From assembly GCA_035527515.1 (NCBI GenBank), contig DATLAJ010000111.1, positions 1 to 40,800 of the forward strand: DNA of 40,800 bases, read 5' to 3'. Every line of letters begins with the position of its first letter. Within the stretch, counting starts at the first letter, position 1. Below are positions 1-40,800 of this stretch, one piece after another. The position numbers were made by a program, and so were the translations under genes. The notes under the pieces are model-generated. The model made no database searches and had not been told where the DNA came from. It was given only the letters and a program-made list of their open reading frames with translations. Origin of the DNA: a bacterium. Its GTDB lineage: Bacteria; B130-G9.

Positions 1-706
1 CAATCAGTTGGTCAATTCGTTCTCTTGTGTCTGCATCCCTCGGGAGCCAGCCATCGGCCTCGCAGCCTACCCAGGCCGCATCCCTCTTTGCGAGCTCAAC
101 CACGTCTGGTCCTGCGATCTTGCCAAGCCTAAAGAGCTCGAAGCGCTCTTGCGTCCCGTCGGGCGCGCTCACGGACGACGGCCAGACTGCGGTTCCACAA
201 GGCAGCCGGACCCCGACCAACCTCTGGGCCAGAAACTCGGCAACGTGCATTACCTCGCAGCCGTGGTCGAGGCCAAGGGCTGAGTAGTTCCTCAGCATCC
301 AGGCGCCGCCGGTGCAGCTGGTCAGAATCGTCTTCGCGCCGACCGTTCTGAACATTTCTGCATTCTGTCTCGCAAGCGATCTTGCCGTATCCGTATCGCC
401 GCTCAAATAGGCATCTAGGCCGCAACAGACCTCGTTCGGCAGAACGACCGGCCTCGTTCCTACGAGATTGAGCAGCTGAATCGCCGCCCTGGGCACGGAA
501 AGAACGCTGTCCTCGATCTGGCCAGCCAGAAGAACATCGGCAAACGGGACGCAGCCCACGAAATAGACAACATCGCCCGTTTCTGTCGTTTGCAGCGAGT
601 CATCAAGCCACGAGAGCCTTTTCTGTCTCAGGCCACCTTTCGCCTGAAGCCGCGCGACAGTTCTCATCATCTCACGATTTGTGAAGCCGCCCTCAATCCT
701 TCTCAT
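1..706 (-). CDS. HdrB-like CCG-domain iron-sulfur protein, partial (3' end outside window)
   Basis: The minus-strand frame is open from an ATG at 706 to the left edge (235 codons seen). It resembles the cysteine-rich (CCG) domain of heterodisulfide reductase B/D-type proteins, which bind a non-cubane Fe-S cluster and take electrons from a flavoprotein partner. Seen: YFVGC (C52), VCCG (C94, C95) and LTSC (C131). In the family the last motif is usually CxxC, but here it reads CTGG, so the second cysteine is a glycine. A ribosome binding site (GGAAGG) lies about 9 nt before the ATG. The start overlaps the end of the upstream oxidoreductase gene by 14 nt, which implies translational coupling and a shared redox complex. 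A second CCG domain, if present, would be off the edge. Family is fairly sure; substrate unknown. Confidence 0.8.
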   Translation of the reverse strand, partial: MRRIEGGFTNREMMRTVARLQAKGGLRQKRLSWLDDSLQTTETGDVVYFVGCVPFADVLLAGQIEDSVLSVPRAAIQLLNLVGTRPVVLPNEVCCGLDAYLSGDTDTARSLARQNAEMFRTVGAKTILTSCTGGAWMLRNYSALGLDHGCEVMHVAEFLAQRLVGVRLPCGTAVWPSSVSAPDGTQERFELFRLGKIAGPDVVELAKRDAAWVGCEADGWLPRDADTRERIDQLI

Positions 707-2978
707 GGGGCCCACCTTCCGAGAGCTCGATTATACTTATTCTGTCGGTGGTTATGCCCAGCATCTCAAGCAACGATTTAAGTGCTGAAACCGTGCCCTC
801 AACCCTACTGATTGAGCCATATCTGCATTTGCCCTCAGGACAAGCCACGACTGCGATTCTCCTCACGCCACGCTCGAGGGCTTTTAGCAAGAGCCAAGCT
901 GGGACCCGTCCCGTGCAGAGAAGGTCAACGAATGTGGTGTCTTCCTCAAACGTATCCCGGAGCACTTGATAAGCATCTGGCGCCCTACTCTTGGCCCAGA
1001 CGCAGCCCAACACGACCGTTCCTCTTGCCTCGAGCACGGCCTGAGCCAGAAGCTCGTTTGAGAAGCATATCTGGTCAAGCGCTCCCGTTGGACAGTTGGC
1101 TATGCAAAGGCCGCAGCCCCTGCAAAACGCGCTGTCAAGGACGGGAACGGTTCTCCCATCAATGCGGCAGAACGTCTTGATCGCGGTGTATGGGCAGACC
1201 TCCCCGCAAGTATCGCATCCGATACAGAGCTCCTCGTCCGCCATCGCCACGATTGGCGTTACGAGCCTTTCCTCAAGCGGCTCGCCGCTCTCCGGGGTCA
1301 GCATCGCCTTCAAAGGACCCTCATCGATTAGGGTTTCGAGCTCGTCACTTCGTATTCTGATCAGCTCCTCATCGCCCCACGATGGCTTTTTTTCGGACGG
1401 CAAGGCCGCCACATAGCGGCCATCACACTCGCCTACGCAACGCTTGCATTCTGCACACCTGCCACACATGAGGCACCTGCCCGCCTCCTCCCTCGCCTTG
1501 TCCACGCTGTACGCCGCTTCGACTTCATCAAAGCTTCTGGCGCGTTGAACGGCATCCGCGGAAGCCGGCTCGATACGATGAACGGGCGCCTTAGTCGCCG
1601 GAATCATTTCCAACTTGATCGGTGAACAGCGCCTCGTTGTCTCAAGAACTTTCGCCTCGCCCGTCACAAGGAATGCCTCGATAGCCTCGGCCGCTCGGTG
1701 TGCCGCACCGATCGCCTCAACCGCGGTGGCGGGTCCTGAGACGATGTCCCCGGCGGCGAAGATGCCTGGCGCTGATGTGGCACAAGTGAGCTCATCAGCC
1801 ACCACTGTGCCCCATTTGGCGATCTCTATACCAGTTTGGCCCTCTAGCACGCCGAGGTCGGGACGCTGTCCAAGCGCCGCGATCACCGAATCGCAAGCAA
1901 CTTCAAACTCGCTGCCCTCGATCGGCAGGGGCCGCCTCCGACCGCTCGAATCTGGCTCGCCGAGGCGCATCCTTCTAAGCATGATCGCAGAGACCTTTCC
2001 GCCGTCGCCCAGTATCTTTGCCGGCGCAACTAGGAAGTCAATTTTGACACCTTCTTCGGTTGCCTGCTCTATCTCGTAATCTCTGGCGGGCATCTCAGTT
2101 CTTGAGCGGCGGTAGGCGATGCGCACCTCATCTGCGCCAAGCCTGAGCGCACATCTTGCCGAATCGATTGCCGAGTCGCCACCGCCTATGACGAGCACTT
2201 TTTTGCCGATGCTTCTTAGCCCGTGAAGATTCACCGATGCAAGGAAGGAGATAGCGTCCATTACGCCATCAAGACCGTCGCCCTCGACGCCCAGCGGGAT
2301 GCCCTTCTGCGCTCCAGTCGCGATCAGGACGGCCTTGTAGCCCTGGTTGAACAGGTCTCCTATGCTCAGGTCCCGACCGACACGGACGCCTGCTCTGAGC
2401 TCGACGCCTGCACCGAGTATGTCGGCTATTTCAAGCGACAAAATGTCACGAGGCAGCCTGAATTCGGGGATTGCTGCAAGCAGCATTCCGCCGGGCCTGT
2501 CGAACTCGTCGAAGACCGTTACGCCAAACCCTCGGCAGAGCAGGTCGTGGGCTGCCGTCAGGCCAGCGGGGCCGGCTCCGACAATGGCCACTCTCTCTGC
2601 CCTTCGAGGGGTTATGCGCCGGACTATTCTGCCGCCCCGGCGCAGCTCGTAATCGGCCAGAAATCGCTTCAGGGCACAGATAGCGATCGGCTCGTCGAGC
2701 TTTCCCCGAGTGCAATTCCGCTCGCATGGCCGGCTGCATATCCGTCCGATAACGCCGGGCAGCGGAAGACGTGCCCGCACAACCTCGAGCGCCTCGGCGA
2801 ACTTGCCATCCTTGGCAAGGCCAATGTAGGCTTTTGCGTTCACGCCGGCGGGGCATGCTGCGTTACAGGGCGGGAGGTCTGAGGCAATTAGCTCCCACGG
2901 TGCGCGCCCCTTGCCGAACGTCAGCTGGTATTTGCCAATGTCTGTTGGCTCGGGAGGTGTATTTTGATGTAATACCAA
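693..2978 (-). CDS. GltD-like FAD/NAD(P) oxidoreductase fused to 2x[4Fe-4S] ferredoxin and MvhD domain
   Basis: This 761-residue multidomain redox protein is probably cytoplasmic. Residues 38-110 carry the N-terminal cysteine set of the GltD/NfnB family (C38, C42, C81, C85, C89). An FAD-binding GAGPAG lies at 134-139, and a second Rossmann motif (VIGGGDSAID) would bind NAD(P)H. A further cysteine cluster (CLMCGRCAECKRC) precedes two ferredoxin motifs, at C585/588/591/595 and C619/622/625/629. The last ~120 residues match MvhD/FlxD (CTGR and CPEGKC motifs), the adaptor that links a flavoprotein to HdrA/HdrB-type proteins. I infer NAD(P)H-linked electron transfer to the overlapping HdrB-like protein. 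The start is a TTG directly after an in-frame TAA, with no clear ribosome binding site; no ATG or GTG start lies near it in frame. Substrate unknown. Confidence 0.85.
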   Translation of the reverse strand: MVLHQNTPPEPTDIGKYQLTFGKGRAPWELIASDLPPCNAACPAGVNAKAYIGLAKDGKFAEALEVVRARLPLPGVIGRICSRPCERNCTRGKLDEPIAICALKRFLADYELRRGGRIVRRITPRRAERVAIVGAGPAGLTAAHDLLCRGFGVTVFDEFDRPGGMLLAAIPEFRLPRDILSLEIADILGAGVELRAGVRVGRDLSIGDLFNQGYKAVLIATGAQKGIPLGVEGDGLDGVMDAISFLASVNLHGLRSIGKKVLVIGGGDSAIDSARCALRLGADEVRIAYRRSRTEMPARDYEIEQATEEGVKIDFLVAPAKILGDGGKVSAIMLRRMRLGEPDSSGRRRPLPIEGSEFEVACDSVIAALGQRPDLGVLEGQTGIEIAKWGTVVADELTCATSAPGIFAAGDIVSGPATAVEAIGAAHRAAEAIEAFLVTGEAKVLETTRRCSPIKLEMIPATKAPVHRIEPASADAVQRARSFDEVEAAYSVDKAREEAGRCLMCGRCAECKRCVGECDGRYVAALPSEKKPSWGDEELIRIRSDELETLIDEGPLKAMLTPESGEPLEERLVTPIVAMADEELCIGCDTCGEVCPYTAIKTFCRIDGRTVPVLDSAFCRGCGLCIANCPTGALDQICFSNELLAQAVLEARGTVVLGCVWAKSRAPDAYQVLRDTFEEDTTFVDLLCTGRVPAWLLLKALERGVRRIAVVACPEGKCRYGSISRVEGTVSALKSLLEMLGITTDRISIIELSEGGPHEKD

Positions 2979-3198
2979 TTAAGCTGCTCTACTTGAATTG
3001 AGGCCCGCAAATTCAAACCGGCGGTCAGAATGCAACCGGTTCGCAAATGTGTCAACCGTCAACAATCGGGGTAGCTCTGCAAAAGGGTGTGACGAAAGCA
3101 GGCGACGTGGTCTGCGCGGCGGCAATCTGCGGCCAGCGAGGCTGATTGTAGTTCTTTTATGGCTAGGATTGATTCGGAGCTCTATGCAAGTTGATCCG

Positions 3199-3228
3199 TT
3201 GTGGTGTTGGCGGTATTGTATTTATAAA
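3199..3228 (+). promoter_or_regulatory. candidate sigma-70 promoter for ftsH
   Basis: TTGTGG (3199-3204) and TATAAA (3223-3228) are separated by 18 nt, about 40 nt before the ftsH start. The -35 box matches poorly. The rest of the 2979-3267 divergent intergenic region shows no gene that I can support. Confidence 0.3.
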
Positions 3229-3267
3229 TGCTGTCTTGGGAATGTTCTGAACTAGAGAGGTTGTGGT

Positions 3268-5136
3268 TTGAACCCGCGTCTTAAGACCCTTGCGCTCTGG
3301 GCGTCCATTATTATCGTCGCTGCTTTGTTGGCGAAGTTTGTTGAAACAACCCCGCCGAGCGATTCCAAATGGACTTATAGCCAGTTCAGGCAGGAATTGG
3401 CGGCGGGTGCGATAGAGCGTGTGGAGATTCGCGAGTCTCGGCTGGAGGGGGTTACCAGGAGCGGTCAGCGGTTTTACACCTATATTCTTGACGACCCGAC
3501 CCTTTATGCGGCACTTGACAAGACGGACACGGTTGTCGAGGTCATGCCAAGGCAGGAGCAATCTTGGCTTCTCTCCGCTCTTTTGACCTGGCTTCTGCCG
3601 ATGGGGATATTCCTGGCGATCTGGATTTTCTTGATGAGGCAGATGCAGGGCGGCGGTTCCAAGGTGCTTTCTTTTGGGAAGGCCAGACCCAAACTCACCA
3701 CTGACAAATCGAAGCGAGTTACGTTTGACGACGTGGCGGGCATTGATGAGGCAAAGGAGGAGCTTGACGAGATCATCGATTTTTTGACCGATCCGCAGAA
3801 GTATCAGCGCCTCGGCGGGAAGCTTCCGAAAGGTGCGCTTCTTATCGGCGCACCCGGCACAGGAAAGACGCTCTTGGCCAGGGCAATTGCGGGCGAGGCG
3901 CAGGTTCCATTCTTCAGCATCAGTGGCTCGGAATTCGTTGAGATGTTCGTCGGCGTTGGAGCATCTCGAGTTAGAGACCTTTTTGAACAGGGCAAGAAGC
4001 ACGCTCCCTGCATCATTTTTATTGACGAGATCGACGCGGTTGGGCGTTATCGAGGGGCGGGGATCGGTGGTGGGCACGACGAGCGTGAACAGACGCTCAA
4101 CCAGCTGCTTGTCGAAATGGATGGATTCGAGTCGAGCGACGGAGTGATCCTAATCGCGGCGACGAATCGTCCGGATGTTCTCGATCCGGCGCTGCAGCGG
4201 GCGGGCCGGTTCGACCGGCAGATTGTTGTGAACCGCCCTGACCGGAAGGGGCGTGAGGCGATAATGAAGGTTCACACCAAGGAGATAAAGCTTGGAGCGG
4301 ACGTGGACCTCGGCGTCGTTGCTCGTGGGACGCCGGGCTTTACCGGGGCGGACCTAGCTAATTTGGTAAACGAGGCCGCGTTGCTCGCAGCGAGACGAAA
4401 TCAGGATGAGGTTAGTGCAGTTGACATGGAAGACGCGAAGGACAAGGTTCTGATGGGTGTGGAGCGGCGGTCGCTGATAATCACGGATGAGGAGAAGAAA
4501 AACATCGCCTATCACGAGGCGGGCCACGCTCTTTTGGCCGCGCTCTTGGAGCATACAGACCCCGTCCACAAGGTTACGATTATACCAAGGGGGCGAGCAC
4601 TCGGCCTCACGCAACAGCTGCCGATCGACGACAGGCACAACTACGACATAGATTATCTGAACGACCAGCTGGCGTGTATGCTTGGAGGTCGCGTGGCCGA
4701 AGAGATCTTTCTTGAGTCCATAACCACCGGCGCAGGGAACGACCTTGAGATCGCAACCAATCTCGCCAGAAAAATGGTCTGCGAGTGGGGCATGAGCGAG
4801 GCGATAGGGCCACTGACTTTTGGCAAGAAGGAGGAGCACATATTCCTCGGCAAGGAGTTCGCGCAGCCAAAGGACTTCAGCGAGGCCACGGCCATCAAAA
4901 TCGATCAGGAGATCGAGCGAATCGTGAGGAGGAATTACAAAAGGGCGAGGCAGACTCTGCTCGACAAGGCTCCATTGGTCCATACCCTCGCGGCAGCTCT
5001 GTTGGAGAAGGAGGTCCTTGACGGCGGAGAGGTCCGGCAGATCGTCGATGACTATCTGCAGTCCAAAGGGCAGATTACAGAGAAGCCGGCCGAGAAGGAA
5101 ACGGCGCCTGCGAATGACTCATCTGATAAAGAGTGA
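3268..5136 (+). CDS. ftsH: ATP-dependent zinc metalloprotease FtsH
   Basis: FtsH is a membrane-anchored AAA+ protease that extracts and degrades membrane and short-lived cytosolic proteins as a hexamer. Two membrane segments (residues ~7-24 and ~104-122) flank a periplasmic/extracytoplasmic domain. The AAA module has Walker A GAPGTGKT (194-201), Walker B IIFIDEID, and a second region of homology ending RAGRFDRQ. The pore loop ([13 protein letters not shown]) is intact. The zinc site HEAGH is at 416-420, with the third ligand region near NDLEIAT. Length (622) is normal for the family. The start is TTG with AGAGAGG about 9 nt upstream. The C-terminus is lysine/glutamate-rich, as is common. folP follows 164 bp downstream, an arrangement also known from other bacteria. 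Confidence 0.96.
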
Positions 5137-5300
5137 TTACTTCTGGCGCCTTGTTCAAAAGACTCACTCTGCGATTTGTCCGGAGCCTGCTGTTGGGAGT
5201 ATGAGCTGTTGTGTGGACTAGCCGAGGCCATTCACCAAGAACATCTCGCTGGATGCAATACTAGTGCAATACTTGGACAGAAACAGAGAACGCAGAGCAC

Positions 5301-5990
5301 TTGACCGCAGCCCATAAGTCGAACGCAAACCGTCCATATATATTTCGGCCTGCCAGCTCGGGAACACTCGCCGAGGAGATGCGGGCGATTGGCGTCTCGA
5401 GCGATGGTATCCGCCTCATGGTCCCGAAAGGATTGGGCTTGGCGATCAAGATTCCCGATCTCAGTGCCCCACGGGCGATGATCCTGAAAGAACAGATGCT
5501 CTCTCTGGGTGGTGATGCAGCCCAGTCGAGAGACGTGCTCACCGATTCTAATTCCAGAACCCACGTCCTGCTGCTTGGCAGCGAGACGCAATTTGGGCGC
5601 CTCGTTGAGTCGCTCAAACGACAGCAGTTCGGGCTGCCTGCCCTTGGGAAACAGATTGAGAGGCTGCTGAACAACTGGAGCAATCGGCCTTCGCTGTTCA
5701 CGGCGAGAGACAAGCATCTGGACCTGACGAAGCGAACGGCCGTTATGGGTATTTTGAACGTAACGCCGGACTCGTTCTCCGACGGTGGGGAATTCCTCGA
5801 CCCGAAGGCTGCTGTTGACCGGGCGCTGCGGATGCAGGAGGAGGGCGCGGACATAATCGATATTGGAGCAGAATCGACAAGGCCGGGCGCGGCCGCGGTT
5901 GGCGCCAAGGAGGAGCTTGAGAGGCTGTTGCCGGTGGTCAGTGCGATTGTGGGCGAGCTGAGGGCGATTTTGTCCGTCGATACTTACTAG
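5301..5990 (+). pseudogene. folP: dihydropteroate synthase (FolP), part before an in-frame amber codon
   Basis: Dihydropteroate synthase joins p-aminobenzoate to the pterin pyrophosphate in folate synthesis. Residues 1-~135 form the N-terminal extension seen in some bacterial and archaeal FolP proteins. The TIM-barrel core begins with GILNVTPDSFSDGG (from residue 150) and IDIGAESTRPGA (pterin and PABA loops). The frame reaches SVDTY and then meets TAG at 5988-5990 (codon 230), where the family normally has lysine or another residue of the strand 3/helix 3 segment. The same frame resumes without any shift in the next feature. The start is TTG at 5301, the only usable start after an in-frame stop at 5262; its ribosome binding site is weak. 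The cause may be a true nonsense mutation, a sequencing or assembly error, or readthrough. Confidence 0.85.
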
Positions 5991-6524
5991 TCTGATGTGG
6001 CTGCGGCGGTGCTTGATTGCGGTGCGGACATGATAAATGACATCAGCGGGCTTCGCTTCGACGAGAGAATGGCTGAGGTTGTGGCCAAGCACGACGCTGG
6101 GCTTGCCGTGATGCACATTCAGGGCACTCCCAGGGACATGCAGAAGTCGCCTCGCTACGACGACCTCATAGGTGAGATATACTCATGCCTTGCGTGGTCC
6201 TGTTCAGCGGCGGTCGAGGCCGGCGTCAATCGGCAGAGCATCATCGCCGATCCTGGGATCGGTTTCGGGAAGACGCTTGCGCACAATCTGAAGCTGATCA
6301 ACCAGCTGGACAGTTTCCGCGGGCTGGGGGTGCCGATTCTCCTAGGGACATCGCGCAAATCGGTCATTGGCAAGATAATAAAGAAGCCCGTTCAAGAAAG
6401 GCTCTATGGGACCGCTGCATCAGTCGCGGCGGCAATTGTGCGGGGTGCAGACATCGTGAGAGTGCATGACGTTCGCAAGATGCGAGAAGTCTGCGACGTG
6501 GCAGATGCGATAGTAAGATCGTGA
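5991..6524 (+). pseudogene. folP: dihydropteroate synthase (FolP), part after the in-frame amber codon
   Basis: This continues the folP reading frame directly after TAG 5988-5990. It holds the remaining barrel: NDISGL, the DPGIGFGKT loop (phosphate/pterin binding), LLGTSRKSVIG, and the C-terminal RVHDV motif that carries the conserved arginine and histidine. If expressed alone from the GTG at 5997 it would lack the first half of the active site and should be inactive. Every family motif after the stop is intact and no second lesion is seen. This argues that the stop is recent or is an artefact. The gene ends 81 bp before cdaA on the same strand. Confidence 0.85.
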
Positions 6525-6605
6525 AGAAACTGTTATGGTCAAATTGTTTTTATTGTGTCAAATGCAGGTTAGCTAATGTGAGGCAGTTGTGGCGGAGCGA
6601 TCCTG

Positions 6606-7460
6606 ATGCAGGTTGATATCTTCTCTCTGTTATCGGATTTCTTTAAGACCACGGGATACATTAGACCCAGCTGGACGGATGTCATCGACATCATCGTCGT
6701 GGCGCTGGTTGTCTATTTCCTACTCAAGTTGATTAAGGGCACCTTTGCGGTGCAGATGATCGTGGGCCTGGTTTTCATGGTCGCAGCGTCGCTAATTGGT
6801 CGGTTGGCGGAGCTTAAGACTGTGAACATGCTTCTCTCGAATTTCTGGAGTTTTGGGCTACTCGTGTTTCTGGTGATATTCCAGCCTGAGATTCGGCGGA
6901 CGCTCGCCCAGCTTGGTAAGTATGGTTTGATGAGACATTGGAAGGCGCAACAGACAGAGCTGGTGGAGGAGATTGTCAATGCTGTCTCGGCCTTGTCTCA
7001 GAAGAGGACGGGCGCATTGATTGTGATAGAAAGAAGCACTGGGCTTCGGTCGCATGTCGAGCGCGGCGTCCCAATCGGCGCCGCAGTAACCTCGCCGTTG
7101 CTGCGGGCGATTTTTCAGAAAACATCGCCTCTTCACGATGGGGCTGTGATGATCAGTGAGGGGGTTATAGCAAGCGCGGTAAGTTTCCTGCCGCTGATCA
7201 AGTCTCGCGATCTGGATATATCTTATGGCTCGAGGCATAGGGCGGCGATGGGTATAACGGAGGACACGGACGCCGTGGCCGTTGTTGTCTCGGAGGAGAC
7301 GGGCGCAGTCCACCTCGCGATAAACGGCAAGTTGACCAAGGGATTGGAGCCTGCCCAGCTTCGTAACTCTCTTAAAACCCTAATGGTGAATGTTAGAGGC
7401 CGTAGCCAAGCGGTGCTGGGCAAAAGAAAGCCTAAGACAGTTTCGGCAACGTCGGAGTAG
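6606..7460 (+). CDS. cdaA: membrane-bound diadenylate cyclase CdaA (DAC/DisA_N domain)
   Basis: CdaA condenses two ATP molecules into cyclic di-AMP, a signal controlling potassium and osmolyte balance and envelope homeostasis. Three hydrophobic segments lie at residues ~25-105. The DAC domain follows, with the active-site DGA motif at 178-180 and the RHR motif at 210-212, then SEETG. Length (284) is usual. The start ATG is preceded by GGAG about 8 nt upstream. In many bacteria cdaA is followed by cdaR (YbbR) and glmM. Here the next gene is an unrelated HEAT-like exported protein, and no YbbR gene is visible. The gene ends in TAG, so TAG works as a normal stop in this genome, which bears on the amber codon in folP just upstream. 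Confidence 0.95.
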   Translation: MQVDIFSLLSDFFKTTGYIRPSWTDVIDIIVVALVVYFLLKLIKGTFAVQMIVGLVFMVAASLIGRLAELKTVNMLLSNFWSFGLLVFLVIFQPEIRRTLAQLGKYGLMRHWKAQQTELVEEIVNAVSALSQKRTGALIVIERSTGLRSHVERGVPIGAAVTSPLLRAIFQKTSPLHDGAVMISEGVIASAVSFLPLIKSRDLDISYGSRHRAAMGITEDTDAVAVVVSEETGAVHLAINGKLTKGLEPAQLRNSLKTLMVNVRGRSQAVLGKRKPKTVSATSE

Positions 7461-7461
7461 A

Positions 7462-8526
7462 ATGATGAAGTTCACTGAATTGAGACTGGTTCCGACCCTG
7501 ATGATTATCGCCGTGCTGTTGGCCCTTGCCCAGCAGGGCTGCGAGGAGAACGTGGCGCCGGTCACGGATTTTGCGAACGAGCCGGTCAACAGAGCTGCGA
7601 CCGAGCTGAAGAAGAAATGCATTGAGGTCCTTCGCCAAGGACTGCGCTCACCCGATTGGGACAGGAGGGTCAAGACAGCGCTTGCCCTCAGCGCGATGCG
7701 AGACCCGGCAGGGCTTGACGACGCACGCGCGATCATGGCCGGGCATCGTTCAGATGCCGCGCTTAGGGTGGCTTACTATTTCGTAAGGAGTGGGCTTGCA
7801 CCCACTGAGCCAGCCCTGATTGAGGCAGATGCCATGTTGCGAAAGGGCAGAGCCAGTCTGAAATACTTGGCGATAACCGTTTTGGGCCCTTCTTCACCGG
7901 GGCAGGAAGTGCCTGATCCCATCAAGAATGTGTGGAAGGACACCGGTCATTCTGATTTTCAGGTCTGTGCGGCATCTGCGCTGGCAAGAAAGGGCCATCG
8001 CGATGCGATCAAATGGCTCCGGGCGAACGTTGAAAGCTGGCTGCGGTTTCAGGGCTTCGACCCCTTCTTGTTCGCCAGGCTGGCTAACGAAGAATCGCAG
8101 GTGGTACTCATGGAAGCTCTTAGGACCGGTGCGGACTACAACATCCGAAACGCGATATTGGCGGCCGAGACCACAAAAGATGACAGGGCGCTCTCTACTC
8201 TGTCTATTCTGCTGGCAAGAAAGCACGGTGTGAGAAAGACGATGGCCGCCGCGGTACTGGCTGAACTCGGCGGAAGAGAGGGAGATACCGTGCTCAAGCA
8301 GGTTGTAGGGCAACAAATGCCCGCCTTCCCGGAGGCGGCGTGGGCGGCGATGGGCCTGGGGAGCCTCGGCGACCCCTCGGGGATGTGGGCGCTTGTGAAG
8401 TTCATAGAGCGAGAGGGAGCGAGCAGGAGAGGCACCGAGGCCGCAAGCCTCATTATCGCCAGTCTATGTTCTCCCGGCAATGCGGTCTCCGCCTCATTCC
8501 AGCTGTGGATCGCAGAGCATATATGA
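7462..8526 (+). CDS. exported HEAT-like repeat protein, function unknown
   Basis: The start is taken as ATG 7462 (or 7465), because GGAG lies 5 nt upstream across the cdaA stop; the frame is open further upstream only inside cdaA. The product is ~354 residues. The N-terminus is a signal peptide (hydrophobic LVPTLMIIAVLLALA) followed by QQGC. This resembles a lipobox but has a poor -3 residue, so cleavage by either signal peptidase I or II is possible. The body is a series of ~30-residue alpha-helical pairs (for example VKTALALSAMRDPAG, FQVCAASALARKGHRDA, MAAAVLAELGGREGD) typical of HEAT/Armadillo-like scaffolds. No catalytic motif is seen. Its tight link to cdaA, where an extracytoplasmic regulator usually sits, suggests an envelope role (inference only). 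Confidence 0.75.
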   Translation: MMKFTELRLVPTLMIIAVLLALAQQGCEENVAPVTDFANEPVNRAATELKKKCIEVLRQGLRSPDWDRRVKTALALSAMRDPAGLDDARAIMAGHRSDAALRVAYYFVRSGLAPTEPALIEADAMLRKGRASLKYLAITVLGPSSPGQEVPDPIKNVWKDTGHSDFQVCAASALARKGHRDAIKWLRANVESWLRFQGFDPFLFARLANEESQVVLMEALRTGADYNIRNAILAAETTKDDRALSTLSILLARKHGVRKTMAAAVLAELGGREGDTVLKQVVGQQMPAFPEAAWAAMGLGSLGDPSGMWALVKFIEREGASRRGTEAASLIIASLCSPGNAVSASFQLWIAEHI

Positions 8527-8722
8527 GGCGGGCAAGAGCGAGTTTTCGGCAAGCAAACTTCTGGCGCGATTGGCGGGATTCACGTGGCAAAAAGTCGGCT
8601 TCTTTGGTGGGTGAGCCCCCCCAGACTCGTCTAGCCTGAGTTTCCTATTATCGTTACGGCCGTAGTCGGTTGTCTGGAGGGTGCTATTGAGAGTTTGTTT
8701 TGTATTACCCCTTGATGAGCAT

Positions 8723-8803
8723 CTCGCGCCAGTTGCGGCTCAAGGACCTCACAGCACCTTTTGCAGGAAGCGCCCAGTATATGAATTGGGGTCTTGAGCG
8801 ACC
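8723..8803. repeat. 81-bp direct repeat, copy A: displaced copy of the uvrA 3' end
   Basis: 80 of 81 bases match 12235-12315 in the same orientation; the single difference is C8736 versus T12248. The segment corresponds to the last ~17 codons and stop of uvrA (minus strand) plus 26 bp beyond. It lies 3.5 kb from the intact gene. Outside this block the two flanks are unrelated. No other gene can be supported in 8527-8899. Confidence 0.9.
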
Positions 8804-8899
8804 AACGTCGCGTTTGACCCTGCATTGTGGGCAACCTGATTGGACGGGCCCGCAGCCTGCATTCCGACCCTAACGGCCCGGAGCTGGGCTTATAAGCCC

Positions 8900-9250
8900 C
8901 TAGCCCGATCGCGAGTGACGAGTCAGGCTGAGCTCAAACTCATACGTCTTGTCGTTTACCGCTATAACCTCGAGAATGTACGTGCCTTGACGGATACCGA
9001 CATTCCAAGTGACATCGTTGTCATAATCTGGGCAACTCATTACTAGGTTGTAGTCCTCGTCTAAGAGCTTCAGGCCCACACTAGGCCATCCGGCAAGGCC
9101 CTTGGCTTCTGCCTTAATTGTGAGGTCCCAGGTCGCTCCGGAGCCATAATCTCTTTCAAAGACATAGAAAAGGCACCGCTTGTCAGGATTCTCAGGGCAG
9201 CGGCATTCGTCCGGCCATGGCACCCAGCCCGTTGAGTGGTTGCCATGCAA
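8900..9250 (-). CDS. small protein with beta-sandwich-like domain, possible companion of the beta-helix protein
   Basis: This 116-residue minus-strand ORF starts (TTG, weak) 42 bp after the stop of the beta-helix gene. Its frame opens only ten codons earlier, so an in-frame ATG is not available. The N-terminal third has four cysteines (CRCPENPDKRC, then SCPDYD). The rest alternates hydrophobic and polar residues (WDLTIKAEAKG, VTWNVGIRQGTYILEVIAVN, YEFELSLT), resembling a PPC-like or jelly-roll beta-sandwich domain. There is no signal peptide. It could be a detached C-terminal domain of the upstream secreted protein, separated by a frameshift, since it follows closely in another frame. Real coding is likely from the residue pattern; function unknown. 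Confidence 0.5.
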   Translation of the reverse strand: MHGNHSTGWVPWPDECRCPENPDKRCLFYVFERDYGSGATWDLTIKAEAKGLAGWPSVGLKLLDEDYNLVMSCPDYDNDVTWNVGIRQGTYILEVIAVNDKTYEFELSLTRHSRSG

Positions 9251-9292
9251 TTCGACGGCAGAACCTGCACCTATCGGTCATGAGCCAGCCGC

Positions 9293-11725
9293 TCAAGGAA
9301 TCGGGTAGTGAAAACCCATATCTAGAGCTCCCGTATCAGGCGTCCCGTCAGCTTGCGTCGTCCGATACCAAAGGCCCGCATCATCGGCTGATTGGCTGCC
9401 GGCGTCTATACACAGGCTGTCCGGGTCGAGGTAGTATTCGCCCAACGGGCCCGTGACGAACATTGGGTCATCGTGGATGTTCCCCACTCCTTCATAGCCG
9501 CCTTCGACAAGTGAATAAGTTATGCCTAGCCAGCTGTTGTCGGCCATGACCTCGAAGGAAGAGTTGTCCCAGAGAATGCTGTTGAGCACTGTCATCGAAC
9601 TGTCGAGACAACACACGCCGCCGCCGGGAGCAGAATTGCGCGACACCGTCCAGTTGCCAAGAGAGACTGTGCTTTCTTTGACGATCATCCCTGCGCCCTG
9701 AACGCCAGCCTGATTCTCAACAATGGCATTGTTAAGGGAGGTCAGACTGCTTTTCTCACAGTATATGCCTCCACCTGAGACGCCCGCGATGTTTCCGCCA
9801 ATCATGTTGTGTTCTACAGTGGGCGTGCTCTCGACGAAATATGCACCACCGCCGTATCGGTCTGCTGAGTTGTAGTGGATCGTATTGCCTCTCAGAGTCG
9901 GGGTGCCGTAGTACGAACATATTCCACCGCCTACGTTGACGCCGGAGTTGCCGGCGATTACGTTCCCTTCGAGTCTCACCGAACCGTGTTCGCAGTGAAT
10001 CCCGCCACCGGATTCAATTGCGGAGTTGTCACTGACAAGATTCTCTGTAATGATTGCATAGCTCATATGGCAGAGTATTCCCCCGCCATGCTCCGTAGCT
10101 GTATTCCCTACAATCGTGTTGCGCGCAATCATCGACTTGTCCTCCCGACAGAAGATGCCGCCTCCAGAGGTCCCAGCCCAGTTCCCTGCTATCTCGTTCC
10201 CCTCTATTGTGGCTCGGGAATCACGAGAGCATGATATGCCTCCGCCCAATCGTTGCGCCGAGTTGTCCTTGATCACGTTGTCCTTGATTAAAGGTGAGGA
10301 GCTGCCGGAGCATCCAATACCACCCGCGTCTTTGTCTGCTGTATTACCGGAGATTGTATTATAGCGAATCGTCGCAGCACAATTTGTGTTGCAGAAAACT
10401 CCGCCTCCACCGCCCTCAGTGTAATTGTCCGAGAGTATGTTGCCTTCGATCACCGTTGAGCTGCCTACATTGGAGATGTCCATTCCGCCACCTGTATAGC
10501 GCGCCCAATTGCCTACGATTGCATTGTCCGCAATCGTCAGAGTAATGCTGCCATAGCAATACAAGCCTCCTCCATTAGCTTCCCCCTCGTTGTCGGCTAT
10601 CGTATTGCCTTCTATCCTAGCGGTGCCGCGACGTACGGCAATTCCACCTCCATAACCTTGCGCCCAGTTCGCCTGTACGATGTTGTCCAGGATCTCTACG
10701 GAGCTTTCCTTGCAGGATATTCCGCCGCCCGCAAGCCCCATTACGTTTGTTCTATTCTCGGCGATTAGACAGCCCTTGATGGTTGGGGCGCCGCCCCTGC
10801 ATGATATTCCTGCGCTCCCAAATATGAACATGGTGCCATCAATGCTGTTTTCTGTAATTATGCAGTTCTCAATCGTGGGAGAGCTGTTTAGGCAATATAT
10901 GCCGCCTCCACGAGTATTTTCATACCCGCCCACGCAGTGAGCGCCGGTCAGCGTCAGGCCCCATATTGCCAGATTATCTACACCGTCGCAGCAGATTACG
11001 TGAAACGCGCCTTCTGCATCTAAGACCGTTGTGTCAGGATCCTCACCGATCAGCGAGACCCAGCTCTTCATGTTTAGCGGGAACGTCTCGCCACTGGTGC
11101 TAGCGGCGTAGGTGCCGGCCGCGACGTGGATCGTCACGGGAGCGGCCTCGGAGCCCTCCACCGAGGCCAGAGCGTGCGTTATGGTTTTCCAGGGACTGCC
11201 CTCGGAACCGTCGTTGGAATCGTCACCAATCTCGCAGTCAACGTAGCAATGCGACCCGGCCGAGGCGCCAACTGTGAACGGGGCGAGGCTCAGCCCGGTT
11301 ATCCAGTCCAAGGTGCCAGCCCATGTTAGAAGTGCTGCGAAGTTGTATTCACCCGGTTCCTGGATCGGGGGCATGGCGCAGGGCAGGTCGAACCACCAGA
11401 ACGGCGTCCGGTCCATGGCGAAACCAGGCGGCACGTAGATGTCAGGTATCCAGGGCTCAATCCCCTCGCTCCATCCATCGAACTGCGTCGTGTATATGCC
11501 TCCGTCCGGCGTCAGAAGGCCAACATATACGGCTACTGGCATCCCCTCGCCCTCGTTCTGAGCGGCTAGGCTCACCTCGATCGTATCGCCGGCAACGTAG
11601 CTTTCCCTACCCGTGTAGATACCAATCGTGGGCCCTGCTTCGGCCGTCACAACCAGGAGCGCCAAGACCCAAGAAAGAGCCAGGATCGTGACGATTGCGT
11701 TCCTTGTCTGACCATGACCTATCAT
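9293..11725 (-). CDS. secreted right-handed parallel beta-helix protein, 17 rungs
   Basis: This is an 810-residue exported protein. A signal peptide (residues 1-~30, ending AEA) is followed by a ~120-residue domain starting IGIYTGRESYVAGDT that resembles the C-terminus of the Asp-box protein at 26699-29029. A DUF1565-like region (CYVDCEIGDDSNDGSEGSPW) leads into a pectate-lyase-like solenoid. I count 17 rungs of about 22-25 residues with the pattern GGGIyC..S.ptIe.N.I..N. Many rungs carry a cysteine after GGGI, so a cysteine stack along one face of the solenoid is possible. There are no clear catalytic residues. A surface adhesin or polysaccharide-binding role is inferred. The ATG has GGAAGG about 8 nt upstream and a good promoter at 11785-11812. 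It lies inside the segment bounded by the uvrA repeats. Confidence 0.88.
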   Translation of the reverse strand: MIGHGQTRNAIVTILALSWVLALLVVTAEAGPTIGIYTGRESYVAGDTIEVSLAAQNEGEGMPVAVYVGLLTPDGGIYTTQFDGWSEGIEPWIPDIYVPPGFAMDRTPFWWFDLPCAMPPIQEPGEYNFAALLTWAGTLDWITGLSLAPFTVGASAGSHCYVDCEIGDDSNDGSEGSPWKTITHALASVEGSEAAPVTIHVAAGTYAASTSGETFPLNMKSWVSLIGEDPDTTVLDAEGAFHVICCDGVDNLAIWGLTLTGAHCVGGYENTRGGGIYCLNSSPTIENCIITENSIDGTMFIFGSAGISCRGGAPTIKGCLIAENRTNVMGLAGGGISCKESSVEILDNIVQANWAQGYGGGIAVRRGTARIEGNTIADNEGEANGGGLYCYGSITLTIADNAIVGNWARYTGGGMDISNVGSSTVIEGNILSDNYTEGGGGGVFCNTNCAATIRYNTISGNTADKDAGGIGCSGSSSPLIKDNVIKDNSAQRLGGGISCSRDSRATIEGNEIAGNWAGTSGGGIFCREDKSMIARNTIVGNTATEHGGGILCHMSYAIITENLVSDNSAIESGGGIHCEHGSVRLEGNVIAGNSGVNVGGGICSYYGTPTLRGNTIHYNSADRYGGGAYFVESTPTVEHNMIGGNIAGVSGGGIYCEKSSLTSLNNAIVENQAGVQGAGMIVKESTVSLGNWTVSRNSAPGGGVCCLDSSMTVLNSILWDNSSFEVMADNSWLGITYSLVEGGYEGVGNIHDDPMFVTGPLGEYYLDPDSLCIDAGSQSADDAGLWYRTTQADGTPDTGALDMGFHYPIP

Positions 11726-11784
11726 CTCGCACCCTTCCTCTCCGAAGTATGATTATTCCAATCTGTTTATTTGCTCCTCTGTTT

Positions 11785-11812
11785 ATCATAGCAACGCCTG
11801 AACTCATTTCAA
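11785..11812 (-). promoter_or_regulatory. candidate sigma-70 promoter for the beta-helix gene
   Basis: On the minus strand, TTGAAA (11812-11807), a 16-nt spacer and TATGAT (11790-11785) lie about 60 bp before the ATG at 11725. The rest of 11726-12024 shows no coding sequence that I can support. Confidence 0.5.
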
Positions 11813-12024
11813 GAGCAAAATCAGGTTTACCGATTCACACGAGGACGCTGCGACGCTGGATGCTAGCCCGAGTTCGCAGCGGCCCATAAGCCTCCGGCGA
11901 AAACGAGCGGGGCCTTCCTTCTCTACCGAGCCTGCAATCTGAAGGCCGCCCCACTAAGAGCAGGTCTCGTCCCAGCTATTAGCCCCAACTACAAAGGACT
12001 GCGGAGCAAGAGCCTTTTAGGCCC

Positions 12025-12219
12025 CTACTGCTTCTTTCTGCCCACGATGCCCAGCACAATACCCATAACAGCCAATGCCCCCACAATAGGGAAGGCGATT
12101 ACGATCTCCTCCGGTATGAAAATGCAGAACAAAGCGACGATGGCGACACACACACCGCCAATTATTCCAGCAATTCGAGTAACAGGATTCTTCTCCTTGG
12201 CTTCGCCCTTGGCTTGCCA
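12025..12219 (-). pseudogene. N-terminally truncated small membrane protein (two TM segments)
   Basis: This is a 64-codon open stretch on the minus strand, bounded upstream by TAG at 12220-12222, with no ATG. It reads GEAKEKNPVTR followed by two hydrophobic segments (IAGIIGGVCVAIVALFCIFI and IVIAFPIVGALAVMGIVLGI) and ends RKKQ. A charged linker followed by two TM helices is what one expects of the C-terminal part of a small membrane protein, perhaps one with an N-terminal zinc ribbon. The missing 5' part would lie exactly where the 81-bp uvrA repeat begins, so the rearrangement probably cut it. A GTG inside the first helix could start only a 42-residue product. Confidence 0.5.
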
Positions 12220-12234
12220 CTAGCTGCGGTTCGG

Positions 12235-12315
12235 CTCGCGCCAGTTGTGGCTCAAGGACCTCACAGCACCTTTTGCAGGAAGCGCCCAGTATATGAATTG
12301 GGGTCTTGAGCGACC
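12235..12315. repeat. 81-bp direct repeat, copy B: native 3' end of uvrA
   Basis: This copy contains the last ~17 codons and stop of intact uvrA (stop at 12261-12263) plus 26 bp downstream. It matches copy A at 8723-8803 with one mismatch. The two copies enclose 3431 bp holding the beta-helix gene, its small companion and the truncated membrane ORF. Confidence 0.9.
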
Positions 12316-15200
12316 TGCTCTGGTGTGCCGCTCGCAACCACGTAGCCGCCGTCATCACCGCCCTCGGGGCCCAGGTCGATGATGTAGTCGGCCGACTTGA
12401 TCACGTCCAGGTTGTGTTCGATGATTACAACCGTATTGCCGGCATCGACGAGGCAGCCCAGAACGTCCAACAGTTTGTGGATGTCCGCGAAGTGCAGCCC
12501 TGTCGTCGGCTCATCCAAAGTGTAGAGCGTGTGGCCGGTGGCCCGTTTGGAGAGCTCCCTGGCGAGCTTTATTCTCTGCGCCTCGCCCCCTGAAAGGGTG
12601 GTTGCAGGCTGTCCGAGCCTGATGTAACCCAACCCCACGTCGCTTAGCGTTTTGAACTTCTCCCTGAGTCGCGGGATGTTCTCGAAAAACTTCAACGCCT
12701 CATCCACGGACATATCTAGAACCTCGGCGATATCGCGGCCCTTGTAGCGGACCTCGAGCGTGTCGCGATTGAAACGCCTGCCGCCGCACGCGTCACATCT
12801 GACGTAAACGTCCGGCAAGAAGTGCATCTCGATCTTGATCTGCCCGCCCCCACTACAGGTCTCGCACCTACCTCCCCTGACGTTAAAGCTGAACCTTCCT
12901 GCTTTGTAGCCTCGCTTTCTCGCCTCAATCGTGGCGGCGAATAGCTCCCTGATGTGGCCAAAAGCCTGCGTATAGGTCGCTGCATTTGAGCGAGGCGTTC
13001 TGCCGATCGGAGACTGGTCGATCTCGATGACCTTGTCGATGTTCTCTACCCCGCGGAGCTCGTCGTGCTCGCCGGGCACATCGTGCGAACGGTAGATTCG
13101 CCTTGAAAGCGCCGGGTATAGCGTCTCATCGATCAGCGAGCTCTTGCCCGACCCAGACACGCCCGTCACGCAGCAAAACGTGCCCAGCGGGATTTCGACG
13201 TTGATGTTCTTCAGGTTGTTGCGCCGCGCACCCACTATCGTGATGAACTTGCCGCTGGGCTTTCTCCTCTTCTGAGGAACAGGAATGCCGCGCCGGCCAG
13301 AGAGATAATCACCCGTCAAGGACTTTTCGCATCGCGAGACTTCCTCGGCCGTGCCGGAGCAGACCAAACGGCCACCGTGCTCGCCCGCGCCCGGCCCGAG
13401 GTCGATGACGTGGTCGGCAGTCCTTATCGTCTCCTCGTCGTGCTCGACAACGACAACCGTGTTGCCTAAATCCCTGAGCTCGCACAGCGTGTCAAGGAGG
13501 CGCCGATTGTCTCGCTGGTGCAGGCCGACGCTGGGCTCGTCCAGAACGTAAAGGACGCCAACGAGGCTCGAGCCGATCTGCGTGGCTAGATGGATGCGCT
13601 GTGACTCGCCTCCGGAGAGGGTTGATGAGGGTCTGTCGAGGGTGATGTAGCCCAGGCCAACCTCCCTCAGAAAGCCAAGTCGAGAGACGATCTCCTTTAG
13701 TATGCGGCCTGCTATCTTCTCCTCCCGCTCCGGCAACGAGAGGCTGCTGAAAAAATCCGCCGCCGCGTCAACGCTCTTTTGGGTCACCTGATTTATGCTC
13801 AGTCCACCGACTTTGATCGCAAGCGACTCGGGACGCAGCCTCGCCCCGCCACAATCGGGACAAGGCACCGTGCTCATATAGCGACCGATCCAGTCCCGCA
13901 TCTCCTCCGAGGCCGTCTGCAAATACCGCCGATCGAGGTTGTTCAGAATCCCCTCGAATCTCTTGATCCTACCCCACCTGAGGGTCCCGGCCCTAAACCT
14001 CAGCTTAATGCGTTCCCCGCCCGAGCCGTGCATCAGGGTATGCCTGATCTCTGGCGGCAGCTCGCGATATGGGGTGTTGGGATCGAAGTCATAGTGCTCA
14101 GCGAGCGACCTAAAAACATGCACGGTCATCGAGTTCTCGGAGCTCGCCCACGCCTCAATCGCCCCATCGATCAGCGATTTGGACGGGTCGGGAACGACCA
14201 GGTCCTCCGACGCTGAACGCACGACTCCCAGCCCTGAGCACTCGGTACATGCTCCGTAAGGACTGTTGAATGAAAAGGCTCGAGGCTGAAGCTCCTGGTA
14301 GCTGATGCCGCAGTTGAGGCAGGCCATCTCGCTGCTGAAAGTCCTAATCGCAAAGCCATCAAGCGCACGAGCAATGGCGTGCTGCTCGCTGGAAGAGGCG
14401 CTGGCCTCCGGTCTTCGCCGTTTGCGCTTCGGTTTGCTGCGCGCATCCGGGTCGTCAGACCAACCACGCCTACCGTCTTTGTCCTGAAGCGCGATCCTGA
14501 TCAGGTTCTTAGTGAGCTTCATCGAAAGCTCCACAGAATCGGTGAGCCTCGACCGGTTCTTGGCCGCCACCGTCAACCTATCGACTACCACGTCGATGTC
14601 GTGCTTCTTATACTTCTCGAGTGCGATCTCCTCCGACAGCTCCCGCATCTCTCCATCGACCAGCACACGAACGAAGCCCTGCCTCGCCAAGTCAGCAAGC
14701 AAGGTGGTATATTCCCCTTTTCTGCCTCGCACAACGGGCGCAAGGACGTAGAACTTGGCCCCTTTGGGCATACTAAGCACCATGTCGACTATTTGCTGCA
14801 CCGACTGCGATTCGATTCGCCGGCCACACCGATAGCAATATGGGATGCCCACGCGGGCATAAAGCAGCCTCAGATAATCGTAAATCTCCGTAACGGTGCC
14901 CACTGTGGAGCGAGGGTTCTTGCTGACTGGCCGCTGCTCAATCGAGATGGCTGGCGAAAGGCCCTCGATGTAATCGACGTCCGGCTTGTCCATCTGCTCA
15001 AGAAACTGCCGTGCGTACGCCGAGAGCGACTCAACGTAACGCCTTTGCCCCTCGGCATAGAGCGTGTCGAACGCGAGAGACGACTTGCCAGAGCCCGAGA
15101 GCCCCGTGATCACTACGAGCCTGTTCCGCGGGATCGAGACGTCGATGCTCTTTAGGTTGTGCTCCCGCGCCCCTTTTATGAATATGTGGTCCTGCTGCAA
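12261..15200 (-). CDS. uvrA: excinuclease ABC subunit A
   Basis: UvrA is the damage-recognition ATPase of nucleotide excision repair; it dimerises and loads UvrB. This 979-residue protein has two ABC ATPase modules: Walker [10 protein letters not shown] near residue 34 with signature LSGGESQRI, and the second GVSGSGKSS with LSGGEAQRI. It has the UvrB-binding domain (SAISIEQRP region) and zinc modules (CLNC...CTEC and CETC...CDAC). A lysine/arginine-rich stretch ([18 protein letters not shown]), inserted before the first zinc module, makes it slightly longer than the ~940 usual. The start is TTG at 15200, only 3 nt after the stop of the restriction-modification gene, with GAGGG inside the end of that gene. 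This suggests co-translation. Its last 17 codons are duplicated at 8723-8803. Confidence 0.96.
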
Positions 15201-15203
15201 CCG

Positions 15204-18200
15204 TTACGAGCCCTCGATGCCAAACAGAACGCGGACGGTGTCGTCCACTTCTCTCTCCAATTCCGGAATCCCATCGAGCTCATTCTTCGATTTCAACTCG
15301 TGGAGAGACGCTGACAATTTGGCCAGTTTCTGATGGGTCGCGTCTTGGGGATCGAACTTGGGAATGCCGACGTGTGTCATAACTCTGGGTGCGCCGAAGC
15401 CCCTGCCGGGCGATGAGTATGATTTGATGAAGTCCCGCACGGGCGTTGAGTTGATTATGGCGCAAAGATAGTGCGCCTCCGCCTCGCTATTGGTCGGAAA
15501 GAACGAGGTTGTATCCGTAGGTATAACCGTTTTGTACCCGCAGGAGGTTTTATGCTGGCTGATAACCGCGGCCACGAGGTCATTTGCCATACGCTTCCAG
15601 ACGGTCTTGTAGCGCGCGACCGTATAAGGGCCAATACCATACATCGCATAAAACGCTGTCCTCTCAGCAAGTTCGCGCACAACTCTTGACCCACGAGACA
15701 ACAGGACATCTTTGAACCTTGTGAAGTATCCGTACGTTCTAGGCCACTCTTCTTTCATACGTTTTTCGGGGAAAGGCTCCCTCTTCTCTGGGTCTTGAGG
15801 CATCACAATGAGCTGATTTGCGATCGCCTGCCATCGGCGGATGTCTCTTCCGGGCAAAGCTGGGAAGACGAGATCGGCTTCAACCCTCTCTTGGACCTTT
15901 GGAACTTCTCGTTTGCCCTTCGCTGGGATATTATGGACGAGCAAGTCGCCATTAGAGAATATGTGTTCGCACAGGACCCAGAAGACCCCATAAGGCTCGG
16001 TGCTTGCCCCCCGGAATGCCCTATAAGCATTTTCGCCCTGGATCACGCCAAGTCGTTTCTGGCTCTTGCTGATTGTCTGCCAAGAACCACTTATTGAACC
16101 CATTGGTCGAGCACTCAGCCTGATTCTGTTGAGCAGCGGTCGGGCTTCTGCCAGCTTCAGGTTGGTCGGGATTCTGCCTACACCTTTCTTCCTGGTCCAA
16201 ACCGTGTAAGGAACCGGATAGCGGGTCTCCCGACCCTTCCTTAGAACGATAGCGGCTGTCTTGTTTGCTGCCCCTTCAAACGGCTGAACAGAAACGAGGT
16301 CGTGCCCCTTTAGAACTCCCAGCGGCTCACGGTCGCCGAGCTTGAATCTCCGAAATCCCTCGCCCGCCCCCTTTGATTTGAAAACCTCCTGGGTAATGAG
16401 AAATCCAAGCTTACCGCCCTTCTTGAGGTAGTAATCTGCGGCTGTGTATAAGAAAAGCATTGAGAAATCCTTCTCGCCGCCTCCTAACCTTGCTGCATGT
16501 CCTTTGAGGGAGAAAAGGCCGTATTCCTTCCACATACTGAGGGTTCCCTCCCTATATTCTCTCGAGAGGTAACCCCACCGTATCCAGGGCGGATTACCGA
16601 CGACGAAATCAAACCTCGGAGCATTCATTGGTGCAAAAGCGTTCTTGAGGAACAGTGCCCAAATACCGTTCTTGCCCTGTTTCTCGAGTTCCAAAATGTC
16701 CTTGAAGAAGTTCCCGATAACCTGCTCGTGAGGCGGGAAGACTAGACCTTCCTTCTTGAGCCTGGCAATTGCCTCACCTACGGTATAATCCTGTTTCGCC
16801 ATTTCTTTCAGGAGCGGCGCGGCCCTCTTCAGAAGGGACCCCTCGTCCCTTATCCAAACAGCGGGGACATGAAACTCGCCAACGGACGTTTGAAGTTTTA
16901 TGTATTCGCCGCCTCGGAAGTTCACCTGCATCTGGCCAGTTCTCTCGGGCCACAGAACAGAATCAGCAAGGTAAATCGGTATCTCCAAGTCCGGAAGCAC
17001 GTCCAGGAGGTCACCTAGCGCGAAGAGGTAATTGGTCCGGGCAGCGATAACGGCCAGAGGGTTGAGGTCAAAGCCCCAGATGTTCGCTCTGATTCTCTTG
17101 GCTGTCTCCAGCGGAGGCTCTTTGTGTTGTAGTCCGTATTCCTTCGCTCGGTGAATGGCAAGAACGATGAACGTTCCAGAACCGCAGGCCGGGTCAAGGA
17201 GGCGTTGAAGCGTATCCCCTTTGTACCCAGTCTCGTTCAAGAGCAGTTCAGCAAGCCAATCTGGCGTATAGTATTCGCCGAGTTTATGTCTAAGGTCTTT
17301 CGGCACCAAATACTGATAGAGTTTCTTGAGAAGATCACGTGTCGGCTCGGGATTGATGGCGGTCATGGCCGGCTCGAACTCAGAAAGGCCTCTTGCCACT
17401 TCTCTGATTGCCTCTTCAAGGCGGGGCGAAAGGGCATCCAAATACCACCCGAAGAAGTCGCCCTCGAGGAAATTAGTGACGCCTTGCTTTGCGTAGAGTC
17501 CGCCGTCCTCCATGCTGGTCAGTTGCCCAACTAACTGATCGCTTGATGTATGCGTGAGCTGAAATGAATACGACGCGGTGAAACTGCTTTCCTTAAGAGT
17601 GATGAGCTCGACTGCTATCAGCTTCATTAGAAGGGCAAAGTACGTGTGGATTGAAAACAACAGATCCGGAACGCCTGCACCTTTATCGACATGATAAAGC
17701 TGGGAAACAGCCTCTATCGGCGCCAGTGCTTGAGGGCCAAGTTCCGCGCCATATACTATCCCAAACAGCCGCCTCCACTCATTAAACAAAACACTCACCT
17801 TTTCATTGCGCCAGTTCGCCAATGCATCGACAAACGCTGACACCGCTTTCTGAGCGATTTGGCTTCTTGGGCCGAACCTGTCAGCAAGATGCTCTGCTGT
17901 GAGCGGGAGGCGAGATAGGGCCCGCAGATACGTCAGAAAGGTGCAGGCCGTATCGGGGCCAAGAGGATAGGGACCTTGGCGACCAAAACCTGACCTGTCT
18001 ATCGTCGCCACCTTTGTATTAGCCTTTTGGCGATACCTCACAAAGAAGACCGACGTGCCGTCAATGCCCACGCCAACCAGCCGACACAAGAGGCCGAGCG
18101 GATCGGTCTTGAACGCCGCTGACTCTGCGGTCATATAATCGACGAGTTGGTCCTGGGCACGCTGTACAGCGGGGTCGGACGCAAACGTACCTGGGCGTTT

Positions 18201-18455
18201 ATACTCAATTATGACCTGCCCATGTACCGCATCCGGACGACCCTGATAGACCGTTCTGGCCTCTGTGCTCAAACGCTCATAGCTTGGTGCAGACTTGATC
18301 CCCAGACCTGCGAGAATAGGACCTAGAATCTTCTCAACCCCGACTCGAAGGTCTTCCTCCGTTAGTGCGTGTTGCATTAAGTCGTGGACCGAGCCAACAA
18401 AAGCATCAGCCACTTGTGACAGCGATTGCTGGGACTTATGAGCTCTCATTCCCAC
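15204..18455 (-). CDS. single-chain restriction-modification enzyme (type IIG-like: nuclease + N6-adenine methylase + specificity region)
   Basis: At 1083 residues this is large enough to combine cleavage, methylation and DNA recognition. The N-terminus has a PD-(D/E)XK-like nuclease site: P74-D75 followed by IIEYK (E84, K86). A helical region follows, then an N6-adenine methylase with motif [10 protein letters not shown] (421-429) and motif IV NPPW (621-624). The C-terminal ~350 residues resemble the TaqI/Eco57I-type target recognition region ([19 protein letters not shown]). No separate methylase or specificity gene is nearby. The GTG at 18455 is the longest start; ATG 18449, six nt after GGGTGG, is more likely. 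A 12-codon ORF (ATG 18474, strong GAGAGGAG site) overlaps the start in another frame and may be a leader. The recognition sequence cannot be read from the protein. Confidence 0.88.
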
Positions 18456-18754
18456 CCCCGTTGCCCGTTGGCATTGCTTGCTCCTCTCTCAAACTTGACA
18501 CGACGCCTGACCCAACCAGTTAACCCTAGAACTACGTCGGGTCGGCCAAACATCCCAGCGCGTTATGAGCATGATAAGTCATCTACAGCTGCGTTCTCAA
18601 TAACCTATCGGTAACTCTAATGCGCCTAGTTGCGCCCGGTCTGCAACGAGGCTAATGAACCGGTCTCGCCTCGCACCAAACTGCGAACTGCCAACCGCGA
18701 ACTGGCAACTAAGTGGGTAATCTGACCCAGAATGACCGGTTCTTGGCCTCGAAC
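18456..18754. other. intergenic region without a supported gene
   Basis: These 299 bp lie between two minus-strand genes. They hold the 12-codon leader ORF noted for the restriction gene, a 9-bp inverted repeat (GAACCGGTC near 18657 and GACCGGTTC near 18734) and a short repetitive stretch of GCGAACTG-like words at 18675-18712. No tRNA or convincing terminator was seen. Confidence 0.5.
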
Positions 18755-19867
18755 CTATACCGAGTCGGAGTCGCCCATCATCACGTGCCAGGCGCTTCGG
18801 GTCATGATCTGTTTCGCTAAGCTTGGATTTGGCGTCCAAGGTCTGAGGATAAAGTGGAGCAGGGATTTGCGTTTGAGGAAACCGACCGCTCGCAGACACA
18901 ACAGGTAGCGAGAGTGCTTGAGGCACCACGCACGGACAACGTCGCAGTGGTTCTTCACGGCGAAACGGACGGCGGAAAGTATGAGTTGTGATGCGATCAG
19001 GGGGCTATGGTCTTTGGCGAGGATGTCGGCAATGACAGCCTCCTTCACGTTTTCTTGGTCCTCTCGTATCCGCAGGACGATGTATCCCACAAGTTGGCGT
19101 TTGCGTTCCGCTATGAACACATCGTAAACGGGTTTCAGCGGGCTAAAGTAGCGCCAGTTGAGGTATGTCGCATCGCGCACGACCGCGTTACCGATTCTCT
19201 GAGAGGCGTTCTGCCACAGCGCATCAGCCCTTTCATCGAATGAGTTGACCTTGCGCACCTTCCTGCCCCACGACGGCCAGAGGTCCAGAAATCGTGAATA
19301 CAGGCCGATCTTGACCAGCGCTCGCCACAGCAAACTGGCGGCTTTGACGAGGAACCTGTTTGAGAGCCTTCTTTGCAGAAACGGCTTGAGCCTCAGGTAG
19401 CAAGACAGGTTCAGGATATGCACCAGAGGTATCCACCCCAGCCGCTTGATGCCGAGAAATAGCGAATTAGTGTTGGGAAATCCTGCCCCGAAAACCGCCC
19501 CCTGCGCCTCGATCACGTAGTAAGCTGTTTTGCCAATTTGCACCAGCTTCAGGGCGGCACTCCTCCGGCCGAAGGCCTTCCTGTCAACGGCCATGTCGAA
19601 TGAGATGGAGGCTACATAGCTCTTTGGGCCAAGCTTGTATCTGACCGGGCTGAATCCCCAGTGTCCCACGACCTTGTCCCCGTCGATCATGACAAGGCTG
19701 CAGGCCCCTTTAATTGGCCGCGAACGATACTTCCAGTCCCAGTGCTCTTTGAGAAACGGTCTGCCAAACGATGCCCTCATGAGCGAGAGTATCCGGTCCT
19801 GATACTCAAGGTCTTGGTAATGAAACAGCCGGAAGTTCGCTGGGGGCTGAAAGTCTTGGTTGAGCAA
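18755..19867 (-). CDS. GNAT-superfamily acyltransferase, probable two-domain, glycan cluster
   Basis: This 370-residue protein resembles the double-GNAT proteins found in polysaccharide and lipopolysaccharide clusters. The N-terminal half has the features of a GNAT fold: HWDWKYRSRP, VVGHWGFSPVRY (strand 4) and FDMAVDRKAFGRRSAALKLV, where the acetyl-CoA loop would lie. The second half shows RDATYLNWRYF and KRQLVGYIVLRI, matching the same fold again. The expected reaction is acyl transfer to a sugar or amino group (family knowledge; substrate unknown). The TTG start lies 2 nt after the stop of the glycosyltransferase gene and uses GAGGAGAG at the end of that gene, so the two are translated together. 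An alternative reading is a FemAB-like aminoacyl transferase. Confidence 0.7.
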   Translation of the reverse strand: MLNQDFQPPANFRLFHYQDLEYQDRILSLMRASFGRPFLKEHWDWKYRSRPIKGACSLVMIDGDKVVGHWGFSPVRYKLGPKSYVASISFDMAVDRKAFGRRSAALKLVQIGKTAYYVIEAQGAVFGAGFPNTNSLFLGIKRLGWIPLVHILNLSCYLRLKPFLQRRLSNRFLVKAASLLWRALVKIGLYSRFLDLWPSWGRKVRKVNSFDERADALWQNASQRIGNAVVRDATYLNWRYFSPLKPVYDVFIAERKRQLVGYIVLRIREDQENVKEAVIADILAKDHSPLIASQLILSAVRFAVKNHCDVVRAWCLKHSRYLLCLRAVGFLKRKSLLHFILRPWTPNPSLAKQIMTRSAWHVMMGDSDSV

Positions 19868-19869
19868 TA

Positions 19870-21072
19870 CTATCTCTCCTCGCCACTTGTGTCTGCAACG
19901 ATCCTGAAACGCCCGACCTGGACCTTTCCCGTGCGCTCGTTCCCAACCATGGGCACGGCGCGCCAGAAATAGACATCCGGCGCGAGCATCCGGTAGGCGC
20001 GGTGAGCGAGGAAGTATCTAGCGTCGGCCACCCTCGCCCCAACCTTGTGAAGGAAACAGGGGTCCGGCGTGATCTCAAGGATGTAGTGCTCTGCCCTGGG
20101 AACACTTTGCCAGGCGAGCTCGATGCCGTCTGGAGGGCCTATTGCAATAGCGCTCGAGACCATGCTGCTACGGCACAGGCCGAGGATGCGCTTCGCGTTG
20201 GAGACCATAAAGTTGTTAGCCCGGATACAGATGGCTAAGGCATGTCCAATGACCGGATAGTGCTTCTCATAAAGCGCAATCAAGCTCCTTCTCTGGATTC
20301 TCCCCATAGCAGCTCTTTCGGAAGTCTTCAAACTCTGAGCGCAGTAGTGAATCGCCTTCGCATCTGGAAGGCAGTATATTGCGTGCTCGGCCTTTCTGAT
20401 CCGCCGACAGAGGTCCTCGTCCTCATAATACATGAAGAAACGCTCGTCAAAGCCGCCAAGCTGCCAGAATAGCTCGCGAGAGAGCATGAGGTAGCTACCC
20501 GGAACACCTAAGACCTCAACCGGCGCATCGCCGGACCACATCGCCCAGTCCATCTTCCAGTATCTCTCGAAGGTGCGCTGGCTGAGCAGGCGGCGGAGCG
20601 ACGTGTGTTGAACCATTGCGGCCAGGGGTCCGATGCTCTTCAGGCATGAGAACTGAAACTGCATTTCGTCGTCCCAGAACGTTCGCGCCATGACAGCGCC
20701 GCAGCGATCAAGCCGCGTGAAGGCGTCAAGCGAGGTGCGCATTGCGTCGGGCAGTAGGAAGAGGTCTGGGTTGAGAAGGAGGATATAGCGGCCGTGAGCT
20801 TGCTCTGCACCGAGATTGCAGGCTTTCCCGAAGCCGAGGTTCTTGTCATTTGCGATGATTGTGAGCCAGGGGGCATCAGAGAAGTGTTCCCTCACCGCGG
20901 CAATTGTGCCGTCCGTTGAGGCGTTGTCAACCAGAATGACCTCGAGGCGAACGCCATTGGCGGCGGCAATGATGTTCTGGAGGCACCTTATGATGTAGTC
21001 CCTGCTATTATAGGTGACGGTTATGATCGAGAGCTCGGGGGCGGCGTCTTCGGCAACCATATCGCTCACCAT
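19870..21072 (-). CDS. family 2 glycosyltransferase with C-terminal FN3-like beta-sandwich
   Basis: This is a rhamnosyltransferase-like GT2 (400 residues), cytoplasmic, adding a sugar to a growing glycan. The nucleotide-binding strand is SIITVTYNS (residues ~15-23), with LVDNASTDGT, KNLGFGKACN and the metal-binding LLNPD (DxD-like). The catalytic region is GGFDERFFMYYEDEDLCRR. From about residue 305 the chain changes to a ~90-residue segment (GIELAWQSVPRAEHYILEI ... DVYFWRAVPM ... QVGRFRIV) with the W, Y and L pattern of a fibronectin type III or carbohydrate-binding beta-sandwich, unusual for a cytosolic GT2. The ATG has AGAGGTG about 6 nt upstream and lies 22 nt after apbE. It forms a tight pair with the acyltransferase gene downstream. 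Confidence 0.85.
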   Translation of the reverse strand: MVSDMVAEDAAPELSIITVTYNSRDYIIRCLQNIIAAANGVRLEVILVDNASTDGTIAAVREHFSDAPWLTIIANDKNLGFGKACNLGAEQAHGRYILLLNPDLFLLPDAMRTSLDAFTRLDRCGAVMARTFWDDEMQFQFSCLKSIGPLAAMVQHTSLRRLLSQRTFERYWKMDWAMWSGDAPVEVLGVPGSYLMLSRELFWQLGGFDERFFMYYEDEDLCRRIRKAEHAIYCLPDAKAIHYCAQSLKTSERAAMGRIQRRSLIALYEKHYPVIGHALAICIRANNFMVSNAKRILGLCRSSMVSSAIAIGPPDGIELAWQSVPRAEHYILEITPDPCFLHKVGARVADARYFLAHRAYRMLAPDVYFWRAVPMVGNERTGKVQVGRFRIVADTSGEER

Positions 21073-21094
21073 CGCACCTCTATCGTTGGCGAAT

Positions 21095-22147
21095 TCAGGG
21101 CGAGAGCCCCATTACACTGGGCAAATAGTGCCCGAGGCGACTGGAGAGGCAGCGGCTACCATCAGCGCCTACGATCAGGCATTCGATGTCTTGCAGGCGG
21201 TCCGCGAGCTGAAGCCCGCGCTCGGGGCCCATCACAAAGATCGCTGTGGCGAGGGCGTCGGCAACCGTAGCTTCTTTGGCGATCACGGTAACACTCTGGC
21301 ATTCGGAGGCTGGATAGCCTGTCGCTGGATCGAGAATGTGATGATACCTTCTGCCCTCGTAAATGAAGAAACGCTCGTAGTCCCCGGACGTTACAATCGC
21401 GCGGTCAGTTGTCAATAGGGTGCACATCAAGTCGCCCGGGCGCCTCGGGTCCCGAACGCCAATCCGCCACTTCCGGCCGTTTGGGCGTGTTCCAGAGACG
21501 AACATGTCCCCACCCGCATCCACGATGAAGTTTAGAATCCCCGCTTTTCTAAGGGCCTCGGAGGCAACGTCAATTGCATATCCCTTGGCGATCCCGCCGA
21601 GATCAAGCCTCATCCCCTCGGTCGGCAGATAGACCGTTCCCGAGGTAGCTGAGAACTCGACCGAGGCACCAGCGACCAGCCGGACCTCTCTGGCGATTGC
21701 CTGTGGGTCAGGAGGCGCAGGATTCTCCAAAGATGCAAAATCCCATAGGTCTGAGACCGCTCCAATCCTCACGTCAAAGGCGCCTTCGCTGAGCTCAGAC
21801 ACTCTTGCCGCACTATCGAGGACAGAGATTACGGAACGTGGCGCCAGGACCTTGGACCTACCGGCAGAATCGTTGATCCGGTGCACGACGCTGCTTTTCA
21901 CGTTGACTGACATCTCGCTTTCGACTCGGCGCATGGCATCGAGCGCGCTTTGGATTGCGGCCCTCACCGCTTGCTCGTCTAGCGTCTGGTCCCAGGCCTT
22001 TATATCGACCAGTGTTCCCAAGAGGAAGTTGTCAACCTTGATGATAGCGGTCTCGCCAGCCGCGTTCTCATAAAACAGCGAGACCAGAACTATCGCTGCT
22101 ATTGCGGCAAAGAGCAGAAGAAACCAGAACCAACTGACGCGCCTCAT
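21095..22147 (-). CDS. apbE: FAD:protein FMN transferase ApbE
   Basis: ApbE covalently attaches FMN to threonine residues of target proteins such as RNF/NQR subunits. This 350-residue protein has an N-terminal membrane or signal segment (residues ~5-25, no lipobox cysteine). The ApbE core includes LGTLVDIKAWD, the FAD-site SEGAFDVRIGAVSDLW, LDLGGIAKGYAID, DAGGDMFVSG and the C-terminal HHILDPATGYPA and DALATAIFVMG. All main motifs are present. No RNF or NQR gene lies in the window, so the target is not visible here. The gene is followed 22 nt later by the glycosyltransferase. A spacing of 237 bp from the zinc-finger gene upstream suggests its own promoter. Confidence 0.93.
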   Translation of the reverse strand: MRRVSWFWFLLLFAAIAAIVLVSLFYENAAGETAIIKVDNFLLGTLVDIKAWDQTLDEQAVRAAIQSALDAMRRVESEMSVNVKSSVVHRINDSAGRSKVLAPRSVISVLDSAARVSELSEGAFDVRIGAVSDLWDFASLENPAPPDPQAIAREVRLVAGASVEFSATSGTVYLPTEGMRLDLGGIAKGYAIDVASEALRKAGILNFIVDAGGDMFVSGTRPNGRKWRIGVRDPRRPGDLMCTLLTTDRAIVTSGDYERFFIYEGRRYHHILDPATGYPASECQSVTVIAKEATVADALATAIFVMGPERGLQLADRLQDIECLIVGADGSRCLSSRLGHYLPSVMGLSP

Positions 22148-22384
22148 CGGGTCAGAGCACCTCTTGCTTTATGACAACACGTTGCTGATCGATATGCCCG
22201 GCCGAACTTGGCCGTATCCCTGTATCATTCCGAGTAGAGGTTGAGGCCGGCGGATAACTGGTGTAGGTGCACATGAGAGAACCTTTCAGTGATGTGTTTC
22301 TCTGGCTTGCTGCATCGAAGCACTAGGGTCGGATTCCGATGCCGCAGTAAGCCGGCGTGAATGTGTCTGTTGCCGGCATGTAGG

Positions 22385-22813
22385 TCAAACTCTTCCGGGA
22401 TTATTCCCCACCTCTGGATAGCACCGGGTGGTTCCCTTCCTCTTCAGGTCTTTGATGCGCCTCATTGCCCTTTTTCTTATCGCCAGATTGCCTCTGTGCA
22501 AAAGTGCGATCTTCTTCCAGCACGCCATCGCCCTTCTAAAATCGCCACGCCGCTCGAACAGCGCGGCTATGACCATCGTAGTTCTGGAAGCGTCGCCTTT
22601 TGGAAGGGTCGGGTAACCCGGTTGCGGCGCATCCTGTGCGCCCAAGAGTGTCTTCTCGAGTTTAGACCGCCTGATCGACGCCCGGACATCCTCCGCGAAG
22701 AGCACGACCGCCCTGGAATGGCAATTCTCGCTGCAATATAAATAGCCAGCGTCCTCAACCATCTCATTCACGTTTCGTATCGGACGATGGCAGAACAGAC
22801 AATATGTCGGCAT
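22385..22813 (-). CDS. small TRASH/MYM-like zinc-finger protein, function unknown
   Basis: The start is ATG 22813 (GAGGTG ~8 nt upstream) rather than the longer frame that opens at 22837, giving 142 residues. The N-terminus has C5-x2-C8-x18-C27-x3-C31 (CLFC...YCSENC), the pattern of TRASH/FCS/MYM-type zinc fingers that bind metal or mediate protein contacts. The C-terminal part (MVIAALFERRGDFRRAMACWKKIALLHRG) looks like a single TPR-like helical hairpin in a basic context. There is no signal peptide. It sits between the truncated glycosyltransferase ORF and apbE on the same strand. Function unknown; the zinc-finger assignment is by motif only. Confidence 0.7.
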   Translation of the reverse strand: MPTYCLFCHRPIRNVNEMVEDAGYLYCSENCHSRAVVLFAEDVRASIRRSKLEKTLLGAQDAPQPGYPTLPKGDASRTTMVIAALFERRGDFRRAMACWKKIALLHRGNLAIRKRAMRRIKDLKRKGTTRCYPEVGNNPGRV

Positions 22814-22850
22814 AACAACCACACCTCGAAGCCGCAAACAGTTGAGTATG

Positions 22851-23108
22851 TTACTTACAATTGAATAAGAATACGTCCCACGCGCAATTGTTCAATACTG
22901 AATCCGTGCCGTGCCGTGTCGGGGACATGCGCACGAAAAGACCGCTGGGAAGGAAGCTAGTTCTTTTGTGGCCATTCCGGAGGCTCCTGTTGTACCAATA
23001 AGCACCTAGTCTGATGCCTATGCCCGATGCGACAATTGCCCACCAGAGCAGCTCAACGGCTTTCTCCAAACGCGGCCGACGTATCGTTTTCGTCTCGGTT
23101 GGCGGCAT
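22851..23108 (-). pseudogene. truncated 5' part of a second ArnT-like glycosyltransferase gene
   Basis: This 85-codon ORF begins with ATG immediately after the TAA of the preceding membrane glycosyltransferase, with AAGGAG 7 nt upstream, so it is translated in the operon. Residues ~14-43 (LEKAVELLWWAIVASGIGIR ... YWYNRSL) align with the first membrane segment of that preceding protein (WPVFAIVVVGIALRLAIYLHGKSL). The copy breaks off just before the catalytic-loop WIDEA motif, and the remaining ~40 codons are unrelated. I read it as a broken tandem paralogue. Alternatively it is a genuine small membrane protein that reuses the N-terminal helix. Confidence 0.6.
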
Positions 23109-24599
23109 TTAGTGCTCCTTTCGCGGTTTGGGCCACTCCGGCTGAGGCCGAGGCTCTATCAAGAATGCTGCGCTGTTGCCCAGCCTCACTTTTTTCTTGA
23201 TTTTAGAAAAAGGCCTTATCCCGCTCAAGGTTGGTCCAAGGAAATCGAAGTCGGCGTGCGAGACAACGAGCCAAAATCTGGCTGGTTGGCCCGCGGTGAG
23301 CCAGGCCCAATAGAGCTGCTGAGAATCAAGGCCCAAGTTCTGGAGCCAGATCGCATTTTTCTTGAGCTTCGGTCCCGCGTAGAGCAGGAACGCCGGGCTA
23401 GCATAGACAGAGACGGCAATGGACGCATCGTTGTAGGCGCCGTGCTCGACCTCGTTAAGAACCTGGCGCATCTCCTGTCTGACAATTAGCTTCGAGGCGC
23501 CAGCGGCAAGTCCGCAGAAGGCCCCGATGATCATACCCACGCCCAAAACCCTCACCAGTTGGTGGCCGAAAGAGCTTTTCAACACGCGATATGCGGCATC
23601 AAGGCCAGAGGCGAGGAATAGCAGCGCAATGGGCGCCCAGTAGATAGTGAGCCTGCCCCCAACCAAGGGATAGATGCGCAGCGAGGCGGCGGCCACCGCC
23701 GAAAAGAACGTTACCGCTGCGAGCATCACCACCGGCCAGCGCTTGGATTTGGCGAGCGACCAGGCGCCCCAAATGCAGATGCCGAGGATGAGGGGTGCAA
23801 CGGGCTCGAGGTCCACCGCCGACCCAAAGATGTCCACGAGTTTCTCGAAGAGCCAGGTCGTGTATGGCGGGTGGGGAAATCCATCTGCCCAGAACTTCAT
23901 CATGGCCCCGTATCTAACCGATCTGTGAACGGTGGCTGCGTAAATGGAGCTGGAGGCGATTGCCATCGAGCACAGAAGGACAATGAGGGCGCCGCGCTTG
24001 GGCCCGCGGCGCTCTTTGAGTGCGAAGCTCAGAGCCACGGCTGCGAGGCCTGATAGGACGAACACCGACGTGTATGACACCCACACCAGCGCTGGGAGCA
24101 AGGCGGCGAGGGCGTATCTTGTCCGCGCCGAGAAGCATTCCCAGCCGACAGCGGCAATAAGTATCAATACTGCACAGAGCTCGTCGGACGCGTATTGTTT
24201 GAAACTGGTGGCCCACTGGACCTGAGACAGGCCGAAAGCGGCTATTGCCACTGCACACACGGCAGAGAAGCGCGATGAGAGCTTCAGGAGAAGTCGTGCC
24301 ATGAGCACTAACGCGATAGACCCACAGACGAGAGGGAATAACCTCAGCGAGTATTCCAGGTGCCCCCAAGAGGCATACATGAACCTGCTGATGAAAAGAA
24401 ACAGAGGTGGCGCCACCTGCATGCAGTCGAGGCGCTCGAGAAGCTGTCCATAGGAACGTTCAGCTACGTTGACGCCCAGCATCGCCTCGTCAATCCACAG
24501 GCTTTTGCCGTGCAAGTAGATCGCGAGCCGAAGGGCGATGCCAACGACGACGATTGCAAACACAGGCCAGCTGGTCGCCCGATCAGCTCGCCCAGTCAC
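23109..24599 (-). CDS. ArnT/PMT-like polyprenyl-phosphate-sugar glycosyltransferase (GT39/GT83-like)
   Basis: This 496-residue integral membrane protein has roughly 10-12 hydrophobic segments. After the first helix comes the extracytoplasmic catalytic loop LWIDEAM, the D-E motif of the GT-C dolichol/polyprenyl-phosphate mannosyltransferase family. APPLFLF matches the PPL motif in the first periplasmic region. These enzymes move a sugar from a lipid carrier to a protein or glycan outside the cytoplasmic membrane. The C-terminal soluble portion (PAFLLYAGPKLKKNAIWL ... FWLVVSHADFDF) is typical of the family. The GTG start at 24599 has only a weak ribosome binding site; an in-frame TAA at 24646 limits other choices. 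It is the first gene of the minus-strand glycan cluster and diverges from purB. Confidence 0.85.
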   Translation of the reverse strand: MTGRADRATSWPVFAIVVVGIALRLAIYLHGKSLWIDEAMLGVNVAERSYGQLLERLDCMQVAPPLFLFISRFMYASWGHLEYSLRLFPLVCGSIALVLMARLLLKLSSRFSAVCAVAIAAFGLSQVQWATSFKQYASDELCAVLILIAAVGWECFSARTRYALAALLPALVWVSYTSVFVLSGLAAVALSFALKERRGPKRGALIVLLCSMAIASSSIYAATVHRSVRYGAMMKFWADGFPHPPYTTWLFEKLVDIFGSAVDLEPVAPLILGICIWGAWSLAKSKRWPVVMLAAVTFFSAVAAASLRIYPLVGGRLTIYWAPIALLFLASGLDAAYRVLKSSFGHQLVRVLGVGMIIGAFCGLAAGASKLIVRQEMRQVLNEVEHGAYNDASIAVSVYASPAFLLYAGPKLKKNAIWLQNLGLDSQQLYWAWLTAGQPARFWLVVSHADFDFLGPTLSGIRPFSKIKKKVRLGNSAAFLIEPRPQPEWPKPRKEH

Positions 24600-24662
24600 G
24601 TCGCCGTCCGCACATCTATCGATAGCATCTTTTGTCTGCTCCAGACGCTCATGTTAATCCCG

Positions 24663-24692
24663 TTGACCAGAAGGTCGCGACACGAATATACT
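24663..24692 (+). promoter_or_regulatory. sigma-70-like promoter for purB
   Basis: TTGACC (24663-24668), an 18-nt spacer and TATACT (24687-24692) predict a transcript start about 25 nt before the purB ATG at 24725. Confidence 0.6.
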
Positions 24693-24724
24693 GCCGATAC
24701 TAATCTACCGAAAGGAGCAGAACA

Positions 24725-26275
24725 ATGGATCGTTTTCACGCGGTAAGTCCGCTCGATTTCCGATATTACGGCGGTGAGCAATCGCTCTTCACAAAACTCA
24801 TGCCCTTCGTCTGCGAAGAGGCGTCAATCTGTTACCAAGCCAGGGTCGAGGCGGCGCTGGTCGAGACGTTTGCCGACCTGGGCCTTTGCTCGCGAGGCGT
24901 TGCAGATGAGGTAACTCGCGCATCACGAGAGGTTACGGCCTTCGAGGTTTACGAGCTCGACGAGGCGCTTCATCACACGTCAAAAGCGCTTGTGGAGGCG
25001 ATCAGGGAGAAGGTCTCCGCCGAGGCTGGGCGCTTCGTGCATCTGTTTGCGACGTCATTCGACATCCTCGACACGGCCAACGCGCTGCGTTATCAGGAGC
25101 TCGCACGAGAGGTCCTCATCCCCGACCTCGCCTCGCTCATCTCAACGCTTTCGCGCCTCGCCCGGGAGCACGCCGAGACGGTCCAGATCGGCAGGACTCA
25201 TGGCATGCACGCCGAGCCGATCACGTTTGGGCTTTTTCTTGCTGTCTATGTCAGTCGTTTTGCGAAGAGAGCGATGGCGATCGAGGCGGCGAGGCAGAAC
25301 CTCAGGGGGAAGCTATCCGGAGCGGTCGGCGCCCACAACGCGCTGGCGCTCAGGTTCCCGAAATCAGCACACCTTGTCGAGCGGCTTTTTCTCACCAGGC
25401 TTGGCCTTCTGCCATCAGAGACGTTCACCTCGACGCAGATCGTCGAGCCCGAGTTCGTCACCGATTTCGCCCATTCTCTCGCCAGCTGTTTCTCCGTTTT
25501 GGCCAACCTGGCCGACGACATGCGCCACTTGCACCGCTCGGAGATAGCCGAGGTGATCGAGCCACGGGGGAAGATGGGCATCGGCTCATCCACAATGCCT
25601 CACAAGACGAACCCAAAGAGCTTCGAGAATATAAAAAGCCTCTACAAGGCCTTCATGCCCAGAATGATCACGCAATACCTCGACCAGACGTCCGAACACC
25701 AACGCGACCTCACCAACTCCGCGTCGGGGCGGTTCACGGTGGAGCTCGTCGCCGCGTTCGACTACGCCGTGCTGCGAATGCGAGACACGTTGAATACCCT
25801 CGTCGTTGACGATGCCAAGATGACGGCGAACCTCGAGGCGAGCAAGGGATACATAACTGCCGAGCCGCTTTACATTGTGCTGTCGCTCGCTGGCGTTCCA
25901 GATGCGTACCAGAAGGCGAAAGACCTTGCGTCAGCTGCACGGGCACAGGGCAAGACCGTGATCGAGCTGGCCCGCCAAGACGACGCGATCAAAGGAGCTT
26001 TGAGAACGTTGAGCCCGCTGAACCTCAGGATACTCGAGGACCCAGCCGGATACATCGGCGATGCCCCCGCGCGGGTACAGGCCACCTGCGATTACTGGGA
26101 CGCGAAGATGTCGGCGCTGCTTGAATACCTAAAGAAAGAGAAGCAAGCGCTGAAGACGCCACCCACGGGCTGGCTCAAGAGGCTCGCCCAGATGATAGCC
26201 GACGCCGAGGCCGGCAAGGGCGCCCCCGAGCAGACTATCCCCCAGACGCGCCGCGAGATGATCGAGGACTGGTAG
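24725..26275 (+). CDS. purB: adenylosuccinate lyase
   Basis: PurB cleaves fumarate from SAICAR and from adenylosuccinate in purine synthesis. This 516-residue protein belongs to the fumarase/aspartase superfamily. The catalytic-histidine region GRTHGMHAEPITFG contains H159, and the signature loop GSSTMPHKTN spans 287-296. The other conserved segment, near residue 90, reads HHTSKALVEAIRE. It is longer than many PurB proteins (~430-480); a C-terminal extension ends QTRREMIEDW. The ATG has AAGGAG 7 nt upstream and a good promoter. It is monocistronic, with no other purine gene next to it, and pyrF is 6.4 kb away. The argininosuccinate lyase alternative is less likely because of the HGMHAEP and SSTMPHK wording. 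Confidence 0.93.
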   Translation: MDRFHAVSPLDFRYYGGEQSLFTKLMPFVCEEASICYQARVEAALVETFADLGLCSRGVADEVTRASREVTAFEVYELDEALHHTSKALVEAIREKVSAEAGRFVHLFATSFDILDTANALRYQELAREVLIPDLASLISTLSRLAREHAETVQIGRTHGMHAEPITFGLFLAVYVSRFAKRAMAIEAARQNLRGKLSGAVGAHNALALRFPKSAHLVERLFLTRLGLLPSETFTSTQIVEPEFVTDFAHSLASCFSVLANLADDMRHLHRSEIAEVIEPRGKMGIGSSTMPHKTNPKSFENIKSLYKAFMPRMITQYLDQTSEHQRDLTNSASGRFTVELVAAFDYAVLRMRDTLNTLVVDDAKMTANLEASKGYITAEPLYIVLSLAGVPDAYQKAKDLASAARAQGKTVIELARQDDAIKGALRTLSPLNLRILEDPAGYIGDAPARVQATCDYWDAKMSALLEYLKKEKQALKTPPTGWLKRLAQMIADAEAGKGAPEQTIPQTRREMIEDW

Positions 26276-26698
26276 TGCCTCCACAAAGGATACCAAGAGC
26301 CACGAAGAGGGCGCATGATGGCAGAGGATAAGAGCGAGGCGCCGGAAGCCCAGCCAGCCACAGCCTGGTAGTGGCCGTGTTTGCCCCGCCCGAAACACAA
26401 AAAGGTATAGCAAGCGACTCCTTCATGCTGCGTGTTAGATTCCACCATTTGCCCGAATTGCCCAAAATAAAACCCCGATTTATGAATTATTAGGGTTAGC
26501 GGACACGTCGCAATTGTGGTGTTGACATATTTGTGGCGGCGTGAGAGGATAATCCACAAGGCGTGTTGTATATCAGTTTCAGGTTGGTGAATCCGCCTGA
26601 ACCGGTGGTCCAACTTGCGAGATTCGGGCTAATCTTGTGCTGAATCATCCGGCGAGGGCGCAAGATAAGAATCGATTTATCACAATGAGGAGAGAGCG
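26276..26698. other. intergenic region after purB; weak promoter candidate
   Basis: These 423 bp have no supported gene. An 18-codon ORF (ATG 26314, MAEDKSEAPEAQPATAW) follows a GAAGAGGGC stretch and ends in TAG; it may be a broken gene start. TTGACA (26522-26527) and GATAAT (26548-26553) lie upstream of the propeller gene, but the 20-nt spacer is too long for a confident promoter. Confidence 0.4.
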
Positions 26699-29029
26699 AT
26701 GAAACGTTGCTTCTTCACTCGACTTGGCATCTTATTGGTTACGCTTTTTGCGGTTGTTCTTGGCCTTGGCCAGCTGGCGGGCGCAAGTGGACCTTGGCAG
26801 CCGATAGGCCCCTGGGGCGGAGAGATGTATTGTCTGGCGCAGGCGCCGCTTGACCCGAACGTCCTTTTCGCAGGTTGCGCTGGCTTGTTCAAGTCCGGGG
26901 ACGGCGGTGCAAGCTGGTATAGGCTTCCGGTCCCTAAACAAGGCTTGGTAAGCTCCGTCGCTGCAGCCGGCGCTGGGCAGGGCCTGCTTGCCACGGCGTT
27001 CCGCTTCGGCGTGAATTTTCCCCTTGTCTCGAGCGACGGAGGCCAAAGCTGGCAGCAGGTCACGGACGATGTATTTGCGGACAAAAAGGTACATTGGCTT
27101 TCGTTCACAAGCCACACGGCGGACGGTGGGTCTCTGGTGGCCTGCACATCTGAAGGGCTTTACGCCTCGGATGACGGCCTGACGGATTGGCAGAAGGTTG
27201 GCGAGGGCATTCCCACAACGACTACGACTGCTTTCTTCACGTGCAGCGCTCCCGGGCAGGCCCGGTATTACTTCGCGTGCGGGCAGAACCAAGGGCTTTA
27301 TCGTTCGGAGGACCTGGCATCAGGTTGGGTGGAGCTCGACTTACCCCAGCCAGAACTTCGCATCAAGAGGGTCGCGGTCGAATGGCGCAACCGCATGAAC
27401 GTCTATGCCTGTGGCGAGGCGGGGATCTTTAGGTCAACCGACGGTGGGTCCACCTGGGAGACGATCTGGCAAGAGGAGACGGACAGAGTAGCGATCGCCT
27501 CATCCGCCACGAGCGTGATATATGCTGCCGGGGGCTTCGGGCTTGTGGTAAGTCCAGACTCCGGCGCGAGCTGGCAGACCCGGCAGGACGGGGTTGTAAT
27601 AGGCAATTGGGTGACGGGCGACCTGGTCGTCTCGTCCCAGTCGCCGCTTGACGCTTGGCTTGCCTCATTCGCTGGCATATACCGTACAGATGATGCTGGT
27701 GGGTCGTGGTACCCATCCAATTACGGGATATCCGGCTGGGGCGTCAACAACATGGCGGTTAGCGATCGGGTGCCTGGCCTGATATTCGCTAACTCCGAGG
27801 GCGGCCTGTTCAGGAAGACGCAGGATACAGACTGGCAGCTTTTGGGCGTGACGGGCACGACCATTGAACCATCTCCCGAATGGGTCGTGCTCGACCCAAC
27901 CGACGACGCGACGGTCTATGCCTGGAGAGGTGGGGGACTCATCAGGTCCACCGATATGGGCAATGACCGGACCTGGGAAACTTTGTTTGAGCCTGGCTGC
28001 GGTGCTAAGGGTCTGGCGATCGACCCTGAAAACGGGAATAACCTGTACCTTGCCACCACGAGTAGAGGCGTCATCGTATCACGGGACGCCGGCGAGAGCT
28101 GGCAGGAATCGAACTCAGGTCTGGCCCTGGATGGAAACGAGGTCTGGCTAATATCAGTTGCTCCGAGCGATCCAAACGTCCTTTGGGCAGCCCTCGGAGA
28201 TGTCTGGGCGGTCAAAGATATCTACAAAACGACTGACGCCGGCCAGAGCTGGGCCACAGTTGCGAGCATCACCTACGGGATCAACTGCGTTACTATAGAC
28301 CCCTCAGACCCCGACGTCGTGTATCTTGGAGTTAGCTACGGAGGTAATAACAGGGTTGAGAAGACCTCGGATGGAGGCAAAACATTCGTTCCATTGTCCG
28401 AAGGACTACCGGACATGTGCGTTTACGACATCGCGATTGATCCCACAGACACGAGAATCGTATATGCCGGCACTGGAATGCGAGGCAGCAGTTTTCCTGG
28501 CGCCGGGCTTTACGCGCTGGACCCGATCGCCGGGCTTGAATGGGAGTGGATCGAGTGTCCGGGCATCGATGCGCTTGGTCTTTACAAAGTCGCTGTTGAC
28601 CCCTGGGCCGAAGGCCGTGTTCTCTGCTCGTTTGGTGGCCCTTCGCTTTATGCTTACCAGAAGGCAGCGGTGTCGCCCATCGAACTCTCACTCTCAACGG
28701 ACCGCGACCAATACGTTGCTGGCGATACCCACGTTGCCATGATATCCGCGACCAACACCGGCGGAGATATCGACGTTGACCTCTACATCGCGATAATGCT
28801 GCCGGACGGTTCGCTGTGGTTCTGGCCGGACTTCGGCTCCGAGATGAGCCCCGGATACTCGATGACGCCGATGTCGGAGGGCTTTTCGATCAGCGACTAT
28901 GCGTTCTTCGAGATGGCGCTGCCGGATGGCCTGCCAAGCGGCACGTACACCTGGTTTGCGATGTGCTTCACGCAGGGGACCGAGGACGCCGTCAGCAACC
29001 TGGCAACCGCCGATTGGACTTTTGAATGA
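26699..29029 (+). CDS. secreted Asp-box (BNR/sortilin-like) beta-propeller protein with C-terminal surface domain
   Basis: This 776-residue exported protein has a signal peptide (LGILLVTLFAVVLGLGQLAGA, first ~30 residues) and is followed by a large beta-propeller. I count about 11 Asp-box motifs of the form S-x-D-x-G-x-(S/T)-W (for example SGDGGASW, STDGGSTW, SRDAGESW, TTDAGQSW), spaced 40-80 residues, as in sortilin/VPS10 and YCF48-type proteins. The last ~115 residues (from IELSLSTDRDQYVAGDT to TADWTFE) resemble the N-terminal domain of the beta-helix protein at 9293-11725. No sialidase catalytic residues are evident. The role is probably surface binding or a glycan-related function (inference). 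The ATG has AGGAGAG 6 nt upstream. It converges with the downstream glycosyltransferase, leaving only 32 bp between them. Confidence 0.85.
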   Translation: MKRCFFTRLGILLVTLFAVVLGLGQLAGASGPWQPIGPWGGEMYCLAQAPLDPNVLFAGCAGLFKSGDGGASWYRLPVPKQGLVSSVAAAGAGQGLLATAFRFGVNFPLVSSDGGQSWQQVTDDVFADKKVHWLSFTSHTADGGSLVACTSEGLYASDDGLTDWQKVGEGIPTTTTTAFFTCSAPGQARYYFACGQNQGLYRSEDLASGWVELDLPQPELRIKRVAVEWRNRMNVYACGEAGIFRSTDGGSTWETIWQEETDRVAIASSATSVIYAAGGFGLVVSPDSGASWQTRQDGVVIGNWVTGDLVVSSQSPLDAWLASFAGIYRTDDAGGSWYPSNYGISGWGVNNMAVSDRVPGLIFANSEGGLFRKTQDTDWQLLGVTGTTIEPSPEWVVLDPTDDATVYAWRGGGLIRSTDMGNDRTWETLFEPGCGAKGLAIDPENGNNLYLATTSRGVIVSRDAGESWQESNSGLALDGNEVWLISVAPSDPNVLWAALGDVWAVKDIYKTTDAGQSWATVASITYGINCVTIDPSDPDVVYLGVSYGGNNRVEKTSDGGKTFVPLSEGLPDMCVYDIAIDPTDTRIVYAGTGMRGSSFPGAGLYALDPIAGLEWEWIECPGIDALGLYKVAVDPWAEGRVLCSFGGPSLYAYQKAAVSPIELSLSTDRDQYVAGDTHVAMISATNTGGDIDVDLYIAIMLPDGSLWFWPDFGSEMSPGYSMTPMSEGFSISDYAFFEMALPDGLPSGTYTWFAMCFTQGTEDAVSNLATADWTFE

Positions 29030-29061
29030 GGCGCAGCCGCAAGAGGGCACTGCAATCAGTT

Positions 29062-30579
29062 TTACAACACCGCCTTGACCAGCTCCTTGAGCGACAACAA
29101 GAAGAGGCCAGCAATGAGGTTCAGGCCAATCGCGATTGCGGCAATGCACAGAAGCCATTTCAGGCCCTTTTCGCGGCGGATTGCGTCCATCGAATAGCCC
29201 GCAAAGACTATGGTTACGATGTCGGCGGGCATCTTCAGGCGCGAGTGGTATATGATGAGCGTCGTGGCGATCCAGAAGTTCGCCACAATCAAAAGAAGCG
29301 GCAGCGAGGCAATCAGTTTCTGTTTTTTGATGGCGAGATAGAGCCCGATGGCGGCGAAGAGAGCAATGACGCCGTAGCAGTAAAGGTATTTGCCTTTCCT
29401 ACCCTCAATCGACGAGATTGGCATCCAGAAGTTGATGAAGTTCGCAACCCTGTCCCTCACAAAGCGGAACTTATGCTGGCCGTAGAACTCCACGGCCTTG
29501 CTCACGAAGAAACGGCTGATCTGAGTCTCCGTCCGCGGCACCTGGGCCGGGCCGTAGGCCTTGCTGATCCCATTCTGCTGCGCCTGAACCCCGAAGTGAG
29601 CGTGCCTTTGGATAGCGTCGAAGAAGCCCTCGCTCGTCAGCTTCCCCTTCGCTTGCGCCTGGTCAATTTCGCGCTTTGACTTGGCGAAATCAGCGTCGAA
29701 ATCGAAGTGGACCTTCGTGTTATGCCATAGGACCCAGCCCAGGTGCGTGTCAGTCGGGATAAACTCGTCGAACACGATGTAGTTCCTTATGACCCAGGGC
29801 GAGACCGCAGCCACGAAGACGGCGAGGAAAGCGATTGAGCAAACGGCCGTCCTGTGTATCACCTTGCGCCTCGACAACAGGAACATCATCGGGACGAACA
29901 GGCCAATGATAAAGGGGAGCAAGACTGGCCTGCACAGGAAGGACACGCCAAAGAGAAGCCCGGCTGCGGCGAAGAGATTCGCGGCGCCTCGCTTAATTGC
30001 GAGAACCACCGTAACAAGCGAGGCGTAGAGCAGGGCGATGAAGAGCGTCTCGGTCATGAGCTTTGGGACGTAGTAGAGCATCGTTGGATACAGTGCGAAG
30101 ATTGCGCCCGCCCATACGCCCGCGCCTCGCCCGAAGACAAGCAAGCCGAGAAGGAAAACAAGGCCGGCAGTGGCGGAGCTTAAGAGCACCTGAACCCATC
30201 GGACAGCCGCATGGTTCCGCGTCCCCGAGGCCTTATAGACTGAGGCGACCACGAGCGGGTACAGCGGGGGCCTGAAAGCTGTGGGATGCCCTCTGAGGTA
30301 GCAATAGCCATTCCCCTCGAAGAGGTTCTTTGCGATGAGCTCGTAGTCCGCCTCGTCGAAGTTGAAGTATCGATACTGTGGGATGTTGGGCGAGGACAGG
30401 AGGTATATCGTTCTGACTATCAGAGCGCAGAAAAGAAGGATAAGGAATATCCTTGAGTTGCTCCAAGCCTTAGTATTGGTCAAGTTCATCCTGCAATCTG
30501 CGGCTGTTTGCTTGAGTCTGTTCCCATATTTGATGTTGTAAGATAGCTCGAATCTAACGAAGATGGCCCTGGCATTCAA
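29062..30579 (-). CDS. ArnT/PMT-like membrane glycosyltransferase (GT39-like, PMT_2)
   Basis: This integral membrane protein has about 11 hydrophobic segments and up to 505 residues. After the first helix comes FNFDEADYELIAKNLFEG, the catalytic D-E loop of polyprenyl-phosphate-sugar transferases, followed by TAFRPPLYPL, the family P-P-L motif. The middle carries RPVLLPFIIGL and an extracytoplasmic loop (residues ~290-385). It is a distant relative of the transferase at 23109-24599. The start is uncertain. ATG 30579 gives a 30-residue cytoplasmic leader; ATG 30489 (MNLTNTKAWSNSR) places the first helix nearer the N-terminus and fits the family better. Neither has a strong ribosome binding site. 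It appears monocistronic. Confidence 0.85.
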   Translation of the reverse strand: MNARAIFVRFELSYNIKYGNRLKQTAADCRMNLTNTKAWSNSRIFLILLFCALIVRTIYLLSSPNIPQYRYFNFDEADYELIAKNLFEGNGYCYLRGHPTAFRPPLYPLVVASVYKASGTRNHAAVRWVQVLLSSATAGLVFLLGLLVFGRGAGVWAGAIFALYPTMLYYVPKLMTETLFIALLYASLVTVVLAIKRGAANLFAAAGLLFGVSFLCRPVLLPFIIGLFVPMMFLLSRRKVIHRTAVCSIAFLAVFVAAVSPWVIRNYIVFDEFIPTDTHLGWVLWHNTKVHFDFDADFAKSKREIDQAQAKGKLTSEGFFDAIQRHAHFGVQAQQNGISKAYGPAQVPRTETQISRFFVSKAVEFYGQHKFRFVRDRVANFINFWMPISSIEGRKGKYLYCYGVIALFAAIGLYLAIKKQKLIASLPLLLIVANFWIATTLIIYHSRLKMPADIVTIVFAGYSMDAIRREKGLKWLLCIAAIAIGLNLIAGLFLLSLKELVKAVL

Positions 30580-30711
30580 CTACCGGTTCCCGAGACTGCC
30601 CCGTGTCCCCGTTTCTCATCATCTCCTGCTCTCTCTTGACTTGCGACGGATTATGGCGCACTCTCACTGTTAGATTTGGACAGCTCGCAAGTCGCGAAGG
30701 AGGTAAGGGAC

Positions 30712-31119
30712 ATGGAGTATTGGATCCAATCCATGGGAGAGAATCCGAGGGCACTCGGGCCGATCATCGTTGTGATCGTTGCGGTTGTCATCGTGTTCAT
30801 CCTTTGGGCCGTCAGCAGGCTGACTTCCAGACAGAAGGAACTTGAGAAAGACCGCCTGGCGTTAGATAGCGAGCTATACAAGCTAGAGAAGTTCGCCACC
30901 TTGAAAGGAAAGAAGCAGATGGGTGAAGGCAAGTCCATGCCCGAATCGTTTTGGCCCAAGGAGCATCACGATGAGCCGCGAGACCAGCCTGCAGGGCCAC
31001 AACCAGCCTCGAACCGCAATGCGGAGGCAGACAAGGCGCCGGCTTGCGAGGACGAAGATGACGAGTTTGCGGACATACGCAGGGAGAACCTAGTCAGGGA
31101 TTGGACGAAGAACGATTAG
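30712..31119 (+). CDS. single-pass membrane protein with acidic tail, function unknown
   Basis: The start ATG 30712 is chosen for a textbook AAGGAGGT site 7 nt upstream; a longer frame from TTG 30676 has none. The product is 135 residues: a short N-terminus, one strong hydrophobic helix (GPIIVVIVAVVIVFILWAVS, about residues 16-35), and then a charged, probably coiled-coil stretch (RQKELEKDRLALDSELYKLE). The acidic, low-complexity tail includes ACEDEDDEFADI. The architecture resembles small membrane tethers such as phage-shock-type proteins, but no motif supports a named family. It is followed 114 bp later by the sigma-54 regulator on the same strand. Confidence 0.7.
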   Translation: MEYWIQSMGENPRALGPIIVVIVAVVIVFILWAVSRLTSRQKELEKDRLALDSELYKLEKFATLKGKKQMGEGKSMPESFWPKEHHDEPRDQPAGPQPASNRNAEADKAPACEDEDDEFADIRRENLVRDWTKND

Positions 31120-31233
31120 CCATTTGCTTTTCTCCTGTTCTTGTGGGTGGGCGGAGTTTTTGGTTTTACAATATCAGAGTGGGCTAACTATCGAGAATCC
31201 AGTCGGCCTCTTGCTTTAGGAGGAGTGTTTGCA

Positions 31234-32607
31234 GTGGCAACAGTTTTGGTTGTTGACGACGAGGCCAACATATTGAAAGTCTTTGCCGCTCGGCTCAAGC
31301 AGCGTGGGCACACCGTTTTGACGAGTCTCTCTGCGGAGGAGGCTTTGAAAAGACTCAAAGCAGATAATGTTGATGTGCTTATCTCGGACTACGTGTTGCC
31401 GGGCAAGAGCGGAATGGACCTCTTACGGGCGGTCAAGAGTATCCATCCCAAGTTGCCGGTCATAATGATGACGGCCTATGGCAGCATTGAGATGGCAGTT
31501 GAGGCGATGAAACAGGGCGCCTACGACTACCTGACGAAACCGGTTGACTACAACGAGATGTTCGTTCTAGTCGAGCGCGCGCTGACTGAACGGGACTTGA
31601 CCTCGCCAGCGAGGCTCGAGGCTGCTTCTGAGTGCGAATTTGCTGGGATGATAGGCTCTGCTCCCGAGATGCAAGATGTCTTCGACACCATCCGCCGTGT
31701 TGCAGACAGCCGCGCCACAATGCTCATAGTCGGCGAGAGCGGCACAGGAAAAGAGCTGATCGCTCGGGCGCTTCACTACACGAGCATTCGAAAGAACGCG
31801 CCATTCGTCGCTGTCAACTGCACGGCGATTCCGGAGACGCTGTTGGAGAATGAGTTGTTTGGCCATGAGAAAGGCTCATATACGGGAGCCTATCGTCGGG
31901 ACAAGGGTAAGTTCGAGTTGGCGGACGGCGGGACGCTTTTTCTCGATGAGATCGCTGGAGTAAGTCTCTCCGTGCAGGCGAAGTTGCTGCGAGTCCTTCA
32001 GGAGCGGTGTTTCCAGCGCATCGGAGGCTCTACGGACGTCCAGGTCGATATACGGGTTGAGGCATCAACCCAAAAAGACCTCGAAGACTTGATTCGTCAG
32101 GGCAAGTTTCGAGAGGACCTATACTACCGGCTGAACGTGATCACGATTAAGGTTCCTCCGCTTCGGTCCAGGAAGGAGGACATACCGCTTCTGGCCAAGC
32201 ATTTCCTCAAGAAGTATGCCGACGAGAACTCCAAGAGCATCACGTTGTTTGCCCCGGCGGTGATGCGGGCGCTTGTGAACTACGACTGGCCCGGCAACGT
32301 CAGGGAGCTCGAGAACGCTGTGGAGAGGGCGGCCGTCATGTGCACATCCGACAGGATAGTCCCAGAGAACATAAGGCAGTCAATTATGTCCGCCTCGGGC
32401 TCGGATGACTTGGTCCGTGACATGCCTTCTGGCGGCATTGATTTCAGAGAGGTAGAAAGGGGCATTATTCTGAGAGCGCTCGAGGCCAACGGCTGGAATC
32501 AGACCAACACCGCGAAGTACCTCAAAATAAGTCGAAAACAACTTAGGACGAAAATGAGACATCACGGCCTGCTGGCTGAGGCCTCGGCCGGCGGCGATGA
32601 CGCTTAG
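31234..32607 (+). CDS. sigma-54-dependent response regulator (NtrC family)
   Basis: The start is GTG 31234, 9 nt after AGGAGG; the open frame extends upstream to 31141 without support. The 457-residue product has a receiver domain with the acidic pocket (VVDDE), the phosphoacceptor D52 (ISDYVLPG) and K102. The AAA+ sigma-54 activation domain has Walker A GESGTGKE (167-174) and Walker B GTLFLDEI. Its sigma-54-contacting loop reads GSYTGA (214-219), a conservative variant of GAFTGA. The C-terminal Fis-type helix-turn-helix is NQTNTAKYLKISRKQLRTKM. It binds enhancer DNA and drives RNA polymerase-sigma-54 after phosphorylation. No histidine kinase lies nearby, so the sensor must be elsewhere. pyrF follows 25 bp downstream. 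Confidence 0.93.
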   Translation: MATVLVVDDEANILKVFAARLKQRGHTVLTSLSAEEALKRLKADNVDVLISDYVLPGKSGMDLLRAVKSIHPKLPVIMMTAYGSIEMAVEAMKQGAYDYLTKPVDYNEMFVLVERALTERDLTSPARLEAASECEFAGMIGSAPEMQDVFDTIRRVADSRATMLIVGESGTGKELIARALHYTSIRKNAPFVAVNCTAIPETLLENELFGHEKGSYTGAYRRDKGKFELADGGTLFLDEIAGVSLSVQAKLLRVLQERCFQRIGGSTDVQVDIRVEASTQKDLEDLIRQGKFREDLYYRLNVITIKVPPLRSRKEDIPLLAKHFLKKYADENSKSITLFAPAVMRALVNYDWPGNVRELENAVERAAVMCTSDRIVPENIRQSIMSASGSDDLVRDMPSGGIDFREVERGIILRALEANGWNQTNTAKYLKISRKQLRTKMRHHGLLAEASAGGDDA

Positions 32608-32632
32608 TGAATGAATTGAAGCCGGGGGAGGC

Positions 32633-33340
32633 ATGGACGCATCAAAACTCTTTGTGGCGCTTGACACAGATTCTGCGGATGACGCTCTATCAATCGTTGA
32701 TGAGCTCTCGGGAATCGTCTCGTCATTCAAGATAGGAAGCGCACTTTTCACACTCGCTGGCGTCACGATCGTGGATACGCTGGTGTCGAATGGACTGAAC
32801 GTGTTTTTGGACCTGAAATTTCACGATATTCCTTCCGTCATCGCAAAAGCTTCCGTGAACCTGGCCGAAATGGGCGTTCGGCTCATGACGCTGCATACGC
32901 TTGGGGGCCTTGAGATGATGAAGGCGGCCGCGGGGAACGTGAGAGAGGTCTGGGACGACAAGCCTCACAGGCCGCTTCTGATGGGAGTAACGCTCCTCAC
33001 AAGCCTGGACCAACGTGCCCTTTCCGAAGAGCTTTCATGTCGGCGATCGCTTGAAGAGCAGGTCATCCACCTCGCCGGACTTGCCAGGGAAGCAGGACTC
33101 GACGGCGTTGTTGCTTCCGGGCGCGAGCTCGAGGCATTGAAGAGGGAGTTTGGGACAGAGCTTAAGGTGCTAGTGCCGGGGATCAGACCCGCCGGTGGCC
33201 AGGACGACCAGAAGAGAACCATCACACCTGCCCGGGCTGTCGAGCTCGGCGCGGACTTCCTCGTCGTTGGCAGACCGATCACTAGAGCCAAGAACCCCCG
33301 GGCGGCGGCCGAGGCAATAGTCACTGAGATGTTGGGTTGA
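32633..33340 (+). CDS. pyrF: orotidine 5'-phosphate decarboxylase
   Basis: PyrF makes UMP from OMP, the last step of pyrimidine synthesis. This 235-residue TIM barrel starts with LFVALDT (substrate D) and FKIGSALFT. The catalytic tetrad segment DLKFHDIP is at 60-67 (D60, K62, D65), followed by LMTLHTLGG and the phosphate-binding VPGIRPAGGQDDQKR, ending in VVGRPITRA. All key residues are intact and length is usual. GGGGGAGG lies immediately upstream of the ATG. It is probably co-transcribed with the sigma-54 regulator 25 bp upstream. No other pyr gene is adjacent. Confidence 0.96.
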   Translation: MDASKLFVALDTDSADDALSIVDELSGIVSSFKIGSALFTLAGVTIVDTLVSNGLNVFLDLKFHDIPSVIAKASVNLAEMGVRLMTLHTLGGLEMMKAAAGNVREVWDDKPHRPLLMGVTLLTSLDQRALSEELSCRRSLEEQVIHLAGLAREAGLDGVVASGRELEALKREFGTELKVLVPGIRPAGGQDDQKRTITPARAVELGADFLVVGRPITRAKNPRAAAEAIVTEMLG

Positions 33341-33492
33341 GGTTCAGAAGATCGGATCGGTCGCGGTGTGCCAGGGGCGGGTGTGCATCCTGAGCGCGTA
33401 TGCTTTACAGCCTGGTAAGGGGCTTCTGGTGGTGGTTCAGCTGAGGGACACGAGCTTTTCTCTAGCGGTGAAAAAAAGTCCGCAAAAAATAC

Positions 33493-33522
33493 TTGACAAA
33501 GTGGGTCAAGCCTTGTTATATT
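33493..33522 (+). promoter_or_regulatory. strong sigma-70-like promoter of a short transcription unit
   Basis: TTGACA (33493-33498, perfect -35) and TATATT (33517-33522) are separated by 18 nt. The predicted start is near 33529, about 50 nt before the GTG of the 43-codon ORF. The region 33341-33492, between pyrF and this promoter, holds nothing else that I can support. Confidence 0.7.
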
Positions 33523-33577
33523 GATGGTTTGATATCTCATACTTTTGCTTCATTGAGCGCTTGGAGGGCTGATTACT

Positions 33578-33709
33578 GTGGATAGGAAGCGTCCCACAAT
33601 CTTGGCGGGCGTCTGCGCCGTGGGGTGTTATGCGCAGAATCGGGCGAACGTGCCGGTTCCAAGCGACATTGCATGCCGGGGAGGGCCCGGGGATTTTATT
33701 GATTGGTAG
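33578..33709 (+). CDS. 43-codon ORF with own promoter, RBS and terminator (possible small protein or structured RNA)
   Basis: A GTG at 33578 follows GGAGGG by 9 nt and reads 43 codons to TAG 33707-33709. The peptide begins MDRKRPTILAGVCAVGC and ends GGPGDFIDW. It is too short for family recognition; it has three cysteines and no clear membrane helix. The whole transcript (about 33529-33765) lies between a near-consensus promoter and a strong terminator. It can also fold into hairpins (TCTGCGC/GCGCAGA, about 33626-33652; CCGGG/CCCGG, about 33676-33690), so a noncoding RNA is an alternative. I could not match it to 6S RNA, SRP RNA, tmRNA or RNase P by motif. Confidence 0.45.
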   Translation: MDRKRPTILAGVCAVGCYAQNRANVPVPSDIACRGGPGDFIDW

Positions 33710-33730
33710 AAAATTCAATTTCTCCTCCTT

Positions 33731-33770
33731 AAAACCCTGGACTCTCACGAGTTCAGGGTTTTTCATTTTT
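33731..33770 (+). terminator. rho-independent terminator
   Basis: A 14-bp stem (33731-33744 with 33749-33762, one G-T wobble), a TCAC loop and a T-rich tail (33759-33770). It ends the short transcription unit and lies 31 bp before the ABC exporter operon. Confidence 0.85.
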
Positions 33771-33801
33771 AACGCTACTGGGAAACGGAGATGATGTTCA
33801 A

Positions 33802-35595
33802 TTGGCTGAGGATAGAAAGCCGTCACTAAGGGTCATCTGGCGGCTTTTGAAGCACATTAAGCCTTACAAGCGGAAGGCTGTGCTGCTCTATGTTCTGCTC
33901 TACGGCGGTCTGGGATTTGACCTATTGAGACCGGTCGTGGTTGCGTGGGCCATTAACCACGTTACTCGAATGGTCCGGGCAGGGGTGGATGAGGCGCAAG
34001 TCATACCGCTTACGCTGTGTTACGTCCTGCTTTACATCGGCGCCTCGCTATTGCGGGACCTGTTTCGGTTCCGCCGAGGACTGATTCAGACCGCGCTCGT
34101 TCACGGGGTCATCTCGGACCTGAGATGTAAGGTGTACGAGAAGGTGCAGCGGATGTCGCTTGAGTATCATGGTAACACGTCGTCCGGCGAGCTGATCGCA
34201 AGGTCCACACGCGACATTGACAAGATCAGGATGTTTCTTGCGACAACGGTCTTCATGGGCCCAGAGATTGTATTCTACATGATCGGCGCGTCGATCGTCA
34301 TCTTGACGTGGGATTACAGGCTGGGTGTCGCATCGCTTTCCATGGTTATTCCGACCGTTATCCTGATGGCCAAATTCGCGGGGAAGATACGTCCAATGTT
34401 CATGGACGCCAGTGACAAGTACGACGAGGTCACAACCGTTCTTCAAGAGAACATCGCCGGGGCAAGGGTCGTCCGCGCATTCGGGCAAGAGAAACGGGAG
34501 ATCTGCAAATTCGGGAGCAGAGCTCAGGTATTCATGCAACAGATGATCAACGTGATCACTGTCTGGGGAGATAACGTTCCATTCGCCATGTTCATTTTCA
34601 GATTGAGCATTCCGTTGACGCTTTTCTTCGGCGGTGTTCTTGTCATGAAAGGAGCGGTCTCTCTGGGCGCCATTGCCGCCTGTCTGCTTTATCTCAATAA
34701 CATAGCGGATCGCATGAGGGCCGTCGGCCGTATGGTTGATTTTACGCAGCAGGCTTCAGCGAGCGCTGAGAAGATATTCAAGCTGCTGGATGAAGACGAG
34801 GGGATAGCGGACGCGGATGGCGCGGGACCTCTCGCTAGGGGACCAGGGCACGTCGTCTTCGACAATGTGTCGCTCAAACTCGGAGAACAGAAGGTGCTCA
34901 GCGAGGTGAGCTTCAAGGTCGGGGCGGGAGAAACCGTCGCCGTCGTCGGCAGAACGGGCTGCGGCAAGAGCTCGCTGATCTCACTTCTAGCTCGCTTTCA
35001 TGATCCGGACGAGGGCCGTGTCCTGATCGATGGTCAAGACGTAACAGAAGTGACTCTCGACTCGTTGAGAAGTCAGGTTGGCATCGTGTTTCAGGACACG
35101 TTTCTTTTCTCTGCCTCTGTGGCAGACAACATTCGCTACGGATGTCCCGAGGCGTCGAGTGAAGACATCGTGAGATATGCGAAGGCTGCGGGTGCGCATA
35201 GGTTTATCGAGGGTCTTGATTATGGCTATGACACAGTAATCGGCGAGCGCGGCGTCACGCTCAGCGGTGGTCAGAAACAGCGCATCTCAATAGCCAGGGC
35301 TGTAGTCTCCAACCCTCGGCTGTTGGTGCTCGATGACGCGACAGCAAGCGTTGACTCCTATACCGAACGCGGAATACACGAGGCGCTTAGACGTCTTTCA
35401 AAGGAGAAGACGACCTTCATCATCTCTCAGCGCATCTCGACTGTGCAGCACGCAGACAAAATCATTGTGCTCGATGAGGGCAAGATAGTGCAGACAGGGA
35501 CGCATGAGGGGCTGCTGCAGACTGATGGCATTTACCGAACTATCTACGAGGGGCAGAGCCTGAACGACAGGGTCGCAGAGGATGTGATCGGATGA
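33802..35595 (+). CDS. ABC exporter half-transporter with degenerate ATP site (heterodimer subunit 1)
   Basis: This 597-residue protein is a type IV ABC exporter half: six membrane helices (residues ~20-310) fused to an ATPase domain. Walker A is GRTGCGKSS (383-391) and the signature LSGGQ starts at 487. The Walker B catalytic glutamate is aspartate (D511-D512), and the switch histidine is glutamine (Q543, ISQRIST). These two changes are the hallmark of the non-hydrolysing site of heterodimeric exporters such as TM287/288. The partner follows with a 4-bp ATGA overlap. The TTG start has GGAG 11 nt upstream. The substrate may be drugs, lipids or peptides and is not predictable. The unit begins just after a strong terminator. 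Confidence 0.93.
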   Translation: MAEDRKPSLRVIWRLLKHIKPYKRKAVLLYVLLYGGLGFDLLRPVVVAWAINHVTRMVRAGVDEAQVIPLTLCYVLLYIGASLLRDLFRFRRGLIQTALVHGVISDLRCKVYEKVQRMSLEYHGNTSSGELIARSTRDIDKIRMFLATTVFMGPEIVFYMIGASIVILTWDYRLGVASLSMVIPTVILMAKFAGKIRPMFMDASDKYDEVTTVLQENIAGARVVRAFGQEKREICKFGSRAQVFMQQMINVITVWGDNVPFAMFIFRLSIPLTLFFGGVLVMKGAVSLGAIAACLLYLNNIADRMRAVGRMVDFTQQASASAEKIFKLLDEDEGIADADGAGPLARGPGHVVFDNVSLKLGEQKVLSEVSFKVGAGETVAVVGRTGCGKSSLISLLARFHDPDEGRVLIDGQDVTEVTLDSLRSQVGIVFQDTFLFSASVADNIRYGCPEASSEDIVRYAKAAGAHRFIEGLDYGYDTVIGERGVTLSGGQKQRISIARAVVSNPRLLVLDDATASVDSYTERGIHEALRRLSKEKTTFIISQRISTVQHADKIIVLDEGKIVQTGTHEGLLQTDGIYRTIYEGQSLNDRVAEDVIG

Positions 35596-37388
35596 CCACA
35601 GCGATAGATGATGTGGCGCTGCAAGAGGAGCTAGCCCGCGCGCCACTCTCAAAGAAAGTTATCAGACGGATGTTGACGTATCTCGCGCCATACAAGTGGG
35701 CGATCGCTCTAGTCTTGGTGATGGAGCTGCTGTGGGTTTCCTGCGCACTGATCGGGCCAAGGCTGGTCAGGATCGGCATCGACGACCACATCGTCAAAGG
35801 AGATATCGCTGGCCTGGGGCTGATCGCAGCGCTTTACGCGTTGACCTCGCTTGCCAGATGGCTGCTTGCGCTGTGCCAGATAAGGATTGGCTCTTCGAGA
35901 GGGCAGAGAGTGCTGAACGACCTGCGAAACGCTGTATTCACCCACGTTCAGGAACTGTCGATGAAATACTTCGACAAGACCAAAGCGGGAAGGATAATCG
36001 CAAGGGCCGATAGGGACATCGAATCGCTCGAAGAGATCGTTACGTGGGGCCTTGTGGAGTTCAGCAGCTGCATCCTGCGCCTCACCGGGGTCACAGTACT
36101 CATGTGCCTCAGCAGCCCGAGACTGTTCCTTGCCATTGTCGTGACAATGCCTCCACTTGCGGTCGCAAGCATCTTGTTCCACAAATATGGCCTGGTCGCT
36201 TACCGAAGGACTAGGGAGAGCATCTCGCGCATCACGGCGAACCTCGCCGAGAATATCAATGGCGTGCGGGTTGTTCAGGCGTTCATGCGGGAGAGGAGAA
36301 ACGCTCTGACCTTCCGCAGGCTTAACGATAGATATATCCGTAACATGATGGGCGCCTCGAGGGTGTGGAACACATACTTCCCGTTCATCGACATGATGTT
36401 TGCGACGGCTACGGGCATTATCCTGCTTTACGGGGCAGGCCTTGTCGTCCGCGGCGACCTGACGATCGGAGTGCTTCCGGAGTTTATGCTTTATCTGGGC
36501 ATGTTCTTCTGGCCGCTTGAGGGTCTGACCTATCTTTACAACAATGCCCTTGCGGCAACGGCGGCGGCGGAGCGGATATTCCAGCTGCTTGATGCGGAGC
36601 CGGAAATCAAAGACCGCGACAACGCCAAACCGATCCCGGAAATCAAGGGCAGGGTCGAGTTCAAGGATGTCCATTTCAGCTACGACGTGAATGGCAAGCG
36701 CGAGTGGGTCCTGAAGGACATCTCGTTCAAGGCCGAGGCTGGCCAGACAATCGCCCTCGTCGGGCCGACTGGCGGGGGTAAGAGCTCCACCGTGTCTCTT
36801 ATACCCAGGTTCTATGAGGCGCAGCGAGGTAGTGTCACGATCGATGGCCACGATGTAAAGGATGTCACGCTCGATTCGCTGCACGAGCAAATGGGTATCG
36901 TGCTTCAGGAGAGCTTCCTTTTTACCGGGACAGTCATGAAGAATCTCAGGTTCGCGAATCCCAACGTCTCGGAACAGCAAGTCGTTGAGGCGGCGAAAGC
37001 TCTCGGCGCCCACGACTGCATAATGAAGCTCTCGGACGGCTATCAAACGCAAGTCCATGAGCGAGGCGCGGGCCTCTCACAGGGCGAGCGCCAGCTCATC
37101 TGCTTCACCCGAGCCTTCATCGCCGACCCCAGGATTCTCATCCTGGACGAGGCCACATCGTCCGTTGACACTATGATCGAGCAGAGACTACAGGAGGCCA
37201 TGGGCAGACTGATGCGCGACCGCACGTCCTTCGTCGTCGCGCATCGCCTCTCTACGGTTCGTTACGCGGACCTGGTCCTCGTCGTCGGCGACGGCACGAT
37301 TAAGGAGCGAGGCACTCACCAAGAGCTACTCGCCCTGGGCGGCGAATACGCAAAGCTCTACCACGAATACATGCGCGATCTGAGCTGA
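35592..37388 (+). CDS. ABC exporter half-transporter with catalytic ATP site (heterodimer subunit 2)
   Basis: This is the partner half-transporter (598 residues), starting in an ATGA overlap with the first subunit. Six membrane helices precede an ATPase domain with Walker A GPTGGGKSS (from 391). Walker B is the intact ILDEATSSVD (D519, E520), and the switch histidine is H551 (VAHRLST). Its signature loop is LSQGE (from 495) instead of LSGGQ. In the dimer this weak signature pairs with the degenerate Walker B of subunit 1, while the intact residues here pair with the good signature of subunit 1. One site is therefore catalytic and one regulatory, as known for the family. No terminator is visible after the gene. 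Confidence 0.94.
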   Translation: MTTAIDDVALQEELARAPLSKKVIRRMLTYLAPYKWAIALVLVMELLWVSCALIGPRLVRIGIDDHIVKGDIAGLGLIAALYALTSLARWLLALCQIRIGSSRGQRVLNDLRNAVFTHVQELSMKYFDKTKAGRIIARADRDIESLEEIVTWGLVEFSSCILRLTGVTVLMCLSSPRLFLAIVVTMPPLAVASILFHKYGLVAYRRTRESISRITANLAENINGVRVVQAFMRERRNALTFRRLNDRYIRNMMGASRVWNTYFPFIDMMFATATGIILLYGAGLVVRGDLTIGVLPEFMLYLGMFFWPLEGLTYLYNNALAATAAAERIFQLLDAEPEIKDRDNAKPIPEIKGRVEFKDVHFSYDVNGKREWVLKDISFKAEAGQTIALVGPTGGGKSSTVSLIPRFYEAQRGSVTIDGHDVKDVTLDSLHEQMGIVLQESFLFTGTVMKNLRFANPNVSEQQVVEAAKALGAHDCIMKLSDGYQTQVHERGAGLSQGERQLICFTRAFIADPRILILDEATSSVDTMIEQRLQEAMGRLMRDRTSFVVAHRLSTVRYADLVLVVGDGTIKERGTHQELLALGGEYAKLYHEYMRDLS

Positions 37389-37393
37389 CAAGC

Positions 37394-37612
37394 GCTCCCG
37401 ACCCAGTGTCTGGGTGCCCACGGCACTCGGGCGGAGAGCCTCCGCTCCCTTACCTTGTGGACCGGAGGTGGCAACCGCACACGTATGTCTTTGGTGGGCG
37501 TGGCTTGGGCTGTGAAGGGGAGCTCCGTTTCGGTGCGAGCCGACCGAGTTCGTTCGCCGGTAAAAGAAGCTATGGGTGCGCAGACACTGGGTCGGGAGCA
37601 GAGGCTCTCCGC
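37394..37612. repeat. composite palindromic repeat (two rearranged copies with perfect 19-bp inverted arms)
   Basis: 37394-37412 and 37581-37599 are perfect inverted repeats (right arm CAGACACTGGGTCGGGAGC). A second inverted pair, 37431-37449 and 37594-37612, shares the core GCGGAGGCTCTCCGC-like palindrome (18 of 19). The segment 37505-37560 is, on the minus strand, similar to 40227-40275. The same modules recur at 38450-38528 and 40194-40301. I see no supported gene in 37389-37813. A weak promoter (TTGACA 37707-37712, TACAGG 37730-37735) may serve the next ORF. Confidence 0.7.
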
Positions 37613-37813
37613 CTTTACATTCTGGGCCCCGATGATGGGTCAGGACATGATATCGACTCTAAATATCATGCTGGCCAAAAAAACGCGCTTGATATACGTT
37701 TTTGACTTGACATACATCGCGGAGTGTGGTACAGGCATTTACTAGCTTTACATTTTTTATTGAGGCCCCACAGACATTAGGAACTGATGGCAATAGAGCG
37801 AAAAGGAAAGAAA

Positions 37814-38040
37814 ATGAATAAGGCGTTGATGTGGGCGATTGTTATGGAGCTGGTGACTACCACCGAGGGGCGGACAGAATCCGTCTGAAGGCCGACCGCA
37901 TGTATAAGGCGGAAGTCAACAAGGCAAACGGGGCAGAGACAAGATGTAAGAATAAATGCAGCGAAACATTCGGTGGGGGGGGGAGTGGCGGGACCGAGAT
38001 GTCTGTGACTTTTGATGCGCAGAATATCCCGGCTCCCTAG
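37814..38040 (+). pseudogene. small ORF, probably frameshifted; possible Rhs tip remnant
   Basis: An ATG at 37814 with AAAGGAAAGAAA upstream reads MNKALMWAIVME and stops after 24 codons. An overlapping frame (open 37831-38040) continues with a hydrophilic sequence (YHRGADRIRLKADRMYKAEV, ETRCKNKCSETF) and a glycine-rich stretch over a run of nine G (37976-37984), ending FDAQNIPAP. The best reading is one gene with a frameshift between the two frames, but either could be meaningless. It lies 22 bp before a membrane-protein ORF, an arrangement like a displaced Rhs toxin tip and its immunity gene (inference, weak). Confidence 0.3.
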
Positions 38041-38062
38041 TTAACTCGAGGATCCTATTGAA

Positions 38063-38428
38063 ATGGAAACGCAGATGACAGAAGTTTGGTGGCGCCCGTA
38101 CGCTGGCATTTTCGCGTTTGGGATGTGGTTTGGCTTCATGTACTTGCTCAAGCGGCGCATGAACCTGCAGTCAAGAGGCCAGAGAAGATGGTATACAGTG
38201 TTGTGTTCGATCTCGTTGCTGTTCATTGTGCTCCTCTTGGGAACGAGGTGGCCCAGCGGTGTAAGTCCCTTTGAGTCCGCGTTCTGGATGGAGGTCCAAC
38301 TTCCTTTCAAGTCTTGGGTCGAGAACTGGCAAGGTGTGCTGAAAACTGTCTTGAAAGGTTGCGTATTCGGATTGTTTGTCTTGTTGCTGAATAGAATCGC
38401 ACATCGGAAATGTGAGAAGCTGCGATAA
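38063..38428 (+). CDS. small integral membrane protein, possible immunity protein of the Rhs locus
   Basis: This 121-residue protein has three hydrophobic segments: YAGIFAFGMWFGFMYLL, TVLCSISLLFIVLLLG and GCVFGLFVLLLNRIA. Loops are basic. ATG 38063 has GAGGA about 11 nt upstream, a loose spacing; a second ATG at 38075 is possible. It sits inside the Rhs remnant region, directly after a degraded small ORF and just before an Rhs core fragment. In Rhs loci, small membrane proteins in such positions are often immunity proteins, but no family was recognised here. Confidence 0.55.
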   Translation: METQMTEVWWRPYAGIFAFGMWFGFMYLLKRRMNLQSRGQRRWYTVLCSISLLFIVLLLGTRWPSGVSPFESAFWMEVQLPFKSWVENWQGVLKTVLKGCVFGLFVLLLNRIAHRKCEKLR

Positions 38429-38449
38429 AAGTTGCGCTTGGCGAGCGCG

Positions 38450-38528
38450 CGTGTCAGCCGAGCTCGCCTCAACTCCCGGCCAAAGCGCAGCCTCGGCGCA
38501 GGTTACGGGAGCGGAGGCTCTCCGCCAA
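38450..38528. repeat. copy of the palindromic repeat family next to the Rhs fragment
   Basis: It carries CCGAGCTCGCCTCA (compare CCGAGCTCCCCTCA at 40257-40270) and ends with GGGAGCGGAGGCTCTCCGCC, identical to 40282-40301. The middle is longer than in the other copies. Confidence 0.6.
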
Positions 38529-38746
38529 TGACCTACGGTCCAGACGGCAAACGACTCAGCTTGACAGACTCGTCCGGCACGCGCAAGTTCTTCTACGATA
38601 GAAACGACGTCATTCAGGAGTATAACTCGGACTGGTCAACGGTGAATAAAGAATACACGCACGGGCCGTGGGTGGATGAGCCGCTGTCGATGACTGTGCG
38701 AGGCAGCTCGACTGGCGTATCGAGGACAGCGAGCGACACCTACTAC

Positions 38747-38772
38747 CTGATGAAGGACCGGCTCGGCTCCAT
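38747..38772. repeat. 26-bp direct repeat, left copy (Rhs DRLGS motif)
   Basis: It matches 40053-40078 with one mismatch and encodes LMKDRLGSI in the Rhs frame. The two copies bound a 1280-bp segment carrying the TPR-like gene. Confidence 0.85.
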
Positions 38773-38883
38773 CTAGTAAAGGCCGTGCAGATAACATGTT
38801 TGCTATGTTCCGGAAAGTTCGGTAGATTAAATATGTTCGTGAGATTGGGCTGAAGCTAGAAAGAAGGAGAGGATGATGCTGAA

Positions 38884-40056
38884 ATGGTTATGAGGCAGTC
38901 TGTTTTGGGGTTGCTCGTTGTGAGTTGCCTGGTTGTGGTGGTTTTGTCAGGGGTGGCACCTTGCGCGTTAGCAGCTGCGGAGGAGTCGCCTGTTGACACG
39001 AGCCACTTAAGGGCGCTAGGTCACGCCAGTGAGTTCTACTTCGACCGAACGATGTTGGATACAGGAGAGACAGCCCTGTTTCCGGAGGCGGACGTGGTGG
39101 CCTATGTCGGTGAGCGGTATGCAGATGGCAAGGTATTGTCAACATCCTGGCTCGACAGCTACAACCTGTTTCGTGCTTGCTGCCATTTGGCGAATCGCTA
39201 TCCTGCGGAGAGCGACCAGCGCAGGCACTGGCTTACTGTTGCCGTGCAGGCTGCGAGCAAATGTTTTGAGCTGGACCCACAGGACGCTGAAGTGTGTTTT
39301 ACTATCTCTTTGTATGTCATTAGAGATGTCTGGTTTTGCGATGAGCTGATACGGTTGGTCTTGGCAATGCCGAGCCAAAGCAATGCGGCAAAAGCGCTAA
39401 AGTACTACAACGTAGCGAACGTGCTCCGTCCGAAGGGTGAGTTTTCTCAGGGACTTCGACTATCGAGAGCAGCGGCCCAGCTATATCCTAAGGACTCAAG
39501 TATCCTGCATCAGCTCCGTTGGTTCCAGAAGGCGCAGAATAGGACTGATCAGGCAATTGAGACGACCAAATCGCTGTGCGACGTCGAGGATGCTGAGGGG
39601 TCTGAGTGCACTGAGCTCTATCTATCCGTGAAGTGCGACGTGGAGTTGGGAGACCTGCGCTTGGCAAGAGGGGACAGGCGAGAGGCATACCAGTATTACT
39701 CAGATGCCTGGCCGAAAATCGAGCGAATGTATTCTGTGTGCGAGGGCTATGCCTGGTTGAAGGTTAGACGGAACGAGTGTGCGACTGGGCTTGGCGTGAT
39801 TGCTCTCGCAGAAGGAGACGTCGACTCTGCGCTGCTGTGGCTTAAGCGTTCTTATGACGCAGATGCGCCGAAGGGCTTCCTGAAATACGGCGGGTATGAT
39901 CTGCGGCTTGTGAAGGAGCTAATCAGCAAGGGCCTTGCCCAAGACGAGTGTAAGCGATACTTGGAGGCCGGCTCATCAGTAGGCCAGGAATATCAACGTG
40001 CTGCTGCGAAGCGTTTGCTGGAATCTTTGACAACGAGGGACGACACGCCCAACTGA
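38884..40056 (+). CDS. exported TPR-like protein inserted in the Rhs locus
   Basis: This 390-residue protein has a clear signal peptide (VLGLLVVSCLVVVVLSGVAPCALA, cleavage near ALA-AAEE). The rest is mostly helical and contains TPR-like pairs: VAVQAASKCFELDPQDAEVC, GLRLSRAAAQLYPKDSSILHQL, GLGVIALAEGDVDSALLWLK. There are about eleven cysteines in the mature part, unusual for a TPR protein and suggesting an extracytoplasmic, disulfide-bonded form. AAGGAG lies 14 nt before ATG 38884, and a six-codon ORF (ATG 38873) sits at the ideal distance, so the true start may be coupled. The stop overlaps the ATG of the Rhs tip ORF (TGATG). The gene is enclosed by the 26-bp repeats and splits the Rhs core. 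Confidence 0.8.
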   Translation: MVMRQSVLGLLVVSCLVVVVLSGVAPCALAAAEESPVDTSHLRALGHASEFYFDRTMLDTGETALFPEADVVAYVGERYADGKVLSTSWLDSYNLFRACCHLANRYPAESDQRRHWLTVAVQAASKCFELDPQDAEVCFTISLYVIRDVWFCDELIRLVLAMPSQSNAAKALKYYNVANVLRPKGEFSQGLRLSRAAAQLYPKDSSILHQLRWFQKAQNRTDQAIETTKSLCDVEDAEGSECTELYLSVKCDVELGDLRLARGDRREAYQYYSDAWPKIERMYSVCEGYAWLKVRRNECATGLGVIALAEGDVDSALLWLKRSYDADAPKGFLKYGGYDLRLVKELISKGLAQDECKRYLEAGSSVGQEYQRAAAKRLLESLTTRDDTPN

Positions 40057-40078
40057 TGAAGGACCGCCTCGGCTCCAT
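40053..40078. repeat. 26-bp direct repeat, right copy (Rhs DRLGS motif)
   Basis: It matches 38747-38772 with one mismatch (C40067 versus G38761). It overlaps the stop of the TPR-like gene and the ATG of the Rhs tip ORF. Confidence 0.85.
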
Positions 40079-40800
40079 AATCAACATCATGGACGCTAGC
40101 GAGAACCTCAAAACCACGTATAGCTACGACGCCTTTGGCCAACCGACCGGGACGTATCACTCTGGCCAGGTGGATTGCATGTATCGCTTCACCGGGTGCC
40201 AACGGCACTCGGATAGCTGCTTTCAGCGGCGAACAAACTGGGTCGGCTCGCACGTTCCGAGCTCCCCTCAGCCCAGGGTAAGGGAGCGGAGGCTCTCCGC
40301 CTTCTATCGTGCCCGCTACTACAACCAGTCCCTCGGGCGCTTCTTCTCCCGCGACCCCATCTTCTCCCTTTCCTCCCTCTACGCCTACTGCCACAACTCC
40401 CCCGCCAACTTCACCGACCCGTTCGGCCTGCTCGCCGACTCAATTGGTGGCGATGTCGCTGGTACCCCGATGGGAATGTATCATCCTTTGTACCGAGGGC
40501 CCCGAAACCTTCCTTGTGCTGCAAAGGGCAATAAGGTCAAGGTGGCCGGCAAGACTTACACAAGCACGGGCGAGAAAAGTGTCGACGGTGGAGAAATATA
40601 TGAGGCCGAGGATGGGTCAAGCATAACTGTATATGAATATGAAGACGGCACATATACATATGTTTGGAATTTTAGCACTGAGGTTACAGGTAGTGGATCA
40701 CGCGGCTCCGGGGACGACTTCACGGGCGAAGACTGGGCGGACTTTGAGAACCATGGATATAGTTATGGCTACCGAAAGGAAATAGCCGATAACTACAATC
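40056..40800 (+). CDS. Rhs core end plus variable C-terminal tip, partial (runs off right edge)
   Basis: The frame is open from ATG 40056 to the right edge (248 codons). It starts at MKDRLGSIINIMDASENL, then YSYDAFGQPTGTY, YRFTG, YRARYYNQSLGRFFSRDP and LYAYCHNSPANFTDPFGL, the Rhs repeat-associated core that ends before the toxin. Between RFTG and YRARYY there are 36 residues instead of the usual ~11; they are encoded by a copy of the palindromic repeat, without breaking the frame. After DPFGL the tip (LADSIGGDVAGTPMGMYHPL ..., then acidic and tyrosine-rich) matches no toxin family I recognise. The ATG overlaps the stop of the TPR-like gene. It may be an orphan tip or part of a rearranged Rhs gene. 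Confidence 0.8.
   Translation, partial: MKDRLGSIINIMDASENLKTTYSYDAFGQPTGTYHSGQVDCMYRFTGCQRHSDSCFQRRTNWVGSHVPSSPQPRVRERRLSAFYRARYYNQSLGRFFSRDPIFSLSSLYAYCHNSPANFTDPFGLLADSIGGDVAGTPMGMYHPLYRGPRNLPCAAKGNKVKVAGKTYTSTGEKSVDGGEIYEAEDGSSITVYEYEDGTYTYVWNFSTEVTGSGSRGSGDDFTGEDWADFENHGYSYGYRKEIADNYN
40194..40301. repeat. palindromic repeat copy inside the Rhs core reading frame
   Basis: It contains the hairpin GTGCCAACGGCAC (40196-40208; compare GTGCCCACGGCAC at 37414-37426). The central part, 40227-40275, is similar to the reverse complement of 37505-37560, and the end GGGAGCGGAGGCTCTCCGCC (40282-40301) is shared with 38509-38528. Its length keeps the Rhs frame open. Confidence 0.75.

Follow-up and report, generated by a model that had tools for sequence, protein, structure and literature searches.

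A lineage-specific family of hairpin-forming repeats in Coatesbacteria that lies mostly between genes and in some cases in frame within them

We identified a family of hairpin-forming repeats present in dozens of copies in a family of Coatesbacteria, specific to this lineage and located mostly between genes, with some copies lying in frame inside protein-coding genes. Our starting point was a window of 40,800 nt, the whole of contig C111 from a 3.47 Mb genome in 183 contigs (95.6% complete; hereafter G000), which we compared with a congener (G001) and with two other genera of the same family (G002 and G003). All four genomes are draft assemblies, in which Rhs junctions bounded by repeats could contain mis-joins. 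To our knowledge, in-frame palindromic repeats have so far been nearly private to Rickettsia and a few REP-rich species; an independent family in an uncultured lineage means that the phenomenon recurs. We have good confidence that these are short multi-hairpin repeats, REP/BIME-like and MITE-sized, that spread by a process often removing target DNA, and that the in-frame copies are its survivors.

An earlier note on this DNA, made from the sequence alone, had described palindromic modules recurring in the window, and this was borne out. The R hairpin GGGAGCGGAGGCTCTCCGCC matches four sites in the window with up to three mismatches, against 0.04 expected by chance (Table 1). Two of the original placements were adjusted: the module given as 37431-37612 is palindromic but is in fact one 220-nt composite with an oppositely oriented R hairpin at each end, and the core given as 38509-38528 is an R hairpin that lies two positions upstream. 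Long inverted arms occur only in the 220-nt composite. Across G000, when up to two mismatches are allowed, the pattern GGAGCGGAGGCTCTCCGC is found 36 times, whereas a reversed control is not found at all. Repeat units were parsed with an HMM and counted per genome with a covariance model of the 77-nt unit, which returned 47 units in G000, 17 in G001 and 4 each in G002 and G003, so the copies in the window have many counterparts elsewhere in the genome. The repeat was absent from 37 genomes searched outside the family, an Rfam search of positions 37000-40800 returned no relevant family, and the viral contigs searched contained no exact R hairpin. A literature search on Coatesbacteria repeats yielded nothing relevant, in line with the suggestion that the family was previously unrecognised.

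Table 1. Repeat modules and Rhs pieces at the 3' end of the window (positions in the 40,800-nt stretch).
Feature	Position	Strand	Description
Composite array	37394-37613	.	220 nt; intergenic, 6 nt past the end (37388) of an ABC-transporter ORF
Composite, modules D/C		D (-)/C (+)	
Composite, module R	37430-37449	-	match to the R hairpin
Composite, module B2	37517-37544	+	
Composite, module D	37574-37593	+	
Composite, R variant	37594-37613	+	match to the R hairpin, 1 mismatch
Degenerate copy	38450-38526	+	abuts the 5' edge of the Rhs core fragment
Degenerate copy, terminal R hairpin	38507-38526	+	perfect hairpin; match to the R hairpin
Rhs core fragment	38528-38773	+	reference residues 337-413; stop codon 38774-38776
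26-bp direct repeat, copy 1	38747-38772	+	Rhs LMKDRLGSI segment, end of first Rhs fragment
26-bp direct repeat, copy 2	40053-40078	+	start of second Rhs fragment
Orphan Rhs tip ORF	40056-40800	+	248 aa, open at contig end; Rhs-associated core domain at residues 82-125
In-frame repeat copy	40195-40301	+	within the orphan Rhs tip ORF
In-frame copy, C hairpin	40195-40212		
In-frame copy, B	40242-40267	-	
In-frame copy, R	40282-40301	+	match to the R hairpin

The basic unit parses into ~77 nt comprising a hairpin B (GGCGAGCTCGGMACGTGCGAGCC; an alternative version, B2, holds CCGTTTCGG inside), a ~30-nt spacer ending in AAGCTATG, and a terminal hairpin. The latter exists as R (GCGGAG-GCT-CTCCGC), r3 (GCCGAG-GCT-CTCGGC), R2 (GCGGAG-ACA-CTCCGC), D (GGTGCCCAGACACTGGGTC) or the reverse complement of C (C being GGTGCCCACGGCACTCGG), and R units are tagged GGAG or GGTG. 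On the far side of B is a GC-rich stretch that often reaches a second R. Units chain into mosaics in which the 3' hairpin versions are swappable and their stems carry compensatory changes: GC to CG double changes were found at stem columns 68/78 in 10 of 23 units and at columns 69/77 in 4 of 23, and the orthologous copies beside ribF differ by one double compensatory change. Clear covariation is restricted to the terminal hairpin, and the folding energy of the whole element was not stronger than that of shuffled sequences (z from +0.03 to -1.75). Near-identical composites of more than 200 nt occur at unlinked places (contigs C16 and C26; contigs C158 and C65), the members of a pair differing by whole modules gained or lost, and opposite-orientation pairs occur as well. 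Units are open in 3.9 of six frames versus 3.22 ± 0.15 in shuffles, a test that is not independent given that the units are mutually related.

G000 has roughly 40 sites, most of them intergenic and commonly within ~60 nt of the 3' end of a gene; by hand count they fall between convergent gene pairs more often than divergent ones (about 9 vs 3). Neighbors recognized by eye include secA, plsY, coaBC, mutS and ribF, along with a tRNA-Ser (ARAGORN) whose adjacent copy is common to G000 and G001 and whose adjoining intergenic DNA is no longer alignable. The idea of a coding-compatible repeat thus applies to copies in frame inside some protein genes, but it is not general, because most G000 sites are intergenic and at least one Rhs copy, on contig C47 of G002, is out of frame.

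The coding copy in the window sits in Rhs sequence, between RFTG and FYRARYY, and leaves the frame open, as the earlier note had reported. An intact paralogue on contig C126 of G000 has RVYDEAMGNY at this place (RFTG-RVYDEAMGNY-FYRARYY), indicating that 105 nt of repeat stand in for the 30 native nt encoding these residues, a net gain of 75 nt in frame. The replacement originally described as 36 residues for about 11 is therefore real but comes to about 36 for 10, and these residues do not look like a normal Rhs loop, being absent from the examined paralogues without a copy of their own. The carrier is indeed Rhs, but its ORF is no complete gene, being an orphan 3' piece that begins in the middle of the core and is cut off by the contig end; a TPR-like ORF separates the two Rhs pieces of the window, and the second begins at reference residue 405. 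Because this carrier is an orphan fragment, we regard the window copy as weak evidence. Elsewhere, Rhs sequences of G003 carry in-frame replacements of 64 nt by 166, 111 nt by 126 and 34 nt by 139, and the out-of-frame copy of G002 replaces 51 nt by 125. The total for Rhs is four copies in frame and one out, with 30-111 native nt missing at each; some of those in G003 have common junctions and represent a single event that was duplicated.

Better evidence for insertion into coding sequence than the window Rhs copy comes from a mutase and a polymerase. A gene of the phosphoglucomutase/phosphomannomutase family on contig C165 of G000, an 812-codon open frame with Pfam PGM_PMM_I and III, carries AESLRSHNFLYQRTQTGRLARSELAS in frame (26 codons) between GHSITPAILE and LFFAGNGL. 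Contig C207 of G001 carries the same 26-codon insertion, the element is absent from contigs C190 of G003 and C117 of G002, and all frames are open. The element lies within a heptanucleotide TTGGCGG repeat, which G003 has without the element. Between G000 and G001, 75 of its 78 nt are kept, against a gene mean of 79%, and none of the 639 other 26-codon windows of the gene is equally conserved; fourfold sites are identical at 15/15 positions in the element versus 173/284 elsewhere (Fisher p = 0.0008). The three differences are all non-synonymous, so protein-level selection does not explain this conservation, which could instead reflect independent re-insertion or gene conversion. An AlphaFold model of the mutase, built with 4 sequences (mean pLDDT 46), was uninformative on the loop.

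The second gene encodes full-length polymerases of the DNA polymerase III alpha type, a second such gene in these genomes, with PHP, palm, finger, HHH and OB domains. The G002 polymerase (contig C211) contains one in-frame element (GAHGTREN...RARL), and the G001 polymerase (contig C274) contains two different ones, one of which replaces roughly 24 native residues while the other includes an R hairpin (2 mismatches; chance expectation 0). The insertions of G001 are absent in G002 and that of G002 is absent in G001, indicating three independent copies. The B hairpin is read as RLARSELAS, VGSHVPSSP and SARTFRARL and, from the opposite strand, as EPSSGRARRPY, and thus in four reading frames. By a conservative count, six of seven independent events in recognizable genes are in frame (p = 0.007 at a one-third chance each), a figure that includes ascertainment: part of the events were found by way of ORFs running across them, which biases toward in-frame cases. 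The excess is partly such ascertainment and partly survival.

A reading of the window Rhs copy as irrelevant to coding, whether because the hairpin arose by chance or because an rhs pseudogene cluster in decay was chimerically assembled, is very unlikely. The carrier is truncated by the contig end, rhs is multi-copy here and prone to misassembly, and a frame is kept by chance one time in three; but the match counts in the window and genome exclude chance, an independent assembly, that of G003, holds a comparable in-frame copy (contig C373) at almost the same point in Rhs, and in-frame copies occur in housekeeping-type genes, one of them common to two assemblies. Rhs itself might account for the repeat if displaced rhs tip modules were shuffled by recombination at a repeat marking their 5' edge. 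At every one of the roughly ten Rhs boundaries with a recognizable R in the four genomes, R lies immediately upstream of the Rhs piece on the same strand, the exact R matches of G003 among those listed in an 18-mer scan are all on its two Rhs contigs, and a single element on contig C174 of G001 links an ABC-transporter start to a Rhs tip. We nevertheless consider such cassette exchange quite improbable: the boundaries fall at many Rhs positions (reference residues about 30, 216, 319, 337, 358, 405 and 485), several of them are paralogous duplicates, most G000 copies are unconnected to Rhs, other orphan tips (contig C126) have no repeat, and no recombinase was identified.

The repeats could also be classical REP/REPINs, with R and its GGAG/GGTG tag as the REP, moved in trans by RAYT, a Y1 tyrosine transposase acting on single-stranded hairpins. 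In favor, the short R hairpin follows a GGAG, the repeats form mosaics and pairs of opposite orientation, Y1_Tnp genes occur in all four genomes (one or more in each), and REPs have been reported within genes, DnaE2 among them (PMC3733652). However, the tag is neither GTAG nor CGTC, and the Y1_Tnp gene of G000 (contig C146) has a different, GTAG-tagged family at its borders and no copy of the present one there, which led us to reject RAYT linkage in that genome. Other Y1_Tnp loci have no present repeat at their flanks, as judged in draft assemblies and with lost RAYTs possible, and the sole match, on contig C211 of G002, is to the DnaE copy, which has a truncated Y1_Tnp nearby. Movement by a RAYT is conceivable but, on this evidence, rather doubtful.

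In-frame palindromes are already known, and the present family works alike; we do not file it with Rickettsia palindromic elements (RPEs), GTAG/CGTC-REPs or MITEs because it misses one defining feature of each. RPEs occur in frame in many Rickettsia genes, each encoding a conserved peptide (PMC10969869, PMC2229807). Like RPEs and the Wolbachia palindromic elements (~100-150 nt), our repeats are dispersed palindromes found in frame in conserved genes that stay open (PMC10969869, PMC2229807), here the mutase in two species and the DnaE-type gene at three sites. Unlike RPEs, they are read in four frames with no conserved peptide, are bipartite with swappable terminal hairpins, lie mostly between genes, are GC-rich, belong to an unrelated lineage and have often lost target DNA. 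The likeness to Rickettsia elements drawn in the earlier note, compared by description, is therefore one of behavior and does not support membership. GTAG/CGTC-REPs are defined as hairpins of 20-40 nt with a GTAG or CGTC tag at one end and are intragenic in several species (Di Nocera et al. 2013, PMC3733652), where many of the carrier genes, DnaE2 among them, serve DNA synthesis and repair, a pattern echoed by the repeated insertions in our DnaE-type polymerase. The present family shares with REP/BIMEs its short hairpins in both orientations, its mosaics and its location 3' of genes and sometimes within them, but differs from GTAG/CGTC-REPs in its tag, in its ~77-nt layout of two hairpins and a spacer, and in its lack of flanking RAYTs. 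As in bacterial MITEs (Correia/NEMIS, ERIC, RUP, QMITE), the size is non-autonomous, frames are open and in-frame fusions occur, such fusions having been reported for ERIC and the 107-bp Correia form (PMC2229807). Unlike MITEs, the basic unit has no clear terminal inverted repeats, comparable sites show no TA or other target-site duplication, and a survey of Y1_Tnp genes revealed no parent IS.

We therefore return to spread by a target-removing process with survival of in-frame copies. That process would probably be trans-acting or based on replication or recombination, and would often remove tens of nucleotides of target DNA and leave no visible target duplication. Native DNA is lost at the Rhs sites and at one polymerase site, unlike in a clean insertion. 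Most copies would survive in intergenic DNA just 3' of genes, and a copy whose net length is a multiple of three, landing in a loop that tolerates it, could be kept in a functional gene and presumably translated. Stop codons are scarce in the GC-rich units, which would make in-frame copies tolerable, and the placement of these copies would thus reflect survival and not any coding role of the repeat. At comparable sites we found no linked transposase (in the Y1_Tnp survey), excised copy, target duplication or uniformly clean empty site; of the earlier description of the repeat as mobile, dispersal stands, and mobility itself we infer.

The element or its terminal hairpin outlasts its surroundings at three shared sites, suggesting that the nucleic acid itself is under constraint. 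A stronger proposal, in which the repeat functions as a nucleic-acid element, is selected as such even inside genes and spreads by replacement of 30-111 nt without a linked transposase, seems to us unlikely. It would draw on the mutase gene, where the 26 codons show no synonymous change and 39% of fourfold sites differ elsewhere. Filled and empty alleles can be compared across species at the in-frame sites, and nucleotide conservation inside a gene makes the choice between selfish passenger and selected structure directly testable. Separately, the 18-mer is also present in Ruminococcus genomes. A tRNA origin of these matches was discarded, as ARAGORN predicted no tRNA at them; they seem to lie within a repeat of those genomes' own, and we took them as coincidental.

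Two pieces of rhs in the window have a 26-bp end/start segment in common and are separated by a TPR-like ORF of 390 aa, an order resembling that of displaced rhs tip modules. Contig C126 of the same genome carries an rhs piece whose right end lies at residue 413 (reference Rhs numbering), as does that of the first of the two window pieces. In the relative G001, a single element links an Rhs tip to the start of an ABC-transporter gene resembling one in the window; this junction is either a rearrangement or an assembly join. In another relative, G002, an ORF that we assigned by eye to the group II intron-type reverse transcriptases appears to be truncated by a degenerate copy of the element.

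The only Y1_Tnp (RAYT-like) gene detected in the source genome, G000, is surrounded by a GTAG-tagged palindromic family distinct from the studied repeat. The mutase gene also carries an in-frame heptanucleotide repeat, whose heptamers recur beside other elements on contigs C128 and C22 and are present without the element in the relative G003.

The 18-nt hairpin GGAGCGGAGGCTCTCCGC is identical in Ruminococcus genomes (stretches L097, L098, L109, L113, L130 and L131), where it sits within what looks like a dispersed repeat of Ruminococcus itself; L098 holds four copies, spaced 94-186 nt apart.

Coordinates of the features described
Feature	Location	Sequence
rhs pieces and TPR-like ORF	window 38773-40053	
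ABC-transporter gene	window 33802	
ABC-transporter/Rhs tip junction	G001:C174:1-560 (L188)	
Reverse transcriptase ORF	G002:C96, L248:3374-3844	
Y1_Tnp gene and GTAG-tagged family	G000:C146:60182-63526 (L084)	GGGTAGCCGTGTGCGAAGCACAACGGG and inverted copies
Heptanucleotide repeat, mutase gene	G000:C165, L141:3788-3833 and 3912-3929	TTGGCGG/TTGGCAG
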